A stretch of DNA of 64,000 bases from Curtobacterium sp. MCLR17_036 (lineage in GTDB: Bacteria > Actinomycetota > Actinomycetes > Actinomycetales > Microbacteriaceae), in assembly GCF_003234445.2 (NCBI RefSeq), contig NZ_CP126269.1, forward strand, positions 2,418,001 through 2,482,000. The letters run 5' to 3'. The notes under the pieces are model-generated. The model saw only the letters and a list, made by a program, of their open reading frames with translations, searched no databases and was not told the origin of the DNA. Position numbers and translations under genes: made by a program. Positions 1 through 64,000 of this stretch are shown here, in pieces. Numbering within the stretch: position 1 is the stretch's first letter; each line of letters begins with the position of its first letter.

Positions 1-1
1 G

Positions 2-1456
2 TGGGCACTCGTCGTCCCGGTGTTCGAGGCACCGGACGAGACCGCGCACATCGACGCCGCGGTGCACGTGGCACTCGGCGGCGAGTGGGTCGACCCGGGC
101 GCGCTGCAGGTCTCGAACGCCGTGCAGGCCGCCAAGGCCGAGCAGGCGACGAAGCCGGCCGACCAGTGGTCCACCGTGAGCGGCCTGCTGCAGGGCGCAC
201 CGGGGCCGTCGGCGACGGTCAACCAGATGACCCAGCACCCGCCGACCGCGTACCTCGCCGGCGGACTGGTCCTGCGGGCCGTCGACTACGGCGACCTGCG
301 CTGGGACCACGCGTTCCTGGCGCTCCGCCTCGCCGACGCCCTCGCCGTGACGGCCCTGCCGCTGCTGGTGTGGGCGTCCGTCCGCCGGGTGACCCGCTCG
401 CCGCGGGCCGCGCTGGTCGGTGCGCTCGCGCTGTTCGCGACGCCGGAGCTCGCGTCCATCGGCTCGTCGGTGTCGAACGACGCCCCCGTGCTGCTCGTCG
501 CGGGTGTCGTCGCCTGGCTGGCGACGCGCCTGCTCACCGGCGACACCCGCTGGCGGACGACGATCGCGTTGGCCGTGGCCCTCGGTGCGCTCGTCTGGAT
601 CAAGGGCACCGGTCTGCCGGCGGTCCCCTTCGTCGCCGTGGTCGTGCTGTTCGCCGGCGCCGGGGTGCTGTCCCTGCGGCGACGGGTGGTCCGCACCGTG
701 GTCGCGATGGCGGTCTCCGGCGGGATCGGCGCGTGGTGGTGGGTCCACAACTGGTTCGCCTACGGCCGCGTGCAGCCGAACGGGTACACCGCGATGCGGC
801 CCCCGAAGGACTTCCCGCCGGGTGAGCACCCGACCCTCGGGCACTTCCTCGACGTGTCGTGGGGCACCCTCGCCCGCACGTTCTGGGGCAGCTTCGGCGG
901 CCGGGCGCAGGTGAGCATGGGCGACCTGCTGACCGCCGTCCTCACGCTCGTCGCGCTCGTCGTCCTGGTCGGCTGGGCGTTCCGCCGCGGCCCGCAGCTC
1001 CGGATCGCGCTCTGCCTGGCGGTGTTCCCGGCGCTCCTGATCGGCATCCAGAACCGCACGAGCGCCCACTCGTACCTGACCACCACCGAGGTCGCCGCCA
1101 CGCAGGGTCGCTACTACTTCCCCGCGATCGTCTGCCTCGTCGTGCTGAGTGCCCTCGCCTGGCGACGACTCGTGCCGGCCGGCCGTGCGCGGTCCTGGGC
1201 CGCCGTCGCTCTGGCCGTGCTGCTCCCCGCGGTCGGCGTCTACGGCTTCGCGGTGGCCTCCGCCTGGTTCTGGAACGCCGCGCTGTTCCCGGTCACCGGC
1301 CGCGGGCTCCTGCGGTACTCCGAGCTCGGCCCGGTGCCGCCCGCCGTGCTCGCCGTCGTGGTGGTCCTCGTCGCGGCCGGCCTGGTGGCGTCGGTCGTGC
1401 GGGTCGCCCGCGCGGGCCGTCGTGGTGCGGTCGACGCCCCGGTCGCGGCTCGCTGA
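2..1456 (+). CDS. Polytopic membrane protein, GT-C/DUF2142-like (5' partial)
   Basis: The reading frame is open from the first bases of the window, so the true start lies upstream. The visible part begins with a VFEAPDETAH motif followed by a long periplasmic-like loop, then eight or more hydrophobic segments and an Arg/Ala-rich C-terminal tail. Acidic residues after the first membrane helix (here PDETAH) are typical of GT-C polyprenyl-phosphate-sugar transferases and DUF2142 proteins. The protein resembles in plan the one at 10630-12195, which has TDESAHVDY at the same place. A role in envelope glycan or glycoprotein assembly is inferred; the substrate cannot be told. Confidence 0.75.
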   Translation, partial: WALVVPVFEAPDETAHIDAAVHVALGGEWVDPGALQVSNAVQAAKAEQATKPADQWSTVSGLLQGAPGPSATVNQMTQHPPTAYLAGGLVLRAVDYGDLRWDHAFLALRLADALAVTALPLLVWASVRRVTRSPRAALVGALALFATPELASIGSSVSNDAPVLLVAGVVAWLATRLLTGDTRWRTTIALAVALGALVWIKGTGLPAVPFVAVVVLFAGAGVLSLRRRVVRTVVAMAVSGGIGAWWWVHNWFAYGRVQPNGYTAMRPPKDFPPGEHPTLGHFLDVSWGTLARTFWGSFGGRAQVSMGDLLTAVLTLVALVVLVGWAFRRGPQLRIALCLAVFPALLIGIQNRTSAHSYLTTTEVAATQGRYYFPAIVCLVVLSALAWRRLVPAGRARSWAAVALAVLLPAVGVYGFAVASAWFWNAALFPVTGRGLLRYSELGPVPPAVLAVVVVLVAAGLVASVVRVARAGRRGAVDAPVAAR

Positions 1457-1487
1457 CGGCGCCGCTGGGTCGTCGTGGCGGCGCTTG

Positions 1488-1540
1488 GTGAGCAGGAGAT
1501 GTCGGGTCCGCCGCCCCGACCCGACCTCTTCTGCTCACTG
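1488..1540. repeat. Family-A palindrome, unit 1
   Basis: Inverted repeat with arms of about 20 bp (TGAGCAGGAGATGTCGGGTC and its near complement) around a 9-nt loop (CGCCGCCCC). It is the first of six related hairpins filling the gap between two convergent genes, and lies about 30 nt after the stop of the upstream gene, so it could also act as a terminator. Confidence 0.85.
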
Positions 1541-1600
1541 AGCGGGAGCGCTGGCGCCACATCGCGGGTGCGTTGCCCGCTGCGTCGCGACGGCACTCGG

Positions 1601-1649
1601 TGAGCAGAAGATGTCGAGTCCGCCGCCCCGACCCGACATCTTCTGCTCA
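1601..1649. repeat. Family-A palindrome, unit 2
   Basis: Arms TGAGCAGAAGATGTCGAGTC at 1601-1620 and the near-perfect complement at 1630-1649, loop of 9 nt. Followed by GAACGGGAGCRCGGGGCATCAG-like filler that recurs after other units. Confidence 0.85.
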
Positions 1650-1772
1650 TGAACGGGAGCACGGGGCATCAGGCCGCCGGTGCGTTGCCCGCTCCGCCGA
1701 CATGACGACACCCGGGAGCGCGGTGCGCGAGCGCCGATGCGTTGCCTGCTGCGTCGACGTGACGACGTCCGG

Positions 1773-1821
1773 TGAGCAGAAGATGTCGAGTCCGCCACCC
1801 CGACTCGACCTTTTCTACTCA
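1773..1821. repeat. Family-A palindrome, unit 3
   Basis: Left arm 1773-1792, right arm 1802-1821 with three mismatches to a perfect complement. Same loop length as its neighbours. Confidence 0.85.
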
Positions 1822-1888
1822 CTGAACGGGAGCGCCGGGCATCAGGCCGCCGGTGCGTTGCCCGCTCCGCCGACGTGACGACATTCAG

Positions 1889-1937
1889 TGAGCAGAAGAT
1901 GTCGAGTCCGTTACCCGGACTCGACCTTTTCTGCTCA
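1889..1937. repeat. Family-A palindrome, unit 4
   Basis: Left arm 1889-1908 and right arm 1918-1937; the loop has changed to CGTTACCCG, yet the arms are kept, which suggests the stem is what is conserved or that copies arose from a common palindrome. Confidence 0.85.
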
Positions 1938-2060
1938 CTGAACGGGAGCGCGGGGCGTCAGGCCCGCGGGCGCGCTGCCCATCGCATCGCCGCGACAGCG
2001 CCCGGAGCGCGGTGCGCGCCGCCGGTGCGCTGCCCACCGCGTCGAAGCGACGACATCCGG

Positions 2061-2109
2061 TGAGCAGAAGATGTCGAGTCCGCCACCCCGACTCGACCTT
2101 TTCTACTCA
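2061..2109. repeat. Family-A palindrome, unit 5
   Basis: Left arm 2061-2080, right arm 2090-2109. Sequence almost identical to unit 3, including the mismatch that turns TTCTGCTC into TTCTACTC, so units 3 and 5 look like a recent duplication. Confidence 0.85.
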
Positions 2110-2138
2110 TTGAACGGGAGCGCGGGATGCCGGGCCGC

Positions 2139-2172
2139 GAGTCCACCACCCCGACTCGACGTCTTCTGCTCA
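2139..2172. repeat. Family-A palindrome, truncated unit 6
   Basis: Only the last 5 bp of the left arm (GAGTC, 2139-2143) remain, followed by the loop and a complete right arm at 2153-2172. It ends 27 nt before the stop of the minus-strand flippase-like gene. With the other five units and their filler it accounts for the whole 742-bp gap; no credible coding sequence was seen there. Confidence 0.75.
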
Positions 2173-2198
2173 CCGAACGAGAGCGCGGGGGCCGGGCG

Positions 2199-3257
2199 TC
2201 AGGCCGCCGGCACGCCGCTCTCGACCGTCGAGGGGTCGTCGGTCGGACGGCCGCGGCGGAACCACGTGGGGGCTGCGGCGCAGAGCAGGAACAGGCCGTC
2301 GACGGCCAGGCTCCAGACGCGGGTGACGACGACCACGACGAGGGCGACGGAGGGCGGCATCACGAGTGCGAGCAGCAGGGCCTGGACGCCCTCGCGAACG
2401 CCGAGGCCACCCGGGGCGAACACGGCGAGCATGCTGATCGCCGACGCCATGCTCGCGGCGCCGATGACGAACGCCGCGTCGGTGAGCTTCAGCGACGGGT
2501 ACACCGCCAGGGTGATGAAGTAGTAGGCCGTGCCGGAGAGCACCGCACCGGCGACGTACAGGCCAGCGCCGCCGAGGACCGTGCCGAGGTTCGGGCGGAC
2601 GTCGGCTTCGAGGGGCTTGCGCCGCAGGATCTTCAGCGCGATGCCGATGAGGAACACGAACACCTGCGGGATGAGGCAGACGACGCAGCCGACGAACGCT
2701 GCGATCATCAGGACGATGAGCCAGCCGTCGAGCTGGTGGGTGCGCGGGTCGATGAGCAGCAGCACGAGGGCCAGGGCGAGCGTCGCGGCGATCTGCAGGG
2801 CGCCCTCGAGCAGGCCGCTCACACCGAGCCGCGCCTTCGAGACGCCGTGCTTCGACGCGAAGTAGACCTTGCCGATGATCCAGGTCGCGGCGCCGGGGAT
2901 GTACCGGCCCATCCACGACTTCGCGTAGACGTAGGTCAGGGTGACGCCGCTGCCCTTCAGGCCGGTCGCCCCGAGTCGGCGGAGCAGGTAGAACCAGATG
3001 CCGACGCCCCAGTAGCGGAAGCCGAGGCTGATGAGCGTCGCGACGACGACCCACGACCACTGCCAGTCGAGTCCGGCGAGCTGCGCCCAGTCGACGTGCC
3101 GGACGTACAGCACGAGGAACACCGCGAGCAGGACGTAGAAGACGATCGGGATCGCCCGCCCGAGGATCCGTCGCGCCCTGGACGGACGCTTCCCCTCGGT
3201 CGCGGGGGTCTCGCTGGTGGTTCCTGACAAACGACTCTCCTGCCGGGTCTCGGGCAC
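2199..3257 (-). CDS. Flippase-like/LPG-synthase transmembrane family protein
   Basis: A 352-residue polytopic membrane protein of the UPF0104/MprF N-terminal (lysylphosphatidylglycerol synthase TM) type. Residues 1-30 are polar and positively charged, then come about eight hydrophobic segments; PGGLGVREG near residue 278 is a common motif of this family. Relatives move lipid-linked or modified lipids across the membrane; in a glycan locus a polyprenol-sugar or phospholipid role is inferred. The GTG start is supported by a TACGAT hexamer 5 nt upstream (leaderless). It is convergent with the upstream membrane protein across the palindrome array. Confidence 0.7.
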   Translation of the reverse strand: MPETRQESRLSGTTSETPATEGKRPSRARRILGRAIPIVFYVLLAVFLVLYVRHVDWAQLAGLDWQWSWVVVATLISLGFRYWGVGIWFYLLRRLGATGLKGSGVTLTYVYAKSWMGRYIPGAATWIIGKVYFASKHGVSKARLGVSGLLEGALQIAATLALALVLLLIDPRTHQLDGWLIVLMIAAFVGCVVCLIPQVFVFLIGIALKILRRKPLEADVRPNLGTVLGGAGLYVAGAVLSGTAYYFITLAVYPSLKLTDAAFVIGAASMASAISMLAVFAPGGLGVREGVQALLLALVMPPSVALVVVVVTRVWSLAVDGLFLLCAAAPTWFRRGRPTDDPSTVESGVPAA

Positions 3258-3262
3258 AGGTC

Positions 3263-3268
3263 ATCGTA
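3263..3268 (-). promoter_or_regulatory. -10 hexamer TACGAT, leaderless flippase gene
   Basis: TACGAT ends 5 nt before the GTG at 3257, so transcription would start at or beside the start codon. Confidence 0.45.
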
Positions 3269-3313
3269 GACGCAGCGTCGCCCGGCTCCCTGCGTCGCCG
3301 CTCGGACGGACCG

Positions 3314-5188
3314 CTACCGGGCGAGCTGCACGATCTGGACGCGGCACGGGATCTCCGGGTCCGTGGAGCGGTCGGCACTGCACGAGATCGTCGCGTCGTA
3401 GGTGCCGACGAGCTTCCCCGCCACCGAGTAGTCGCGGGCCGGTGCGGTCGCCGGGTCGAACTGCACGAAGTACTGCACGCCCTCGTCGATGAACAGGCTG
3501 CGCATCGCGTCGGAGTGGTACGTGTAGCCCTGGCCTGAGCGACCGTACACGTGCGTGTCGGTCAGGAACGCGAGCGACGAGAGCGAGCGGTAGTTCGAGC
3601 CGATGACGTTCGCGCCCTCGGGCAGGGCGCCGCTCGCGCGGATCTGGTCGGCGAGCCGGACGAGTTCGGGGACCTCGGTCGGCCCGAGCACGCGCAGCGG
3701 CTCGGTCCGGTTCACCGACGGGTAGAACGGCGCCGGCGAGCCGACCCAGTTCTGGGTGAAGGAGGCGACCGGGACGACGGCGATCGCCAGGCACGCGACG
3801 ACGGCGCGGACCGCCCCGCGTCGACGGACCAGGCGCCAGACCGCCGGCAGCATGAGCGCGCCGATCATCGCGGTGAGGTAGAAGAGCGGCCAGTAGTACC
3901 GGGCGTTGCCACCGCCGCTCGACGACGACGTGATCATGCCGTAGCCGACGAAGTACACCAGGGTGGTCGCGGCGACGATGCAGGTGAACGCGTAGCGGCG
4001 GAAGCGCACGACGCCGATGACGAGCGCGGCGGCGAAGAGCAGGGCGATCGGCGCGGCGAACGGCGCGAAGGTGCTGATCTTCTGCAGGTAGTAGGGCAGG
4101 GCGAGCATGCGCTCGTGCAGGTAGTAGGCGGCGCGGGCGGGGATGCCCGACTCCTTCGTCACCCGCGGCCCGGTGTCCTCGGTGGTGCTGGTCGCGGCCG
4201 GCGGCACGACGTCGGGGTCCGGGTTGTCCATCGGGCCCTGCTTGTAGACCGACGGCGTGAAGTCCTCGTTCGGCGAGAAGGCGTGCGGGTTCGGCGGGAC
4301 GGGCAGGAAGGGCCAGTCGGTCGCGCGCCCGCCGTCGTCGAACTTCGAGCCGATGTTCACGGACAGCGACGACCCGAGGGTCACCGTGCCGTACTTCACG
4401 GTCAGGGCACCGACCCAGGGGGCGATGACGACCGCGAACACGACGATCGTCGCGACCGGGGCGGTCCACCAGTGCCGGACCGGCTCACGCCGGCGGCGGG
4501 CGGACCACACGCGCAGGAGCAGCCAGAGCACCACGGCGCCGATGGCGACCGGCAGCAGGAACAGCTTGGTGAAGTACCCGAGGGCGGCGACGGCACCGAG
4601 CACCGCACCGGAGACGAGCCGAGCGCGCCGCGTGCCGTGCAGCGCCTGGTCCGCCCAGCGCAGGGCCCACAGGAAGCCGACGATCCACGCGACGACCAGC
4701 AGGTCCGGCGTCTGCACCGACACCGCGCTCATCAGGGCGGGGATCGACGTGACCATGAACAGCACCGCCGGGACGATGCGGTGGTTCTGCGACCAGACGA
4801 GCCACCCGCCGATTCCGAGCACGACGGCCACCGCGAAGCAGTTCACGACCGCGAAGGCCGTCTGCAGGCCGAGGCCCGCCGCGACGAACGGCGCCATCAT
4901 CCACGAGACCAGCGGCGACCAGTAGGCGTTGATCGCATCCGGCAGCCAGCCGTTCGCGTACTCGCGCGCGATGCCCATGTACGAGATGCCGTCGACGTTC
5001 GTCACCCCGAGGCGGTTGTGGTACGCCACGGCGGCGCTGAGACCGACCCCGACGACCACGAGGACGGCGAGCACCAGGGGCGCCACGACGTGTCGGTACC
5101 GCCGTGTGCCCGCCTCCGGACGCCGTCGGACGGGCTCGGAGGTGATCTGCGGTGCTGCGGGCGTCGTCACGGTCACGTGCTTCATCAT
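3314..5188 (-). CDS. ArnT/PMT-like glycosyltransferase family 39 membrane protein
   Basis: About 624 residues. A short cytoplasmic N-terminus precedes the first helix; then VTNVDGISYMGIAREYANG and NAYWSPLVSW, the acidic first extracytoplasmic loop typical of GT-C enzymes such as ArnT and GT39 mannosyltransferases. Ten or more helices follow, then a soluble C-terminal domain of about 130 residues (from FTQNWVGSPAPFY onward) probably outside the membrane. Such enzymes transfer a sugar from a polyprenyl phosphate to an external acceptor. The start is placed at the MMKH pair (5188/5185) rather than 5299, because the longer version would overlap the divergent acyltransferase start. Confidence 0.75.
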   Translation of the reverse strand: MMKHVTVTTPAAPQITSEPVRRRPEAGTRRYRHVVAPLVLAVLVVVGVGLSAAVAYHNRLGVTNVDGISYMGIAREYANGWLPDAINAYWSPLVSWMMAPFVAAGLGLQTAFAVVNCFAVAVVLGIGGWLVWSQNHRIVPAVLFMVTSIPALMSAVSVQTPDLLVVAWIVGFLWALRWADQALHGTRRARLVSGAVLGAVAALGYFTKLFLLPVAIGAVVLWLLLRVWSARRRREPVRHWWTAPVATIVVFAVVIAPWVGALTVKYGTVTLGSSLSVNIGSKFDDGGRATDWPFLPVPPNPHAFSPNEDFTPSVYKQGPMDNPDPDVVPPAATSTTEDTGPRVTKESGIPARAAYYLHERMLALPYYLQKISTFAPFAAPIALLFAAALVIGVVRFRRYAFTCIVAATTLVYFVGYGMITSSSSGGGNARYYWPLFYLTAMIGALMLPAVWRLVRRRGAVRAVVACLAIAVVPVASFTQNWVGSPAPFYPSVNRTEPLRVLGPTEVPELVRLADQIRASGALPEGANVIGSNYRSLSSLAFLTDTHVYGRSGQGYTYHSDAMRSLFIDEGVQYFVQFDPATAPARDYSVAGKLVGTYDATISCSADRSTDPEIPCRVQIVQLAR

Positions 5189-5291
5189 GACATCCGTTCG
5201 CTCGAGCGACCGCACCGCGGCGGATCGCGTGCCGCGGTCGGCGTGTGGGAGACTGCCTGCGACCCCGCTCCGACCACCACGAGGACGTTCG

Positions 5292-6581
5292 TTGGCCACC
5301 GAAACCCGCGCAACCGATCCCGCAGCCGAGACGCCGGTCGCCGCTCCCCGGTCGGGCGGTCGGCTCGAGTTCCCGTACCTCGACGGCCTCCGCGGCCTGG
5401 CGGCGCTGGCCGTGGTGTTCTACCACGCGTACCTCTTCACCGGGATGAAGGGCACCGGGCCGACCGAGCTGCCCTGGCTCCGTCCGTTCATCGGGTGGGG
5501 CTACCTCGGGGTCCCGCTCTTCATCGTGCTGTCCGGGTACGTCCTGATGCTGCCCGTCGTGACCCGGTTCGACCGCTACCGACTGCCCGGTGGGTTCTGG
5601 AAGTTCATCTGGCGCCGCGCCCGACGCATCATCCCGCCGTACTGGGCGTCGCTCGTCGTCTTCGCGCTCATCATCCTGTTCGTCCCGGTGATGGGACAGC
5701 CGGGCGGCACGCAGTGGGACACCAAGCTGCCGATGGGCTGGGGCACGTTCCTCACCCACCTGTTCCTCGTGCACGACTTCTTCCCGCAGTACATCGGCAA
5801 GATCAACGGGCCGATGTGGACCGTGGCGGTCGAGTGGCAGATCTACTTCCTCATGCCGCTGCTGATCCTGCCGCTCTGGAAGGTCTTCGGCGGGTGGGCG
5901 ACCGCCTCGTCGCTGGTCCTCATCGGCATGTGGATGGGGTCGGAGAGCCGCTACTCCTGGATGCACCCGTGGTTCGTCGGCCTCTTCGCGGTCGGCATGC
6001 TCGCGGCCGAGCTGACGGTGAAGGCCCGCGACGAGCACCTCACCGGCAAGCTCGACTCCTCGAAGCTCGGCGGTCCCCGCTGGCAGGGCGGCGTGTTCGT
6101 CGCGGCGATGTTCGTCGGCATGCTCCTGGTGTTCTTCCGCAACCGCGACTACTGGCAGCACCAGACCTGGCCGTCCGAGGTGGTCCTCGGCATCTTCGCC
6201 GGCATCCTGCTGACCTGGATGGGGCGCCGGGCGGTCACCGGCCAGCACACCTGGCTCGCGCGGTTCTTCGCGTGGAAGCCCTTCGTGCTCGCGGGCCTGG
6301 TGTCGTACTCGGTGTACCTCTTCCACAGCCCGTTGCTCGGCCTCGGCAACCTGCTGCTCCTGCCGGTCGGGCTGTCCCCGAAGTGGCAGTTCCTGATGAT
6401 GGTCGTCGTGGTGATCCCGGTCACGCTCGCGATCTGCGTGGGCATGTGGTGGCTCGTGGAGCGCAACTTCCTGAACCGTCGGCAGAAGCACGCCACGCAG
6501 GAGGTCTCCTCGCGCGGCCGGGTGCCCGAGGTGGAGATCGACGACACCGACGGCGCACGCCCGGCCCGCGAGCACCGGTAG
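5292..6581 (+). CDS. Acyltransferase 3 (OafA/YrhL-type) membrane protein
   Basis: 429 residues from a TTG start that follows GAGGA at the right distance. The N-terminal EFPYLDGLRGLAALAVVFYH is the hallmark of the acyltransferase-3 family, with the conserved His in the first helix; roughly ten transmembrane helices follow, including RRARRIIPPYWAS and GPMWTVAVEWQIYFLMPLL. Family members O-acylate cell-surface glycans or peptidoglycan. The C-terminal 40 residues are hydrophilic and probably cytoplasmic. It is divergent from the GT39-like gene with a gap of about 100 bp that must hold both promoters. Confidence 0.88.
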   Translation: MATETRATDPAAETPVAAPRSGGRLEFPYLDGLRGLAALAVVFYHAYLFTGMKGTGPTELPWLRPFIGWGYLGVPLFIVLSGYVLMLPVVTRFDRYRLPGGFWKFIWRRARRIIPPYWASLVVFALIILFVPVMGQPGGTQWDTKLPMGWGTFLTHLFLVHDFFPQYIGKINGPMWTVAVEWQIYFLMPLLILPLWKVFGGWATASSLVLIGMWMGSESRYSWMHPWFVGLFAVGMLAAELTVKARDEHLTGKLDSSKLGGPRWQGGVFVAAMFVGMLLVFFRNRDYWQHQTWPSEVVLGIFAGILLTWMGRRAVTGQHTWLARFFAWKPFVLAGLVSYSVYLFHSPLLGLGNLLLLPVGLSPKWQFLMMVVVVIPVTLAICVGMWWLVERNFLNRRQKHATQEVSSRGRVPEVEIDDTDGARPAREHR

Positions 6582-6720
6582 CACCGGTAGCACCGCGAGC
6601 ACCGGGGCGCGGCGTTCGGCAGCAGGGACCAGCGCGACAGGCCGGCGGGCAGCAGCAGCAACCGCGACGGGCCGGCCGCCCGCAGCAGCGACCACCGCGA
6701 CGGCCCGCGTGCGCCAGGCG
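6582..6720. repeat. Degenerate tandem repeats upstream of lysozyme gene
   Basis: GCACCGGTA is repeated at once after the acyltransferase stop, followed by about three drifting copies of a 28-45 bp unit of the form GCAGCAGCGACC...CGCGACGGGCCG (6617-6710). No coding potential is apparent. Confidence 0.5.
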
Positions 6721-6742
6721 GACAGGTGTCGCCGGATCCCGG

Positions 6743-6748
6743 TAGCAT
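6743..6748 (+). promoter_or_regulatory. -10 hexamer TAGCAT, lysozyme promoter
   Basis: TAGCAT lies 64 nt before the ATG at 6813, giving a leader of about 58 nt that ends in GGGAAGACGAG, a plausible ribosome binding site. Confidence 0.4.
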
Positions 6749-6812
6749 CGCTCGGACCGCGGCGTGGGAGATCAGGCCCCCACGAGCATCTCGACAGGGA
6801 AGACGAGACCAC

Positions 6813-7853
<1,041 letters not shown>

Positions 7854-7871
7854 CGGCGCCGGCGCGCCCCG

Positions 7872-8099
7872 TCAGGAACGGGTGCGCGCGCTGCGGCCCG
7901 TCGCCCAGCCGACGGCGAGCAGCACCAGACCGATGACGGTGACCGGTGCGCCCGCGAAGACGAGGAACGCCGCCCCGAATGGGAAGCTCCCGCCGGTGGC
8001 GGCGGACACGACGAGGATCAGCGCCCCGACAGCGGCGACGGCGCCGCCGGCGGCGGCGACGATGCCACCGGCGAGGACGAGGGAACGACGTTCGGTCAC
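7872..8099 (-). CDS. Small two-helix membrane protein
   Basis: 75 residues from a GTG start: VTERRSLVLAGG, two hydrophobic segments (about residues 8-32 and 40-63), and a basic tail ending GRSARTRS. No family is recognised. It lies 18 nt from the convergent lysozyme stop and downstream of the terminator-like hairpin at 8118-8165. No clear ribosome binding site is visible, so the start is uncertain. Confidence 0.5.
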   Translation of the reverse strand: MTERRSLVLAGGIVAAAGGAVAAVGALILVVSAATGGSFPFGAAFLVFAGAPVTVIGLVLLAVGWATGRSARTRS

Positions 8100-8117
8100 G
8101 GCGCTAGCACAGGGGAC

Positions 8118-8165
8118 GACGGACAGGAGGCCCGTGGCGGCGTCGCCACGGGCCTCCTGTCCGTC
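8118..8165. terminator. Family-D palindrome/terminator after pyruvyl transferase
   Basis: Perfect 21-bp arms (core GGACAGGAGGCCCGTGGC and its complement) around a 6-nt loop. It lies 39 nt after the stop of the minus-strand pyruvyl transferase gene. The same core recurs at 17315, 22567, 48074 and 54495. There is no T-tract, as is common in high-GC actinobacteria. Confidence 0.75.
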
Positions 8166-8203
8166 AGGTGCGTGCGGTCGCGGGCCGCACGTCGTGCCGG
8201 TGG

Positions 8204-9427
8204 TCAGCGGACGTCGCGCGTCGCCTCGGCGAAGTCGGCGTCGAGCGCCGTCGCCATCCGGGCGACGCCGTCGGCGAGCTGCTGCCGGACCGCGTCGCGG
8301 TCCGCGTCGAGCCGCTCGAGCTGCGCGGTGACGTCGTCGACGAAGGTCGGCTCGAGCGCCGACTCGATCGGCTTCGAGAACTCCTGCTGCCCCATCTGCT
8401 CGAAGAACAGCCGCCCCTTGTCGACGTAGTAGAGCACCGCGGCCGGGACGCCCGCGATCGTCGCGACGATGGCGGAGTGCAGGCGGCTCGCCAGGAACAG
8501 CCGGCTGCGGGACATCAGGCCCGCGTACTCGGACGGCGAGAACGCGTCGGCCTCGACCACGTGGGTGCGGTCGGCGTGCCGCATGAGCGCGATGACCTCG
8601 CGGGCGAAGGCGGCGTCGCCCTCGGATGCCTCCATGTGCATCGGGTAGAACACCACGTCGGCGTCCCACCGGTCGATGACGCGGTCGGCCAGGTCGGCGA
8701 CGGCCTGCCGGTAGGTGACGAGCTTGTCGCTGTCGACGCCGGTCTGGCGGAAGCGCTTCGGCAGGAACCGGAAGGGGATCCAGCCGCTGCGCTTGTAGTG
8801 GAACCAGCGGCGGACGCCGAAGCCGATCGAGCCCTCGAGCCGGTCGGCGGTCAGGCCGGTGGTGCGCTCGAGGCGCTCGAGCACGTCGGCGTCGGGCGTG
8901 GTGACGGTGCCGACCACCGCGGGGTCGAACGACGACACGATCGGCGTCGTCACGCCCCAGGACAGCAGCTTCTCGCGGGACTCGTCGTCACGGACGGCGA
9001 ACGCGCTGCACAGGTCGACGGTGGCACGGATGAGGCGCTTGCTGATGCCGGCAGTGGTCGGGCCGATGCCCTGGAACGCCCCGACGAGGTGCTTGTTCAC
9101 CGCGCGGACGAGCAGCATCTTGCCGAACCAGTACACGAGGCCGAGCTTGTTCGTGTAGTCCTTGAGGATCTCGCCGCCGCCCCAGAGCACGACGTCGGCA
9201 CCGCGGGCGGCACGCAGCAGGGCGAACAGGTCGCCGATGCCGGTGCTGTACGGCGAGACCGGCAGGAACCGGATGCCGAACCACGCGGCGTCCCGCTCGG
9301 GGTACTGCGACAGGGAGACGATCTCGGCGTCCGGCCAGCGGCGGCGGACGAGTTCGACGTTGCCGGCGAGGATCGCCCGGTCCCCGCGGTTGTGGGGCGA
9401 ATCGCTATTGTGGATCAGTACGCGCAC
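8204..9427 (-). CDS. Polysaccharide pyruvyl transferase family protein
   Basis: 407 residues. The N-terminal VRVLIHNSDSPHNRGDRAIL and ADVVLWGGGEILKDYTNK, then GAFQGIGP and LFLASRLHSAIVATIAGVPA, are characteristic of the CsaB/WcaK pyruvyl transferase family (GT-B-like fold). Members transfer pyruvate from PEP as a ketal onto a sugar of capsule, EPS or secondary wall polymer. The GTG start is fixed by TAGGCT 8 nt upstream. It is divergent from the GT4 glycosyltransferase; the two probably decorate the same polymer. A much longer open frame runs through here but its remainder is antisense to real genes. Confidence 0.85.
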   Translation of the reverse strand: MRVLIHNSDSPHNRGDRAILAGNVELVRRRWPDAEIVSLSQYPERDAAWFGIRFLPVSPYSTGIGDLFALLRAARGADVVLWGGGEILKDYTNKLGLVYWFGKMLLVRAVNKHLVGAFQGIGPTTAGISKRLIRATVDLCSAFAVRDDESREKLLSWGVTTPIVSSFDPAVVGTVTTPDADVLERLERTTGLTADRLEGSIGFGVRRWFHYKRSGWIPFRFLPKRFRQTGVDSDKLVTYRQAVADLADRVIDRWDADVVFYPMHMEASEGDAAFAREVIALMRHADRTHVVEADAFSPSEYAGLMSRSRLFLASRLHSAIVATIAGVPAAVLYYVDKGRLFFEQMGQQEFSKPIESALEPTFVDDVTAQLERLDADRDAVRQQLADGVARMATALDADFAEATRDVR

Positions 9428-9435
9428 GGGGCGAG

Positions 9436-9441
9436 AGCCTA
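9436..9441 (-). promoter_or_regulatory. -10 hexamer TAGGCT, pyruvyl transferase
   Basis: TAGGCT on the minus strand, 8 nt before the GTG at 9427; a near-leaderless start is predicted. Confidence 0.5.
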
Positions 9442-9475
9442 CCGGACCGTCCCCCGCCACCCCCGGAAAGGCACG

Positions 9476-10663
9476 ATGTCCCGCACCGACCACACCGCCC
9501 GTCCCCGCCTGCTCGTCCTCGGTTCGACGTTCCCGGCGCACCCCGACGACGGCGTCCCCGCGTTCGTGCTCGACCTCGCTCACCAGGAGGCCCTGGGCTT
9601 CGACACGATGGTGCTCACGCCGCGGGTGCCCGGCGGCGCGCGGACCGAGCGGATCGGCGACGTCGGCGTCCGGCGCTTCCCGTACTTCCCGAAGGCGTTC
9701 GAGGACCTGGCCGACGGCGCGATCCTCGACAACCTCAAGGAGCGGCGCTCCCGGATCGTGCAGGTGCCGGCGCTCGTGCTCGCGCAGTACCTGGCCGTGC
9801 GCCGCGTGGTGCGGTCCGCGAAGCCCGACGTCATCCACGCGCACTGGGCGATCCCGCAGGCCCTGGTCGCGACGCTCGCAGCCCCCGGGGTGCCGATCGT
9901 GGTCACCACGCACGGTGGCGACATCTACGCCCTCCGCGCCGCGCCGCTCGTCCGGCTCAAGCGCTGGGTCTTCGGGCGGTCCGCCCACGTCACCACCGTC
10001 AACTCCGAGATGCGCGACCGCCTGACGGAGTGGGGCGTACCCGAGTCGCGGTCCACGGTGATCCCGATGGGCGTCGACCTCGGTCCGGCCCGCGACACCC
10101 GCGCCCGCGTGCCCGCCCAGGAGCACCACGTCGTGGCCGTCGGCCGCCTGGTCGAGAAGAAGGGCTTCGGCAACCTGGTCGAGGCGCTCCGCGGCCTCGG
10201 CGACGACGTGCCGTGGCGACTCACGGTCGTCGGCGACGGTCCCTACCGGGCGCAGCTCGAGCAGCAGGCGGCCGGGCTCCCCGTGACGTTCCTCGGCCAG
10301 CGCGGTCGCACCGAGGTGCTCGAGACCCTCGCGTCCGCGACCGTCGTCGCCGTGCCGTCGGTCCCCGCCGCGAACGGCGACCAGGAGGGCCTGCCGGTCA
10401 CCCTGCTCGAGGCCGCCGCCGTCGGTGCCGCGATCGTCGCGAGCGACCTGCCCGGCATCCGCGACGTCGTCGAGGACGACGTGTCCGGCGTGCTCGTGCC
10501 GCCCGGCGACGTCCCGGCGCTCCGGGCCGCGCTGCAGCGCGTGCTCACCGACGACGCCGCACGTGCCCGCTACCAGGAGCGGGCCGTCGCGTCGGCGGCC
10601 GAGTTCTCGACGGAGCGGATCGGCGAGCGCTACCGCGCGGTGTTGTCCGACGCGATCGGCTGA
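9476..10663 (+). CDS. GT4-family glycosyltransferase
   Basis: 395 residues with a two-domain GT-B layout: N-terminal acceptor domain with LVLGSTFPAHPDDG, PDVIHAHWAIPQA and VTTHGGDIYAL; C-terminal donor domain with AVGRLVEKKGFGNLVEAL and the EX7E motif in EGLPVTLLEAAAVG. Cytosolic or membrane-peripheral transfer of a sugar from a nucleotide sugar to a glycan or lipid is expected. A GGAAAG ribosome binding site precedes the ATG. Its last 34 nt overlap the 3' end of the convergent membrane protein gene, inside a tandem-repeat area. Confidence 0.88.
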   Translation: MSRTDHTARPRLLVLGSTFPAHPDDGVPAFVLDLAHQEALGFDTMVLTPRVPGGARTERIGDVGVRRFPYFPKAFEDLADGAILDNLKERRSRIVQVPALVLAQYLAVRRVVRSAKPDVIHAHWAIPQALVATLAAPGVPIVVTTHGGDIYALRAAPLVRLKRWVFGRSAHVTTVNSEMRDRLTEWGVPESRSTVIPMGVDLGPARDTRARVPAQEHHVVAVGRLVEKKGFGNLVEALRGLGDDVPWRLTVVGDGPYRAQLEQQAAGLPVTFLGQRGRTEVLETLASATVVAVPSVPAANGDQEGLPVTLLEAAAVGAAIVASDLPGIRDVVEDDVSGVLVPPGDVPALRAALQRVLTDDAARARYQERAVASAAEFSTERIGERYRAVLSDAIG

Positions 10664-12195
10664 TCCCCGTCCGGGGTCGCCGTCGGCGCCGGTGCGGTCG
10701 GCGCCGGTGCGGTCGGCGCCGGTGCGGTCGGCGCCGGTGCGGTCGGTGCCGCCGTCGTGTCGTCCTGACCGCGCCGACGGAGGCCGTCGACCTCGCCGAG
10801 CACGAAGAGCGCGATCGTCACGGCAGTGAGGACACCCGCGAGCACCGTCGCGCCGAGCACCAGGGTCGCCGAGTGCGGCACGAGCGTCGCGCCGTCGAGG
10901 TGCAGGAGCGACCAGATCGGCACGAGGGCCAGGAGCGTCCACGCCGGCACGAGCACCACGGCCGCGCGCCGCGAGGCCCCGAGCCCTGCCGCCACCGCGA
11001 TCGCGATCGGCACCCAGACCGCCAGCGTGTAGCGGTTGATCGGTGCACCGCCGCCGGCCATGTAGCGGATCTCGACGAGCACGAAGAGCACGACGACCGT
11101 CACGAGCATCGCGACGACGAGCGCGCGCGGCCAGGCCTCGGCGGACCGGACGGCGCGCTCCCGCCGCCTGCCCGTCGCGCGACGCGCCACGAGCACCACG
11201 GCGGCGACCGCCAGCAGCAGGAGCGGCACGAGCAGGAGCGTCCACGGCACGGGGTCGCGCAGGTCGAGCGCACCGCGGTAGAGCGCGAAGAGCTGCTTCC
11301 AGAAGGACGGCTTCGTCGCCACCTCGCCGTCGGTGAAGTGGGCGCGGGGCACCCAGCCCGGCCACGGCTTCGGCCGACCGCTGAACGACCCGGCGACGAT
11401 GGTGTTGCGCACCCAGAACCACCCGGACGCCGCCGCGGCGGCGACCACGGGCACGAGCGCGACGACCACGCGGGCCCACACCCCTCGGAGCCGGCCGAGC
11501 CGGACCGTCCGGGCCAGCAGGAACGCCACCGCCACGGCCACCAGCCAGAGCGCGAAGGACAGCCGCGTGGTCATGCCGGCGGCCGTCACGAGTGCACCGC
11601 CAACGAGCAGCCGCGGTGTGAGACCCGAGCGCAGGGCGGCGCCGGCCACCCCGCACGCGAGGGCGCCGAGGAGCGCGGCGAGCGAGTCGTTGTAGACGAC
11701 GCCGGCCTGCACGACGAGCACCGCGGTGAAGGCCGACACGACCGCGACGGTGGCCGGCAGCCGGCGGGCCGCCGGGAAGCAGCGCGACGCCGCCCAGGCC
11801 GCGGCGGGGACGATCCCGGCCACGACGAGCGCGTTCACGACGCGCGCTGCGACGACCGCCTGCACGGGGTGTCCCCCGTCGACGAGCGGGCCGACGAGCG
11901 GCGCGAGCAGGACGTAGTAGAGCGGCGGGTGCTGCGCGACCCACTGCACCGGCGGGTGGTGGCCGAAGCCGGGCCGGAAGCGCACCCCGTCCATCAGGAC
12001 CGGCAGCTGCCCGTGCCAGACCCGGAGTGCGTAGTCGACGTGCGCCGACTCGTCCGTGCTGCTGAGCGGCTCGGTCGACGCGATCCGGGCGACGGCGGCG
12101 ACGAGCACGAACAGGGTGGCCGCGAGCACGACCGGGGTGGCCCAGTCGCGCCCGCGCACGCCGTCGAGCAGGACGCGCCGCACCCGCAGGGCCAC
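10630..12195 (-). CDS. Polytopic GT-C-like membrane protein with APTAP repeat tail
   Basis: 521 residues from the GTG at 12195, 8 nt after the ugd stop. After a short N-terminus and first helix comes STDESAHVDYALRVWHGQLP, the acidic loop also seen in the protein at the window start, then around ten helices. The last 60 residues are cytoplasmic and end in about four copies of APTAP coded by a 15-bp tandem repeat. A sugar-transfer role from a polyprenyl phosphate is inferred from the topology; no close family is named. Co-transcription with ugd is likely. The longer open frame upstream is rejected since it would lie over ugd. Confidence 0.7.
   Translation of the reverse strand: MALRVRRVLLDGVRGRDWATPVVLAATLFVLVAAVARIASTEPLSSTDESAHVDYALRVWHGQLPVLMDGVRFRPGFGHHPPVQWVAQHPPLYYVLLAPLVGPLVDGGHPVQAVVAARVVNALVVAGIVPAAAWAASRCFPAARRLPATVAVVSAFTAVLVVQAGVVYNDSLAALLGALACGVAGAALRSGLTPRLLVGGALVTAAGMTTRLSFALWLVAVAVAFLLARTVRLGRLRGVWARVVVALVPVVAAAAASGWFWVRNTIVAGSFSGRPKPWPGWVPRAHFTDGEVATKPSFWKQLFALYRGALDLRDPVPWTLLLVPLLLLAVAAVVLVARRATGRRRERAVRSAEAWPRALVVAMLVTVVVLFVLVEIRYMAGGGAPINRYTLAVWVPIAIAVAAGLGASRRAAVVLVPAWTLLALVPIWSLLHLDGATLVPHSATLVLGATVLAGVLTAVTIALFVLGEVDGLRRRGQDDTTAAPTAPAPTAPAPTAPAPTAPAPTATPDGDQPIASDNTAR
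10683..10744. repeat. 15-bp tandem repeat, four copies
   Basis: Unit CGGCGCCGGTGCGGT, four nearly identical head-to-tail copies, encoding the (A/P)PTAP tail on the minus strand. Likely length-variable between strains. Confidence 0.85.
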
Positions 12196-12203
12196 GGAGC
12201 GCC

Positions 12204-13511
12204 TCAGCGCCCCATGCCGCGGTACGTGAAGCCGGCTGCGGTCCAGGCGTCGCGGTCCAGGCAGTTGCGGCCGTCGACGACGACCGGGCCGGCGACGAGC
12301 GATGCCACCGTGGTCGCGTCGAGCTCGCGGAACTCGGTCCACTCGGTGAGCACGAGCACCAGCTCGGCACCGGTCAGCGCCTCGGACGCGCTCTCGGCGT
12401 AGTCGAGCTCGGGGTGCACGCGACGGGCGGTGCCGACGGCCTCGGGGTCGTAGGCCGAGACGGTCGCGCCGAGGGCGTGCAGTCGTGCGGCGATGTCGAG
12501 GGCCGGCGAGTCGCGGACGTCGTCCGAGTTCGGCTTGAAGGCCAGGCCGAGCACCGCGACGCGCTTGCCCGCGACGTCGCCGCCGAGCAGCTCCTGGGCG
12601 AGGTCGACGACGTGTGCGCGGCGGCGCAGGTTGGTGGCGTCGACGTCGGCCAGGAACGCGAGCGACTCCCCGACGCCGAGCTCGTCGGCACGGGCCTGGA
12701 ACGCGCGGATGTCCTTCGGCAGGCAGCCACCGCCGAAGCCGAGGCCGGCGTTCAGGAACTTGCGGCCGATGCGGGCGTCGTGGCCGATGGCGTCGGCGAG
12801 CGCGGTGACGTCGGCGCCGGCGACCTCGGCGATCTCGGCCATCGAGTTGATGAACGAGATCTTCGTCGCCAGGAACGCGTTCGCGCTGATCTTCACGAGC
12901 TCGGCCGTCGGCAGGTTGACGACGAGCCGCGGCGTGCCGGTCGACAGCGCCTCGGCGTAGACCTCGTCGAGCGCGGCGACGGCACGCTGCCCGTCCTCGC
13001 CGTCCGGCACGCCGTAGACGAAGCGGTCCGGGCTGATGGTGTCCTGCACCGCGAAGCCCTCGCGCAGGAACTCCGGGTTCCAGACGAGCGTCGCGCCGGG
13101 GACGGCCGCCGAGACCTCGTCGGCGAGCCGCGCGGCGGTGCCGACGGGCACGGTCGACTTGCCGACGACGAACTCGCCGGCCGACAGGTGCGGGGTGAGC
13201 GCGGCGACGGCGGCGTCGACGTAGGTCAGGTCCGCGGCGCCGGTCGGGCCCTGCGGCGTGCCGACGGCGAGGAAGTGCACCTGGGCGCCGGCGACCTCGG
13301 CCATGTCCGTGGTGAAGCGGATCCGGCCGGACGAGAGCGCCTCGGTCAGGATCTCCGGCAGCCCCGGCTCGAAGAAGGGGGCCTCGCCGGCGGCGAGCCG
13401 CTCGATCTTCGCGGGGTCGACGTCGACGGCGACGACGTCGTGTCCGAGCTTGGCCATGGAGGCGGCGTGCACGGCACCGAGGTAGCCGCAGCCGATCACA
13501 GAGATACGCAC
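12204..13511 (-). CDS. ugd: UDP-glucose 6-dehydrogenase
   Basis: 435 residues, full length. N-terminal Rossmann motif ISVIGCGYLGAVHA, the NAD-binding VAVDVD segment, the conserved KSTVPVGT loop, and GLGFGGGCLPKDI with the catalytic Cys at residue 263. It oxidises UDP-glucose to UDP-glucuronate with two NAD, providing precursor for acidic exopolysaccharide. The GTG start is fixed by TAGCGT 6 nt upstream. It leads a probable two-gene operon with the membrane protein that follows. Confidence 0.95.
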   Translation of the reverse strand: MRISVIGCGYLGAVHAASMAKLGHDVVAVDVDPAKIERLAAGEAPFFEPGLPEILTEALSSGRIRFTTDMAEVAGAQVHFLAVGTPQGPTGAADLTYVDAAVAALTPHLSAGEFVVGKSTVPVGTAARLADEVSAAVPGATLVWNPEFLREGFAVQDTISPDRFVYGVPDGEDGQRAVAALDEVYAEALSTGTPRLVVNLPTAELVKISANAFLATKISFINSMAEIAEVAGADVTALADAIGHDARIGRKFLNAGLGFGGGCLPKDIRAFQARADELGVGESLAFLADVDATNLRRRAHVVDLAQELLGGDVAGKRVAVLGLAFKPNSDDVRDSPALDIAARLHALGATVSAYDPEAVGTARRVHPELDYAESASEALTGAELVLVLTEWTEFRELDATTVASLVAGPVVVDGRNCLDRDAWTAAGFTYRGMGR

Positions 13512-13517
13512 GCGAAG

Positions 13518-13523
13518 ACGCTA
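13518..13523 (-). promoter_or_regulatory. -10 hexamer TAGCGT, leaderless ugd
   Basis: TAGCGT with a 6-nt gap to the GTG at 13511. Confidence 0.55.
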
Positions 13524-13578
13524 CCGGTTTCTCACGCAGATGCCAGCACGGCCCCGCCGCCCGGCGCGGCCCCCGTCG

Positions 13579-14139
13579 TCAGGAGCGGACGTCGCCCCAC
13601 GGCGGCCGCTCCGGGCCGCCGACGATCTCGTCCCAGTCCGGCTCGCGGTGCCGGCGCCTGGCCTCGTACGCCTCCACCAGGTCGTGCAGGACGGCGACGA
13701 CGAGGTCGGCGTGCGGCACGTCGGCGAGCACCACGGCCGGGTCCTCACCGGGGAACACGAGCACGTCGCCGGAGCGGAACAGTCCCTGCAGCCCGCGGCG
13801 GCGCACCGTGACGTCGTAGCCGCGGGAGTGCAGCAGCTCGTGCCGGGTGCGGGTGCCGAGCCCCTGCACGACGACCAGGCGACGCGTCGTCACGATGTAC
13901 CGCTCGGACATCCAGCGGAAGAGCGGGACGGCGCCGCCGACCACGACGAGGAGCACGACGAGGCCCGCCACGACGGCGTTCAGCCACGCGAGCTGGGCCT
14001 GGAAGACGCCGAAGCCGAACCCGCCGGCTGCGGTCACGAGCACGACGAACACGGCCGGGCGCACCAGGCGCCGAGCGTGCGGTCGCAGGCGCGCGACGAC
14101 GCGTTCGGGCGGCGGCTCGGCGGTCATGCCGTCATGCAT
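13579..14139 (-). CDS. PH (bPH2)-domain membrane protein
   Basis: 186 residues: two adjacent transmembrane helices (about residues 26-46 and 52-72), then a bacterial PH-like domain with FRWMSERYIVTTRRLVVVQG, the usual pattern of YdbS/bPH2 proteins. Function of the family is unknown, though membrane placement is clear. The first ATG overlaps the end of birA by 8 nt; the second Met (residue 5) is a possible start. This birA then PH-domain arrangement is common in actinobacteria. Confidence 0.8.
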   Translation of the reverse strand: MHDGMTAEPPPERVVARLRPHARRLVRPAVFVVLVTAAGGFGFGVFQAQLAWLNAVVAGLVVLLVVVGGAVPLFRWMSERYIVTTRRLVVVQGLGTRTRHELLHSRGYDVTVRRRGLQGLFRSGDVLVFPGEDPAVVLADVPHADLVVAVLHDLVEAYEARRRHREPDWDEIVGGPERPPWGDVRS

Positions 14140-14932
14140 ACCGCAGGTGGGTGACGTCCCCCACGGCGACGCCCCTCGCGGCGCCGGCTCGATCCCGGAT
14201 CGTGATGCGGCCCTCGTCGTCGATGCCGGTCGCGTCCGCCTCCTCGACCGTGCCGTCGGGCAGCTCGAGGCGGATGCGGCGACCGATCGTGCCGCACGCG
14301 GCGCGGACGCGGGACCGGACCGTCTCGGCGGCGGGACCGCCGGCGGCCAGGGCGACCACGGCCTCCAGGAGGGCCCGGTGGAAGGCGGACAGGACCGCGT
14401 CGGCCAGGGTGGGTGCGTCGTCGACCGCGCCCGCCAGCCGCAGGGACGTCGACGTCGGCGTCGGCAGCCGGTCGGCGGGGATGGTGAGGTTGACGCCGGC
14501 TCCCACGACGACGCTGCCGTCCGTGGCGACCTGGCAGAGGATCCCGCACACCTTGTCGCCGGCGACCTGCACGTCGTTCGGCCACTTCACGACGACCACT
14601 GCGTCGGACGGCAGGACCGACGCGACGGCGTCGCGCATCGCCGCACCGGCAACGAGGGGCAGCCACCCGCGGTCGCGGTCGTCGAGGTCGGCCCGGACGA
14701 GCACGCTCGCAGCGAGCGTCTCGCCGGCGGGGGCGGACCACGAGCGGTCGAGCCGGCCGCGGCCGGCGGTCTGGTCCATGGTGGCGACGACGCTCCCGTG
14801 CTGCCGGCGGGGCGCGACGTCGAGCAGGTCCGCGTTGGTGGACCCGGTCCGCGCCGGCGTCGCGAGGGTCGCTCCGGACGCCCGGACCGCGGTGGCGGTG
14901 ACGGGGAAGGACGACGACGCGGGTGTGGACAT
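14132..14932 (-). CDS. birA: Biotin-[acetyl-CoA-carboxylase] ligase
   Basis: 266 residues. Core motifs: ARTGSTNADLL, then VVATMDQTAGRGRLDRSW (biotinyl-AMP loop), VVVKWPNDVQVAGDKVCGIL with the catalytic Lys, and a small C-terminal beta domain. There is no N-terminal helix-turn-helix, so it is a monofunctional ligase not a repressor. It activates biotin as biotinyl-5'-AMP and attaches it to the BCCP Lys, here most likely that of the carboxylase at 23023-24798. Leaderless TACATT 7 nt upstream; divergent from accD5. Confidence 0.92.
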   Translation of the reverse strand: MSTPASSSFPVTATAVRASGATLATPARTGSTNADLLDVAPRRQHGSVVATMDQTAGRGRLDRSWSAPAGETLAASVLVRADLDDRDRGWLPLVAGAAMRDAVASVLPSDAVVVVKWPNDVQVAGDKVCGILCQVATDGSVVVGAGVNLTIPADRLPTPTSTSLRLAGAVDDAPTLADAVLSAFHRALLEAVVALAAGGPAAETVRSRVRAACGTIGRRIRLELPDGTVEEADATGIDDEGRITIRDRAGAARGVAVGDVTHLRYA

Positions 14933-14939
14933 GCACGCA

Positions 14940-14945
14940 AATGTA
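14940..14945 (-). promoter_or_regulatory. -10 hexamer TACATT, leaderless birA
   Basis: TACATT on the minus strand with a 7-nt gap to the birA ATG. Confidence 0.45.
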
Positions 14946-14994
14946 CGGCCAGGAACCGTGGGGGTCCTCCAACCGACCCCGTCCTGGCCGCCGG

Positions 14995-15000
14995 TAGGGT
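14995..15000 (+). promoter_or_regulatory. -10 hexamer TAGGGT, leaderless accD5
   Basis: TAGGGT with a 6-nt gap to the GTG at 15007. Together with the birA site only about 50 bp away it makes a compact divergent promoter pair. Confidence 0.55.
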
Positions 15001-15006
15001 GAGCGG

Positions 15007-16602
15007 GTGACCACAGGAGACACCCCCGATCTCTCGACGACGGCCGGCCGACTCGCCGACCTCCGCGACCGGTACCACGAAGCCGTGACCGCCGCGGGTG
15101 AAGCCGCCATCGCGAAGCAGCACGCCAAGGGCAAGGGCACGGCGCGCGAACGCATCGAGCAGCTGCTCGACGAGAACTCCTTCGTGGAGTTCGACGAGTT
15201 CGTGCGGCACCGCACCACCTCGTTCGGCATGGACGCCAAGCGCCCCTACGGCGACGCGGTCGTCACCGGTGTCGGCACGATCCACGGCCGCAACGTCGCC
15301 GTGTACGCACAGGACTTCACGGTCTTCGGCGGGTCGCTCGGCGAGGTCGCCGGCGAGAAGATCATCAAGGTCATGCAGCACGCGCTGAAGACCGGTGTGC
15401 CGATCATCGGCATCCTCGACTCCGGCGGCGCGCGCATCCAGGAAGGCGTGGTCGCGCTCGGCAAGTACGGCGAGATCTTCCGCCTCAACACCCAGGCGTC
15501 CGGCGTCATCCCGCAGATCTCGATCGTCATGGGCCCGGCGGCCGGCGGTGCGGTGTACTCCCCCGCGCTCACCGACTTCGTCATCATGGTCGACAAGACC
15601 AGCCACATGTTCGTCACCGGCCCCGACGTCATCAAGACCGTCACCGGCGAGGACGTCGGCTTCGAGGAGCTCGGCGGCGCCCAGACGCACAACGCGGTCT
15701 CCGGTGTGGCCCACTACCTCGCCGAGGACGAGACCGACGCGCTCGACTACGCCCGCTCGCTCATCGGGTTCCTGCCGGACAACAACCTGTCCGACGCCCC
15801 GGCGTACGACGTCGCCCCCGAGCTCGAGACCACCGACGCCGACCACGAGCTCGACCTCGTCATCCCGGACTCGACGAACCAGCCGTACGACGTCACCACG
15901 ATCATCGAGCACGTCGTCGACGACGGCGAGTTCCTCGAGGTCCAGCCGCTCTTCGCGCCGAACATCCTCATCGGCTTCGGTCGGGTCGAGGGCAGCACGG
16001 TCGGCATCATCGCGAACCAGCCGCAGGCCATGGCCGGCACGCTGAACATCGACGCCGGCGAGAAGGCCGCGCGCTTCGTGCGGTTCTGCGACGCCTTCGG
16101 CATCCCGATCCTCACCCTGGTCGACGTGCCCGGCTACCTGCCCGGCACCGACCAGGAGTGGACCGGCGTCATCCGCCGCGGTGCGAAGCTGCTGTACGCC
16201 TACGCCGAGGCCACCGTCCCGCTCGTCACCGTCATCACCCGCAAGGCGTACGGCGGCGCGTACATCGTCATGGGCTCGAAGCAGCTCGGCGCCGACATCA
16301 ACCTGGCGTGGCCGACCGCCGAGATCGCCGTGATGGGCGGCCAGGGCGCCGTGAACATCCTGTACCGCGCCGAGATCAAGCGCGCCGAGGAGTCCGGCGA
16401 GGACGTCGCCGCCGTGCGCACGAAGCTCGCGAACGAGTACACCTACAACGTGGCGTCGCCGTACCTGGCGGCCGAGCGCGGCGAGCTCGACGGCATCATC
16501 CAGCCGCACGCCACGCGCGTCTCGGTGATCAAGGCGCTCCGGTCACTGCGCGGCAAGCGTGCGACGCTGCCGCCGAAGAAGCACGGGAACATCCCCCTCT
16601 GA
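15007..16602 (+). CDS. accD5: Acyl-CoA carboxylase beta subunit (carboxyltransferase, AccD5/PccB)
   Basis: 531 residues, the full length of actinobacterial AccD/PccB. Two crotonase-like halves are seen: [11 protein letters not shown] and [15 protein letters not shown] in the N-terminal half, [17 protein letters not shown] and [15 protein letters not shown] in the C-terminal half (oxyanion-hole glycines). It moves the carboxyl group from carboxybiotin to acetyl- or propionyl-CoA, feeding fatty acid and methyl-branched lipid synthesis. GTG start with a leaderless promoter. Followed by its epsilon subunit 13 nt later and divergent from birA. Confidence 0.93.
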
Positions 16603-16615
16603 TGGGCGCGCACTG

Positions 16616-16870
16616 ATGGGCCGTCACGCAGCCCCCGTCCCCGCGGACGAACCGGCGTCGGTCGCCGACGTCCACGTGGTGTCCGGCGAGCCGTCGCCCG
16701 AGGAGCTCGCCGCCGTCGTCGCCGTCCTGCAGCGCCAGGCCGACGAGGCAGCAGCCGCCGGCCGCGCCGAGGTCGTCGACCGGCCCCGGGCAGGCTGGGA
16801 CGCCTCGGCCCGCGGCCTGCGACGCCCGCTCGACCACGGGCAGGGCGCCTGGAGCCGTTCGCTCCGCTGA
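16616..16870 (+). CDS. accE: Acyl-CoA carboxylase epsilon subunit
   Basis: 84 residues. A Pro/Ala-rich N-terminus leads into VHVVSGEPSPEELAAVVAVLQRQADEAA, the short helix-forming motif of the AccE/PF13822 family, and a C-terminal segment ending GAWSRSLR. In Streptomyces and Mycobacterium, epsilon subunits of this kind bind AccD5 and raise complex activity. It follows accD5 by 13 nt, which supports the assignment. Confidence 0.88.
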   Translation: MGRHAAPVPADEPASVADVHVVSGEPSPEELAAVVAVLQRQADEAAAAGRAEVVDRPRAGWDASARGLRRPLDHGQGAWSRSLR

Positions 16871-17077
16871 TGTACCCCTCCGGGGAGCGCGACCCGTCCG
16901 CGTTGCAGGCTGCACTTCCCGGTCGGTATCCCCTCGATCGGGGGACACGGGATGCGCAAACCGACCAGATCTGGGCGTTTTGTCCCCCGAAATGATGACT
17001 GACACGGGTTGCGGGTGGGGGCAGGATTGACGTGTTCGGTGTCCTTCTCTGAAGAACATCGCAGGTCGGTGGCCGAC

Positions 17078-17083
17078 TAGGGT
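17078..17083 (+). promoter_or_regulatory. -10 hexamer TAGGGT for putative small RNA
   Basis: TAGGGT in the gene-free stretch. No good -35 is visible; transcription would begin near 17090. Confidence 0.35.
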
Positions 17084-17089
17084 ACGACG

Positions 17090-17185
17090 CCACCGTCCGC
17101 ATCGAGGCAGGGCGACATTCGGGTTGTCGCTCAGTCTCGGGTCGTGAACGGGCCGGTCGGACTCCGACCGGCCCGTTCCCCGTTT
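17090..17185 (+). ncRNA. Putative small RNA (structure-based)
   Basis: A possible 95-nt transcript from the TAGGGT at 17078. It contains a small stem GCGACA/TGTCGC (17112-17117 with 17125-17130, 7-nt loop TTCGGGT) and ends in a perfect 15-bp hairpin at 17146-17178 followed by CCCCGTTTCC. No gene lies between promoter and hairpin, so the hairpin is not explained as the terminator of a coding gene unless it serves accE read-through. No known RNA family is recognised. Confidence 0.3.
17146..17178 (+). terminator. Strong 15-bp hairpin terminator
   Basis: GAACGGGCCGGTCGG, loop ACT, then the exact complement, followed by CCCCGTTT. May end accE read-through or the putative small RNA. Confidence 0.65.
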
Positions 17186-17314
17186 CCGGGGCGTTCGCAC
17201 GCGCACCCCCTCCGCGACGGTCCACGCGACGATCGACTCGTGCGTCGTCGGGACGGTCGCGCCAGCCGGCGACCGTCAGCCGTCGGCGCTGGCGCGGCGC
17301 GACCAGGTGGCGGA

Positions 17315-17350
17315 CGGGAGGCCCGTGGCGCCGCCGCCACGCGCCTCCCG
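17315..17350. repeat. Family-D palindrome (degenerate copy)
   Basis: CGGGAGGCCCGTGGCG at 17315-17330 and the complement with one mismatch at 17335-17350. It lies between two convergent genes, as do most family-D copies. Confidence 0.65.
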
Positions 17351-17413
17351 GCCTCCACGGACCGCGTCCGCTGCCGCGCGCACCAGCTCCGCGACGATCC
17401 ACGTGACGATCAC

Positions 17414-17520
17414 CACGTGTCGTGTCGGAACATGCGCACGCACCGCATGCACGCGCATGTTCCGACGCTCCACGCGTCGATCGCCTCGTGTCGTGTCGGA
17501 ACGTGCGCAGTCGCCGCACG
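17414..17520. repeat. Family-C palindrome with a half copy
   Basis: Perfect 14-bp arms GTCGGAACATGCGC (17424-17437) and complement (17453-17466). The preceding CGTGTCGTGTCGGAAC is repeated about 70 bp later (from 17488), where only the left half is kept (one change, CATGCGC to CGTGCGC). Confidence 0.6.
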
Positions 17521-17558
17521 ACCGCGCGCCCGGCGCAGGTCGAGCAGGCGGCCCGGCG

Positions 17559-18611
17559 TCAGACGGTCTCGTGCCGCGGGATCTCGAGCCAGAGGGCCAC
17601 GGAGTCGTCCTCGCCGTCCTCGTCGTCGTCCATGCCGGCGCCGAGCGCGGCCGACTCGCTCGCCGCGCCGTCGAGCCGCAGGCCCACGACCGTCACCGCG
17701 GCCTCGGCGCCCTCGCCCACGGTGCGGACGATGACGTTGTCGGCGTCGCGGGCCTGCCGGAGCGCCTCGGCGATGCGCGCGTGGATGCGTCGGACGTCCT
17801 CGGCGTCGAGGTCGTCGAGTCCCCCGTCGTCGTGCAGCTGGACGGTCGCACCCCGTCGCCGCAGCTGCATGACCTCGTCGCGGACGTCGTCGGAGAGCAG
17901 CGACCTGCCACGGATCTCGTCGCGGATCGCCTGCTCGAGGTTCAGGCACTCGGCGCGGTCGGCCTCGTCGAGGTCGCCGCACGAGTCGATGATCCGCTGC
18001 AGCATCGGCAGGGCCATGCGGGTGGTCTGGCGCAGGCGGAACTGCCGCTCGAACACGTGGGCGTCCTGCGCGGCCTGCCAGTCGGCGGTCTCCTGTTCGG
18101 CGCGCACGAGCTCGCGGGTGTTCCGGGTGGCCCGGCTCATCGCCGCGGCGAAGACCGTCGCGATCGCGACCCAGGCCACGCTGCCGAGCACGCCGAGCGA
18201 CCCGAGGGCGTCGAGCCCGGCCCACGCGACGGTGTGCACGGCGAGGAACAGCACGCCGACCCAGGCGAACGGGCCGCGGCCGCGCACCACGAGCACGACC
18301 ATGAGCGTGCCGACGGCGGCGATCCACCAGGTGACGTAGCCCGCACCCGGGGTGAGCTCGCCGACGACCGGGGCGGACACGACCGGCATCACGAGCGCGG
18401 TCGCCAGGGCGAAGCACGCGCTCCAGACCGGCAGCACCTTGCCCGGCACGAACAGCGCGGTGCCGGTCGCCGCGGCGTACAGCACCATGCAGGTGATGAC
18501 GGGGCCGACCTCGGTGACCCGCGACAGCGACGACAGCGCGAGCACCAGGTGGTAGACGGAGAAGAGCGAGGCGAGGCCGAGCGCGACGCTCGCCGGCAGC
18601 GAGACCCTCAC
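17559..18611 (-). CDS. Histidine-kinase-like membrane protein lacking kinase motifs
   Basis: 350 residues: five or six transmembrane helices in residues 1-170, then a coiled-coil-like stretch (SRATRNTRELVRAEQ... to about 215) and a cytoplasmic domain whose layout resembles a histidine kinase. No His phosphoacceptor motif and no N or G box of a GHKL ATPase are visible; an acidic insert (MDDDEDGEDD) sits near the end. It overlaps the preceding true kinase by 4 nt (GTGA), so the pair is translationally coupled. A pseudokinase that modulates or senses for its partner is inferred. The exact function is unknown. Confidence 0.6.
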   Translation of the reverse strand: MRVSLPASVALGLASLFSVYHLVLALSSLSRVTEVGPVITCMVLYAAATGTALFVPGKVLPVWSACFALATALVMPVVSAPVVGELTPGAGYVTWWIAAVGTLMVVLVVRGRGPFAWVGVLFLAVHTVAWAGLDALGSLGVLGSVAWVAIATVFAAAMSRATRNTRELVRAEQETADWQAAQDAHVFERQFRLRQTTRMALPMLQRIIDSCGDLDEADRAECLNLEQAIRDEIRGRSLLSDDVRDEVMQLRRRGATVQLHDDGGLDDLDAEDVRRIHARIAEALRQARDADNVIVRTVGEGAEAAVTVVGLRLDGAASESAALGAGMDDDEDGEDDSVALWLEIPRHETV

Positions 18612-20002
18612 GCGGATGCCCCCGATCCGGCCGCTGCCCCGGTCCAGCGCAGTTCGACGCGGGTACCGGCGCCGGGGGCCGTGTGCACCTCGGCCGTGCC
18701 CTCGACGGTGGTGATGCGCTCGATGATCGAGCGCCGCACGCCGAGCCGTTCGGACGGGATCGCCGCGACGTCGAAGCCGCGACCGTCGTCGCCCACCTCG
18801 ACCCGGACGCCGTCGCCGCGCTGCTCGATCCGGACCCACCGGTCGACGTCGGGGCCGCCGGCGTGCTGCACGCTGTTCACGGCGGCCTGCAGCGCCGCCG
18901 AGGCGAGGGCGTCGGCGACGGCGGCCGGCAGCCGGAGCGGCGCGGCGTGCGCTGGCCGGGGCGGCACGATGCGCACCGGCGCGGCGAGTGCACCGACGGC
19001 GTCCCCGATCCGCGTGCGGAGCTCGGCGAGGGTCACCGGGAGCGCTTCGCCGGGTCCGTCCGTCGCGGCGGCCTCGAGGTGGTCGATCGCGTTCCGGGCC
19101 ATCCGCGCGGCGAGCGTCTTCGCCTCGAGGGTGTCCGCGCGGGCGGCGGACAGCAGCGTCGTGAGCACGCTGTCGTGCACGATGGCGTCGACCTGGACCC
19201 GCTCGACCTCGGTCGCGTGCTCCCGGATCGCCAACGAGTACCGGCGGACGGCGGTGGACTGCGCGGAGTCGACGGCCGAGGCCGCGCGGCGCAGGACGAC
19301 CGCGATGACGAGGACGGCACCGCTGAGCAGCGCCGTGTAGACACCGTCGAGCAGCGCGCGGGTCAGCCCGACCTCGCCGCCGACCGGCGCGAGGCGCACC
19401 ACCACGTAGACCGCGGGGACGAGTGCCGTGTAGATCGTCGCGCGCCACGTGGCGAAGCCCATCGCTGCAGCGGTCGACCCGACGGTGCAGAACCACCACG
19501 GCCAGGGCTGCTGCCCCGCCGGGATCGGGTCCTGCACGGTGGCCGGCCAGCTGACGAGCGCGACGAGGAACAGCAGCGCGCAGACGATCTGCGCCAGCTG
19601 CGCGACCCGCGGCACGAACGCCGAGACGCCGACGAAGACGAACGAGGCGCCGAGCGCGAGCGCGACGAGCGGTCCCCAGAACGGGTCGAGCGACGGCAGC
19701 TGCTGCAGCACGGCCGGCGCGTCGACGATCCCGAGGCCGACCGCGGCCATGGCGAGCAGCACGGCGAACGCGCGCTCGACCGACGCCTGGGTGATCGAGG
19801 TGCGGACGTTGCGGGACGGGTCGCCGCCGAACGGTGCCGTGCCGTCGAGCCCCGGTGGGACCGGGCCGTGCTCAGGTGCGCCCGGCGAGGCGGGGACCGC
19901 ACCGGCCCGGGCGCCCGCCCGCCCGACCGGGGGACGCAGCGCGCCGGCCCCGGGGCCCACCGCTCCGGCGAACCCGGGCGCCGGCTCAGCCGCGGTCGCC
20001 AT
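18608..20002 (-). CDS. Sensor histidine kinase (HisKA_3/NarL-type)
   Basis: 464 residues. A Pro/Gly/Ala-rich cytoplasmic N-terminus (about 1-70), six or so transmembrane helices (75-240), then a dimerisation segment with VDAIVHDSVLTTLLSAARA, His at residue 276, and a GHKL ATPase domain with N376 in the N box and VGDDGRGFD at 403-411. It should autophosphorylate and pass phosphate to the response regulator encoded 5 nt upstream. The downstream coupling to a kinase-like protein suggests a three-part system. No periplasmic sensor domain is seen, so the stimulus probably lies in the membrane. Confidence 0.85.
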   Translation of the reverse strand: MATAAEPAPGFAGAVGPGAGALRPPVGRAGARAGAVPASPGAPEHGPVPPGLDGTAPFGGDPSRNVRTSITQASVERAFAVLLAMAAVGLGIVDAPAVLQQLPSLDPFWGPLVALALGASFVFVGVSAFVPRVAQLAQIVCALLFLVALVSWPATVQDPIPAGQQPWPWWFCTVGSTAAAMGFATWRATIYTALVPAVYVVVRLAPVGGEVGLTRALLDGVYTALLSGAVLVIAVVLRRAASAVDSAQSTAVRRYSLAIREHATEVERVQVDAIVHDSVLTTLLSAARADTLEAKTLAARMARNAIDHLEAAATDGPGEALPVTLAELRTRIGDAVGALAAPVRIVPPRPAHAAPLRLPAAVADALASAALQAAVNSVQHAGGPDVDRWVRIEQRGDGVRVEVGDDGRGFDVAAIPSERLGVRRSIIERITTVEGTAEVHTAPGAGTRVELRWTGAAAGSGASA

Positions 20003-20007
20003 CGGAC

Positions 20008-20724
20008 TCAGCGACCGTCGCCGTCGGGGTCGATCCCCGAGTCGAGCCCGGGCAGGATCCCGTCCTCGACCGCGCGGCGGAGCAGGTCGACCTTGGTCGG
20101 CGCGGGCCGGCCGACCTCGACGTACTTCACGCGGATGCGGTCGAGGTACTCGCGGGCGGTGGAGTACCCGATGCCGAGCTGCTGCGCGGCGAGCTTGAGC
20201 GGCAGGCCCGATGCGTAGAGGTGCAGGATCTCCCGCTCGCGGCGCCCGAGCTGCGCCTTCGCGAAGTCCCGGTCGGCGTCGATCGCGCTCGCCCACTCGA
20301 GGTTGTTGAGGACGTCCCCGCGCGCGACGGTCGCGACGGCGGCCATCACGGTCTTCGTCGCCGAGGACTTCGGGATGACGCCGGCAGCCCCTGCTGCCAG
20401 TGCCTCGCGGACGTTCGCGACGCGGTCGGCGATGGAGTGCACGAGCACCGCCGATCCGGTGCCCTGCACGCCCTTGACGTTCTCGGTGACGGTCGAGCCG
20501 TCGCCGAGGGACAGGTCGAGGACGACGACGTCGACCTCTCGCCCGTCGAGGTTCTCGACGTACTCGGGGACGCTCGCGGCGGTGAGCACCACCTCGAACC
20601 CCTCGTTCTGGCACGCCGCCTGGATCCCGAGCCGGACGGACTCGTGGTCGTCGACGATCGCGACCCGGACCGGCCTGGTGGCCGTCGCGGGTGTCTCGTT
20701 GGTGGTTGTCGTTCCTGCTGCCAC
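20008..20724 (-). CDS. LuxR/NarL-family response regulator
   Basis: 238 residues from the GTG at 20724, which has GAGAGG at good spacing; the longer frame lacks support. A receiver domain spans about residues 19-140 with acidic pocket VDD at 24-26 and phospho-acceptor D70 in VVVLDLSLGDG. A C-terminal helix-turn-helix lies at about 170-225 (ILHLYASGLPLKLAAQQLGIGYSTAREYLDRI), a shorter and unusual variant of the LuxR consensus. First gene of the triad with the two kinase-like proteins. Targets are not evident. Confidence 0.88.
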   Translation of the reverse strand: MAAGTTTTNETPATATRPVRVAIVDDHESVRLGIQAACQNEGFEVVLTAASVPEYVENLDGREVDVVVLDLSLGDGSTVTENVKGVQGTGSAVLVHSIADRVANVREALAAGAAGVIPKSSATKTVMAAVATVARGDVLNNLEWASAIDADRDFAKAQLGRREREILHLYASGLPLKLAAQQLGIGYSTAREYLDRIRVKYVEVGRPAPTKVDLLRRAVEDGILPGLDSGIDPDGDGR

Positions 20725-20889
20725 TGTGGCCTCTCGTCCCGATGCGCAGGCCCGGCCCCTGAAACCGGGTCGCCATCGAGTACCCAGGATACCCAGCCCG
20801 GACTCAGGTGGGGAGTCCGGACGGTGCGCCACGCGGCTCAGGTTCCCGCGCGCGGCCCCCGGCGGGACCCGCGCGACGCCGGGGCGACC

Positions 20890-22149
20890 TCAGCGCGTCG
20901 GCACGAGTCGGGCGACCGCCTCGAGGTGGTGCGTGTGCGGGAACAGGTCGAAGGCCCGCAGCGCCTCGAGCGTGTACCCCAGGTCCGCGAAGGTCGCGAC
21001 GTCGCGGGCGAGCGCGACGGGGTCGCAGGCGACGTAGACGACCTGTGCGGGTGCCAGTGCCGCGATCTGCTCGACGACCTGCCGACCGGCACCGGCGCGC
21101 GGCGGGTCGAGGACGACCGTGCCGGCGCGGAAGCGGTCCTGCTCGGCGCGCGAGGCGTTGGCCACCGTGTTCGCGAGCCAGCGGTCGACGCGCCCGGTCT
21201 CGGCGCGGGCGCCGATCCACTCGGACAGGTTCTCCTGCGCGTGCTCGGTCGCACGCCCCGCGCTCTCGACGCTCGTGATGCGCGCCTTCGGGCCGACGAG
21301 GTCGCCGAGCGCTGCGGCGAGCAGCCCGACACCGCCGTACAGGTCGAGGTGGGTGCCCTCGGGGTCGAGGCGGTCGCGGTCGACCAGGTCCTGCACGGCC
21401 TCGGTGAGCACGGTCGCCGCGGCGCGGTGCACCTGCCAGAAGCCGTTGTCGTCGACCTGGAACGTGCGCTCCCCGACGACCTCGGTCACGACCGTGGGCT
21501 TCTGCTCGTCGATGACGAGCCGTGCCCCCTCGGACCCGCTCGGCGCGAGGACGTCGATCACCGACGAGCCCGGCATCACCCCGCGGCCGAGCGGCGCGCT
21601 CTGCTGCACCGCGGCGCTCGCGAGCGGCAGGCTCGTGACGGGGATGACGGAGTGCGAACGGGCGGCGAACGGGCCGGCGGTGCCGTGCTCGTCGACGTGC
21701 AGCCGGACGCGGGTGCGCCAGCCGAGGCCGTTCGCGGCGTCGTCGCCGGGCGCCGCCTCGACGACGACGTCGTGGCCGAGCACCTCGGCGAGGTCCGTGC
21801 GGGCGAACCGCGCGAACGCGTCGACGAGGACGTCGTGCTTCAGCGTGCGCTGGTGGGCGAGGGCGATGTGCCCGAACTCGGCACCGCCCGGGCGCGTCTC
21901 GGGGTCGCGGTCGAGCGCGGCCTCCGGCCAGACGTGGTCGACGCGGTGCTCGCTCGGGGTGACGACGCTGACCGTGTCGGCGCGCCAGAACGACTTCTTG
22001 CGGTCCTCGGTCACCCGGGCGACGACGCGCTCCCCGGGGATCGCGTCCGACACGAAGACCACCCGTCCTTCGTGCCGTGCCACCGAGATGCCGCCGTGGG
22101 CGATCCCGGTGACGTCGAGTTCGAGCAGCGTGCCGACGGATTCACCCAT
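20890..22149 (-). CDS. TRAM-domain RNA (uracil-C5)-methyltransferase, TrmA/RlmD-like
   Basis: 419 residues: TRAM domain (about 1-60, LDVTGIAHGGISVARHEGRVVFVSDAIPGE), a central region, and a SAM-dependent methyltransferase domain with LDLYGGVGLLAAAL (SAM loop), VVLDPPRAGAGR and VYVACDPVALARD holding the nucleophilic Cys. The family methylates U at C5 in tRNA or 23S rRNA using SAM. Iron-sulphur Cys residues of E. coli RlmD are not seen. The start at 22149 lies 15 nt from the divergent maf start. Confidence 0.9.
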   Translation of the reverse strand: MGESVGTLLELDVTGIAHGGISVARHEGRVVFVSDAIPGERVVARVTEDRKKSFWRADTVSVVTPSEHRVDHVWPEAALDRDPETRPGGAEFGHIALAHQRTLKHDVLVDAFARFARTDLAEVLGHDVVVEAAPGDDAANGLGWRTRVRLHVDEHGTAGPFAARSHSVIPVTSLPLASAAVQQSAPLGRGVMPGSSVIDVLAPSGSEGARLVIDEQKPTVVTEVVGERTFQVDDNGFWQVHRAAATVLTEAVQDLVDRDRLDPEGTHLDLYGGVGLLAAALGDLVGPKARITSVESAGRATEHAQENLSEWIGARAETGRVDRWLANTVANASRAEQDRFRAGTVVLDPPRAGAGRQVVEQIAALAPAQVVYVACDPVALARDVATFADLGYTLEALRAFDLFPHTHHLEAVARLVPTR

Positions 22150-22163
22150 GGTGAGATGGTCCC

Positions 22164-22943
22164 ATGCGTCTGTACCTCGCGAGTACATCCCCCGCCCGCC
22201 GAGCCCTCCTCGCCCAGTCCGGGATCGAGCCGGTGCTCGTCTCCCCCGGGGTCGACGAGGACGCCGCCGGTGCCGCCGCCGCCGCGTCCCTCGGCCGTGA
22301 CCTGACCGGCCCCGAGCTCGTCTCGCTCCTCGCGGTCGCGAAGGCGTCGGCCGTCGCGGACGCCGCCGTCGCCGGCTCGCCGGTGGACGGCGTGGTGTTC
22401 GGCGGCGACTCCGCCTTCGAGGTCGACGGACGCCTGTACGGCAAGCCGCACGACCCGGCGGTCGCCCGGGATCGCTGGCGACAGATGCTCGCCGCCGGCG
22501 GCGGGACCCTGTGGAGCGGACACTGCGTCGTCGACCGGCGCCGCGATCTGGACCCGGCCACGGGACGGACGGGAGGCACGGGTCCGGCCCGCGCCGTGCC
22601 TCCCGTCCGCCCCCTGGTCACGTCGGCTGCCGGGGTCCCCGACCTGGGTGACGTCGCGCCCGGCGGTTCGGCGCTGGCCGCCGCGGGCGACCGCGTGGTC
22701 GCGGTCGACAGCGCGGTGCTCACCTTCGCCGACGACGTCTCGGCGGACGAGATCGACGCGTACGTCGCGACCGGCGAGCCGCTCGAGGTCGCGGGCGCGT
22801 TCACCATCGACGGGCGGGCGGCGGCGTACATCACCCGGATCGACGGCGCGCCCTCCGCCGTGATCGGCATGTCGCTGCCGGTGCTGCGGTCGATGCTCCT
22901 GCGGGGCTCCGGGATCGACTGGCACGACCTCTGGTCGCTGTAG
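22164..22943 (+). CDS. maf: Maf family nucleotide pyrophosphatase with an internal insertion
   Basis: 259 residues, about 45 longer than usual. The N-terminal LYLASTSPARRALLAQSGIEP, the GGDS motif and the GRLYGKPHDP segment are typical of Maf (dTTP/UTP pyrophosphatase, house-cleaning of non-canonical nucleotides). After GTLWSGHCVVD (residue about 130) the sequence runs through some 50 low-complexity residues before returning to family sequence at VAVDSAVLTFADDVS. The DNA of this insert contains a family-D palindrome (22567-22608). The frame is intact and the C-terminus is normal (GEPLEVAGAFTIDG, VIGMSLPVL), so the enzyme may still be active. Confidence 0.88.
   Translation: MRLYLASTSPARRALLAQSGIEPVLVSPGVDEDAAGAAAAASLGRDLTGPELVSLLAVAKASAVADAAVAGSPVDGVVFGGDSAFEVDGRLYGKPHDPAVARDRWRQMLAAGGGTLWSGHCVVDRRRDLDPATGRTGGTGPARAVPPVRPLVTSAAGVPDLGDVAPGGSALAAAGDRVVAVDSAVLTFADDVSADEIDAYVATGEPLEVAGAFTIDGRAAAYITRIDGAPSAVIGMSLPVLRSMLLRGSGIDWHDLWSL
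22567..22608. repeat. Family-D palindrome inside maf
   Basis: GGACGGGAGGCACGG at 22567-22581 and the exact complement at 22594-22608, loop of 12 nt. It encodes residues about 135-149 of Maf. Elsewhere in the window this palindrome occurs only after genes. Confidence 0.8.
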
Positions 22944-23008
22944 ACATCCACACTGTGCGGGGCTGGTTCTTTGTCGATGCCGGTCAATTCGTCCCGCGAC
23001 CGCACGAA

Positions 23009-23014
23009 TACGCT
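23009..23014 (+). promoter_or_regulatory. -10 hexamer TACGCT, carboxylase alpha subunit
   Basis: TACGCT with 8 nt to the ATG at 23023. Confidence 0.4.
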
Positions 23015-23022
23015 GATGTCTC

Positions 23023-24798
23023 ATGCCCCGTATCAGCAAGGTCCTCATCGCGAACCGCGGCGAGATCGCCGTCCGCATCATCCGCGCGGCCCGCGACGCA
23101 GGCAAGGCATCGGTCGCGGTCTACGCCGACCAGGACCGTGACGCCCTCCACGCACGCCTCGCTGACGAGGCCTACGCGCTGAACGGCACCACGAGCGCCG
23201 ACACCTACCTCGTCATCGACAAGATCATCTCGGTGGCCCGTCGCTCCGGCGCCGACGCCGTGCACCCGGGCTACGGGTTCCTGGCCGAGAACGCCGACTT
23301 CGCCCGCGCCGTCATCGACGCGGGGCTGACCTGGATCGGTCCGTCGCCGGAGTCCATCGAGCGCCTCGGCGACAAGGTCTCCGCCCGCCACGTCGCCGAG
23401 AAGGTGGGCGCACCGCTCGCTCCCGGCACCATCGAGCCCGTGCAGGACGTGTCCGAGGTCTTCGACTTCGTCGACCAGGTCGGGCTGCCCGTCGCGATCA
23501 AGGCCGCGTTCGGCGGCGGCGGCCGCGGGCTCAAGGTCGTGCGGGACCGTGCCTCGGTCGAGGAGCTCTTCGAGTCGGCCACGCGCGAGGCCATCGCGGC
23601 GTTCGGCCGCGGCGAGTGCTTCGTCGAGAAGTACCTCGACAAGCCGCGCCACGTCGAGACCCAGTGCCTCGCCGACGAGCACGGCAACGTCGTCGTCGTC
23701 TCGACGCGCGACTGCTCGCTGCAGCGTCGCCACCAGAAGCTCGTCGAGGAGGCCCCCGCGCCGTACCTGACCGACGCGCAGCAGGAGCGACTGTACGAGT
23801 CGTCGAAGGCGATCCTGCGCGAGGTCGGCTACGTCGGCGCCGGCACCTGCGAGTTCCTCATCGGGGCCGACGGCACCGTGTCGTTCCTCGAGGTGAACAC
23901 CCGCCTGCAGGTCGAGCACTGCGTGTCGGAAGAGGTCACCGGCATCGACCTCGTCCGCGAGCAGTTCCGGATCGCCGAGGGCGGCACGCTCGACTACTCC
24001 GACCCGGCGCCCCGCGGGCACTCGTTCGAGTTCCGCATCAACGGCGAGGACCCGGGCCGCAACTTCTTCCCCGCGCCCGGCCCCGTGCACGCGTTCAACG
24101 CGCCGTCGGGCCCCGGCGTCCGCGTCGACTCCGGCGTCGTGTCCGGCGACGTCGTGTCCGGCTCGTTCGACTCGATGCTCGCGAAGCTCGTCGTCACCGG
24201 CGCCACGCGCGCCGAGGCCCTGGAACGCTCGCGTCGGGCTCTCGCCGAGTTCGAGGTCACCGGCCTGCCGACCGTGCTGCCGTTCCACCGCGCGGTCGTG
24301 TCGGACCCGGCCTTCGCGACCCCCGACGACGAGCCGTTCTCCGTGTACACGCAGTGGATCGAGACCGACTTCCAGAACGACATCCCGGCGTGGAGCGGCT
24401 CCCCCGAGGAGCTCCCCGCCCCGGCCGCCCGCGAGAGCGTCGTCGTCGAGGTGCAGGGCAAGCGCATCGAGGTCACGATGCCGTCGATCGTCGGCGGTGG
24501 CGTGGCCGCGGGTCGTCGTCCCGCCGGTCCCTCCGCTCCCCCGAAGCGCCGCTCGTCGGCCGTGCGCGGCGGCGTCGCGGGGTCGGGCGGGTCCGTCGCC
24601 TCGCCGATGCAGGCCACCGTCGTGAAGCTCGCGGTCGCCGAGGGCGACACCGTGGTGAAGGGCGACCTGCTCGTCGTCCTCGAGGCCATGAAGATGGAGC
24701 AGCCCGTCCAGGCCCACAAGGACGGCGTCGTCACGAGCCTGAACGCCCCGGTCGGCCAGACGATCTCGTCCGGCCACGTGCTGCTCGAGCTCGCGTAG
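23023..24798 (+). CDS. accC: Acyl-CoA carboxylase alpha subunit (biotin carboxylase + BCCP)
   Basis: 591 residues, the size of AccA3/PccA of actinobacteria. Biotin carboxylase N-terminal domain with [21 protein letters not shown]-grasp domain with [13 protein letters not shown] and [12 protein letters not shown], a linker (about 465-520), and a biotinyl domain with [11 protein letters not shown], biotinyl Lys near residue 557. It carboxylates biotin with ATP and bicarbonate; AccD5/AccE at 15-16.9 kb transfer the group to acyl-CoA. BirA at 14.1-14.9 kb should biotinylate it. Followed by palindrome B1 that may terminate transcription. Confidence 0.94.
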
Positions 24799-24837
24799 CG
24801 GCGGCTGCGACGCGCTCCGCTGGCGCGAATCCTCTTT

Positions 24838-24897
24838 GCACAACCAAAGTCACCCCGAACCGCACGATCGCGTGGTTCGGGGTGACTTTGGTTGTGC
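24838..24897. repeat. Family-B palindrome B1
   Basis: Perfect 24-bp arms (outer part GCACAACCAAAGTCACC) around a 12-nt loop, between the convergent carboxylase and AbiEi/DUF559-type genes. A related copy, B2, lies at 25981-26038. Confidence 0.85.
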
Positions 24898-24918
24898 GCC
24901 GTGCTCCGCCCAACGGCG

Positions 24919-25872
24919 TCATCGGAGTCTGTGGAACGTCCGAGTCGTCGTTGGCAGGCCTGCGGCGAGCAGGACTCCGCGCAATGTCTCGGCGTCGTTC
25001 GCCTCGTCCCAGCCGAACCGGCCGACGGAACGGACGTCGGGGTGCCGACGGAGTCGGTCCTCGCGACGCTTCTCCGCGACGACGACGTCGGCCGAGGACG
25101 TTCCCGCCGGGCGGAGGGCCGGGTCGGTGTACTTGCTCCGACCGTCGAACTCGAGGACCACACCGTGCTCGGGGAACCAGAAGTCGACCCGACCGATGAA
25201 CCCCGCCGCGTCGCGGAACTCCTGCTGCAGGACCGGCCGAGGGGCGCCGACCTCGTCGAGCGCGACCCTCGCCACCGATTCGCCCGGCGATCCGCTGGCT
25301 GCGTCCGCGAGCTCGATCGCCACCTCGGCCCGATGCTTGCCGTGGACGGCCTCGCGGCTCGCCAACTCGAGCCGGAAGGCCCGCGGGGTGACGCCGCACC
25401 GCAGCGCCACGTCGAGGGCGGGCACCGAGATGCGGAGCTCGTAGGAGATCGCCACGTCGACGACGGTGGTGAGCAGATCGGTGAGGGCCCGCCCGTTCGC
25501 GACCATCACCTGGGTGCGCAGCGTCCTGCCCCTGCCCGGACGCTTGCGGACGTGCGTGAGCGCCTGCGAGGTCGTGCGTCGGGGGTCGATGACCTCGACG
25601 ACATCCGGGAACTCACCGCGCCACGGTAACCCGTGCAGCGCCGCGGCCGAGGCGTGCGACACCACGAGCCGCCCGTCCAAGCGGTCATGGACGGCCTTGA
25701 TGCGAGCGATGTGTCGCTCGCCGGGAGTCGCGCGACGCCAGTCGGCGGCGTCGACGAAGCGCCCGGGCGTGAGCCGGACCAGTCGTCCCGCGTCGACCCC
25801 ACGACGGTGGTCACGACCGGTTCTGCCGGTCGGGTCCGCGGAACCGCCACGGATGATCGTGAGTCGTGTCAT
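24919..25872 (-). CDS. AbiEi-like N-terminal / DUF559-like C-terminal protein
   Basis: 317 residues. The N-terminal part (about 30-130: LVRLTPGRFVDAADW, RLVVSHASAAALHGLPW) resembles the helix-turn-helix and AbiEi region of type IV antitoxin-like proteins; the C-terminal part (about 225-317: IGRVDFWFPEHGVVLEFDGRSKY ... EKRREDRLRR ... GRFGWDEA) has the D-x(n)-EFDG-K pattern of DUF559/Vsr-like nuclease folds. No AbiEii toxin partner is adjacent. Function unknown; regulation or a defence or nuclease role is possible. The ATG at 25872 is chosen because upstream sequence is low-quality coding and includes palindrome B2. Bracketed by B1 and B2. Confidence 0.7.
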   Translation of the reverse strand: MTRLTIIRGGSADPTGRTGRDHRRGVDAGRLVRLTPGRFVDAADWRRATPGERHIARIKAVHDRLDGRLVVSHASAAALHGLPWRGEFPDVVEVIDPRRTTSQALTHVRKRPGRGRTLRTQVMVANGRALTDLLTTVVDVAISYELRISVPALDVALRCGVTPRAFRLELASREAVHGKHRAEVAIELADAASGSPGESVARVALDEVGAPRPVLQQEFRDAAGFIGRVDFWFPEHGVVLEFDGRSKYTDPALRPAGTSSADVVVAEKRREDRLRRHPDVRSVGRFGWDEANDAETLRGVLLAAGLPTTTRTFHRLR

Positions 25873-25980
25873 GCCGGTACGGTGCCCGGCCCACCGACGA
25901 TGTCCTCGGCTCGACCACTCACCTGTGGACACAGTGCATCGGATGCCCACTTGTGGACGGCTACCGGCCGTGCGGCCGCG

Positions 25981-26038
25981 CACAACCAAAGTGACCGCAA
26001 ACCGCGTGTTCGTGCGGTTCGAGGTCACTTTGGTTGTG
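25981..26038. repeat. Family-B palindrome B2
   Basis: Arms of 25 bp (outer part CACAACCAAAGTGACC) with two mismatches, loop GTGTTCGT. It follows the phosphomannomutase-type gene and precedes the AbiEi/DUF559-like gene. Outer arms match B1 almost exactly, inner arms differ. Confidence 0.85.
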
Positions 26039-26074
26039 GGAAGCGCAACGGCACCGCCCGGGGGCGGCCCGCGC

Positions 26075-27718
26075 CTAGGACACGAGCGGGCGCACCGCCT
26101 CGGCGAGGGCGTCGACGAGGCGCGCGGCCTCGGCGGGGGTCTCGGCCACGGTGTCGATGTAGACCTTGACCTTCGGCTCGGTGCCGCTCGGGCGGACGAT
26201 GACCCGCGCGTCGCCGGTCAGGTCGTAGCGCAGGATGTCCGACGGCGGGAAGCCGTCGGCGCCGTCGACGTAGTCCGTGACGCCGAGCACGTCGAGGCCG
26301 CCGAGCGTCGTCGGCGGGGTGGCCCGCAGCGACGCCATGACCTCGCCGATGCGCGACAGGTCGTCCACGCGGGTCGCGACCTGCCCGGAGGCGAAGGCCC
26401 CGAACTCGGCGGCGAACGCGTCGAGCTGGCCGGCGATCGTCGAACCGGCCGCGGCGAGCTCCGACGCCAGCGACAGCAGCGCGAGCGCCGCCGAGATGCC
26501 GTCCTTGTCGCGGACGACCTCCGGGTCGACCAGGTAGCCGAGGGCCTCCTCGTACCCGAACAGCAGCTCGGGCACCCGCGAGACCCACTTGAAGCCCGTC
26601 AGGGTGTCGCGGTACTCCAGGCCGTGTCGCGCGGCGACGCGGGCGAGGGCGGGCGAGGAGACGATCGAGGCCGCGAGCGTGCCACGGACCCCGGCGTCGG
26701 ACGCGCGGGCGGCGGCACGCCAGCCGAGCAGCCAGCCGACCTCGTTGCCGGAGAGCCGGCGGAACGTCGGAGCGCCCGAGTCGGAGACGGCGGGGACCGC
26801 CAGCGCCAGCCGGTCGGCGTCGGGGTCGTTCGCGATCACGAGGTCGGCGCCGACCGCGACACCGCGGGCGATCGCCAGGTCCATCGCGCCGGGCTCCTCG
26901 GGGTTCGGGAACGAGACCGTGGGGAACGCACCGTCCGGCTCGATCTGCTCCGGCACGACCGCCGGCTCGGCGAACCCGGCCGCGGTGAACACCGCGCGGG
27001 CGGTCTGCCACCCGACGCCGTGCATCGCCGTGTAGACGACCGTGGGCTGGTCCTGCGGGTCGAGCGCCGGGGTCGGCACCGTGGCGGCCGTCGCGGCGAC
27101 GTAGGCGTCCACCAGGGCGGCGTCGGCGACCGTGTAGTCGGTCGCCCGCGGCAGGTCCGTGATCGAACCGGCCGCGACGGCGTCGATGGCCGCCGCGATC
27201 TCGCCGTCGACGGGCGGCACGATCTGGGAGCCCTCGTCGTCCTGCCCGAGGTACACCTTGTAGCCGTTGTCCCGCGGCGGGTTGTGGCTCGCGGTGACCA
27301 TCACGCCGGCGCCGACGTCGAGGTGCCGCACCGCGAACGCGACCACCGGGGTGGGCAGGGCCGAGGGCAGCAGCGTGACCTCGAGCCCGAGGCCGCGCAT
27401 CACCTCGGCGGAGTCGCGCGCGAACACGTCCGAGTTGACCCGGCCGTCGTAGCCGATCACGACGCTGCGCGAGCGTCCGCTGTCGATGAGGAACCGCGCC
27501 AGCCCGGCCGCCGCCTGGGTCACGACGACCCGGTTCATCCGCAGCGGCCCGTACCCGAGCTCGGCCCGGAGCCCGGCCGTGCCGAACGCCAGGCGCCCGG
27601 CGAAACGGGCCTCGAGCTCGTCGGTGTCGCCGGCTTCGACGACCCGCTGCAGCTCGTCGCGGGTCTCGTCGTCGGGGTCCTGCTGCAGCCAGGCGCGCGC
27701 GGCGTCGAGGACGCTCAC
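26075..27718 (-). CDS. Phospho-sugar mutase (phosphomannomutase/phosphopentomutase type)
   Basis: 547 residues, as expected for the PgcA/ManB group of alpha-D-phosphohexomutases. TASHNPPRDNGYKVY holds the phosphoserine; NDPDADRLALAV is the metal-binding loop; LTGFKWVSRV and VRPSGTEPKVKVY bind sugar and phosphate. In a nucleoside operon its likely task is to convert ribose- or deoxyribose-1-phosphate to the 5-phosphate, though hexose phosphates are possible. The GTG start overlaps the purine phosphorylase stop by 4 nt (GTGA). Confidence 0.88.
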   Translation of the reverse strand: MSVLDAARAWLQQDPDDETRDELQRVVEAGDTDELEARFAGRLAFGTAGLRAELGYGPLRMNRVVVTQAAAGLARFLIDSGRSRSVVIGYDGRVNSDVFARDSAEVMRGLGLEVTLLPSALPTPVVAFAVRHLDVGAGVMVTASHNPPRDNGYKVYLGQDDEGSQIVPPVDGEIAAAIDAVAAGSITDLPRATDYTVADAALVDAYVAATAATVPTPALDPQDQPTVVYTAMHGVGWQTARAVFTAAGFAEPAVVPEQIEPDGAFPTVSFPNPEEPGAMDLAIARGVAVGADLVIANDPDADRLALAVPAVSDSGAPTFRRLSGNEVGWLLGWRAAARASDAGVRGTLAASIVSSPALARVAARHGLEYRDTLTGFKWVSRVPELLFGYEEALGYLVDPEVVRDKDGISAALALLSLASELAAAGSTIAGQLDAFAAEFGAFASGQVATRVDDLSRIGEVMASLRATPPTTLGGLDVLGVTDYVDGADGFPPSDILRYDLTGDARVIVRPSGTEPKVKVYIDTVAETPAEAARLVDALAEAVRPLVS

Positions 27719-28542
27719 AGGGCGGCCACCACGCGGGCGAGGAGGTCCGCGATCACCGGCTCGGCCTGCTTGCCGGCCTCGAGCACCTCGGTGTGGGACA
27801 GCGGCGTCGTCTGGATGCCGGCGGCGAGGTTCGTGATGAGCGAGAACCCGAGGACCTCCATGCCGGCCTGCCGCGCGGCGATGGCCTCGAGCGCGGTCGA
27901 CATGCCGACGATGTGCCCGCCGATGGTCTTCGCCATCTGCACCTCGGCCGGGGTCTCGTAGTGCGGGCCGCGGAACTGCGTGTAGACGCCCTCGTCCAGC
28001 GAGGGGTCCACGCCGCGGGCGATCGCGCGCAGTCGCGACGAGTACAGGTCGGTGAGGTCGATGAAGGTCGCCCCCTCGAGCGGGCTGTCCGCGGTGAGGT
28101 TGATGTGGTCGCTGATGAGCACGGGCGTGCCGGGCGTCCAGTGCTCCTTGATGCCGCCGGCACCGTTGGTCAGCACCATGACCGAGGCCCCGGTCGCCGC
28201 GGCGGTGCGGACGCTGTGCACGACCCGGCGGACCCCGTGGCCCTCGTAGTAGTGCGTGCGGGCGCCGATGACGAGCGCGTGCCGGCCGTCCGTGAGGCGG
28301 ATCGACCGGATGGTGCCGGAGTGCCCGGGGACCGCCGAGGCGCTGAACCCGGGGACCTGGTCCGCCGGGATCTCGGAGACGGTCTCGCCGATGATGTCGG
28401 CGGCCTTGCCCCAGCCCGACCCGAGGGTCAGGGCGATGTCGTGCCGCTCGATGCCGGACTGTTCGGCGATGACGGCGGCGGCGGCCCGCGCGACCTCGAA
28501 CGGGTCGGCAGCGGGGTCGTTCAGCGGGTTCTCGGTGCTCAT
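27715..28542 (-). CDS. punA: Purine nucleoside phosphorylase
   Basis: 275 residues, the trimeric PNP length. LTLGSGWGKAA (phosphate loop), RTHYYEGHG, MVLTNGAGGIKE, RGPHYETPAEVQM and VLGFSLITNLAAGIQ are the usual PNP motifs. It splits (deoxy)inosine or guanosine with phosphate to base and (deoxy)ribose-1-P. The start at 28542 is fixed by TAGAGT 7 nt upstream (leaderless), so it has its own promoter within the block. Confidence 0.94.
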   Translation of the reverse strand: MSTENPLNDPAADPFEVARAAAAVIAEQSGIERHDIALTLGSGWGKAADIIGETVSEIPADQVPGFSASAVPGHSGTIRSIRLTDGRHALVIGARTHYYEGHGVRRVVHSVRTAAATGASVMVLTNGAGGIKEHWTPGTPVLISDHINLTADSPLEGATFIDLTDLYSSRLRAIARGVDPSLDEGVYTQFRGPHYETPAEVQMAKTIGGHIVGMSTALEAIAARQAGMEVLGFSLITNLAAGIQTTPLSHTEVLEAGKQAEPVIADLLARVVAAL

Positions 28543-28549
28543 GCCCCCA

Positions 28550-28555
28550 ACTCTA
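28550..28555 (-). promoter_or_regulatory. -10 hexamer TAGAGT, leaderless punA
   Basis: TAGAGT with a 7-nt gap to the ATG at 28542. Confidence 0.5.
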
Positions 28556-28594
28556 GAGGCGGAGGACCGCTCCGGTGGCGGCCGCCACACGCGC

Positions 28595-28642
28595 CTCAGT
28601 GCTCGCCTCAGTGCTCACCTCAGTGCTCATCTCAGTGCTCAC
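28595..28642. repeat. 12-bp tandem repeat over the IIB stop codon
   Basis: Four copies of CTCAGTGCTCRY. On the minus strand each copy reads GAG CAC TGA in the IIB frame, so the end of the gene (Glu-His-stop) is repeated four times in frame. Confidence 0.85.
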
Positions 28643-28910
28643 CGAGCGCCCGGTCCACCGCCGCCGTGATCTCGCCCTGGTCGAAGTGGTTCCGGATCAC
28701 GATCACCTCGGCGTAGGTGTCCCCGATCGCCTCGACGAACTCCTGGCTCGTCAGGATCACGTTGGCGTCCGCCGAGGCATCGCGCACCGAGGCGACGTCG
28801 GCCGCAACGACCTCGGCGTGCAGGCCGAGCGCGGTGAGGGCCTTCTCGGCGTTCACCTTGAGGATGCCGCTCGAGCCGATGCCCGCGCCGCAGATGGTCA
28901 CGATCTTCAC
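28632..28910 (-). CDS. PTS IIB component (ascorbate/UlaB-like)
   Basis: 92 residues: MKIVTICGAGIGSSGILKVN with the phospho-acceptor Cys at residue 7, typical of IIB of the ascorbate/galactitol type. It would accept phosphate from IIA and pass it to a sugar bound by IIC. It starts with a 4-nt GTGA overlap with IIA. No IIC gene is present here or anywhere in the window. Confidence 0.86.
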   Translation of the reverse strand: MKIVTICGAGIGSSGILKVNAEKALTALGLHAEVVAADVASVRDASADANVILTSQEFVEAIGDTYAEVIVIRNHFDQGEITAAVDRALGEH

Positions 28911-29353
28911 GCGGACACCCCCATGATGGCGCGGACCTCGTCCGCCGTGGTCGCCGCAGCGATCCGCCCGGTGACGGTCGCGTCGTTGAACAGGTTCGCG
29001 ATCTCGCCGATCGACTCGAGGTGGGTGCCGACCTCGGCGACGGCGAGACCGAGCACGACCCGCACGGGGTCGTTGTGCGGGTGGCCGAAGGCCACCGGCG
29101 TCGCGAGCGTCACGACCGCGAGTCCGTCCCGCACCACGGCGCCACCCGGCCGGGCGTGGGCGAACGCGAGCCCCGGGGAGATCACGATGTACGGACCGTG
29201 CTCCTCGACCATGCCGATCATGGCGTCGGTGTAGTCGTCGGTCGTCGTCCCCGTCGCGACGAGCGCCCCACCGGCGAGACGGAGCGCGTCCCGCCAGGTG
29301 GGCGCGGTCGCACCGAGCACGACGGCGGCGTCCGGCAGCGGTGGCAGTCCCAT
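28907..29353 (-). CDS. PTS IIA component (UlaC/mannitol-type)
   Basis: 148 residues of the PTS EIIA-2 family, with the phosphorylated His at residue 66 in GLAFAHARPGG and the usual ALATPVAFGHPHNDPV region. It would take phosphate from HPr (ptsH at 54190) and pass it to IIB. It sits 4 nt after add, inside the nucleoside catabolism block, so it may serve a pentose, a nucleoside-derived sugar, or regulation. Confidence 0.86.
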   Translation of the reverse strand: MGLPPLPDAAVVLGATAPTWRDALRLAGGALVATGTTTDDYTDAMIGMVEEHGPYIVISPGLAFAHARPGGAVVRDGLAVVTLATPVAFGHPHNDPVRVVLGLAVAEVGTHLESIGEIANLFNDATVTGRIAAATTADEVRAIMGVSA

Positions 29354-29357
29354 CCGA

Positions 29358-30470
29358 CTACGCCTCCGAGTACCCGGCCGTGATGGTGGCGATGATGTCC
29401 TCGCGGTCCTCGAGGGGCAGGAACGAGCCCAGCGCGGCGTTGATCTGGAACGCCGCCAGGTCGTCGAGGTCGTAGCCGAACGTGCCGGCGAGCAGCGCGA
29501 GTTCCTTCGACAGCGACGTCCCGCTCATCAGGCGGTTGTCGGTGTTCACCGTGACCCGGAAGCCGAGCTGGTACAGCACGTCGAAGGGGTGGTCGGCGAG
29601 GTCGTCGCCCCACGCGGCGATCGCCCCGGTCTGCAGGTTGGAGGACGGCGAGACCTCGAGCGGGATCTCGCGGTCGCGGACCCACGAGGCGACCTCGCCC
29701 AGCGAGGCCAGCGTCGAGCCGTCGCCCGCGTCGGACAGGGTGACGTCCTCGAAGATGCGGACACCGTGCCCGAGGCGCAGCGCGCGGCCGTCGACGAGCG
29801 CGGAGCGGATCGACGCGAGCCCGTCGGCCTCGCCCGCGTGCACGGTGACGGGGAAGAGCTCGGAGGCCAGGTGGTCGAAGGCGGCGCGGTGGTTCGAGGC
29901 GGGGAACCCGGCCTCGGCGCCGGCGATGTCGAAGCCGACGACCCCGTGGTCGCGGTGGCGCAGGGCGAGCTCGGCGATCTCGAGCGCCCGGTCGGCGTGG
30001 CGCATCGCGGTGACGAGCTGGCCGACGCGGATGCGCCCACCGGCGGCGTCGACCGCTTCCTCGATGCCGGCCTGGACCGCCTCGACCGTCTCGTCGAGGG
30101 CCAGGCCGCCCTGCAGGTGCTGCTCGGGCGCCCACCGGACCTCGCCGTAGACGACGCCGTCGGCGACGAGGTCCTCGACGAACTCCTTCGCGACGCGGTG
30201 CAGCTGCGGCGCCGTCTGCATGACCGAGGTGGTGACGTCGAAGGTCTTCAGGTACTCGACGAGCGAGCCGGAGTTCGACTGGTCCGCGAACCACTGCCCG
30301 AGCTCGGCCGGGTCGGTGGTCGGCAGCGTCACGCCCGCGGCACCGGCCAGCTCGACGATGGTCGCCGGTCGCAGGCCGCCGTCGAGGTGGTCGTGCAGCG
30401 AGACCTTCGGCAGGTCGTTGATGACCGCCCCGGCGTCGGGCAGGCGGTAGGTCGTGGCGTCGGCGCTCAT
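29358..30470 (-). CDS. add: Adenosine deaminase
   Basis: 370 residues, TIM-barrel amidohydrolase. Metal ligands in VSLHDHLDGGLRP (HxH), FPVTVHAGEADG, and NTDNRLMSGTSL; GHGVRIF is also conserved. It converts adenosine to inosine, feeding punA. Leaderless start with TAGCCT 6 nt upstream, so a new promoter arises between deoA and add. Confidence 0.94.
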   Translation of the reverse strand: MSADATTYRLPDAGAVINDLPKVSLHDHLDGGLRPATIVELAGAAGVTLPTTDPAELGQWFADQSNSGSLVEYLKTFDVTTSVMQTAPQLHRVAKEFVEDLVADGVVYGEVRWAPEQHLQGGLALDETVEAVQAGIEEAVDAAGGRIRVGQLVTAMRHADRALEIAELALRHRDHGVVGFDIAGAEAGFPASNHRAAFDHLASELFPVTVHAGEADGLASIRSALVDGRALRLGHGVRIFEDVTLSDAGDGSTLASLGEVASWVRDREIPLEVSPSSNLQTGAIAAWGDDLADHPFDVLYQLGFRVTVNTDNRLMSGTSLSKELALLAGTFGYDLDDLAAFQINAALGSFLPLEDREDIIATITAGYSEA

Positions 30471-30476
30471 GCGCCC

Positions 30477-30482
30477 AGGCTA
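30477..30482 (-). promoter_or_regulatory. -10 hexamer TAGCCT, leaderless add
   Basis: TAGCCT with a 6-nt gap to the ATG at 30470. Confidence 0.5.
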
Positions 30483-30527
30483 CCGGTGGTCACCGACCCC
30501 GCGCAGGCACCTGTGCACGACGGACGG

Positions 30528-31826
30528 TCAGCCCGCGATCCGCTCCCGCACGATCGGCCCGCGGGCCGCCACGGCGACGTCGGACGAGCCGATCGACCAC
30601 GCGCCCTCGAGCGACTCGAGCGCCCGGTCGAACCGGGCTGGCTCGTCGGTGTGCAGCGTCCAGAGCGGCTGGCCCTCGGTCACGGTGTCGCCCGGCTTGA
30701 CGTGCAGCTCGATGCCGGCGCCGGCCTGCACCGGGTCCTGCGCGCGGGCGCGGCCGGCACCGAGGCGCCAGGCTGCGATCCCGAACGGCAGTGCCTGCTG
30801 CGACGCGAGCACCCCGGACGACGGCGAGGTGACGACGTGCTGCTCGCGTGCGACCGGCAGCGGCGCCGACGCGTCGCCGCCCTGCGCCTCGATCATGCGG
30901 CGCCAGGTGTCCATCGCGCGACCGTCGGCCAGTGCGGCCGCCGGGTCGGCGTCCGGCAGCCCGGCCAGCGTGAGCATCTCGGTCGCCAGTGCCACGGTGA
31001 GCTCCACGACGTCGGCCGGGCCTCCGCCTGCGAGGACCTCCACCGACTCCCGCACCTCGAGCGCGTTCCCGATCGTCAGCCCGAGCGGGACCTCCATGTC
31101 CGTCAGCAGCGCCGAGGTCTTCACGCCTGCGTCGTTCCCGAGGTCGACCATGGTCTGCGCGAGCTCACGCGAAGCGTCGTACGAGGGCATGAACGCCCCC
31201 GACCCGAACTTCACGTCGAGCACGAGCGCACCGGTGCCCTCGGCGATCTTCTTCGACATGATGCTCGACGCGATGAGCGGGATGCACTCGACCGTGCCGG
31301 TGGTGTCGCGGAGCGCGTAGAGCTTCTTGTCGGCGGGCGCCAGGCCGGTACCGGCGGCGCAGATGACCGCGCCGACGTCCTGCAGCACCTGCAGCATGCG
31401 GTCGTTCGAGATCGACGCCTGCCACCCGGGGATCGACTCGAGCTTGTCGAGCGTCCCGCCGGTGTGCCCGAGCCCACGGCCGGACAGCTGCGGCACCGCG
31501 ACCCCGAACGACGCCACGAGGGGCGCGAGCGGCAGGGTGATCTTGTCGCCGACGCCGCCCGTGGAGTGCTTGTCGACCGTCGTCTTGCCGAGCGAGCCGA
31601 AGGACATCCGCTCCCCCGACGCGATCATCGCGAGCGTGAGGTCCTTGATCTCCCGACGCTCCATCCCGTTCAGGAAGATCGCCATCGCCATCGCGGCCAT
31701 CTGCGGGTCCTCGACGTAGCCGCGGGTGTACGCGTCGACGAGCCAGTCCACCTCGGCGGTGCCCAGGGCGCCACCGGAGCGCTTCGTGCGGATGAGGTCG
31801 ACGGTGTCGAACGGCTCGACGGCCAT
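30528..31826 (-). CDS. deoA: Thymidine phosphorylase
   Basis: 432 residues, normal length. KHSTGGVGDKITLPLAPLVASFG is the phosphate/nucleoside signature; SGRGLGHTGGTLDKLESIPG and the C-terminal pyrimidine-phosphorylase domain follow. It splits thymidine or deoxyuridine to base and deoxyribose-1-P. It starts 1 nt after the cdd stop, so the two are co-translated. Confidence 0.95.
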   Translation of the reverse strand: MAVEPFDTVDLIRTKRSGGALGTAEVDWLVDAYTRGYVEDPQMAAMAMAIFLNGMERREIKDLTLAMIASGERMSFGSLGKTTVDKHSTGGVGDKITLPLAPLVASFGVAVPQLSGRGLGHTGGTLDKLESIPGWQASISNDRMLQVLQDVGAVICAAGTGLAPADKKLYALRDTTGTVECIPLIASSIMSKKIAEGTGALVLDVKFGSGAFMPSYDASRELAQTMVDLGNDAGVKTSALLTDMEVPLGLTIGNALEVRESVEVLAGGGPADVVELTVALATEMLTLAGLPDADPAAALADGRAMDTWRRMIEAQGGDASAPLPVAREQHVVTSPSSGVLASQQALPFGIAAWRLGAGRARAQDPVQAGAGIELHVKPGDTVTEGQPLWTLHTDEPARFDRALESLEGAWSIGSSDVAVAARGPIVRERIAG

Positions 31827-31827
31827 G

Positions 31828-32409
31828 TCAGTGCTCCTGCTGGTAGGTGGCGAGGGTGCGCGGCCCGAACGCGTCGGGCAGGACCTCGTCGATGGTGCGG
31901 ATGCCGGAGACCGTCTCGAGGAGCATCCCCTCGGTCGAGTGCTCGAACAGCAACTGCCGGCAGCGGCCGCACGGCATCAGGGTCGCCCCGTCGCCGTCGA
32001 CGCACGTGAACGCTACGAGCTTGCCGCCGCCGGTCATGTGCAGCTGCGACACGAGCGAGCACTCCGCGCAGAGCGTCACCCCGTAGCTCGCGTTCTCGAT
32101 GTTGCACCCGGAGACGATCCGGCCGTCGTCGGTGAGCGCCGCGGCACCCACCGGGAACGACGAGTACGGCGCGTAGGCGCGCCGCATCGCGGCCGTGGCG
32201 GCGTCCCGCAGGGCGCCCCAGTCCACGTCGTCGGTCGGGAGGCCCGGGGCGGCGTCCGCCCCGTCGGCGGTCGGGAGGCCCGGGGCGGCGTCCGCCCCGT
32301 CGGCGGCGGCCCGGCCGCTGGTCGCGCCCAGGGCCGTGGCCGGGTCCGTCCAGGCGGTCGCGTCGGTGGACGCGACCCCGTTCTCGTCCGCAGCGTGCGT
32401 GTCGGTCAT
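31828..32409 (-). CDS. cdd: Cytidine deaminase with a repeated N-terminal extension
   Basis: 193 residues. The last 130 form a tetrameric-type cytidine deaminase: AYAPYSSFPVGAA, SGCNIENASYGVTLCAE and MPCGRCRQLLFEH (Zn Cys residues and catalytic Glu). About 62 extra residues precede it, including a 12-residue unit ADGADAAPGLPT twice, from a 36-bp DNA duplication. AGGAGG precedes the ATG at 32409 at good spacing, so the extension is probably translated. It makes uridine from cytidine, and is fed by the transporter encoded upstream. Confidence 0.9.
   Translation of the reverse strand: MTDTHAADENGVASTDATAWTDPATALGATSGRAAADGADAAPGLPTADGADAAPGLPTDDVDWGALRDAATAAMRRAYAPYSSFPVGAAALTDDGRIVSGCNIENASYGVTLCAECSLVSQLHMTGGGKLVAFTCVDGDGATLMPCGRCRQLLFEHSTEGMLLETVSGIRTIDEVLPDAFGPRTLATYQQEH
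32233..32304. repeat. 36-bp direct repeat, two copies, in cdd
   Basis: Identical units at 32233-32268 and 32269-32304; each contains GGGAGGCCCGGGGCGG and a short palindrome (CGGGGCGG/CCGCCCCG), reminiscent of a degenerate family-D element. Frame is kept (12 codons each). Confidence 0.8.
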
Positions 32410-32428
32410 GTGCCGTGCCTCCTGGCCG

Positions 32429-33718
32429 TCAGCTCTTGGTGTAGGGCTTGCCGGACGCCGCCGGACCACGGGACTGACCGACCAGGCCGGCCACCGCGAA
32501 GATCGTGACGACGTAGGGCAGCATGAGCAGGAACTCGCTCGGGACGGGCGAGTCGATGGCACCGAGGGTGTTCTGCAGGTTCGACGCGAAGCCGAACAGC
32601 AGCGCCGCGAGCGTCGCCTTGATCGGGTCCCACCGGCCGAAGATCACGGCCGCCAGGGCGATGTAGCCGGCGCCGGCCGTCATGTCCTTCGTGAACGGTC
32701 CGACCGCGTCGAGGGTGAAGTACGCACCGCCGAGGCCCGCGATCGCGCCGGCGAGCGAGACGTTCCAGAACCGGGTGCTCGTCACGTTGATGCCCACCGT
32801 GTCGGCGGCCTGCGGGTGCTCGCCCACCGCGCGGAGGCGCAGGCCCCAGCGCGTCTTGAACAGCGCGAAGGTGACCGCTGCGACGGCGACGTAGGCCAGG
32901 TAGACGACCACGGTCTGCTCGAAGAGCACCGGACCGATGACCGGGATCTGGTGCAGGACCGGGATCTCGAACCGCGGGAACCGGACGCCGACGTTGAGGG
33001 TCTCCTCGTTCGGCGAGAGCACCTGCGAGTACAGGAAGCCGGTCAGGCCGGAGATGAACGCGTTGATGACGACACCGACGATGACCTGGTCGACGAGGTA
33101 CTTGATGCTGAACGCGGCGAGGATGAACGACACCAGGACGCCGGCGACGAGCGCACCGACGAGGCCGACCCAGGCGGAACCGGTCAGCGAGGCGATGAGT
33201 GCCGACGTGAACGCACCGGCGAGGAACTGGCCCTCGATCGCGATGTTCACGACGCCGACGCGCTCGGAGATGACACCGCCGAGGGCACCGAACACGAGCG
33301 GGACGCTCAGGCCGAGTGCACCGACGAGCAGGCCGGGCAGCGGGATCGTGGCTCCGGCCGCCGCCCACGTCAGGAACCCGACGACGAAGACGATCGCGAA
33401 GACCGACGTGACCCAGAGCGGGACGTGCCGGTACGCGCGGACCTCGACGACGGCGTAGACGGTGGCGATCGCCAGCAGGACGATGACGACGACCCCGGTG
33501 GCGACCGCGGGCAGCGGCACGTTCGGCAGGGCGAAGAAGTCGCCGGCGTTCGCGAGCCGGAAGGTCGTCGTGCCGGGACGGTGCAGCAGCCCGAAGAACA
33601 CGACGGCGAGCAGCGTGAACACGCCGTACCCGATCGGGGTCTTCCAGCTGCGGGTGGTCTCGACCGGGCGGTCGGACAGCGGCGACGCGGGGGTCGCGGT
33701 GGGGCTGAGGGTGCTCAC
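32429..33718 (-). CDS. Nucleoside ABC transporter permease 2 (NupQ/BmpC-like)
   Basis: 429 residues with about ten helices of the branched-chain/BPD_transp_2 fold: ERVGVVNIAIEGQFLAGAF, YLVDQVIVGVVINAF and GAGYIALAAVIFGRWDP are standard for NupQ-type permeases. It forms the channel with the permease encoded just before it, which it overlaps by 4 nt (GTGA). The N-terminal 25 residues are Ser/Thr/Pro-rich. Confidence 0.9.
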   Translation of the reverse strand: MSTLSPTATPASPLSDRPVETTRSWKTPIGYGVFTLLAVVFFGLLHRPGTTTFRLANAGDFFALPNVPLPAVATGVVVIVLLAIATVYAVVEVRAYRHVPLWVTSVFAIVFVVGFLTWAAAGATIPLPGLLVGALGLSVPLVFGALGGVISERVGVVNIAIEGQFLAGAFTSALIASLTGSAWVGLVGALVAGVLVSFILAAFSIKYLVDQVIVGVVINAFISGLTGFLYSQVLSPNEETLNVGVRFPRFEIPVLHQIPVIGPVLFEQTVVVYLAYVAVAAVTFALFKTRWGLRLRAVGEHPQAADTVGINVTSTRFWNVSLAGAIAGLGGAYFTLDAVGPFTKDMTAGAGYIALAAVIFGRWDPIKATLAALLFGFASNLQNTLGAIDSPVPSEFLLMLPYVVTIFAVAGLVGQSRGPAASGKPYTKS

Positions 33719-35052
33719 GCGGCGACCGCCTTCTTGCTGTTCTTGCTGGTCCTCGTGCGCTTGCGGGCACCAGGCTGCGGGATCCGGAAGATCGCGCGGA
33801 CGAGCGGCGGCGCCGCGATGAACAGGACGATGAGGGCCTGGATGACGCCCACGATGTCGATCGGGATGCCGTTGGCGGCCTGCATGGCGTAGCCGCCGTT
33901 CTTCAGGATGCCGAACAGGATCGCGGCCCAGAACACACCCCACGGCTTCGAGCGGCCGAGCAGCGCGACCGTGATCGCGTCGAAGCCGATGCCGGCGTCG
34001 ATGCCCGACGTGAAGCCGGTGGTGACGGCGCCCTGCACCTGGTACGCCCCCGCGATGCCGACGAGGGCACCGGAGATGACGAGGACCCAGATGGTCAGGC
34101 TCGGCACGCTCATGCCGGCGACGCGCGCGGCACGGGGGTTCTCGCCGATGGTGCGGAACCGGAAGCCGAGCGACGACTTGTTGACGAGCCACCACACGAC
34201 GACGACCGCCAGGATCGCCACCACGAAGCCGAGGTCGACGCCGTAGCGCGGGCCGAACAAGGCGGGCAGCAGGGCGCTGTCCTTCGTGGCCGGCGAGATC
34301 GGGTTGGCGCTCCCCGGGGCCTGCAGCAGGCCGGGCGTGCGCAGCAGGTAGCTCACCAGGTAGAGCGCGACGTAGTTGAGCATGATCGTGACGACCACCT
34401 CGTTCGCGCCCGTGCGTGCCTTGAGCACACCGACGATGCCACCCCAGACCGCGCCGCCGACGATGCCGGCGATGATGGTGAGCGGGATGTGGACCGCGGC
34501 GGGCAGGTCGAACGAGAACCCGACCCAGCCGGCGGCAGCGGCGCCCATCAGGATCTGGCCCTGGCCGCCGATGTTGAACAGGCCGGCGCGGAACGACAGC
34601 GCGATCCCGAGCCCGGCGGCGACGAGCGGCACCGCGTAGTCGACCGACCGGGTGAGCGGGGCGATGGCCTGCTGGAACGACGTCGCACCGAAGTTGACGA
34701 CGGACCCCTGGAACAGCGACGCGTACGCGCCGCCGACCGCGGTGCCGACCGCCTGGAGCATGTCCGTCGGTCGGGCGAAGAAGTACCCGGCCGTGGCGCG
34801 GACGTTCTCGTCGGTGAGTGCGATGAGGATGCCGCACGCGACGAGCGCGAGCACGACGGCGAGGACCGTGACGAGCACGGAGCCGTTGAGGATGCTCTGC
34901 AGGGCGGCGTGCCAGCGGTCGGTGCCGGGGGCGCCGTTCCGGCGCTCGGTGTCCTCGGCCGAGTCCGTCATGAGGTGCGGGGTGGACTCGACCTCCTGCA
35001 GGCGGTCGTCGGTGGGTGGCTGCTGCGTGCCGTCGGGCGTGGGGGTGGTCAC
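33715..35052 (-). CDS. Nucleoside ABC transporter permease 1 (NupP/BmpB-like)
   Basis: 445 residues: hydrophilic N-terminus of about 50, then ten helices of the same fold as its partner (LFNIGGQGQILMGAAAAG, GANEVVVTIMLNYVAL, GFDAITVALLGRSKPWG). C-terminus is Lys/Arg-rich. The GTG start overlaps the stop of an 18-codon mini-ORF by 4 nt. With the ATPase and the BMP lipoprotein it completes a nucleoside importer. Confidence 0.9.
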   Translation of the reverse strand: MTTPTPDGTQQPPTDDRLQEVESTPHLMTDSAEDTERRNGAPGTDRWHAALQSILNGSVLVTVLAVVLALVACGILIALTDENVRATAGYFFARPTDMLQAVGTAVGGAYASLFQGSVVNFGATSFQQAIAPLTRSVDYAVPLVAAGLGIALSFRAGLFNIGGQGQILMGAAAAGWVGFSFDLPAAVHIPLTIIAGIVGGAVWGGIVGVLKARTGANEVVVTIMLNYVALYLVSYLLRTPGLLQAPGSANPISPATKDSALLPALFGPRYGVDLGFVVAILAVVVVWWLVNKSSLGFRFRTIGENPRAARVAGMSVPSLTIWVLVISGALVGIAGAYQVQGAVTTGFTSGIDAGIGFDAITVALLGRSKPWGVFWAAILFGILKNGGYAMQAANGIPIDIVGVIQALIVLFIAAPPLVRAIFRIPQPGARKRTRTSKNSKKAVAA

Positions 35053-35105
35053 GCGGCCGGCTCCGTTCCTGTCGTGGGGATGCTGCGGAGTTCGCCGGCC
35101 ATCAT
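35049..35105 (-). other. 18-codon mini-ORF linking ATPase and permease genes
   Basis: ATG at 35105 overlaps the ATPase stop by 4 nt (ATGA) and its TGA (35051-35049) overlaps the permease GTG by 4 nt (GTGA). The peptide MMAGELRSIPTTGTEPAA echoes the ATPase C-terminus (MMAGELPEGTEQVA); the DNA is an imperfect duplicate of the ATPase 3' end. It may act as a translational bridge or may be a remnant of the ancestral 3' end. Confidence 0.45.
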
Positions 35106-35147
35106 GCGACCTGCTCCGTTCCTTCTGGGAGTTCGCCGGCCATCATG
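35059..35147. repeat. Imperfect direct repeat of the ATPase 3' end
   Basis: GCTCCGTTCCT and GTTCGCCGGCCATCATG occur at about 35060-35070 and 35090-35106, and again at about 35113-35123 and 35131-35147, with 12 nt fewer between them in the copy inside the gene. Confidence 0.75.
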
Positions 35148-36622
35148 AGGCCGAGGACGTCTCGGGGGGTGTCCGCCGGCACGATGCCGACGATGCCGCC
35201 GCGGTACATGACCGCGATGCGGTCCGCGAGTGCCACGACCTCGTCGAGCTCGGTCGAGACGACGATGACGGGCACGCCGGTGTCGCGGGTGGCGACGATG
35301 CGCTTGTGCACGAACTCGATCGAGCCGACGTCGATGCCGCGGGTGGGCTGCGCGGCGACGAACAGCCGGAGCTCGCGGCTCAGCTCGCGGGCGAGGACGA
35401 TCTTCTGCTGGTTGCCGCCGGACAGCCGACCGGCCGCGGTGGTGCGGCCCGGCGTGCGGATGTCGAACTCGGCGATCTTCTCGTCGGCGAACGCGTCGCG
35501 CTCGGCTGCCCGGATGGTGCCGGCGCGGACGAACTCGGCGTGGTCCGCCCGGTCGAGCATGAGGTTCTCGGCGATGGTGAACTCGCCGACCAGCCCGTCC
35601 TCCTTGCGGTCCTCCGGCACGAAGCCGACGCCGGCGTCGAGCACCTGCTTGACGGTGCGGCCGGTGAGCTCCTTGCCGTCGAGCGTGATGCGTCCGGCGT
35701 GCACCGGCTCGAGGCCGATGATCGCCTCGGTGAGCTCGGTCTGCCCGTTGCCCTGCACGCCGGCGATGGCCAGGACCTCGCCGCGGCGCACCGTGAACGA
35801 GACGTCGTCGACGAGCACGATCCCGGACGGGTCGGTGACGGTGAGGTCCTGCACCACGAGGGCGTCCTCGCCGCCGGTGGCGGGTTCCTTGTCGACGACG
35901 AGCGAGACCGCGCGGCCGACCATGAGCGCCGCGAGCTCGTTGTTCGTCGCGGTCGGCGAGGCCTCGCCGACCACCTTGCCGAGCCGGATGACGGTGATGC
36001 GGTCGGCGACCTCGCGCACCTCGCGCAGCTTGTGCGTGATGAAGACGATCGCGGTGCCCGCCTCGCGCAGCTGCCGCATGATGCCCATCAGCTCGTCGGT
36101 CTCCTGGGGCGTGAGGACGGCCGTCGGCTCGTCGAACACCAGCACGGAGGCGTCGCGGGACAGCGCCTTGATGATCTCGACGCGCTGCTGCACGCCGACC
36201 GGCAGGTCCTCGACCTTCGCGTCGGGGTCGACGTCGAACCCGAAGCGGTCGGAGATCTCCTGCACGCGCCGGCGGGCGCCGGCCAGGTCGAGCCGACCGC
36301 CGAAGGTGGTCTGCTCCTGCCCGAGCATGACGTTCTCGGCGACCGTGAACACGGGCACGAGCATGAAGTGCTGGTGCACCATGCCGATGCCGGCGCGCAT
36401 GGCGTCACCGGGACCGTCGAAGTCCTGCGCGACGTCGTCGAGCAGGATCTCGCCCTCGTCGGCCTCGTACAGGCCGTACAGGACGTTCATCAGGGTGGAC
36501 TTGCCGGCGCCGTTCTCACCCAGCAGGCAGTGGACCTCACCCGGCTCGACGGTGAGCGAGATGTGGTCGTTGGCGACCAGGGCGCCGAACCGCTTGGTGA
36601 TGCCGCGGAGTTCGAGCTTCAT
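35102..36622 (-). CDS. Nucleoside ABC transporter ATP-binding protein (NupO-like, two ATPase domains)
   Basis: 506 residues with tandem nucleotide-binding domains, as in NupO/RbsA. Domain 1 has GENGAGKSTLMN (Walker A), a signature helix and SVLVFDEPTAVLT (Walker B). Domain 2 has the degenerate GVQGNGQTELTEA and a canonical LSGGNQQKIVLARELS. The ATG start is preceded by TAGACT at 6 nt (leaderless), so the transporter core can be transcribed separately from the lipoprotein gene upstream. Confidence 0.92.
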   Translation of the reverse strand: MKLELRGITKRFGALVANDHISLTVEPGEVHCLLGENGAGKSTLMNVLYGLYEADEGEILLDDVAQDFDGPGDAMRAGIGMVHQHFMLVPVFTVAENVMLGQEQTTFGGRLDLAGARRRVQEISDRFGFDVDPDAKVEDLPVGVQQRVEIIKALSRDASVLVFDEPTAVLTPQETDELMGIMRQLREAGTAIVFITHKLREVREVADRITVIRLGKVVGEASPTATNNELAALMVGRAVSLVVDKEPATGGEDALVVQDLTVTDPSGIVLVDDVSFTVRRGEVLAIAGVQGNGQTELTEAIIGLEPVHAGRITLDGKELTGRTVKQVLDAGVGFVPEDRKEDGLVGEFTIAENLMLDRADHAEFVRAGTIRAAERDAFADEKIAEFDIRTPGRTTAAGRLSGGNQQKIVLARELSRELRLFVAAQPTRGIDVGSIEFVHKRIVATRDTGVPVIVVSTELDEVVALADRIAVMYRGGIVGIVPADTPRDVLGLMMAGELPEGTEQVA

Positions 36623-36628
36623 GTCGGG

Positions 36629-36634
36629 AGTCTA
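36629..36634 (-). promoter_or_regulatory. -10 hexamer TAGACT, leaderless ATPase gene
   Basis: TAGACT with a 6-nt gap to the ATG at 36622. Confidence 0.5.
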
Positions 36635-36645
36635 TTTCTGTCTCG

Positions 36646-36704
36646 GTGCGCCGCGCGGGCGCACGATCCGGGTGCACGGTCCTGCGTGCGCCGAGCGGGC
36701 GCAC
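36646..36704. repeat. Two copies of a GTGCGCC-N5-GGCGCAC hairpin
   Basis: At 36646-36664 and 36686-36704, each a perfect 7-bp stem, in the gap between the lipoprotein and ATPase genes. Confidence 0.6.
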
Positions 36705-36709
36705 GAGAA

Positions 36710-36739
36710 CGCGGGCGAGGGAGGATCCCCCCGCCCGCG
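36710..36739 (-). terminator. Intercistronic hairpin after the BMP lipoprotein gene
   Basis: CGCGGGCG and CGCCCGCG arms with further pairing inside, starting 10 nt after the lipoprotein stop. Probably a partial terminator or mRNA stabiliser giving more lipoprotein than ATPase. Confidence 0.55.
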
Positions 36740-36748
36740 TCCGTCGGG

Positions 36749-37813
36749 TCAGGACTGGGTCTTGACCGTGATCGAGCCGTCGATGATGCCCGACTTGATC
36801 GTGTCGAGCTCGTCCTGCAGGCCGCTGTCGACCTTCGACTCGTAGTCGTGGAACGGCGCGATGCCGACGCCCTCGTTCTTCAGCGTGCCGACGTACGGCT
36901 CGTTCGAGAACTTGCCGGCGGCCGCCTGCTCGACGACGTCCTTCGTGGCGGGGCGCATGCCCTTCTCGATCGAGGTGAAGGCGATGTCCTTGTAGCGGGG
37001 GTCGGCCTCGTAGAGGTCGCTGTCCGCGCCGATGAGGACGGAGCCGTTGTCGGCGTCCTTGATGGCCTCGGCGGCCGACTGGTAGATCGGACCGCCGACC
37101 GGCAGGATCACGTCGGCGTCCTGGTCGAGGAGCGTCTGCGCGACCGACTTGGCCTGCGTGCCGGCCTCGAAGCCTCCGGTGAAGGAGCCCTTGCCGGTGT
37201 CGACGTTCCAGCCGACGACCTTGACGTCCTTGTCCTTCTGCTCGTTGTAGTACTCGACGCCGTCCGCGAAGCCGTCCATGAAGATCGTGACGGTCGGGAT
37301 CTGCATGCCGCCGAAGGTGCCGACGACGCCGGTCTTCGAGTAGGACGCCGCCGCGTAGCCGGCGAGGAACGCCGCCTGCGAGGTGTCGAACGTGATCGGC
37401 TTGACGTTGTCCGCGTCGATCGAGTTGTCGTCGATGATCGCGAAGTCGGTGTCGGGGTTCGCCGCGGCCTGCTTCTTCGTGGCGTCGGCGAGGTTGAAGC
37501 CGACCGTCACGATGAGGTTGCAGTTCTGGCTGACGAGCTGCTCGATGTTCGAGTCGTAGACGGTGGCGTCCTTGGACTCGGCCTTCTTGTACGAGGCGCC
37601 GAGGTCGTCCGCGGCGTCGACCATGCCCTCGAAGCCGAGCTGGTTGAAGGACTTGTCGTCGAAGCCGCCGGCGTCGGAGACCATGCAGGGACGGAAGTCG
37701 GTCTTCTTCGCCGACGCGTCGTCGGACGGGGCCGCTGCACAGCCGGTGAGGACGGCGACGGTGCCCGCGAGCGCGAGGGAGCTCAGCAGGACCTGACGGG
37801 TACGAGATGTCAC
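36749..37813 (-). CDS. BMP-family nucleoside-binding lipoprotein
   Basis: 354 residues from a GTG start with GGAGGAA at good spacing. Signal peptide with lipobox LTGC (Cys near residue 25), then a periplasmic-binding-protein fold of the basic membrane protein family: ACMVSDAGGFDDKSFNQLGFEG-like start (seen as PCMVSDAGGFDDKSFNQ), IVTVGFNLADATKK, FLAGYAAASYSKTG, VGTFGGMQIPTV and DADVILPVGG. BMP proteins bind purine or pyrimidine nucleosides. First gene of the nucleoside block. Confidence 0.93.
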   Translation of the reverse strand: MTSRTRQVLLSSLALAGTVAVLTGCAAAPSDDASAKKTDFRPCMVSDAGGFDDKSFNQLGFEGMVDAADDLGASYKKAESKDATVYDSNIEQLVSQNCNLIVTVGFNLADATKKQAAANPDTDFAIIDDNSIDADNVKPITFDTSQAAFLAGYAAASYSKTGVVGTFGGMQIPTVTIFMDGFADGVEYYNEQKDKDVKVVGWNVDTGKGSFTGGFEAGTQAKSVAQTLLDQDADVILPVGGPIYQSAAEAIKDADNGSVLIGADSDLYEADPRYKDIAFTSIEKGMRPATKDVVEQAAAGKFSNEPYVGTLKNEGVGIAPFHDYESKVDSGLQDELDTIKSGIIDGSITVKTQS

Positions 37814-37870
37814 GGGTGGGTTCCTCCGGGGGGCGTGCCCGGACCACGTGCGTTCCGGGCGATCGTGGCG

Positions 37871-37876
37871 ACAGTA
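37871..37876 (-). promoter_or_regulatory. -10 hexamer TACTGT, BMP lipoprotein promoter
   Basis: Minus-strand TACTGT gives a leader of about 50 nt. A GGTTACGG/CCGTAACC inverted repeat lies upstream at 37925-37964 and could be an operator. Confidence 0.35.
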
Positions 37877-38033
37877 CACGACCGGCCGGGCGGTACAGGA
37901 CGCCCGGAGAGGCCTCGGTGGATCGGTTACGGGATCGCGACCGCCCGGAAACGCGGCCGTAACCTGGAGTCACGCCCGCACCCCCACTTCGGGGGCGATC
38001 TGGCGGATCCGATCGGACGTTGTCGGTGGAGCG

Positions 38034-39149
38034 CTACAGCACGTCGCCGCGGCCGCTGATCTTCAGTGCGTCCACCACACCCTTGACCCGCTGCGCGTTC
38101 GCGCTCGTCGTGACGAGGAGCGCGTCCGGGGTGTCGACGACGACGATGTCCTCGACGCCGATGAGCGAGATGAGCCGCTGGCTGTGCGCCACCACGATGC
38201 CGCTCGACGAGTCGGCGAGGATGCGGGCGCCGTCGCCGAGGACGGCGAGGTTGTTCGCCCGGCCGCCGGACTGCAGCTTCGCGAGCGAGGCGAAGTCCCC
38301 GACGTCGTCCCAGTCGAAGTCGCCGGGGATGACGGCCATGCGCCCGGCCGCGGCGGCGGGCTCGGCGACGGTGTAGTCGATGGCGATCTTCTCGAGTGCG
38401 GGCCAGACGGCGTCGACGACGGCTCCGCGGGCCGAGGTGTCCCACGCGGCGGCGAGCTCCTCGATCCCGGCGAGCAGCTTCGGCTTCGTCCGGCCGATCT
38501 CGGCGAGCAGGACGTCGGCGCGGGCGATGAACATGCCCGCGTTCCAGAGGTACGTGCCCTGCTCGACGTACGAGCGGGCGGTGTCCAGGTCGGGCTTCTC
38601 GACGAACGACCGCACGGCGTGCGCGGTGGGGGCGCCCTCGATGCCGAGGGTGTCGCCGTGCGCGTGGATGTACCCGAAGCCGATGGCGGGCTCGGTCGGC
38701 GTGATGCCGATCGTCGTGACGTAGCCGGCGCGTGCGGCCGCGACGGCCTCGCGCACGGACCGGCGGAAGCCGCGGGCGTCGCCGATGACGTGGTCGGCGG
38801 CGAAGGAGCCGATGACGACGTCCGGCTCGCGGCGGACCAGGATCGCCGCGGCGAGGCCGATGGCCGCCGTGGAGTCCTTCGGCTCGCTCTCGAGCACGAC
38901 GTTGTGGTCCTCGACGCCGGGGAGCTGCGACTCGACGGCGACGCGGTGCGCGCGGCCGGTGACGACCATGATCCGCTGGTCGCCGGCGAGCGGTGCGAGC
39001 CGGTCCCAGGTCTGCCGGAGCAGCGAGGTGCCGGAGCCGGTCAGGTCGTGCAGGAACTTGGGTGCGTCGGCACGGGACAGCGGCCACAGGCGCGACCCGA
39101 TGCCCCCTGCGGGGATGATCGCGTAGAAGTCGTCGAGAGCGTCAGGCAC
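38034..39149 (-). CDS. manC: Mannose-1-phosphate guanylyltransferase
   Basis: 371 residues of nucleotidyltransferase fold: FYAIIPAGGIGSRLWPLSRADAPKFLHDL is the GTP-binding signature, later ESEPKDSTAAIGLAAA, GSFAADHVI and VEKPD. It makes GDP-mannose, the donor for mannosyltransferases such as the divergent neighbour. There is no C-terminal isomerase domain. The GTG start is supported by TACGGT 6 nt upstream. Confidence 0.93.
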   Translation of the reverse strand: MPDALDDFYAIIPAGGIGSRLWPLSRADAPKFLHDLTGSGTSLLRQTWDRLAPLAGDQRIMVVTGRAHRVAVESQLPGVEDHNVVLESEPKDSTAAIGLAAAILVRREPDVVIGSFAADHVIGDARGFRRSVREAVAAARAGYVTTIGITPTEPAIGFGYIHAHGDTLGIEGAPTAHAVRSFVEKPDLDTARSYVEQGTYLWNAGMFIARADVLLAEIGRTKPKLLAGIEELAAAWDTSARGAVVDAVWPALEKIAIDYTVAEPAAAAGRMAVIPGDFDWDDVGDFASLAKLQSGGRANNLAVLGDGARILADSSSGIVVAHSQRLISLIGVEDIVVVDTPDALLVTTSANAQRVKGVVDALKISGRGDVL

Positions 39150-39155
39150 GTGCTC

Positions 39156-39161
39156 ACCGTA
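39156..39161 (-). promoter_or_regulatory. -10 hexamer TACGGT, leaderless manC
   Basis: TACGGT with a 6-nt gap to the GTG at 39149. Confidence 0.45.
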
Positions 39162-39304
39162 CCGCTCGGAGGACGGCGATGCTGGGAGCGGTCCGGACGT
39201 CCGCCGAGTGCCACCCGGGGCACGTCGTGTTCACCCGGCGCGCGGCACGCGTTCACGTGCCCGGCCCCGCGCCGACACGTCGCCCGCGGAGCATGGGCAG
39301 CACC

Positions 39305-40540
39305 ATGAGCGCACGCAGCGTGGAGCGCGACACGTCCCCCCGGACCGTGGCCGTCGTGACCGAGAGCTTCCTGCCCACCCTCAACGGCGTGACCACCAGC
39401 GTCCTGGCGGTCCTCGACCACCTGGAACGCCGCGGTCACCGCGCGGTCGTGATCGCACCGGACACCCCGGGACTCGCACAGTTCCGGTCCCGCAGTGCTG
39501 TCGAGCGCTACCGCTCCTTCGACGTGCACCGGATCCCCGCCGTCGCCTACCGGCAGTTCCCGGTCGCGCTCCCCCACCCCGTCCTCGACACGATCCTCGC
39601 CGCCTCCGGCGCCGACGTCCTGCACGCCGCGAGTCCGTTCCTGTTGGGTGGGCGCGCCATCACGGCGGCCGGGAGGCTCGGCATCCCCTCCGTCGCCGTC
39701 TTCCAGACCGACGTGGCCGGGTTCGCCCGCCGCAACGGCCTGACCGCGACCGTCCCGTTGGTGCGCAGGATCCTCGGACGCATCCACGCCGGGGCGTCGC
39801 TGACGCTCGCCCCGTCGAGCGCGACGGCCGCGATGCTCGCCGAGGACGGCGTGCCCCGCGTCGCCCGCTGGGGTCGCGGAGTCGACACCGAGCTGTTCCA
39901 CCCCGCGCGTCGGGCGTCCGGGCACGTGCGGGCGCTCCGCCGCCGACTCGCCCCGGCCGGCGAGACGATCGTCGGCTACGTCGGACGACTCGCCCCGGAG
40001 AAGGAGGTCGAGCGGCTCGCCGAGCTCGGGGGCGTCCCGGGGATCCGCGTCGTCGTCGCCGGCGGCGGGCCGTCCCGCACGTTCCTCGAGCGACGGCTCC
40101 GGCACCTCGACGTGACCTTCACCGGCCCCCTGCGCGGCGACGCCCTGGCCGACGCCTACGCGGCGCTCGACGTCTTCGTGCACACCGGGCCGGCGGAGAC
40201 CTTCGGCCAGACCCTCCAGGAAGCGCACGCCTCGGGGCTGCCCGTGGTCGCCCCCGCGTCGGGTGGACCGATCGACCTGGTGGCGCCGGGGCTCGACGGC
40301 GAGCTCTTCGACCCGGACGCCCCGCAGGCGCTGCGCCAGGCCGTCCTGCGGCTCCACCACGACCGCGCACTCGCGGAACGGATGGGATCGGCCGGCCGCC
40401 TGCGGGTCGAGGGGACGACCTGGGAGGCCGTCGGCGACCAGCTCCTGGCCCACCACGACACCGCCCGCACCATCGGCGCGCCGCCCGTCGGACGGGGCCT
40501 CCGAGCCGGTCGGGACGAGAAGGTCGGTGCCCGAGCATAG
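39305..40540 (+). CDS. GT4 glycosyltransferase (GDP-mannose-dependent mannosyltransferase-like)
   Basis: 411 residues: VVTESFLPTLNGVTTSVLAVLDHL and VFQTDVAGFARRNG in the acceptor domain, GYVGRLAPEKEVERLAEL and GPAETFGQTLQEAHASGLPVVAP in the donor domain. This pattern is closest to MgtA/PimB-type alpha-mannosyltransferases of actinobacteria that build lipoglycans from GDP-mannose. ManC next door would supply the donor. ATGs at 39293 and 39305 are both possible; GGAG at 39288 suits the second better. Confidence 0.85.
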   Translation: MSARSVERDTSPRTVAVVTESFLPTLNGVTTSVLAVLDHLERRGHRAVVIAPDTPGLAQFRSRSAVERYRSFDVHRIPAVAYRQFPVALPHPVLDTILAASGADVLHAASPFLLGGRAITAAGRLGIPSVAVFQTDVAGFARRNGLTATVPLVRRILGRIHAGASLTLAPSSATAAMLAEDGVPRVARWGRGVDTELFHPARRASGHVRALRRRLAPAGETIVGYVGRLAPEKEVERLAELGGVPGIRVVVAGGGPSRTFLERRLRHLDVTFTGPLRGDALADAYAALDVFVHTGPAETFGQTLQEAHASGLPVVAPASGGPIDLVAPGLDGELFDPDAPQALRQAVLRLHHDRALAERMGSAGRLRVEGTTWEAVGDQLLAHHDTARTIGAPPVGRGLRAGRDEKVGARA

Positions 40541-40543
40541 GAT
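40538..40543 (+). promoter_or_regulatory. -10 hexamer TAGGAT, sdh promoter
   Basis: The hexamer shares its first three bases with the TAG stop of the mannosyltransferase gene. Transcription would begin near 40550, giving a leader of about 69 nt. Confidence 0.5.
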
Positions 40544-40574
40544 GGGGCGTGTTCCACACGAACACGAACGGCAA

Positions 40575-40597
40575 GGGCTCGCCGATCGGGCGAGCCC
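40575..40597 (+). promoter_or_regulatory. Hairpin in the sdh leader
   Basis: GGGCTCGCC, loop GATCG, GGCGAGCCC, ahead of the GGAAGGACGAG ribosome binding site of sdhC. Might influence mRNA stability or translation. Confidence 0.45.
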
Positions 40598-40618
40598 GTC
40601 CTACGGAAGGACGAGCTC

Positions 40619-41068
40619 ATGGCTGAGCCAACCGGCGGCGGTACGGCGACCGCCGTGCCCGAGGTCACGATCGAGGCGCCACGCGCCTCTCGGAAACCCG
40701 AGGGCACGCTGTACCGCGGATCGACGGGCATGTGGTCCTGGGTCCTGCACCGGATCACCGGCGTCGCGATCTACTTCTTCCTGCTGGTGCACATCCTCGA
40801 CACCGCGCTGGTGCGCTTGTCACCAGAGGCCTACAACGCCGTCATCGGCACGTACAAGACCCCGATCATGAACCTCGGCGAGACCGCCCTGGTGATGGCG
40901 ATCGTGTTCCACGCCTACAACGGACTGCGGATCATCCTCGTCGACTTCTGGTCCAAGGGACCGAAGTACCAGCGGGCCATGTTCTGGATCGTCCTCGTCC
41001 TCTGGGCGATCACGATCGCGGGCTTCCTGCCCCGCCAGCTCATGAACCTCGTCGCCGACTTCAACTAG
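40619..41068 (+). CDS. sdhC: Succinate dehydrogenase cytochrome b subunit
   Basis: 149 residues: a soluble N-terminus of 40, then three helices. WSWVLHRITGVAIYFFLLVHILDTAL holds the conserved Arg and His of SdhC (haem b and quinone area); HAYNGLRIILVDF is in helix 3's region. First gene of sdhCDAB. Anchors the SdhAB catalytic part to the membrane and passes electrons to menaquinone. Confidence 0.93.
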   Translation: MAEPTGGGTATAVPEVTIEAPRASRKPEGTLYRGSTGMWSWVLHRITGVAIYFFLLVHILDTALVRLSPEAYNAVIGTYKTPIMNLGETALVMAIVFHAYNGLRIILVDFWSKGPKYQRAMFWIVLVLWAITIAGFLPRQLMNLVADFN

Positions 41069-41078
41069 GGGCACTGAG

Positions 41079-41525
41079 ATGACCACGCAGACCATCGAGC
41101 CCCCGCGCTCGGCCGCCGCCGCCCGCCGCACCACCAACTGGGAGAAGTGGGGCTGGATCTACATGCGCGCCTCGGGCGTGCTGCTCGTCGTGCTGATCTT
41201 CGGCCACCTCTTCGTGAACATGGTGGCGGGCGAGGGCGTCAAGCAGATCGACTTCGCCTTCGTCGCCGGCAAGTGGGCCGACCCGTTCTGGAAGGTCTGG
41301 GACTCGCTCATGCTGGTCCTCGCGCTCATCCACGGCTCGAACGGCATGCGGACGATCATCAACGACTACGTGGCGAAGCCCGGCGTGCGCAGGACGCTCC
41401 TCGGAGCCGTCCTCGTCGCGTGCGTCGCGCTCATCGTCCTCGGCCTGCTCGTGTGCTGGACGTTCGACCCGTGCCCCGCGGGCGCCGCCGCCGCCGACCT
41501 GCCGTCCTTCTGCCCGGCGCAGTAG
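41079..41525 (+). CDS. sdhD: Succinate dehydrogenase hydrophobic anchor subunit
   Basis: 148 residues, three helices; [24 protein letters not shown] gives a haem-ligand His and the region [18 protein letters not shown] is the usual third-helix motif. 10 nt after sdhC. The C-terminal ~20 residues contain three Cys ([17 protein letters not shown]), an unusual feature. Confidence 0.92.
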
Positions 41526-41574
41526 CCCCACCGCCGCTGCCGCCCGCCTTCCCACCGTCTACGGAAAGACCCCT

Positions 41575-43371
41575 GTGACCACCGAGACCACCGTCCACCA
41601 CCACCAGTTCGACATCGTCATCATCGGCGCAGGAGGCGCGGGCATGCGTGCCGCGATCGAGGCCGGCCCGAAGGCGAAGACGGCCGTCATCTCGAAGCTG
41701 TACCCGACCCGGTCGCACACCGGTGCGGCGCAGGGCGGGATGGCCGCCGCCCTGGCGAACGTCGAAGAGGACTCGTGGGAGTGGCACACCTTCGACACGA
41801 TCAAGGGCGGCGACTACCTGGTCGACCAGGACGCCGCCGAGATCCTCGCGAAGGAGGCGATCGACGCCGTCATCGACCTCGAGAACATGGGCCTGCCGTT
41901 CAACCGCACGCCCGAGGGCAAGATCGACCAGCGTCGGTTCGGCGGGCACACGCGCGACCACGGCAAGTCGCCGGTGCGCCGCGCCTGCTACGCCGCCGAC
42001 CGCACGGGCCACATGATCCTGCAGACGCTGTTCCAGAACTGCGTGAAGCTCGGTGTCGAGTTCTACAACGAGTTCTACGCACTCGACCTCATCATGGTCG
42101 ACGTCGTGGGCGACGACGGCGTCACCCGCAAGCAGCCGGCGGGCGTCGTCGCGTTCGAGCTCGCGACCGGTGAGCTGCACGTCTTCCACGCCAAGGCGAT
42201 GATCTTCGCCACCGGCGGCTTCGGCAAGATGTACAAGACGACCTCGAACGCGCACACGCTCACGGGCGACGGCGTCGGGATCGTCTGGCGCACGGGCCTG
42301 CCGCTCGAGGACATGGAGTTCTTCCAGTTCCACCCGACCGGCCTGGCGGGCCTCGGCATCCTGCTCACCGAGGGCGCCCGCGGCGAGGGCGCGATCCTCC
42401 GGAACGCCTCGGGCGAGCGCTTCATGGAGCGCTACGCCCCGACCATCAAGGACCTCGCCCCACGCGACATCGTCGCCCGCTGCATGGTGCAGGAAGTCGC
42501 CGAGGGCCGCGGGGCCGGACCGAACAAGGACTACGTCCTGCTCGACTGCACGCACCTCGGTGCCGAGGTCCTCGAGACGAAGCTGCCGGACATCACCGAG
42601 TTCGCCCGCACCTACCTCGGTGTCGACCCCGTCGTCGAGCCGGTGCCGGTCATGCCCACCGCGCACTACGCGATGGGCGGCATCCCGACGAACACCGACG
42701 CCCAGGTCCTGTACGACAACACGACGGTCGTCCCCGGGCTGTACGCCGCCGGCGAGTGCGCCTGCGTGTCGGTGCACGGCTCGAACCGTCTCGGCACGAA
42801 CTCCCTGCTCGACATCAACGTCTTCGGCAAGCGCTCCGGCAACAACGCCGCCGAGTGGGTCAAGACCGCCGAGTTCCTCCCCCTGCCCGAGGACCCGGCC
42901 GCCGGTGTCCGCGCGATGCTCGAGCAGCTCCGCGCCTCGACCGGCACCGAGCGCGTCTCGGCACTCCGCAAGGAGCTGCAGGAGGAGATGGACAAGAACG
43001 CGCAGGTGTTCCGCACCGACGAGTCCCTGGCACGCGTCACCGAGACCATCCACACGCTCCGCAACCGCTTCACGCAGGTGAGCGTGCAGGACAAGGGCAA
43101 GCGGTTCAACACCGACCTGCTCGAGGCCGTCGAGCTCGGCTTCCTGCTCGACCTGGCCGAGGTCGTCGTCTACTCGGCGCGCAACCGCAAGGAGAGCCGC
43201 GGCGGGCACATGCGCGACGACTACCCGAAGCGCGACGACGAGAACTACATGCAGCACACGATGGCGTACCTGACGGGTGACCCGCACTCGTCCCTCGCCG
43301 ACGACCACATCACGCTCGACTGGAAGCCCGTCGTCATGACGCGGTACCAGCCGATGGAGAGGAAGTACTGA
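41575..43371 (+). CDS. sdhA: Succinate dehydrogenase flavoprotein subunit
   Basis: 598 residues, full length. FAD-binding [15 protein letters not shown], the flavinylation His in [36 protein letters not shown], and the active-site Arg/His segments ([34 protein letters not shown]). Oxidises succinate to fumarate with covalent FAD. GTG start with GGAAAG upstream. Confidence 0.96.
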
Positions 43372-43372
43372 G

Positions 43373-44143
43373 ATGACCGACACCCTGGTCTCCGACGCAC
43401 CCCGCACCGACGCGATCGACGCGCCCCCGGGATCCTTCTCCGTCACGCTCATCGTGCGACGGTTCGACCCGGACGTCGACGACGAGCCGCGCTGGCAGGA
43501 CTTCGACGTCATGATGCTGCCGACCGACCGCATCCTCGACGCGCTGCACAAGATCAAGTGGGAGCAGGACGGGTCGCTCACCTTCCGCCGGTCCTGCGCG
43601 CACGGCGTGTGCGGCTCCGACGCGATGCGCATCAACGGCCGCAACCGCCTGGCCTGCAAGACCCTCATCAAGGACCTCGACGTCTCGAAGCCGATCTACG
43701 TCGAGGCCATCAAGGGCCTGCCGCTCGAGAAGGACCTCGTCGTCGACATGGAGCCCTTCTTCAAGTCCTACCGCGAGGTCCAGCCGTTCCTGCAGGCCTC
43801 GACGCCGCCCACCCCGGGCAAGGAGCGCGTGCAGTCCGTCGCCGACCGTGCCCGTTTCGACGACACCACGAAGTGCATCCTCTGCGCGGCGTGCACGTCG
43901 TCCTGCCCGGTGTTCTGGACCGACGGGCAGTACTTCGGTCCGGCCGCGATCGTGAACGCGCACCGCTTCATCTTCGACTCGCGCGACGACGCCGCCGACG
44001 TGCGACTCGACATCCTCAACGACAAGGAAGGCGTGTGGCGCTGCCGCACCACCTTCAACTGCACGGACGCCTGCCCCCGTGGCATCCAGGTCACGAAGGC
44101 GATCTCCGAGGTCAAGCAGGCGCTCATGCGCGGGAAGGCCTGA
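43373..44143 (+). CDS. sdhB: Succinate dehydrogenase iron-sulphur subunit
   Basis: 256 residues with three cluster sites: [2Fe-2S] RRSCAHGVCGSDAMRINGRNRLAC-type Cys pattern, then CILCAACTSSCPVFW and FNCTDACPRGI for the [4Fe-4S] and [3Fe-4S] clusters. It moves electrons from SdhA to the membrane anchor. Starts 1 nt after sdhA's stop. Confidence 0.96.
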   Translation: MTDTLVSDAPRTDAIDAPPGSFSVTLIVRRFDPDVDDEPRWQDFDVMMLPTDRILDALHKIKWEQDGSLTFRRSCAHGVCGSDAMRINGRNRLACKTLIKDLDVSKPIYVEAIKGLPLEKDLVVDMEPFFKSYREVQPFLQASTPPTPGKERVQSVADRARFDDTTKCILCAACTSSCPVFWTDGQYFGPAAIVNAHRFIFDSRDDAADVRLDILNDKEGVWRCRTTFNCTDACPRGIQVTKAISEVKQALMRGKA

Positions 44144-44182
44144 CGCTCGGCGTCGTCCAAGGCTCGCCCGACACCCCACCGA

Positions 44183-44188
44183 TAGGCT
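44183..44188 (+). promoter_or_regulatory. -10 hexamer TAGGCT, leaderless TNT-domain gene
   Basis: TAGGCT with a 7-nt gap to the ATG at 44196; indicates transcription apart from sdh. Confidence 0.45.
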
Positions 44189-44195
44189 CCGGTCC

Positions 44196-44840
44196 ATGAC
44201 CTTCGCGGACACCCGCCCCATCCTCGACCGACTCGGGTACACGACCCGGTACGTGCAGCTGCCCGGCGAGACCCTGCACGAGCCGCCGGTCGAGGGGGCG
44301 CTCCGCATCGTCCCCGGTGTGCAGCCCGACGAGTTCGCCCTCGAGGTCGTCGACTACGGCACGGCGCGCCGACTAGCGCTGACGCGCGGTGAGCAGGACG
44401 CGGTGGAGATGCTCCGCCGGTTCCTCAACCGTCCGTTCCCCGCGCCGCGGGACATCCCGCGGTACGAGCTCGACGGACTCCGCGACCGTGCCGCGACGAC
44501 CTACCCGCAGCTCGCGCAGCAGGTCGCCCAGGCGGGCGACGCCGGACTGACGATCCAGATCCCGGCCGGGGTGCCGGTCGACCGCATCGGCGGCCCCGAC
44601 GGCTACCTGCTGCACCCGCTCGACACCCCGCTGCCGAGCCGGTCGCTGCCGCTGCACGTCGTCGCCGACCCGGAGACCCACCGGTACCTCGTCGAGCGCC
44701 CGTTCCTGGTGAACGTGCGCTTCGTGCAGCCCTGGTTCGACCAGCCCGGTGGCGCCATGCGGTTCCAGATCGCGGACCCGTCGGTGACGGTGCGCGACCT
44801 CGTCGTCGACGGTGCCGTCTCGCGGCTCCGGGTGGTCTGA
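44196..44840 (+). CDS. TNT-domain (NAD glycohydrolase toxin-like) protein
   Basis: 214 residues with no signal peptide. The C-terminal ~90 residues (VDRIGGPDGYLLHPLDTPLPSRSLP ... VRFVQPWFDQPGGAMRFQI) match the layout of the TNT domain (DUF4237) known from the Mycobacterium tuberculosis CpnT toxin: DR-x-G near the start, SRSLP in the middle and QPGG near the end. The N-terminal ~120 residues have no assigned family. Whether it is an active NAD glycohydrolase cannot be told here. No immunity gene is adjacent, nor any secretion gene. Confidence 0.7.
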   Translation: MTFADTRPILDRLGYTTRYVQLPGETLHEPPVEGALRIVPGVQPDEFALEVVDYGTARRLALTRGEQDAVEMLRRFLNRPFPAPRDIPRYELDGLRDRAATTYPQLAQQVAQAGDAGLTIQIPAGVPVDRIGGPDGYLLHPLDTPLPSRSLPLHVVADPETHRYLVERPFLVNVRFVQPWFDQPGGAMRFQIADPSVTVRDLVVDGAVSRLRVV

Positions 44841-44866
44841 ACACCGGACCCGCTCCGGACCACGAC

Positions 44867-44903
44867 GAACCGGCCCGCACCACGACGTGGTGCGGGCCGG
44901 TTC
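44867..44903. terminator. Bidirectional terminator hairpin
   Basis: Perfect 17-bp arms GAACCGGCCCGCACCAC and complement, loop of 3 nt, between the convergent TNT-domain and DUF805 genes. Confidence 0.8.
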
Positions 44904-44916
44904 GTTCCGTGCCGGG

Positions 44917-45660
44917 CTACCCCTGGTCGGGCCGGTCGTACTGCGCGCCGGCCGGACTCGGCTCGAGGACCCCGAACACGATGGCGGCGACGCCGCTGAA
45001 CATCGCGATGAGCCAGAACGGGCCGGCCAGGGCCGCGTCGTGCACCCGCCGCCAACCGATGGCGATGCTCGGCACGAGGGTGACGAGCACCCAGACGACG
45101 TAGAGCGCGAGCAGCAGGAAGACCCACGGGTCGGGGGCCGTGGAGCCGACCGGCTGGCCGTACGCGTCGAAGGCGGTGTGCGACGCGATCGTGGCGAACA
45201 ACGCCACGTAGAAGCCGCCGAAGAGCACCGAGGTGACGATGGCGTTGGCGAGGATCCAGTACCAGAACTCGCTCCGGCTGGCGCGCCCGTCGAAGCGCGC
45301 GTACTTCTTGAAGAAGCGCGTGAACGCGTCGAGGAACCCGATGCCGTACCAGGGGGCCCAGAGCGGCGGGGTGCCGTCCGGCCCCATCGGGATCGCCTGC
45401 TGGGAGTACTGCGGGAACGGCGGCTGCTGGGAGTACTGCGGGAACGGCTGCTGGCCGTAGCCCGGTTGCTGCCCGTACCCGGGCTGCTGCCCGTACCCAG
45501 GCTGCTGCCCGTACCCAGGCTGCTGCCCGTACCCAGGCTGCTGTCCGTACCCAGGCTGCTGCCCGTACCCAGGCTGCTGCCCGTGGCCCGGCTGACCCCC
45601 GTGGCCCGGCTGACCGCCGTCGTGCGGCTGGTCCCAGCCGGGTGTGCCGTCGTTGCTCAC
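44917..45660 (-). CDS. DUF805 membrane protein with long QQPGYG tail (paralogue 3)
   Basis: 247 residues from the GTG at 45660, which overlaps the previous gene by 4 nt. Residues 1-90 are disordered: about nine units of GYGQQP then PFPQYSQQ twice. The C-terminal 150 are a DUF805 domain: [27 protein letters not shown], four helices, [15 protein letters not shown]. The family is of unknown function. Last of three tandem paralogues. Confidence 0.85.
45460..45600. repeat. 18-bp tandem repeat coding GYGQQP
   Basis: Unit of about 18 bp (minus strand GGCTACGGGCAGCAGCCT-like) repeated seven or more times; the middle copies are nearly identical, indicating recent expansion. Confidence 0.8.
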
Positions 45661-46220
45661 TTGCTGCCCGTGGGCCGGTCGAAGCGCGCACCCTCGGGGT
45701 TCGACGGCAGGAACATCATCACGAAGACCGCGAGCGGGCCGAGGAAGGGGACGAGCAGCAGCAGCGCGAACAGGCCGCTGAAGCCGCCGTCGTGCAGGCG
45801 ACGGACGATGAGGGCCAGCGTGGGGATGAGCAGGACGAGCCCGACGATCCAGAACGGCACGCCGACGACGGGGTTCGTGCTCATCGTGGAGAAACCGGTG
45901 TAGCCCGGCGTCGACGTGGTCGTCGTGGTGCCGGTGGCGCCGATGAGGATGCCCGTGACGATCGACAGCACGAAGCCGATGATGGCGGCCCAGAGGTACC
46001 ACCACCAGTACTCGCTGCGGCTGGCCCGCCCGCTGAAGATCGCGTACTTCTTGAAGAAGCGCGCGAACGCCTTCGGGAACGAGATGCCGTACCACGGCGC
46101 CCACAGGGGCGGTTCGCCGTGCGCACCGGTGGCCGGCGGCTGGCCGTACTGCTGTGTGCCGCCGAACTGCGCGTTCGGCTGGCCGTCGCCGTGGTGCTGC
46201 GGTTGGTACTGGTCGCTCAC
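45657..46220 (-). CDS. DUF805 membrane protein (paralogue 2)
   Basis: 187 residues. The start [11 protein letters not shown] at 46220 has GAGGGGGA 5 nt upstream and matches the start of paralogue 1; a GTG at 46253 is less likely. A short Gln/Gly/Asn-rich N-terminus (about 38 residues) precedes the DUF805 domain with [23 protein letters not shown] and [16 protein letters not shown]. Confidence 0.85.
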
Positions 46221-46296
46221 GCGGTCCCCCTCGGGTTGTTGGTCGATGCTCACTTCGGAGTCAACCAGAACCCGACGGGACCCGCGCCGGAAGCTC

Positions 46297-47046
46297 CTAG
46301 CTGCCGTACCCCGCCACGGTCGGGCGGTCGAAGCGCTGCCCCTGCGGGTTCGTGCCGAGGCAACCGATGACGAGCGAGAACAGGATGCCGATCGGCGGGA
46401 CGATGAAGAACAGGGCGAACAGCCCGCTCAGGTTGACGTCGTGCAGGCGACGCACGGTCAGGGCGACGTAGCCGAGCGCGCAGGCCAGGCCCCACAGCCG
46501 TCCGAACAGGTTCGACACGTCGGCGTCGCCGGGCAGCACGATGTCGATGATCCCACCGACGATCCCGAGCGCCACCGACCCGATGGCGAACCAGAGCACC
46601 CAGTACCAGTACTCGCTCTGGCTCGCACGGCCGTCGAACCGCACGTACTTCTTCCAGAAGCGCGTGAAGCCCTGCACGAAGGGCGCGTTGTACCAGGGCG
46701 CCCACAGGGGCGGCTCCCCCGACGTGCCCGGCTGCTGCGCGTACGGGTTCGGCGAGGACGGCTGCCCGTACTGCCCCTGCTGCCCGTACGGGTTCTGCTG
46801 CCCGTACGGATTCTGCTGACCGTACGGGTTCTGCTGACCGTACGTGTTCTGCTGGCCGTACGGGCTCTGCTGACCGTGCTGCGGCTGCTGGCCGGAGGGG
46901 TTCTGCTGGCCGTAGGGGTTCGGCTGGCCGTACGGGTCCTGCTGGCCGTGCTGCGGCTGCTGCCCGTACGGGTCCTGCGGGCCGGACGCGTCGTGGTTGT
47001 TCGGCTGCTGGCCGTACGGGTCGCGGGGCGGGTACTGGTCGCTCAC
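46297..47046 (-). CDS. DUF805 membrane protein with PYGQQ-repeat N-terminus (paralogue 1)
   Basis: 249 residues from the GTG at 47046 with GAAGGAA upstream. Residues 1-120 hold about a dozen (N/D)PYGQQ units and no hydrophobic core; then a DUF805 domain (FTRFWKKYVRFDGRASQSEYWYW, RRLHDVNLSGLFALFF). First of the triplet. The repeat tract is a prion-like disordered region rich in Gln, Tyr, Gly and Asn. Confidence 0.85.
   Translation of the reverse strand: MSDQYPPRDPYGQQPNNHDASGPQDPYGQQPQHGQQDPYGQPNPYGQQNPSGQQPQHGQQSPYGQQNTYGQQNPYGQQNPYGQQNPYGQQGQYGQPSSPNPYAQQPGTSGEPPLWAPWYNAPFVQGFTRFWKKYVRFDGRASQSEYWYWVLWFAIGSVALGIVGGIIDIVLPGDADVSNLFGRLWGLACALGYVALTVRRLHDVNLSGLFALFFIVPPIGILFSLVIGCLGTNPQGQRFDRPTVAGYGS
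46740..47020. repeat. 15-18-bp tandem repeat coding PYGQQ
   Basis: Plus-strand unit CTGCTGNCCGTACGG(R)TT repeated many times; less uniform than the tract in paralogue 3. Confidence 0.75.
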
Positions 47047-47113
47047 TGGTTCGTTCCTTCCGGCGGAGTGCTGTCCCTGAGAGTCTGGCATCCCGCCGGC
47101 CCGCTCGTCGCGG

Positions 47114-47980
47114 TCACGGCAGCAGTGCGAGCTTGCCGCCCGGGTGCCCGGACTCGAGCAGCTCGGCGGCTGCACGTGCCTCGGCGAGCGGGAAGGTCCG
47201 GGCGACCGGCACGACGAGGTCACCCGCGCCGGCGAGGTCGATCAGCCGCTGCCGCACCGAGTCGCGGAACGCCTTGCTGGCGGCCTGCGCTCCCCCGACG
47301 GCGGGGAACCCGGCCTCGTCCGTTCCGACGCAGTCGAGCGCCACGTCGATCCGGTCGCCGTCGCCGTCGCCCGCCAGCGCCCGCACCCGGTGCTCGAGCC
47401 CGTCGCCGTAGGCGATCCACTCGCCGCCGAAGTCCGCGACGGTGTCGGCGTTGCGCTCCGACGCCGTCCCGATGACCCGTGCGCCGAGCAGCCGGAGCTG
47501 CTGCAGCAGGCTGACCCCGACCGCCCCGGCGGCTCCGTGCACGAGGACCGTGTCGCCGCCGGACGCTCGGCTGACCCGGATCATGTCGGCGGCGGTGGTC
47601 GCCGCCAGCAGCAGGTTCGCCGCCTCGGCGAACCCGAGCGTCGCCGGCTTGGCGAACACGTCGGCAGCCGGCACGGTGATCCGCTCGGACCACCCGCCGT
47701 TCACCCGGAACGCCAGGACCTCGTCGCCGACCGCTCCCCCGCCGGACGCGATCGTCGTGTCCGGGCCGAGCGCATCGATGACGCCGGCGACCTCGTACCC
47801 GACGGGGACCGGCAGGTCGTCCGGGTCACCCTGCCGCGTGTGCTTCATGTCCGCGGGGTTCATGCCCGCCGCGCGGACGGTGATCGTGACCTCGCCACGG
47901 CCGGGAGCGGGGACGTCGGTCTCCACGAACTCCAGGACCTCGCTGCCGCCGAACCGTGGGGCCACCCAGTGCTTCGTCAT
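47114..47980 (-). CDS. Zinc-independent alcohol dehydrogenase/quinone oxidoreductase (MDR family)
   Basis: 288 residues. GroES-like domain (VPAPGRGEVTITVRAAGMNPADMKH, PVPVGYEVAGVIDALG) and Rossmann domain with VLVHGAAGAVGVSLLQQLRLLGARVIGT. No structural Zn Cys cluster is seen, so it belongs with quinone oxidoreductases that use NADPH. It is some 25-30 residues shorter than usual: the segment after DCVGTDEAGFPAVG that normally covers another beta strand and helix is condensed. Leaderless start with TAGCGT 7 nt upstream. Confidence 0.86.
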   Translation of the reverse strand: MTKHWVAPRFGGSEVLEFVETDVPAPGRGEVTITVRAAGMNPADMKHTRQGDPDDLPVPVGYEVAGVIDALGPDTTIASGGGAVGDEVLAFRVNGGWSERITVPAADVFAKPATLGFAEAANLLLAATTAADMIRVSRASGGDTVLVHGAAGAVGVSLLQQLRLLGARVIGTASERNADTVADFGGEWIAYGDGLEHRVRALAGDGDGDRIDVALDCVGTDEAGFPAVGGAQAASKAFRDSVRQRLIDLAGAGDLVVPVARTFPLAEARAAAELLESGHPGGKLALLP

Positions 47981-47987
47981 GCGCCGG

Positions 47988-47993
47988 ACGCTA
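47988..47993 (-). promoter_or_regulatory. -10 hexamer TAGCGT, leaderless oxidoreductase
   Basis: TAGCGT with a 7-nt gap to the ATG at 47980. Confidence 0.45.
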
Positions 47994-48073
47994 CTCGCGG
48001 ACGCCGGTGGACGACGACGGCTGCACCTCCGGCGGCGCCGCAGGGCGTGGCTCTCGACGCGAGCCCACCGACG

Positions 48074-48112
48074 ACGGGAGGCCCGTCACCAGCTGGTGAC
48101 GGGCCTCCCGGT
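48074..48112. terminator. Family-D palindrome after mtlD
   Basis: CGGGAGGCCCGTCACCAG followed directly by its complement; same GGGAGGCCCGT core as the other family-D elements. Placed just after the mtlD stop, so it may end the mannitol operon. Confidence 0.7.
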
Positions 48113-48128
48113 CGGCGACGTGCGGACG

Positions 48129-49286
48129 TCAGGCGCGCGCGGAACGGACCCGCTCGGCGAACGCGGCATGCAGCGGGTGCTGCTCGTCGAGTCCGGTGAC
48201 CTGCGTCACGACCGCCGCGTCGGACGCGTCCGACGCGAGCAGGGCCCGCAGCTCGACGCTCTGCTCGTCGTCCGGCACGTCGAAGCGGAGCGCGGCGCCC
48301 ATCGCATCGAGCAGCGCCGTCGGCTCGGTGCCGTCCTCGGCGAGGGCAGCGGCCGGCGAGACGAAGCGCTCGTCGCGGGACAGCTTGCGCAGCGGCTGGC
48401 GACCGACCCGCGTGACGGTGTCGGGCAGGTGCACGTTCTCGAACCGGGCGATGATCGCCTCGACGTACGCGCGGTGCACCTCGGGGTCGAGCTCGTGACG
48501 ACGGACGAGCAGGTCGCTCGTCTCGGCGAGCACGGCCTCGAGCGCGGAGCGCACGGCCGGGATCGCGATCGCGTCGGAGATCTTGTCCGCCCCGGCGACG
48601 AACCCGTGGTACGCGACGGTGGCGTGCCCGGTGTTCACGGTGAAGAGCTTCCGCTCGATCGAGGCGTCGAGGCCGTCGACGTAGTGGGCGCCGGGGATCT
48701 CCGGCTCGTTGCCGCCGAACGGCGTGCGGTCGATCGCCCACTCGTGGTAGGTCTCGACGGTGACGTCGAGTCCGGCGCCCTCGGGCTGCGCGGGGACGAT
48801 CCGGTCGACGGCGGTGTTCGCGAAGACGGCCTTGGCGAGCGCCGCGTCGCGGCCGTCCTCGGGCAGGGCGGCGACGATGGACTCGCGCAGGCGGTCGGTC
48901 GCGTTCAGCGCGTTCTCGCACGCCATGACGGCGATCGGGGTCGCGTCGGCGTCGCGGGCGACGAGCGCTCGGGCGATGACCGGCGCGATGAACTTCAGGA
49001 CGTTCGGACCGACCGCGCAGGTCACGACCTGGGCGGCCGCGATCTCGGCGACCACGCCGTCCTCGTCCTGCGCGCTGTTCAGCGCGCGGAAGTCCGTGAC
49101 CTCGTGGTCCTGCGCCCCGGCGCCCACCTCGTGCACGGTGTACGAGTCGGCGGCGGCGAGGGCGTCGATGAGCGGCGCGGCGACGTCGGCGAAGACGACC
49201 TCGTAGCCGGCCTCGTGCAGGAGCAGGCCGACGAAGCCACGGCCGATGTTGCCCGCGCCGAAGTGGACGGCGGTCCCGGTGCTCAC
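48129..49286 (-). CDS. mtlD: Mannitol-1-phosphate 5-dehydrogenase
   Basis: 385 residues: N-terminal [24 protein letters not shown] (NAD site), [11 protein letters not shown], and the catalytic [14 protein letters not shown] with conserved Lys and His. It oxidises mannitol-1-P to fructose-6-P. GTG start overlaps the mtlF stop by 4 nt. Confidence 0.95.
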
Positions 49287-49720
49287 TCGTTGACCTCGCC
49301 GAGGATCGACAGGATCGCGGCGGTGTCGCCGGCCTCGGTGAGCTTCTGGACCTCGTCCTCGTCCGAGAACACGATCGCGATCTTCGACAGGATGTCGAGG
49401 TGCTCGTTGTTCACGCCGGCGATGCCGACGACGAAGCGCACGGGGTTGCCGTCCCAGTCGATCGGGGTGGCGTAGCGGATGAACGACAGCGCCGACGACT
49501 TGATGGCGTCCTTCGCGTCGTTCGTGCCGTGCGGGATCGCGAGGAAGTTGCCCATGTAGGTGGACACGCTCTTCTCGCGCTCGAGCATGGCGGGGTAGTA
49601 GTCAGCGGTCACCGCGCCCGCGGCCTCGAGGATCTCGGCCGCCTCCTTCATCGCCTCCGACTTGGTCGGCGCGGTGTCCTCGGTGTGGATCCGGATCTGG
49701 CTCTCCTGCAGGACGGGCAT
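49283..49720 (-). CDS. mtlF: PTS mannitol IIA component
   Basis: 145 residues of the EIIA-mtl family; phosphorylation site His64 in [13 protein letters not shown]. It carries phosphate from HPr to the IIB domain of MtlA. AAGGAGA precedes the ATG. Separated from mtlA by 91 nt holding a strong hairpin, which may set its expression ratio. Confidence 0.94.
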
Positions 49721-49752
49721 CGGTGGTTCTCCTTGGTGTTCGACGACGTGGT

Positions 49753-49782
49753 GGAGGGGACGGGGTCGCCCCCGTCCCCTCC
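49753..49782 (-). terminator. Intercistronic hairpin between mtlA and mtlF
   Basis: GGAGGGGACGGGG, loop TCGC, exact 13-bp complement, 29 nt after the mtlA stop and 33 nt before mtlF. Partial terminator or RNA-processing barrier. Confidence 0.6.
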
Positions 49783-49811
49783 GATACTGCACTTCGTTAC
49801 TGGTGGTGGCG

Positions 49812-51368
49812 TTACTGGTTCTTGAGCTGCTCGACGACCTGGTCGTACTGCGGCGCGTTCATGAAGTTGCCGACCGACACGTGCTGTGCGTTCGGGTTCT
49901 TCTGCTTGGCGCGCTCGGTCAGCTCCTCCTGCGTGATGATCAGGTCCTCGTCACCGGACAGGTTCGCGATCGCCTTGTTGGAGACCGTGACCCCTTCGAT
50001 GCCCGCCTTCTTGATCTTGTTGCGCAGGACGCTGGCGCCCATGGCGCTCGAGCCCATGCCGGCGTCGCAGGCGAACACGAGGTTCTGCACGCGGGTCGCC
50101 GTGGTGGTCGCCGAGCCGACGCCACCGAGGCTGGCCTCGGCCTCTTCCTCGTTGGCCGGCGAGTTGTTGCCGAGCAGGCCGGCGGTGGCGGCGTTGACGT
50201 CACGGCCCTTGTTCGCCTGGAGCTTCGCCATCGCGGCGCTCATGTCACCGTCGTTGCCGGCCGCGCGGTCGCGCTTGCGGGTGGCGAGGAGGAAGAACGA
50301 CGACACAGCGAAGGACACCGCGGCCGACAGGATCACCGACAGGATCACCCCGACGAAGCTGTTGCGCTCCGTGGCACCGAGCACCGCGAAGATCGAACCG
50401 GGCGACGCCGGAGCGACGAGACCCGAGTTGAAGGCGACGTTCGTGGCCACACCCGTCGCACCGCCGAGGATGACGGCGAGGAACAGGACCGGCTTCTGCA
50501 GCACGTACGGGAAGTAGATCTCGTGGATGCCACCGAAGAACTGGATGATGATCGCGCCGGGCGCGGTCGAGCGGGCGATGCCGACACCGAAGAAGGTGAA
50601 CGCGAGCAGCAGGCCGAGCCCGGGGCCGGGGTTCGCCTCGAGCAGGAACAGGATCGACTTGCCGGACTCCGCGACCTGCGCCGCGCCGAGCTGGTCGAGC
50701 ACGCCGTGGTTGATGGCGTTGTTGAGGAAGAAGACCTTGGCCGGCTCGATGATGACGCTGGCGAGCGGCAGGAGCGAGTGCTGGACGAGGAAGTCGACCG
50801 CGGCGCCGAGGCCCTCGGCGATGAGCTTGAACAGCGGCGCGAGCCAGAAGAACCCGGCCATCGCCAACGCGAAGCCGAGGATGCCGGCGGCGTAGTTGTT
50901 GACGAGCATCTCGAAGCCGGGCTTGATCTTGCCGTCCCAGATCTTGTCGACCTGCTTGATGAGGTAGGCACCGAGCGGGCCGCAGATCATCGCACCGAGG
51001 ATCATGGTGGTGCCGGACGCACCGACGATCACGCCCATGGTCATGATCGACCCGACGACCGCACCGCGGGTGTCGTAGACCATCCGACCACCCTGGATCG
51101 CGATCGCGAGCGGGATCAGGTAGGTCAGGATCGGGCCGACGAGTCCGGGGTTCGCGACGCCGCCGGTCTCACCGAACCCGCCGAGGATGCCGACCGGCGT
51201 CCATCCGGTCTCGATGAAGAAGGCGGTGATGATGCCCCACGCGATGAAGATCGCGATGTTGGGCATGACCATGCCGGAGAGGAACGTGCCGAACTTCTGA
51301 ACGGCGACGCGTGCGCCGCCCCGCGACTTCGCGGGGGCGTCGGGCGCTGCAACGGACGACGTTGTCAT
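49812..51368 (-). CDS. mtlA: PTS mannitol IICB component
   Basis: 518 residues: IIC domain of about 350 with eight helices (ARVAVQKFGTFLSGMVMPNIAIFIAWG, GGIHEIYFPYVLQKPV containing the family GIHEIYFP motif) and a IIB domain from about 415 with LVFACDAGMGSSAMGA, phospho-Cys near residue 433. There is no IIA domain; MtlF fills that job. Transports and phosphorylates mannitol. Confidence 0.95.
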   Translation of the reverse strand: MTTSSVAAPDAPAKSRGGARVAVQKFGTFLSGMVMPNIAIFIAWGIITAFFIETGWTPVGILGGFGETGGVANPGLVGPILTYLIPLAIAIQGGRMVYDTRGAVVGSIMTMGVIVGASGTTMILGAMICGPLGAYLIKQVDKIWDGKIKPGFEMLVNNYAAGILGFALAMAGFFWLAPLFKLIAEGLGAAVDFLVQHSLLPLASVIIEPAKVFFLNNAINHGVLDQLGAAQVAESGKSILFLLEANPGPGLGLLLAFTFFGVGIARSTAPGAIIIQFFGGIHEIYFPYVLQKPVLFLAVILGGATGVATNVAFNSGLVAPASPGSIFAVLGATERNSFVGVILSVILSAAVSFAVSSFFLLATRKRDRAAGNDGDMSAAMAKLQANKGRDVNAATAGLLGNNSPANEEEAEASLGGVGSATTTATRVQNLVFACDAGMGSSAMGASVLRNKIKKAGIEGVTVSNKAIANLSGDEDLIITQEELTERAKQKNPNAQHVSVGNFMNAPQYDQVVEQLKNQ

Positions 51369-51430
51369 GTGCGGTGACTTTCTGTGTGGTGGTGCTGCTG
51401 CAGTGGGAGGTGGGGTGGTGCTGGGGCGGC

Positions 51431-53086
51431 TCAGGCGGCGTGCGCCGCGGCCGCGGCGGACTTCGCGGCCGCCGCCGTGCTCGCGGCGAGTGCTGCCGTC
51501 GCCATCTCGCGGGCCTGTTCGAGCGTGTGGGAGCCGAGTTCGGCGCGCACGTCGGCCAGGGCCGCGGGGGTCATGGAGAGGGTGGTGGCACCGAGGCCGA
51601 CGAGCACCACGGCGAGCAGCGGGTCGGCCGCGGCCTCGCCGCAGATCCCGACGGCCTTGCCCGCGGTGGCCCCGGCGGCGCCGAGCTGCGCGACGAGGCG
51701 CAGGACGGCGGGGTGCCACGGGTCCTGGTAGGACGCGACGGTGCCGAGCATGCGGTCGGCGGCCATCGTGTACTGGGTCAGGTCGTTCGTGCCGATCGAC
51801 ACGAAGTCGGCGCTCTGGAACACCTGGTCGGCCATCAGCGCGAGCGAGGGGACCTCGGCCATCACACCGGCGGTGCGGATGCCGAGTTCGCGGGCGAGGT
51901 CGACGAAGTACTCGGTCTCCTCGGCGTCGGCGACCATCGGCGCCATCACCCAGAGGTCGGCCTCGGTCTCGGCGTCGGCCTGCGCGAGGGCGGTGAGCTG
52001 GTCGCGCAGCACCTCGGGGTGGTTCCGCAGGGCGCGGAGGCCGCGACGACCGAGCGCCGGGTTCTCCTCGTCCTTGTCGGTGAGGAAGGGCAGCGGCTTG
52101 TCGGCGCCGGCGTCGAGCGCCCGGACGACGACCTTCTTGCCGGGGAACGCGGCGAGGAGCTGCTTGTACGACTCCTTCTGCTCCTCGACGGTGGGCGCCT
52201 TCGGCGAGTCGAGGAAGAGGAACTCGGTGCGGAAGAGCCCCACGCCCTCCGCACCGAGAGCAACGGCGCCCGCGGCGTCGGCGGGGCTGCCGAGGTTCGC
52301 GAGCAGCGGGACGACGTGGCCGTCGGCGAGGGCACCGGCGGTGAGCGGTGCCGCGGCCGCGGCGAGGCGGTCGGCGATGCGCTGCTCGACGTCGGCGACG
52401 AGGTCGGCCGAGGGGTCGGTCACGACGGTGCCGGCTGCGGCGTCCACGACGACGACGGTGCCGTCGGACAGGTCGTCGGCACCGGTCACACCGACGATGG
52501 CCGTGATGCCCTTGGCGCGGGCGAGGATCGCCGTGTGCGAGGTCGGGCCGCCGTCACGGGTGACGAGCGCGAGCACCTTGTCGAGGTCGAGCAGGGCCGT
52601 GTCCGCCGGGGCGAGGTCACGGGCCACGAGCACGAAGGGGGTGTCCGATTCGGGGACGCCCGGCGCGTGCACGCCGCGGAGCTTGGCGATGATGCGCTGC
52701 GCGACGTCGTCGAGGTCGGCGGCGCGCTCCCCCATGTAGCCGCCCATGCCGACGAGCAGGTCGCGGAACTGCGCAAACGCCTCGTACACGGCGCGCTCGG
52801 CGTTCGTGCCGCCGTCGATGCGGGTGTGCACGTCGTCGAGCAGGGTCGGGTCCTGCGCCATGAGCGCCTGCGCCTCGAGCACGGCCTGGGCGTCGCCGCC
52901 GGCGAGCTGTCCGCGCTTGTTGAGGTCCTCGGCCACGGCGGCCAGTGCGTCGTGCACGGCCTGCTTCGCGTCGTCCGCCGGACCGGTCAGCGCGTCCTTC
53001 GACGGTTCGCCGAGGGGGTCCGCCATGCGGAGCACGGGGCCGTGGGCGACGCCACGGCCGACGCCGGTGCCGAGCAGTTCGGACAT
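51431..53086 (-). CDS. ptsI: PTS enzyme I (phosphoenolpyruvate-protein phosphotransferase)
   Basis: 551 residues. The active-site His lies in GGPTSHTAILARAKGI (around 190); VGLFRTEFLFLD, the PEP-binding RALDAGADKPLPFL, VMAPMVADAEE, and the C-terminal CGEAAADPLLAVVLVGLGATTLSMTP follow. It starts the phosphorelay from PEP to HPr. The Ala-rich C-terminus is slightly long. Transcribed from the divergent promoter region shared with the DeoR-type regulator; probably in one operon with mtlAFD. Confidence 0.95.
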   Translation of the reverse strand: MSELLGTGVGRGVAHGPVLRMADPLGEPSKDALTGPADDAKQAVHDALAAVAEDLNKRGQLAGGDAQAVLEAQALMAQDPTLLDDVHTRIDGGTNAERAVYEAFAQFRDLLVGMGGYMGERAADLDDVAQRIIAKLRGVHAPGVPESDTPFVLVARDLAPADTALLDLDKVLALVTRDGGPTSHTAILARAKGITAIVGVTGADDLSDGTVVVVDAAAGTVVTDPSADLVADVEQRIADRLAAAAAPLTAGALADGHVVPLLANLGSPADAAGAVALGAEGVGLFRTEFLFLDSPKAPTVEEQKESYKQLLAAFPGKKVVVRALDAGADKPLPFLTDKDEENPALGRRGLRALRNHPEVLRDQLTALAQADAETEADLWVMAPMVADAEETEYFVDLARELGIRTAGVMAEVPSLALMADQVFQSADFVSIGTNDLTQYTMAADRMLGTVASYQDPWHPAVLRLVAQLGAAGATAGKAVGICGEAAADPLLAVVLVGLGATTLSMTPAALADVRAELGSHTLEQAREMATAALAASTAAAAKSAAAAAHAA

Positions 53087-53182
53087 TCGAGACTCCTTCA
53101 TCTCACGCGCGCTTGCGGTGGGGTGGTTCGTTCGGTGCACAGCGGCACGGCAGGCGGACCACGCCCGTGCGGCTCGTGGAGC

Positions 53183-53211
53183 ACCCTACCCCGATCCGCG
53201 TTGACAAACAA
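53183..53211 (-). promoter_or_regulatory. ptsI promoter (TTGTTT-17-TAGGGT)
   Basis: On the minus strand TTGTTT (53211-53206), 17 nt, then TAGGGT (53188-53183). The leader to the ptsI ATG would be about 90 nt. The -35 overlaps the ACAAACAAACACA tract, a likely DeoR-family operator. Confidence 0.5.
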
Positions 53212-53230
53212 ACACATCCGGGGATAAAAA
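53201..53230 (+). promoter_or_regulatory. deoR-type gene promoter (TTGACA-18-TAAAAA)
   Basis: TTGACA at 53201-53206 and TAAAAA at 53225-53230, the only AT-rich patch in the region. It overlaps the divergent ptsI -35. Flanked by ACAAACAAACACA and CAGAAACAGA, plausible repressor half-sites. Confidence 0.5.
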
Positions 53231-53341
53231 TGCAGAAACAGATGCCCGTTTGCGTCTGCCGGCCACGCGCTCCGCGCCGAGTCCGGCAGGGATGTGCCCG
53301 GACATGTCCGTTCTGTTCCGACCCGGAGACGACGAGGCCCG

Positions 53342-54112
53342 ATGTACGCACCAGAGCGCCACCAGCGCATCGTCGAGCAGGCGCGCACGCACGGCCGGGT
53401 CGACGTGAAGGACCTCGCCGAGTCCCTCGAGGTCACCCCCGAGACGATCCGCCGCGACCTCACCTCGCTCGAGCGGCGCGGCCTGGTGCGGCGCGCGCAC
53501 GGCGGCGCCATCCCGGTCGAGCGGATCACCCTGCACCCGGGCGTCGGCGACCGCGGCGGCATCAACCAGGCCGAGAAGATGGTCATCGCCGAGGCCGCGC
53601 TCGAGGAGCTGCCGGAGAACGGCTCGGTCATGATCGACGCCGGCACCTCGACCATCTGCCTCGCGGAGATGCTCCCCACCGACCGCGGGCTGACGGTCGT
53701 GACGCACTCGCTGCCCGTCGCGATGGCGGTCGCCGGCCGCCCCGGCATCGACCTGCACCTGCTCGGCGGCAACATCCGCAGCGACTCGCTCGCCGGCGTC
53801 GGCACGTGGACGCACCAGCTCATCGGCATGGTGAGCGTCGACGTGGCCTTCGTCAGCATCAACGGCATCACGCCGGAGCGCGGCCTGACGACGCACAACA
53901 TGGCCGAGGCCGCCGTGAAGTCCGCGATGATCAAGTCCGCTCGACGGAGCATCCTGCTCGCCGACCACACGAAGTTCGGCCGCGAGGAGTTCGGTCGCGT
54001 CGCCCCGCTCGCCGCGATCGACACGATCATCACGGACCCCGCGGTCAACGCCGACCTGGTCCGCGAGGTCGAGGCCGCCGGCACCGAGGTCTTCTGGCCC
54101 GGCCGCGACTGA
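53342..54112 (+). CDS. DeoR/GlpR-family transcriptional regulator
   Basis: 256 residues. N-terminal winged helix (HQRIVEQARTHGRVDVKDLAESLEVTPETIRRDLTSLERRGLVRRAHGGA) is a clear DeoR motif; the C-terminal part is a DeoR sensor domain (MIDAGTSTICLAEML, HSLPVAMAVAG, LGGNIRSDS, LLADHTKFGRE). Divergent from ptsI-mtlAFD and followed by ptsH; it most likely represses them and responds to a sugar phosphate such as fructose-1-P or mannitol-1-P (inference). Start placed at the ATG at 53342. Confidence 0.9.
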   Translation: MYAPERHQRIVEQARTHGRVDVKDLAESLEVTPETIRRDLTSLERRGLVRRAHGGAIPVERITLHPGVGDRGGINQAEKMVIAEAALEELPENGSVMIDAGTSTICLAEMLPTDRGLTVVTHSLPVAMAVAGRPGIDLHLLGGNIRSDSLAGVGTWTHQLIGMVSVDVAFVSINGITPERGLTTHNMAEAAVKSAMIKSARRSILLADHTKFGREEFGRVAPLAAIDTIITDPAVNADLVREVEAAGTEVFWPGRD

Positions 54113-54152
54113 CCCGCCGGGCACGTCCCGGAACCGTCCACCCCGCGCTCGC

Positions 54153-54158
54153 TAGCAT
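54153..54158 (+). promoter_or_regulatory. -10 hexamer TAGCAT, ptsH promoter
   Basis: TAGCAT, leader of about 24 nt, with AGGAG at 54178-54182 for the ATG at 54190. Confidence 0.45.
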
Positions 54159-54189
54159 GAGCGCTCCACCCGTCGACAGGAGTACATCG

Positions 54190-54462
54190 ATGTCCGAAGC
54201 CACCCGCACCGTCACCGTCGCCAGCGCGTCCGGCCTGCACGCCCGACCCGCCTCCCTCTTCGTCCAGACCGTGACGGCGTCGGGCCACCAGGTCACGATC
54301 GCCAAGGGCGACAAGTCCGGCAACGCCGGCAGCATCCTCGCCCTGCTCGGGCTCGGCATCGAGCACGGCGACGAGGTCACCCTCACGGTGACCGGCGACG
54401 ACGCCGAGACGACGGCGGACAGCCTGGTCGAGTTCCTCGGGACGGACCACGACGCGGCCTGA
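54190..54462 (+). CDS. ptsH: Phosphocarrier protein HPr
   Basis: 90 residues with the active site ASGLHARPASLF, phosphorylated His17. The region of the regulatory Ser46 of Firmicutes HPr reads GNAGSILALLGLGI, with a Ser but not the KSIMGVMSLG context, so HPr kinase control is unlikely. It moves phosphate from EI to EIIA proteins, including MtlF and perhaps the orphan IIA at 28907. Confidence 0.95.
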   Translation: MSEATRTVTVASASGLHARPASLFVQTVTASGHQVTIAKGDKSGNAGSILALLGLGIEHGDEVTLTVTGDDAETTADSLVEFLGTDHDAA

Positions 54463-54494
54463 CCGCACAGGTCGCGTCCCGGACGCGACCACCT

Positions 54495-54542
54495 GACGGA
54501 CGGGAGGCCCGTGGCTGCGCAGCCACGGGCCTCCCGTCCGTC
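54495..54542. terminator. Family-D palindrome/bidirectional terminator
   Basis: A 48-bp perfect palindrome with core GGACGGGAGGCCCGTGGC, between convergent ptsH and the small gene at 54555. The cleanest copy of the family. Confidence 0.85.
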
Positions 54543-54554
54543 TCCTGGTCGCTC

Positions 54555-54887
54555 CTACTGCCCCAGGGACGGGATCGCGCGCAGCTCGCCCCAGGCGAAC
54601 GAGCTCTCGGCGATGAAGTCCTGCAGGTCGTCGGCGAGGTCGTGGAGGAGTCCGGGCAGGTCGTCGACGTCCTCGACGAGGCCCCTCGCCCCCTGGGTCT
54701 CGCCCATGATCGTCCAGACGACGCACATCGAGCCGTCGACGACGTCGTCCTGCTCCTGGTCGAGCTCCCAGTCCCCGTACGGACCCACCCAGAAGCGGGC
54801 GGAGCGGAACTCGTCCGGACGGAGCATCTGCTCGGCCACGGGTCGGAACGCGGCGAGCAGCTCACCGACGGTCATCACGACGGTCAC
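54555..54887 (-). CDS. Small acidic protein of unknown function
   Basis: 110 residues: VTVVMTVGELLAAFRPVAEQML, then a Trp/Tyr-rich patch (ARFWVGPYGDWELDQEQDD), MCVVWTIMGETQGARGLVEDVDD and an acidic helical C-terminus. No signal peptide or membrane helix. No family recognised. The GTG at 54887 is favoured over the ATG at 54875 because TACGAT sits 6 nt upstream. Divergent from xth by 52 bp. Confidence 0.65.
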   Translation of the reverse strand: MTVVMTVGELLAAFRPVAEQMLRPDEFRSARFWVGPYGDWELDQEQDDVVDGSMCVVWTIMGETQGARGLVEDVDDLPGLLHDLADDLQDFIAESSFAWGELRAIPSLGQ

Positions 54888-54893
54888 GGTCCG

Positions 54894-54899
54894 ATCGTA
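54894..54899 (-). promoter_or_regulatory. -10 hexamer TACGAT, leaderless small gene
   Basis: TACGAT with a 6-nt gap to the GTG at 54887. Confidence 0.45.
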
Positions 54900-54926
54900 C
54901 GACCGAGGGGTGTCCGCAGCCGCCGA

Positions 54927-54932
54927 TAGGGT
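54927..54932 (+). promoter_or_regulatory. -10 hexamer TAGGGT, leaderless xth
   Basis: TAGGGT with a 7-nt gap to the ATG at 54940. Confidence 0.55.
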
Positions 54933-54939
54933 GTTGTGC

Positions 54940-56848
<1,909 letters not shown>

Positions 56849-56850
56849 CC

Positions 56851-57408
56851 GTGCAGCCCGTCACGCTCGAGTCCGCGCGGGTCCGGCTCGACGTCCCGAC
56901 CCGCGCGGACACGGCGGCGATCACCGCGGCGTGCCAGGACCCGGACGTCGTCCGGTGGACGACGATCCCGACGCCGTACCGCGACCAGGACGCCCGCACC
57001 TTCGTCGACGCGCTCGTCGGCCCGGGGTGGGCGTCGGACCGCGAGTACACCTGGGCGATCCGCCGCCCGGGGTCGACCTGGCTCGACGGGATCATCTCGT
57101 ACCGCACCGCCGGCCGCGACCTCGGCTTCTGGCTCGCGCCGTCCGCCCGGGGCGCCGGGCTCATGCACCACGCGGTCGAACTCGTCGTCGGCTGGGCCTT
57201 CGACCGTGGCGCCCACGACGTCTACTGGGAGTGCTACGCGGGCAACACCGCGTCGGCGTCGGTCGCGCGCCGCGCGGGCTTCTCGTACACGGGCACCGGC
57301 GACGCCCGCGTGCCCGGTCGCGACGGCGGGCCGACACCCGCCTGGACGGGCCTGCGTCGCGCCGACGGCACCGCCGCGTCGGCCCAGGCGTGGCCGACGA
57401 CCGCCTGA
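56851..57408 (+). CDS. GNAT-family N-acetyltransferase
   Basis: 185 residues from a GTG 2 nt after trpS. RimJ/RimL-type pattern: VTLESARVRLDVPTRADTAAI at the start, LGFWLAPSARGAGLMHHAVELVVGWAF (acetyl-CoA loop) and YWECYAGNTASASVARRAGFSYTG at the end. Substrate unknown; ribosomal protein or a metabolite are usual for the group. Confidence 0.88.
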   Translation: MQPVTLESARVRLDVPTRADTAAITAACQDPDVVRWTTIPTPYRDQDARTFVDALVGPGWASDREYTWAIRRPGSTWLDGIISYRTAGRDLGFWLAPSARGAGLMHHAVELVVGWAFDRGAHDVYWECYAGNTASASVARRAGFSYTGTGDARVPGRDGGPTPAWTGLRRADGTAASAQAWPTTA

Positions 57409-57435
57409 GGTGACACGTCACCGACCGGTCGCCGG

Positions 57436-57441
57436 TAGGCT
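57436..57441 (+). promoter_or_regulatory. -10 hexamer TAGGCT, leaderless ribD
   Basis: TAGGCT with a 6-nt gap to the GTG at 57448. This leaves no room for a leader, so no FMN riboswitch can act at this start. Confidence 0.5.
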
Positions 57442-57447
57442 CGGCGC

Positions 57448-58518
57448 GTGAACGACTCGGTACGCCCCGACGAGGTCCGCGCGATGCGCCGCGGGCTCGA
57501 ACTCGCCGCCCTCGGGCCGGCCGTCGGCGACCACGCCCGCGTCGGCGCGGTGATCCTCGCCCCCGACGGCCAGGTCCTCGCCGAGGGCTGGCACAAGGGC
57601 GCCGGCACCCCGCACGCCGAGGTCGACGCCATGGCGAAGGTCGACCCGGCACTGCTCCGTGGCGCGACCGCCGTCGTCACCCTCGAGCCCTGCAACCACG
57701 TCGGCCGCACCGGCCCATGCGCGGTGGCGCTGCTCGACGCCGGCATCGGCCGGGTCGTGTACGCCGTCGACGACCCGGGCGACCAGGCGCACGGCGGCGC
57801 CGACCGGCTGCGAGCAGGCGGTGTCGACGTCGTCTCCGGCGTCCTGGCCGACGAGGCCGAGGCGTTCCTGGAACGCTGGCTCACCTCCGTCCGGCTCGAC
57901 CGCCCCTGGGTGACGGTCAAGTGGGCGTCGAGCCTCGACGGCCGGGCCGCCGCGTCCGACGGCACGAGCCGCTGGATCACCGGCGCCGCCGCACGGCAGC
58001 ACGTCCACGAGCAGCGGGCGGCGCACGACGCGATCCTGGTCGGCACGGGCACGGTGCTCGCCGACGACCCGAGCCTGACCGCACGCGGCGACGCCGGCGA
58101 ACTGCTCGCCGACCAACCGCTCGCCGTCGTGCTCGGCGACCGGCCGGTGCCGGACGACGCCGCCGTCCGCCGGCACCCGCGCGGCCTGGTGACCCTGCCC
58201 GGCCACGACCTCGCCACCGCGCTCCGTGCCCTGCGCGGGCACGGCGTGCACTCGGTCTTCGTCGAGGGCGGACCGACCGTGGCGTCGGCGCTCGTCGCCG
58301 CGGGCCTCGTCGACGAGTACCTGGTCTACCTGGCCCCCGTGCTGCTCGGCGGCCCGCGCACGGCACTCGACGACCTCGGGGTGGGAAGCATGCCGGACCG
58401 TCGACGGTTGGACGTACTATCGACCACCAGCCTGGGCCCCGATCTGCTGGTCCGAGCCCGACCGCACCACGCTGCACCCGGGCACGACGGGCCCACGAAC
58501 GACCGGAGCACCACATGA
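57448..58518 (+). CDS. ribD: Bifunctional riboflavin deaminase-reductase
   Basis: 356 residues. Deaminase domain (1-150): GTPHAEVDAM and TLEPCNHVGRTGPC are the Zn site. Reductase domain (155-340): VTVKWASSLDGRAAASDGTSRWITG, AILVGTGTVLADDPSLTAR, SVFVEGGPTVASALV. It converts the GTP-derived pyrimidine to the ribitylamino-uracil 5'-phosphate. Overlaps ribA by 4 nt (ATGA). Confidence 0.94.
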   Translation: MNDSVRPDEVRAMRRGLELAALGPAVGDHARVGAVILAPDGQVLAEGWHKGAGTPHAEVDAMAKVDPALLRGATAVVTLEPCNHVGRTGPCAVALLDAGIGRVVYAVDDPGDQAHGGADRLRAGGVDVVSGVLADEAEAFLERWLTSVRLDRPWVTVKWASSLDGRAAASDGTSRWITGAAARQHVHEQRAAHDAILVGTGTVLADDPSLTARGDAGELLADQPLAVVLGDRPVPDDAAVRRHPRGLVTLPGHDLATALRALRGHGVHSVFVEGGPTVASALVAAGLVDEYLVYLAPVLLGGPRTALDDLGVGSMPDRRRLDVLSTTSLGPDLLVRARPHHAAPGHDGPTNDRSTT

Positions 58519-59171
58519 CCGACGCACTCACCTCCCCCACCCCCGGGAGCCCGGTCCAGTTCGAGGTCGCGACGAACGTGCCGACCACCCACGGCACCTT
58601 CGAGATGCGCGCCTACCGGGACCTCGTCACCGGTGCCGAGCACGTCGCCGTCATCGGCAGGGCCCCCGACGGCAGCGCACCCGCCGACGGCGCCCTGGTC
58701 CGCGTGCACTCCGAGTGCCTGACCGGCGAGGCGTTCGGGTCGCTCAAGTGCGAGTGCGGGCCGCAGCTCGACGCCGCGCTCGACACGATCGCCGCCGAGG
58801 GCGGGGTCGTCGTGTACCTGCGCGGTCACGAGGGCCGCGGCATCGGGCTCGTCAACAAGCTCAAGGCGTACCGCCTGCAAGAGGACGGCCTCGACACCCT
58901 CGACGCCAACCTCGCGCTCGGCCTGCCCGCCGACTCCCGCGACTACGGCGGCGCCGCCGGCATCCTCGCCGACCTCGGCATCACGAGCGTCCGGCTCCTG
59001 TCGAACAACCCCGAGAAGCGCCGCCAGCTCGAGGAGCACGGCGTGACCGTCGAGTCGCTCGTCCCGCTCGTGGTGGGGATCTCGGCGCAGAACGCCGGGT
59101 ACCTCGACACCAAGCGCGACCGGATGGGCCACCAGCTGCCCGCCCACCTCGAAGCGGGTGCCGCCAGCTGA
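58515..59171 (+). CDS. ribA: GTP cyclohydrolase II
   Basis: 218 residues, a standalone GCH II with no DHBP synthase (RibB) half. VRVHSECLTGEAFGSLKCECGPQL holds the Zn Cys triad; YLRGHEGRGIGLVNKLKAYRLQEDG and LLSNNPEKRRQLEEHGV complete the site. Catalyses the first step of riboflavin synthesis from GTP. RibB, RibE and RibH are not in the window. Confidence 0.94.
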   Translation: MTDALTSPTPGSPVQFEVATNVPTTHGTFEMRAYRDLVTGAEHVAVIGRAPDGSAPADGALVRVHSECLTGEAFGSLKCECGPQLDAALDTIAAEGGVVVYLRGHEGRGIGLVNKLKAYRLQEDGLDTLDANLALGLPADSRDYGGAAGILADLGITSVRLLSNNPEKRRQLEEHGVTVESLVPLVVGISAQNAGYLDTKRDRMGHQLPAHLEAGAAS

Positions 59172-59206
59172 CTCCGGGCTGATTCGCAGGTTGCCGACGT
59201 CTGTCG

Positions 59207-59212
59207 TATGAT
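59207..59212 (+). promoter_or_regulatory. -10 hexamer TATGAT, MFS transporter promoter
   Basis: TATGAT gives a leader of about 135 nt before the ATG at 59355. The leader is CG-rich with C-runs (59233-59243); no known riboswitch was recognised. Confidence 0.4.
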
Positions 59213-59354
59213 CGACGCCTCCGTCACGAGCGGTCCCCCCTCCCCGAACGCACCCGACCGGTGTCCGCGCCACCCCGCGCGAGCCGGTCGGCGTCCGCCG
59301 TCCGGGGCACCGCCGCGCTCCCCGTGAGCGTCACCTTCGGAGTCCCCTCACCCC

Positions 59355-60725
59355 ATGTCCGCCGCACCGGCACCCTCCACCGCCCCCTCGAAGCCCGCGG
59401 GCAACCCGCGCTCCCGCGTCGTCGTCGCCAGCCTCGTCGGCACCACCATCGAGTTCTACGACTTCTACGTCTACGCGACCGCCGCGGTCCTCGTCTTCCC
59501 GACCCTGTTCTTCCCGAACGAGGACCCGACGGCGTCGCAGCTGTCGTCCTTCGTCACCTTCGCGCTCGCGTTCTTCGCACGGCCGGTCGGCTCGGTCCTG
59601 TTCGGCCACTTCGGCGACCGGATCGGCCGCAAGACCACCCTCGTCGCCTCCCTGCTCGTGATGGGCACCGCGACGTTCCTCATCGGCTGCCTGCCGACGT
59701 TCGACACGATCGGTGTCTGGGCCCCCGCCCTGCTCGGCGTGATGCGCTTCGCCCAGGGCGTCGGCCTCGGCGGCGAGTGGTCCGGAGCCGCGCTGCTCGC
59801 GACCGAGAACGCTCCAGAGGGCCGGCGCGGCGTCTTCGGCTCGATGCCGCAGCTCGGGGCCCCGATCGGGTTCCTGCTCGCCAACGGCCTGTTCATCGCC
59901 ATCAACGCCGCGATGCCCGCCGCTGCCGACGGCACCCCGAACGCCGACTTCCAGGCGTGGGGCTGGCGCATCCCGTTCCTGCTCTCCGCGGTGATGGTCG
60001 TCATCGGCCTGTACGTGCGGTTCCGGCTCGTCGAGTCCCCCGCCTTCCGCGGCGTCCAGGAGTCCGGCACGGTGGCGAAGGTCCCGCTCGGCCGGGTGTT
60101 CCGCACCTCGTGGAAGGCCGTCATCGTCGGCACCTTCGGCATGGTCGCGACGTACGTGCTCTTCTACTTCCTGACGACCTTCACGCTGCAGTACGGCACC
60201 ACCGGCACCGAGAACAGCCCGCTCGTGCCGAAGGTCGGACTCGGCTACTCCCGTGGGGAGTTCCTGACCCTGCTCATGATCGGCGTCGTGTTCTTCGGCG
60301 TCTTCACCCCGGTGGCCGGCTGGCTCGCCGACCGGTTCGGCCGACGCCGCACGCTCATCCCCACGACCGTCGGCATCGCCCTGTTCGGCCTGACGTTCCA
60401 GCTCTGGTTCGCCGCGTCCACCGGTCCGATCACGGTGGTGACGTTCCTGGTCGTCGGGCTGTCGCTCATGGGGCTGACGTTCGGACCGATGGGCGCCCTG
60501 CTGCCGGAGCTCTTCCCGACGAACGTCCGCTACACCGGGTCGGCGATCGCGTACAACGTCGCGTCGATCCTCGGGGCCTCGCTCGCGCCGACCATCGCGC
60601 TGGCGCTGTGGCGGCCGGACGGCAACATCTTCCTGGTCGGGCTCTACCTGACCCTCGCGGCCGTCGTGACCCTCGTCGCGCTGCTGTTCGTCCGCGAGAC
60701 CAAGAGCACCGACCTCGACGCCTGA
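59355..60725 (+). CDS. MFS transporter, metabolite:H+ symporter family
   Basis: 456 residues, twelve helices. SLVGTTIEFYDFYVYATAAVLVFP and FARPVGSVLFGHFGDRIGRKTTL are the signatures of the MHS group (ProP, ShiA, citrate and dicarboxylate symporters); GGEWSGAALLATENAP in helix 4-5 loop is typical too. The substrate is uncertain: an osmolyte, shikimate-like compound or organic acid. Conserved spacing and length are normal. It is transcribed by itself. Confidence 0.88.
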   Translation: MSAAPAPSTAPSKPAGNPRSRVVVASLVGTTIEFYDFYVYATAAVLVFPTLFFPNEDPTASQLSSFVTFALAFFARPVGSVLFGHFGDRIGRKTTLVASLLVMGTATFLIGCLPTFDTIGVWAPALLGVMRFAQGVGLGGEWSGAALLATENAPEGRRGVFGSMPQLGAPIGFLLANGLFIAINAAMPAAADGTPNADFQAWGWRIPFLLSAVMVVIGLYVRFRLVESPAFRGVQESGTVAKVPLGRVFRTSWKAVIVGTFGMVATYVLFYFLTTFTLQYGTTGTENSPLVPKVGLGYSRGEFLTLLMIGVVFFGVFTPVAGWLADRFGRRRTLIPTTVGIALFGLTFQLWFAASTGPITVVTFLVVGLSLMGLTFGPMGALLPELFPTNVRYTGSAIAYNVASILGASLAPTIALALWRPDGNIFLVGLYLTLAAVVTLVALLFVRETKSTDLDA

Positions 60726-60782
60726 GGGGCGAGGCGGGCAGGGCGGAGGGGCGGCGTCGGCGCCGGGTGAGAGGATGTGGGT

Positions 60783-60802
60783 GCGTCACGGTACGGTGAC
60801 GC
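60783..60802 (+). promoter_or_regulatory. Inverted repeat over the ABC exporter -10
   Basis: GCGTCAC-N6-GTGACGC enclosing TACGGT (60792-60797). A leader of about 35 nt follows. The symmetry suggests a repressor operator. Confidence 0.4.
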
Positions 60803-60838
60803 CCAGATCACCAGCAGCACGGCAGGAACCAGGACACG

Positions 60839-62683
60839 ATGAGCTTCCCCTTCGCCCGTCCGAAGCCGAAGGACGGCCCGCGAGCCACCTTCGGCCGACT
60901 CTTGTCCTACCTGTTCGAGAACAAGCCGGCGATGGTGGTCATCATCGTGCTGAGCGTGCTCGGCGCCGGAGCGTCGCTCGCGCAGCCGCTCCTGGTCAAC
61001 CAGGTCGTGACCGCCGTGCAGCAGGGCAACACGCTCAGCACGCTCGTCTGGCTGCTCATCGGGCTCGTCATCGTGTCCGGGCTGCTCAACGGCGTGCAGC
61101 ACTTCCTGCTGCAGCGCGCCGGCGAGGGCGTCGTGCTCTCCACCCGTCGCAAGCTCATCGGCCGGATCCTCAACCTGCCGATCTCGGAGTTCGACACCCG
61201 CCGCACCGGTGACCTCGTCTCACGCGTCGGCAGCGACACCACCCTGCTCCGCGCGGTGCTGACCCAGGGCCTCATCGAGTCCATCGGCGGCGCACTCACC
61301 TTCATCGGCGCGATCATCGCGATGGCGATCATCGACCCGCTCCTGCTCGTCATCGTGATCGTCATCGTCATCGTCGCGATCGTCGTCGTCGGCGGCCTCA
61401 GCCGGCGCATCCGCGTCGCCTCGCGCCGCGCGCAGGAGAAGGTCGGCGACCTCACCGCCGCCGTCGAGCGCGGCATCGGCGCGGTGCGCACGATCCGCGC
61501 CGCCGGTGCCACCGAGCGCGAGGTCAGCGAGGTCGACGGCCACGCGACCGAGGCCTACGTCCGCGGCCTCGCGATCGCGAAGATGTCGGCCCTGGTCGTC
61601 CCCGTCGCGAGCATCGTCATGCAGGTCGCGTTCATCGTCGTCCTCGGCGTCGGCGGCGCGCAGGTCGCGGCCGGCACCATCACGATCGCCACCCTCATCA
61701 CGTTCATCCTGCTGCTGTTCATGATGATCATGCCCCTCGGCCAGGCGATGGGCGCCGTCGTCGCCGTCGCGCAGGCGCTCGGTGCGCTCGGCCGGATCGA
61801 GGAGATCCTGGCGCTGCCGAACGAGTCCGACGGCGACGCCGCCGTCCGGCCGGCACCCGCCGTCGCCACCGACGACGCGATCACCTTCGAGCACGTCACC
61901 TTCCGCTACGCAGCCGCGGCCGACGCGTCCGGACCGGACGGCGCGGCCGGCGAGGACCGGACAGGAGGCCCGGAGCGCCCCGCCGTCGAGCGCCCGGCCG
62001 ACGACGTGGTGCTGCACGACGTCTCCTTCCGCGTGCCGCGCGGATCACGGGTCGCGCTCGTGGGCCCGTCCGGCGCGGGCAAGTCGACGACCCTGTCGCT
62101 CATCGAGCGCTTCTACGACCCAACCGAGGGGGTCATCCGCCTCGGCGGCATCGACGTCCGCGGCATGGACCGCGACGAGCTCCGCGCCCAGATCGGTTAC
62201 GTCGAGCAGGACGCCCCGGTGCTCGCCGGCACCCTGCGCGCCAACCTGCTCCTCGGGTCGCCGAAGGCCTCCGAGGCCGACTGCGTCCGCGTGCTCGAGG
62301 CCGTCAACCTCGGCGAGGTCCTGCACCGAGACCCCGCCGGCCTCGACGCCCAGGTGGGCGAGGACGGCGTGATGCTCTCCGGTGGCGAGCGCCAGCGGCT
62401 CGCGATCGCCCGTGCACTGCTCGCCGCTCCCCCGATCCTGCTGCTCGACGAGTCGACGTCGTCGCTCGACGGCGTGAACGAGCAGAAGATGCGGCTCGCG
62501 ATCGACGCCGTGGCCGAGGACCGCACACTCCTCGTGATCGCCCACCGCCTGTCGACCGTCGTCGACTCGGACGTCATCGTCGTGCTCGAGCACGGCCGGG
62601 TCGTCGGCTCGGGCACGCACTCCGAGCTCGTCGAGTCGACGCCGCTGTACCGCGACCTGGCGAAGCACCAGCTCCTGGTGTGA
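60839..62683 (+). CDS. ABC exporter, fused membrane and ATPase domains
   Basis: 614 residues: six-helix transmembrane domain (about 25-310) with long hydrophobic repeats of Val/Ile (LLLVIVIVIVIVAIVVVGG), then a nucleotide-binding domain with GPSGAGKSTTLSLIERFYDP (Walker A), LSGGERQRLAIARALL (signature) and ILLLDESTSSLDG (Walker B). A 40-residue acidic/Pro insert (DASGPDGAAGEDRTGGPERP) interrupts the first strand region of the ATPase. Acts as a homodimer; MsbA/LmrA-like multidrug or lipid export. Confidence 0.92.
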   Translation: MSFPFARPKPKDGPRATFGRLLSYLFENKPAMVVIIVLSVLGAGASLAQPLLVNQVVTAVQQGNTLSTLVWLLIGLVIVSGLLNGVQHFLLQRAGEGVVLSTRRKLIGRILNLPISEFDTRRTGDLVSRVGSDTTLLRAVLTQGLIESIGGALTFIGAIIAMAIIDPLLLVIVIVIVIVAIVVVGGLSRRIRVASRRAQEKVGDLTAAVERGIGAVRTIRAAGATEREVSEVDGHATEAYVRGLAIAKMSALVVPVASIVMQVAFIVVLGVGGAQVAAGTITIATLITFILLLFMMIMPLGQAMGAVVAVAQALGALGRIEEILALPNESDGDAAVRPAPAVATDDAITFEHVTFRYAAAADASGPDGAAGEDRTGGPERPAVERPADDVVLHDVSFRVPRGSRVALVGPSGAGKSTTLSLIERFYDPTEGVIRLGGIDVRGMDRDELRAQIGYVEQDAPVLAGTLRANLLLGSPKASEADCVRVLEAVNLGEVLHRDPAGLDAQVGEDGVMLSGGERQRLAIARALLAAPPILLLDESTSSLDGVNEQKMRLAIDAVAEDRTLLVIAHRLSTVVDSDVIVVLEHGRVVGSGTHSELVESTPLYRDLAKHQLLV

Positions 62684-62691
62684 CGGACTGA

Positions 62692-62737
62692 ACCGGCACC
62701 CGACCCGCCGCTCGGAGCGTGCGGGCCGGGTGCCGGC
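62692..62737. terminator. Terminator between convergent ABC exporter and dehydrogenase genes
   Basis: CCGGCACCCG and CGGGTGCCGG arms (62693-62702, 62727-62736) with inner pairing of CCGC/GCGG. Confidence 0.7.
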
Positions 62738-62764
62738 TCCTGGTCGTCGCGGTGTCGCTGCGCG

Positions 62765-64000
62765 CTAGGCGGCGAACGGGTCGGGCGTCAGCACGTACAC
62801 GGACTCGAGGTACTCCTCGATGCCCTCGTGCGAACCCTCGCGCCCGAGCCCGGAGGACTTCACCCCGCCGAACGGGAACGCGGCGTTCGAGACGACACCG
62901 GTGTTCAGGCCGATCATGCCCGTCTCGAGTCGCTCGGCCAGGCGCTGCCCCCGGCGCAGGTCCGCGGTGAAGGCGTAGGCGACGAGCCCGAACTCCGTGT
63001 CGTTGGCCAGGCGGATGCCCTCGTCCTCGGTCGCGAAGCGCGTGATCGAGACCACCGGTCCGAAGATCTCCGTGGTGAGGATGTCCGATCCCGGCCGGAC
63101 CTGGTCGAGCACCGTGGGCTCGTAGAACGTGCCCGGACGGTCGACGCGGTTCCCACCGACGACGAGCTCCGCGCCGCGCGCGACCGCGTCGTCGACGAGT
63201 CCGGCGGTCTTGTCGACGGCGCGGTCGTCGATGAGCGGGCCCATCGTCGTGCCGTCCTCGGTGCCGCGCCCGATGCGCAGCGCGCGCACCTTCTCGGTCA
63301 GGGCGGCCACGAACGCGTCGGCGATCCCCTCCTGCACGAAGAAGCGGTTCGCCGCCGTGCAGGCCTCGCCGACGTTGCGGAACTTCGCGAGCATCGCGGC
63401 GTCCACGGCGGCGTCGAGGTCCGCGTCGTCGAACACGATGAGCGGGGCGTTGCCGCCGAGCTCCATGCTCGTCTTGAGGACGTTGTCCGCGGCCTGCTTG
63501 AGCAGGGCCGAGCCGACCGGCGTCGAGCCGGTGAAGGTGAGCTTCCGGAGGCGGCGGTCCGCGATGATCGGCTCGGACAGGCCCTTGGCGTCGCTGGCCG
63601 GGACGACGTTGAGCACGCCGTCCGGCAGACCGGCCCGGCGGAAGAGCTCGACGAGGAACAGCGTGGTCAGCGGGGTGAGGTCCGCCGGCTTCACGACGAC
63701 GGTGCACCCGGCGGCCAGGGCGGGCCCGATCTTGCGGGTCGCCATGGCGAGCGGGAAGTTCCACGGGGTGATGGCGTAGACGGGACCGACGGGTCGCTTC
63801 AGCACGATGCCGCGGCCGGTGCCCTCGGGGTTCGTGCGGTAGTCGCCGCCGATGCGGACGGCTTCCTCGGAGAACCAGCGGAGGAACTCGCCGCCGTAGG
63901 TCACCTCGCCGCGGGACTCGGCGAGGGGCTTGCCCATCTCGAGGCTCATGAGGGCGGCGAGGTCGTCCTCGTGCTCGCGGACCAGGTCGAACGCCCGCCG
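62765..64000 (-). CDS. gabD: Aldehyde dehydrogenase, succinate-semialdehyde type (5' partial)
   Basis: The frame stays open to the window end; about 411 C-terminal residues are present and the N-terminus (about 60-70) is missing. Motifs: EMGKPLAESRGEV, VYAITPWNFPLAM, the NAD turn FTGSTPVGSALLKQAA, catalytic Glu in SMELGGNAPLIV, catalytic Cys in NVGEACTAANRFFV, and EIFGPVVSITRF. The NVGEACTAANRF context is that of succinate-semialdehyde dehydrogenase (GabD), which feeds succinate to the TCA cycle. Confidence 0.9.
   Translation of the reverse strand, partial: RRAFDLVREHEDDLAALMSLEMGKPLAESRGEVTYGGEFLRWFSEEAVRIGGDYRTNPEGTGRGIVLKRPVGPVYAITPWNFPLAMATRKIGPALAAGCTVVVKPADLTPLTTLFLVELFRRAGLPDGVLNVVPASDAKGLSEPIIADRRLRKLTFTGSTPVGSALLKQAADNVLKTSMELGGNAPLIVFDDADLDAAVDAAMLAKFRNVGEACTAANRFFVQEGIADAFVAALTEKVRALRIGRGTEDGTTMGPLIDDRAVDKTAGLVDDAVARGAELVVGGNRVDRPGTFYEPTVLDQVRPGSDILTTEIFGPVVSITRFATEDEGIRLANDTEFGLVAYAFTADLRRGQRLAERLETGMIGLNTGVVSNAAFPFGGVKSSGLGREGSHEGIEEYLESVYVLTPDPFAA

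Follow-up and report, generated by a model that had tools for sequence, protein, structure and literature searches.

Among the closest described systems are the REPs, which are known to lie behind convergent and tandem genes and which, in other phyla, also occur within genes, more than half of these being dimers or groups encoding 20–30 residues (both points as given in the sections of Di Nocera et al, 2013, PMC3733652, on which we draw). In Rickettsia, palindromic elements (RPEs) are known in frame within enzymes, according to the part of PMC2229807 used here. What REP-like palindromes do for their hosts remains under debate, as selection on copies between genes is hard to separate from mutation or copying. 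A copy that has stayed in a coding frame for roughly as long as the genus has existed is a natural control, allowing a base-by-base comparison of silent with replacement sites.

Here we describe such a copy in the maf gene of Curtobacterium sp. MCLR17_036, within a window of 64,000 nucleotides (the whole stretch of DNA analysed, to which coordinates refer unless marked C1). We would put at about 0.6 the probability that maf holds, in frame, an ancient copy of a REP-like 3′-end hairpin restricted to the genus, kept for its nucleic-acid motif. In the open-access literature, no title or abstract start dealt with this family among the matches listed, either for palindromes, REPs or terminators of Curtobacterium and Microbacteriaceae or for silent-site constraint on in-gene REPs.

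The maf gene and a dispersed palindrome family

The 259-residue Maf of the initial annotation was confirmed, both the profile match and the fold placing it in the family (Table 1), with 4oo0 as the top Foldseek match. Confidence in the predicted model is modest (mean pLDDT 64.5), with residues 206–259 doubtful as well as the region of interest. There, residues 128–147, which overlap the codons of the palindromic element, have a pLDDT below 50 and are placed as a low-confidence loop between strands 114–124 and 169–174. On the basis of this low pLDDT the stretch encoded by the element is probably a flexible loop.

Table 1. Positions of maf, of the palindromic element within it and of further family copies in the window
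Feature	Position	Strand	Details
maf, Maf-like nucleotide pyrophosphatase	22164–22943	+	259 codons; PF02545, E 5.7e-35; best Foldseek matches are Maf structures
Full family element in maf	22551–22624	.	about 74 bp, about 25 codons (130–154); outer arms similar to those flanking other copies, GACGCGACCAC.. / ..GTGGTCGCGTC
Left 15-bp arm GGACGGGAGGCACGG	22567–22581	.	perfect complement of the right arm
Left core GGAGGC-N-CGG	22572–22581	+	codon GGA (22572–22574) in 59/59; codon NCG (22578–22580) in 58/59
Right 15-bp arm	22594–22608	.	perfect complement of the left arm
Right core CCG-N-GCCTCCCGTCC	22594–22608	+	codon CCT (22599–22601) in 59/59
Intergenic family copy	8118–8165	.	
Family copy	17312–17353	.	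right arm with one mismatch; doubtful 47-codon ORF called over the copy
Intergenic family copy	48075–48110	.	
Intergenic family copy	54485–54552	.	both outer arms

The 15-mer of the maf palindrome has 10 matches in the window at up to two mismatches, where 1.44 were expected and at most 4 were seen in 100 shuffles, and it occurs exactly 59 times in the genome (3,635,022 bases, one contig). Strict pairs of the form GGACGGGAGGC-N12–42-GCCTCCCGTCC number 129 and core pairs of the form GGAGGC-N20-GCCTCC number 192, while the reversed-pattern controls gave none for the 15-mer or for either kind of pair. Given these many copies against empty controls, a chance palindrome can be ruled out and the sequence belongs to a dispersed family, as had been proposed. 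Beyond the 42-mer the repeat continues into looser outer arms to a total of about 74 bp. In 84 genomic copies the inner pairs covary (pair 35:40, for example, is Watson–Crick in 0.87 of copies against 0.47 when shuffled), as expected of a hairpin.

The genomic context of 94 of the 129 strict copies was examined with a simple purpose-made codon-usage gene finder. Ninety-two of the 94 lie outside ORFs and 89 between convergent or tandem genes: 49 are in convergent gaps, 40 in tandem and 2 in divergent ones, 2 are within ORFs and 1 had no right neighbour called. Convergent gaps are enriched (49/91 copies compared with 5/39 gaps of at least 40 nt in the window; Fisher p 1.2e-5). For 65 of the 91 copies that lie outside ORFs and have a neighbouring 3′ gene end, this end is within 60 nt, and for 19 it is at 14 or 15 nt. 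The picture of a palindrome that usually follows genes, and that in maf is in frame with perfect 15-bp arms, is therefore well founded.

Runs of five T within 25 nt of either arm were found at none of the 94 copies and runs of four at one, and a scan around maf (22000–23100) gave no terminator-like hairpin followed by a U-tract. Since no U-tract was found, we regard the element as REP-like rather than as an intrinsic terminator, and the initial suggestion of a terminator in the strict sense is not supported. A transcription terminator or attenuator proper within the gene, the hairpin of which would lower maf transcription, is accordingly doubtful: the position of the family behind genes would suit it, but the missing T-runs, at maf and beside every copy examined, do not, and neither does the stability of the fold, which is not strongly kept (see below). 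A search of 22000–23100 for known RNA families gave five miRNA-family matches, at 21–26 bits against cut-offs of 60–100, and these were rejected. PF01797 (Y1/HUH transposase) had no match in the genome of Curtobacterium sp. MCLR17_036, the one genome of interest searched, with 5 of 14 control genomes positive, and a RAYT-borne REP was rejected for this genome.

Some further repeats were observed. Local clusters of three to four copies of the palindrome, spaced by about 130–280 bp and resembling REP clusters, occur at C1:2384945–2385423, 790339–790970 and 454627–455082. A separate palindrome family, GAGCAGAAGATGTCGAGTC, has 11 half-sites at up to three mismatches (0.01 expected) at 1490–2171, clustered between a gene ending at 1456 and a gene starting at 2199. 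Two hairpins with CAACCAAAGTNACC arms (24838–24897 and 25967–26052) flank an ORF on the minus strand (24919–25872) for which no Pfam match was found.

Homologues of the palindrome within other ORFs, a check proposed at the outset, came to one besides maf among the 94 copies examined. This copy (C1:595841–595882) is within a 410-codon ORF that has nothing in Pfam at E 0.001 and that, going by a motif, may be of signal-peptidase type. GGAGGC is at the same place in all 14 genus sequences examined for this ORF and its CCTCC partner in 11. The codon phase of the copy is 2 in the 11 sequences that were parsed (19 tried), compared with 0 in maf, so the palindrome DNA encodes different peptides in the two genes.

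The copy in maf and its history

Between its 15-bp arms the palindrome in maf has a 12-nt loop, and the stem reaches 24 bp with two mismatches. The outer arms of the element are loose here, as they are across the family. About 45 extra residues had been noted in this Maf; an insert is indeed present, though the family element accounts for only about 25 codons. The long loop has 57 residues here and 48 and 61 in G039 and G053, which have no element, and because these two keep long loops the rest of the loop is separate from the element.

Strict pairs are present in 65 of 66 genomes of the genus, at 8 to 185 per genome, with none in G039; in a family sample of 150, the 147 genomes that belong to other genera have none. 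The maf gene was fetched from 64 of the 66 (G074 and G080 were left out), and 59 of the 64 sequences match a single residue pattern of fixed length and frame, G-x8-PP-[VG], where the residues G and PP were fixed but not their codons. The exceptions are G013, in which the pattern is altered by a further insert, G019, G039, G053 and G023, where the contig ends. The maf genes of G070 and G071 are strongly diverged, yet are among the 59. That of G043 has a frame break near the gene start, which may be a sequencing error, the genome being rated 65% complete. Among 27 of the Mafs found in other genera, the stretch compared lacks GGAGG and CCTCC as a joint pair in 26; in the other, G127, it has both but there extended past a short loop.

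A tree of maf from which the loop had been removed places G039, G053 and G070/G071 beside the outgroup, and G019 further in as the neighbour of G069 (support 94). When G019 and G069 are compared, a 72-bp in-frame gap removes the entire 42-bp palindrome; no target-site duplication, as a MITE leaves on insertion, is evident by eye, and the site is one of loss, not gain. From the placement in the tree and this gap, the copy in maf was acquired early, close to the root of the genus, and has disappeared in one lineage or more. Occupying one site and one frame in 59 of 64 sequences, it is old and common to most of the genus, and a recent acquisition is not supported. The Mafs of G013 and G040, which are not sisters in the tree, carry a near-identical insert of about 60 nt within the element, which suggests recombination.

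Conservation of the DNA and of the encoded residues

The glycine codon of the element is GGA in all 59 sequences, a codon used for only 75 of the 1093 glycines that maf encodes outside the loop; likewise, the proline codon is CCT in all 59, compared with 2 of 639 proline codons elsewhere in maf. Changes were counted on a tree of 57 tips (G001 and G043 omitted), and the third positions of GGA, CCT and GTC did not change at all. For the control, 61 invariant four-fold columns outside the loop, the median was 10 changes and only 2 columns had none. For GGC and CCC, which are also core codons, 7 and 4 silent changes were counted. That the rare GGA and CCT serve as a programmed pause, slowing translation between the two halves of Maf, would agree with CCT being the rarest proline codon of the gene, but it is very improbable, as it would leave unexplained both the frozen silent sites of the common codons NCG and GTC and the agreement with the family profile described below.

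Mean changes at codon positions 1, 2 and 3 are 1.5, 0.9 and 8.0 outside the loop, compared with 3.3, 3.5 and 3.5 in 12 codons of the element. The ratio of third to first plus second plus one is 0.51 in the element and at least 1.18 in all 189 control windows of twelve codons, though third-position changes alone are equally low in 2 of the 189. In the codon NCG the first base changed 14 times (giving A, P, T or S) and the third once, and in the codon GNG the second base changed 12 times and the third twice. The free bases of these two codons are the family's own variable pair, 28:47. Changes in maf also follow the variability of the family at positions not fixed by the search (Spearman 0.47, p 0.04 for 20 inner positions; 0.48, p 3e-4 over 52 positions). 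The motif GGAGGC-N-CGG ... CCG-N-GCCTCCCGTCC has nine pairs, each kept in 83–100% of the 59 maf sequences, around one free pair. The contrary case, a segment conserved as protein in different DNA, is the reverse of what was found, the DNA being kept while residues vary.

The element could also be a passive hitchhiker, a single insertion tolerated like the rickettsial palindromic elements and persisting by descent under protein-level constraint only. Its probable position in a flexible loop of the model, its loss in G019 and the decay of the outer arms and inner loop of the maf copy are all compatible with this, but rare codons retained in 59/59 sequences while nearby residues change, and a position ratio under that of all 189 control windows, make it unlikely. 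The frozen key silent sites next to free residues argue instead for a function of the nucleic acid and name the bases to test. In our reading selection acts on the nucleic acid and the protein follows, and that in most of the related species examined the DNA of the hairpin is kept more strictly than the residues it encodes suggests that the hairpin itself does something. Against such a role stands G019, which lives without the element.

Pairing was less well kept than the motif. At 32:43 and 35:40, two of the variable inner pairs, pairing in maf falls below the shuffled level. Pair 28:47 is Watson–Crick in 0.22 (0.16 shuffled); with G–T counted it is paired in 0.69 compared with 0.55 shuffled, a value reached in 0 of 1000 shuffles, which ignore relatedness. 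G–T pairing would be tolerable in RNA of the maf sense strand. Compensatory pairing was therefore not found for the first two pairs and would hold at 28:47 only if G–T counts. When synonymous codons are drawn at random, the resulting folds are almost equally stable (mean z −0.54, with 6 of 59 beyond the 5% tail); strong selection for fold stability was not found, and overall stability is only weakly favoured. Given this, and with pairing lost from two of the three inner pairs that vary, the constraint is mainly on the motif.

The core might also be kept without selection on maf if dispersed copies repeatedly overwrote the one in the gene. Such gene conversion finds some agreement in the left-arm codon (ACG, CCT or CCG), which is labile, changing 18 times on the tree, and in the variant CCTGGAGGC, the form that the left arm takes in many maf copies, which is found elsewhere in the genomes of the genus: it is matched in 59 of 66, the maf copy included where it is of that form, with 23 occurrences in G041 and 14 in G005. 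In the genome of MCLR17_036 itself CCTGGAGGC with GCCTCCCGTCC occurs once, and the form GGCCTGGAGGC with CCTCCCGTCC was not found. Conversion should however bring in the paired inner bases of the family, and it is these, 32:43 and 35:40, that are paired less than shuffled in maf; the left-arm codon, moreover, still follows the tree (shuffled mean 28.6 changes, lowest 23). We consider it quite unlikely as the cause of the conservation, though with a labile codon and CCTGGAGGC pairs elsewhere in the genus, some exchange between the maf copy and other copies may occur.

Possible role and comparison with known systems

If the nucleic-acid motif is what has been kept, the element may have entered a flexible surface loop of Maf that tolerates extra residues, and the motif would be recognised as an RNA hairpin or as DNA, putatively by the same factor that would act on the copies behind genes. 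The likeliest effect would be on the maf mRNA, through 3′-end formation or through attenuation of transcription when translation lags; the motif may serve for recognition by an RNA or DNA factor, perhaps in attenuation or in the processing of mRNA ends. The amino acids encoded by the element would be a by-product of the constraint on the DNA. The broader proposal is tentative: a sequence-specific Curtobacterium factor might read GGAGGC-N-CGG...CCG-N-GCCTCC hairpins both at gene ends and in maf, with selection for a non-coding regulatory role possibly setting some of the amino acids of a housekeeping enzyme throughout the genus. The element in maf also points to a stretch of protein that owes its form to the DNA and not to the needs of the protein.

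The family resembles intrinsic terminators in being a GC-rich, palindromic hairpin 3′ of genes that is the same from both sides, and differs from them in having no U-tract and in the strong conservation of its primary sequence. With the RPEs it shares, as the initial annotation had remarked, a palindrome read in frame within the ORF of a conserved enzyme. The RPEs are 105–146 bp and lie in 19 reading frames, in the part of PMC2229807 consulted, whereas here the element is about 74 bp, short of the rickettsial 100–150 bp, and only 2 of 94 examined copies are in ORFs. Conservation at the DNA level across a genus, present in the maf copy, is not among the RPE features described in that part of the source.

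The GTAG- and CGTC-tagged REPs are, on the sections of PMC3733652 used, likewise high-copy palindromes behind genes, mostly convergent or tandem, some of which adjoin or supply stop codons and some of which are in ORFs. Those sections give them an unpaired GTAG or CGTC end tag and stems of 5–13 bp (GTAG) or 8–9 bp (CGTC); in the Curtobacterium element no such tag was seen by eye, the letters CGTC being within the paired arm, and the palindrome is 42 bp. REPs are also found with RAYT, in contrast to this genome with no Y1 transposase. In-gene REPs are already known in other phyla by the same account; what is unusual is the freezing of silent sites across the genus, and, unlike the REPs of those sections, one in-gene copy is common to most of the genus. 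The maf element belongs to a familiar class, the intragenic REP-like palindromes, and it is its state that is unusual: it is old, most of the genus has it, and within a coding frame it is kept as DNA.
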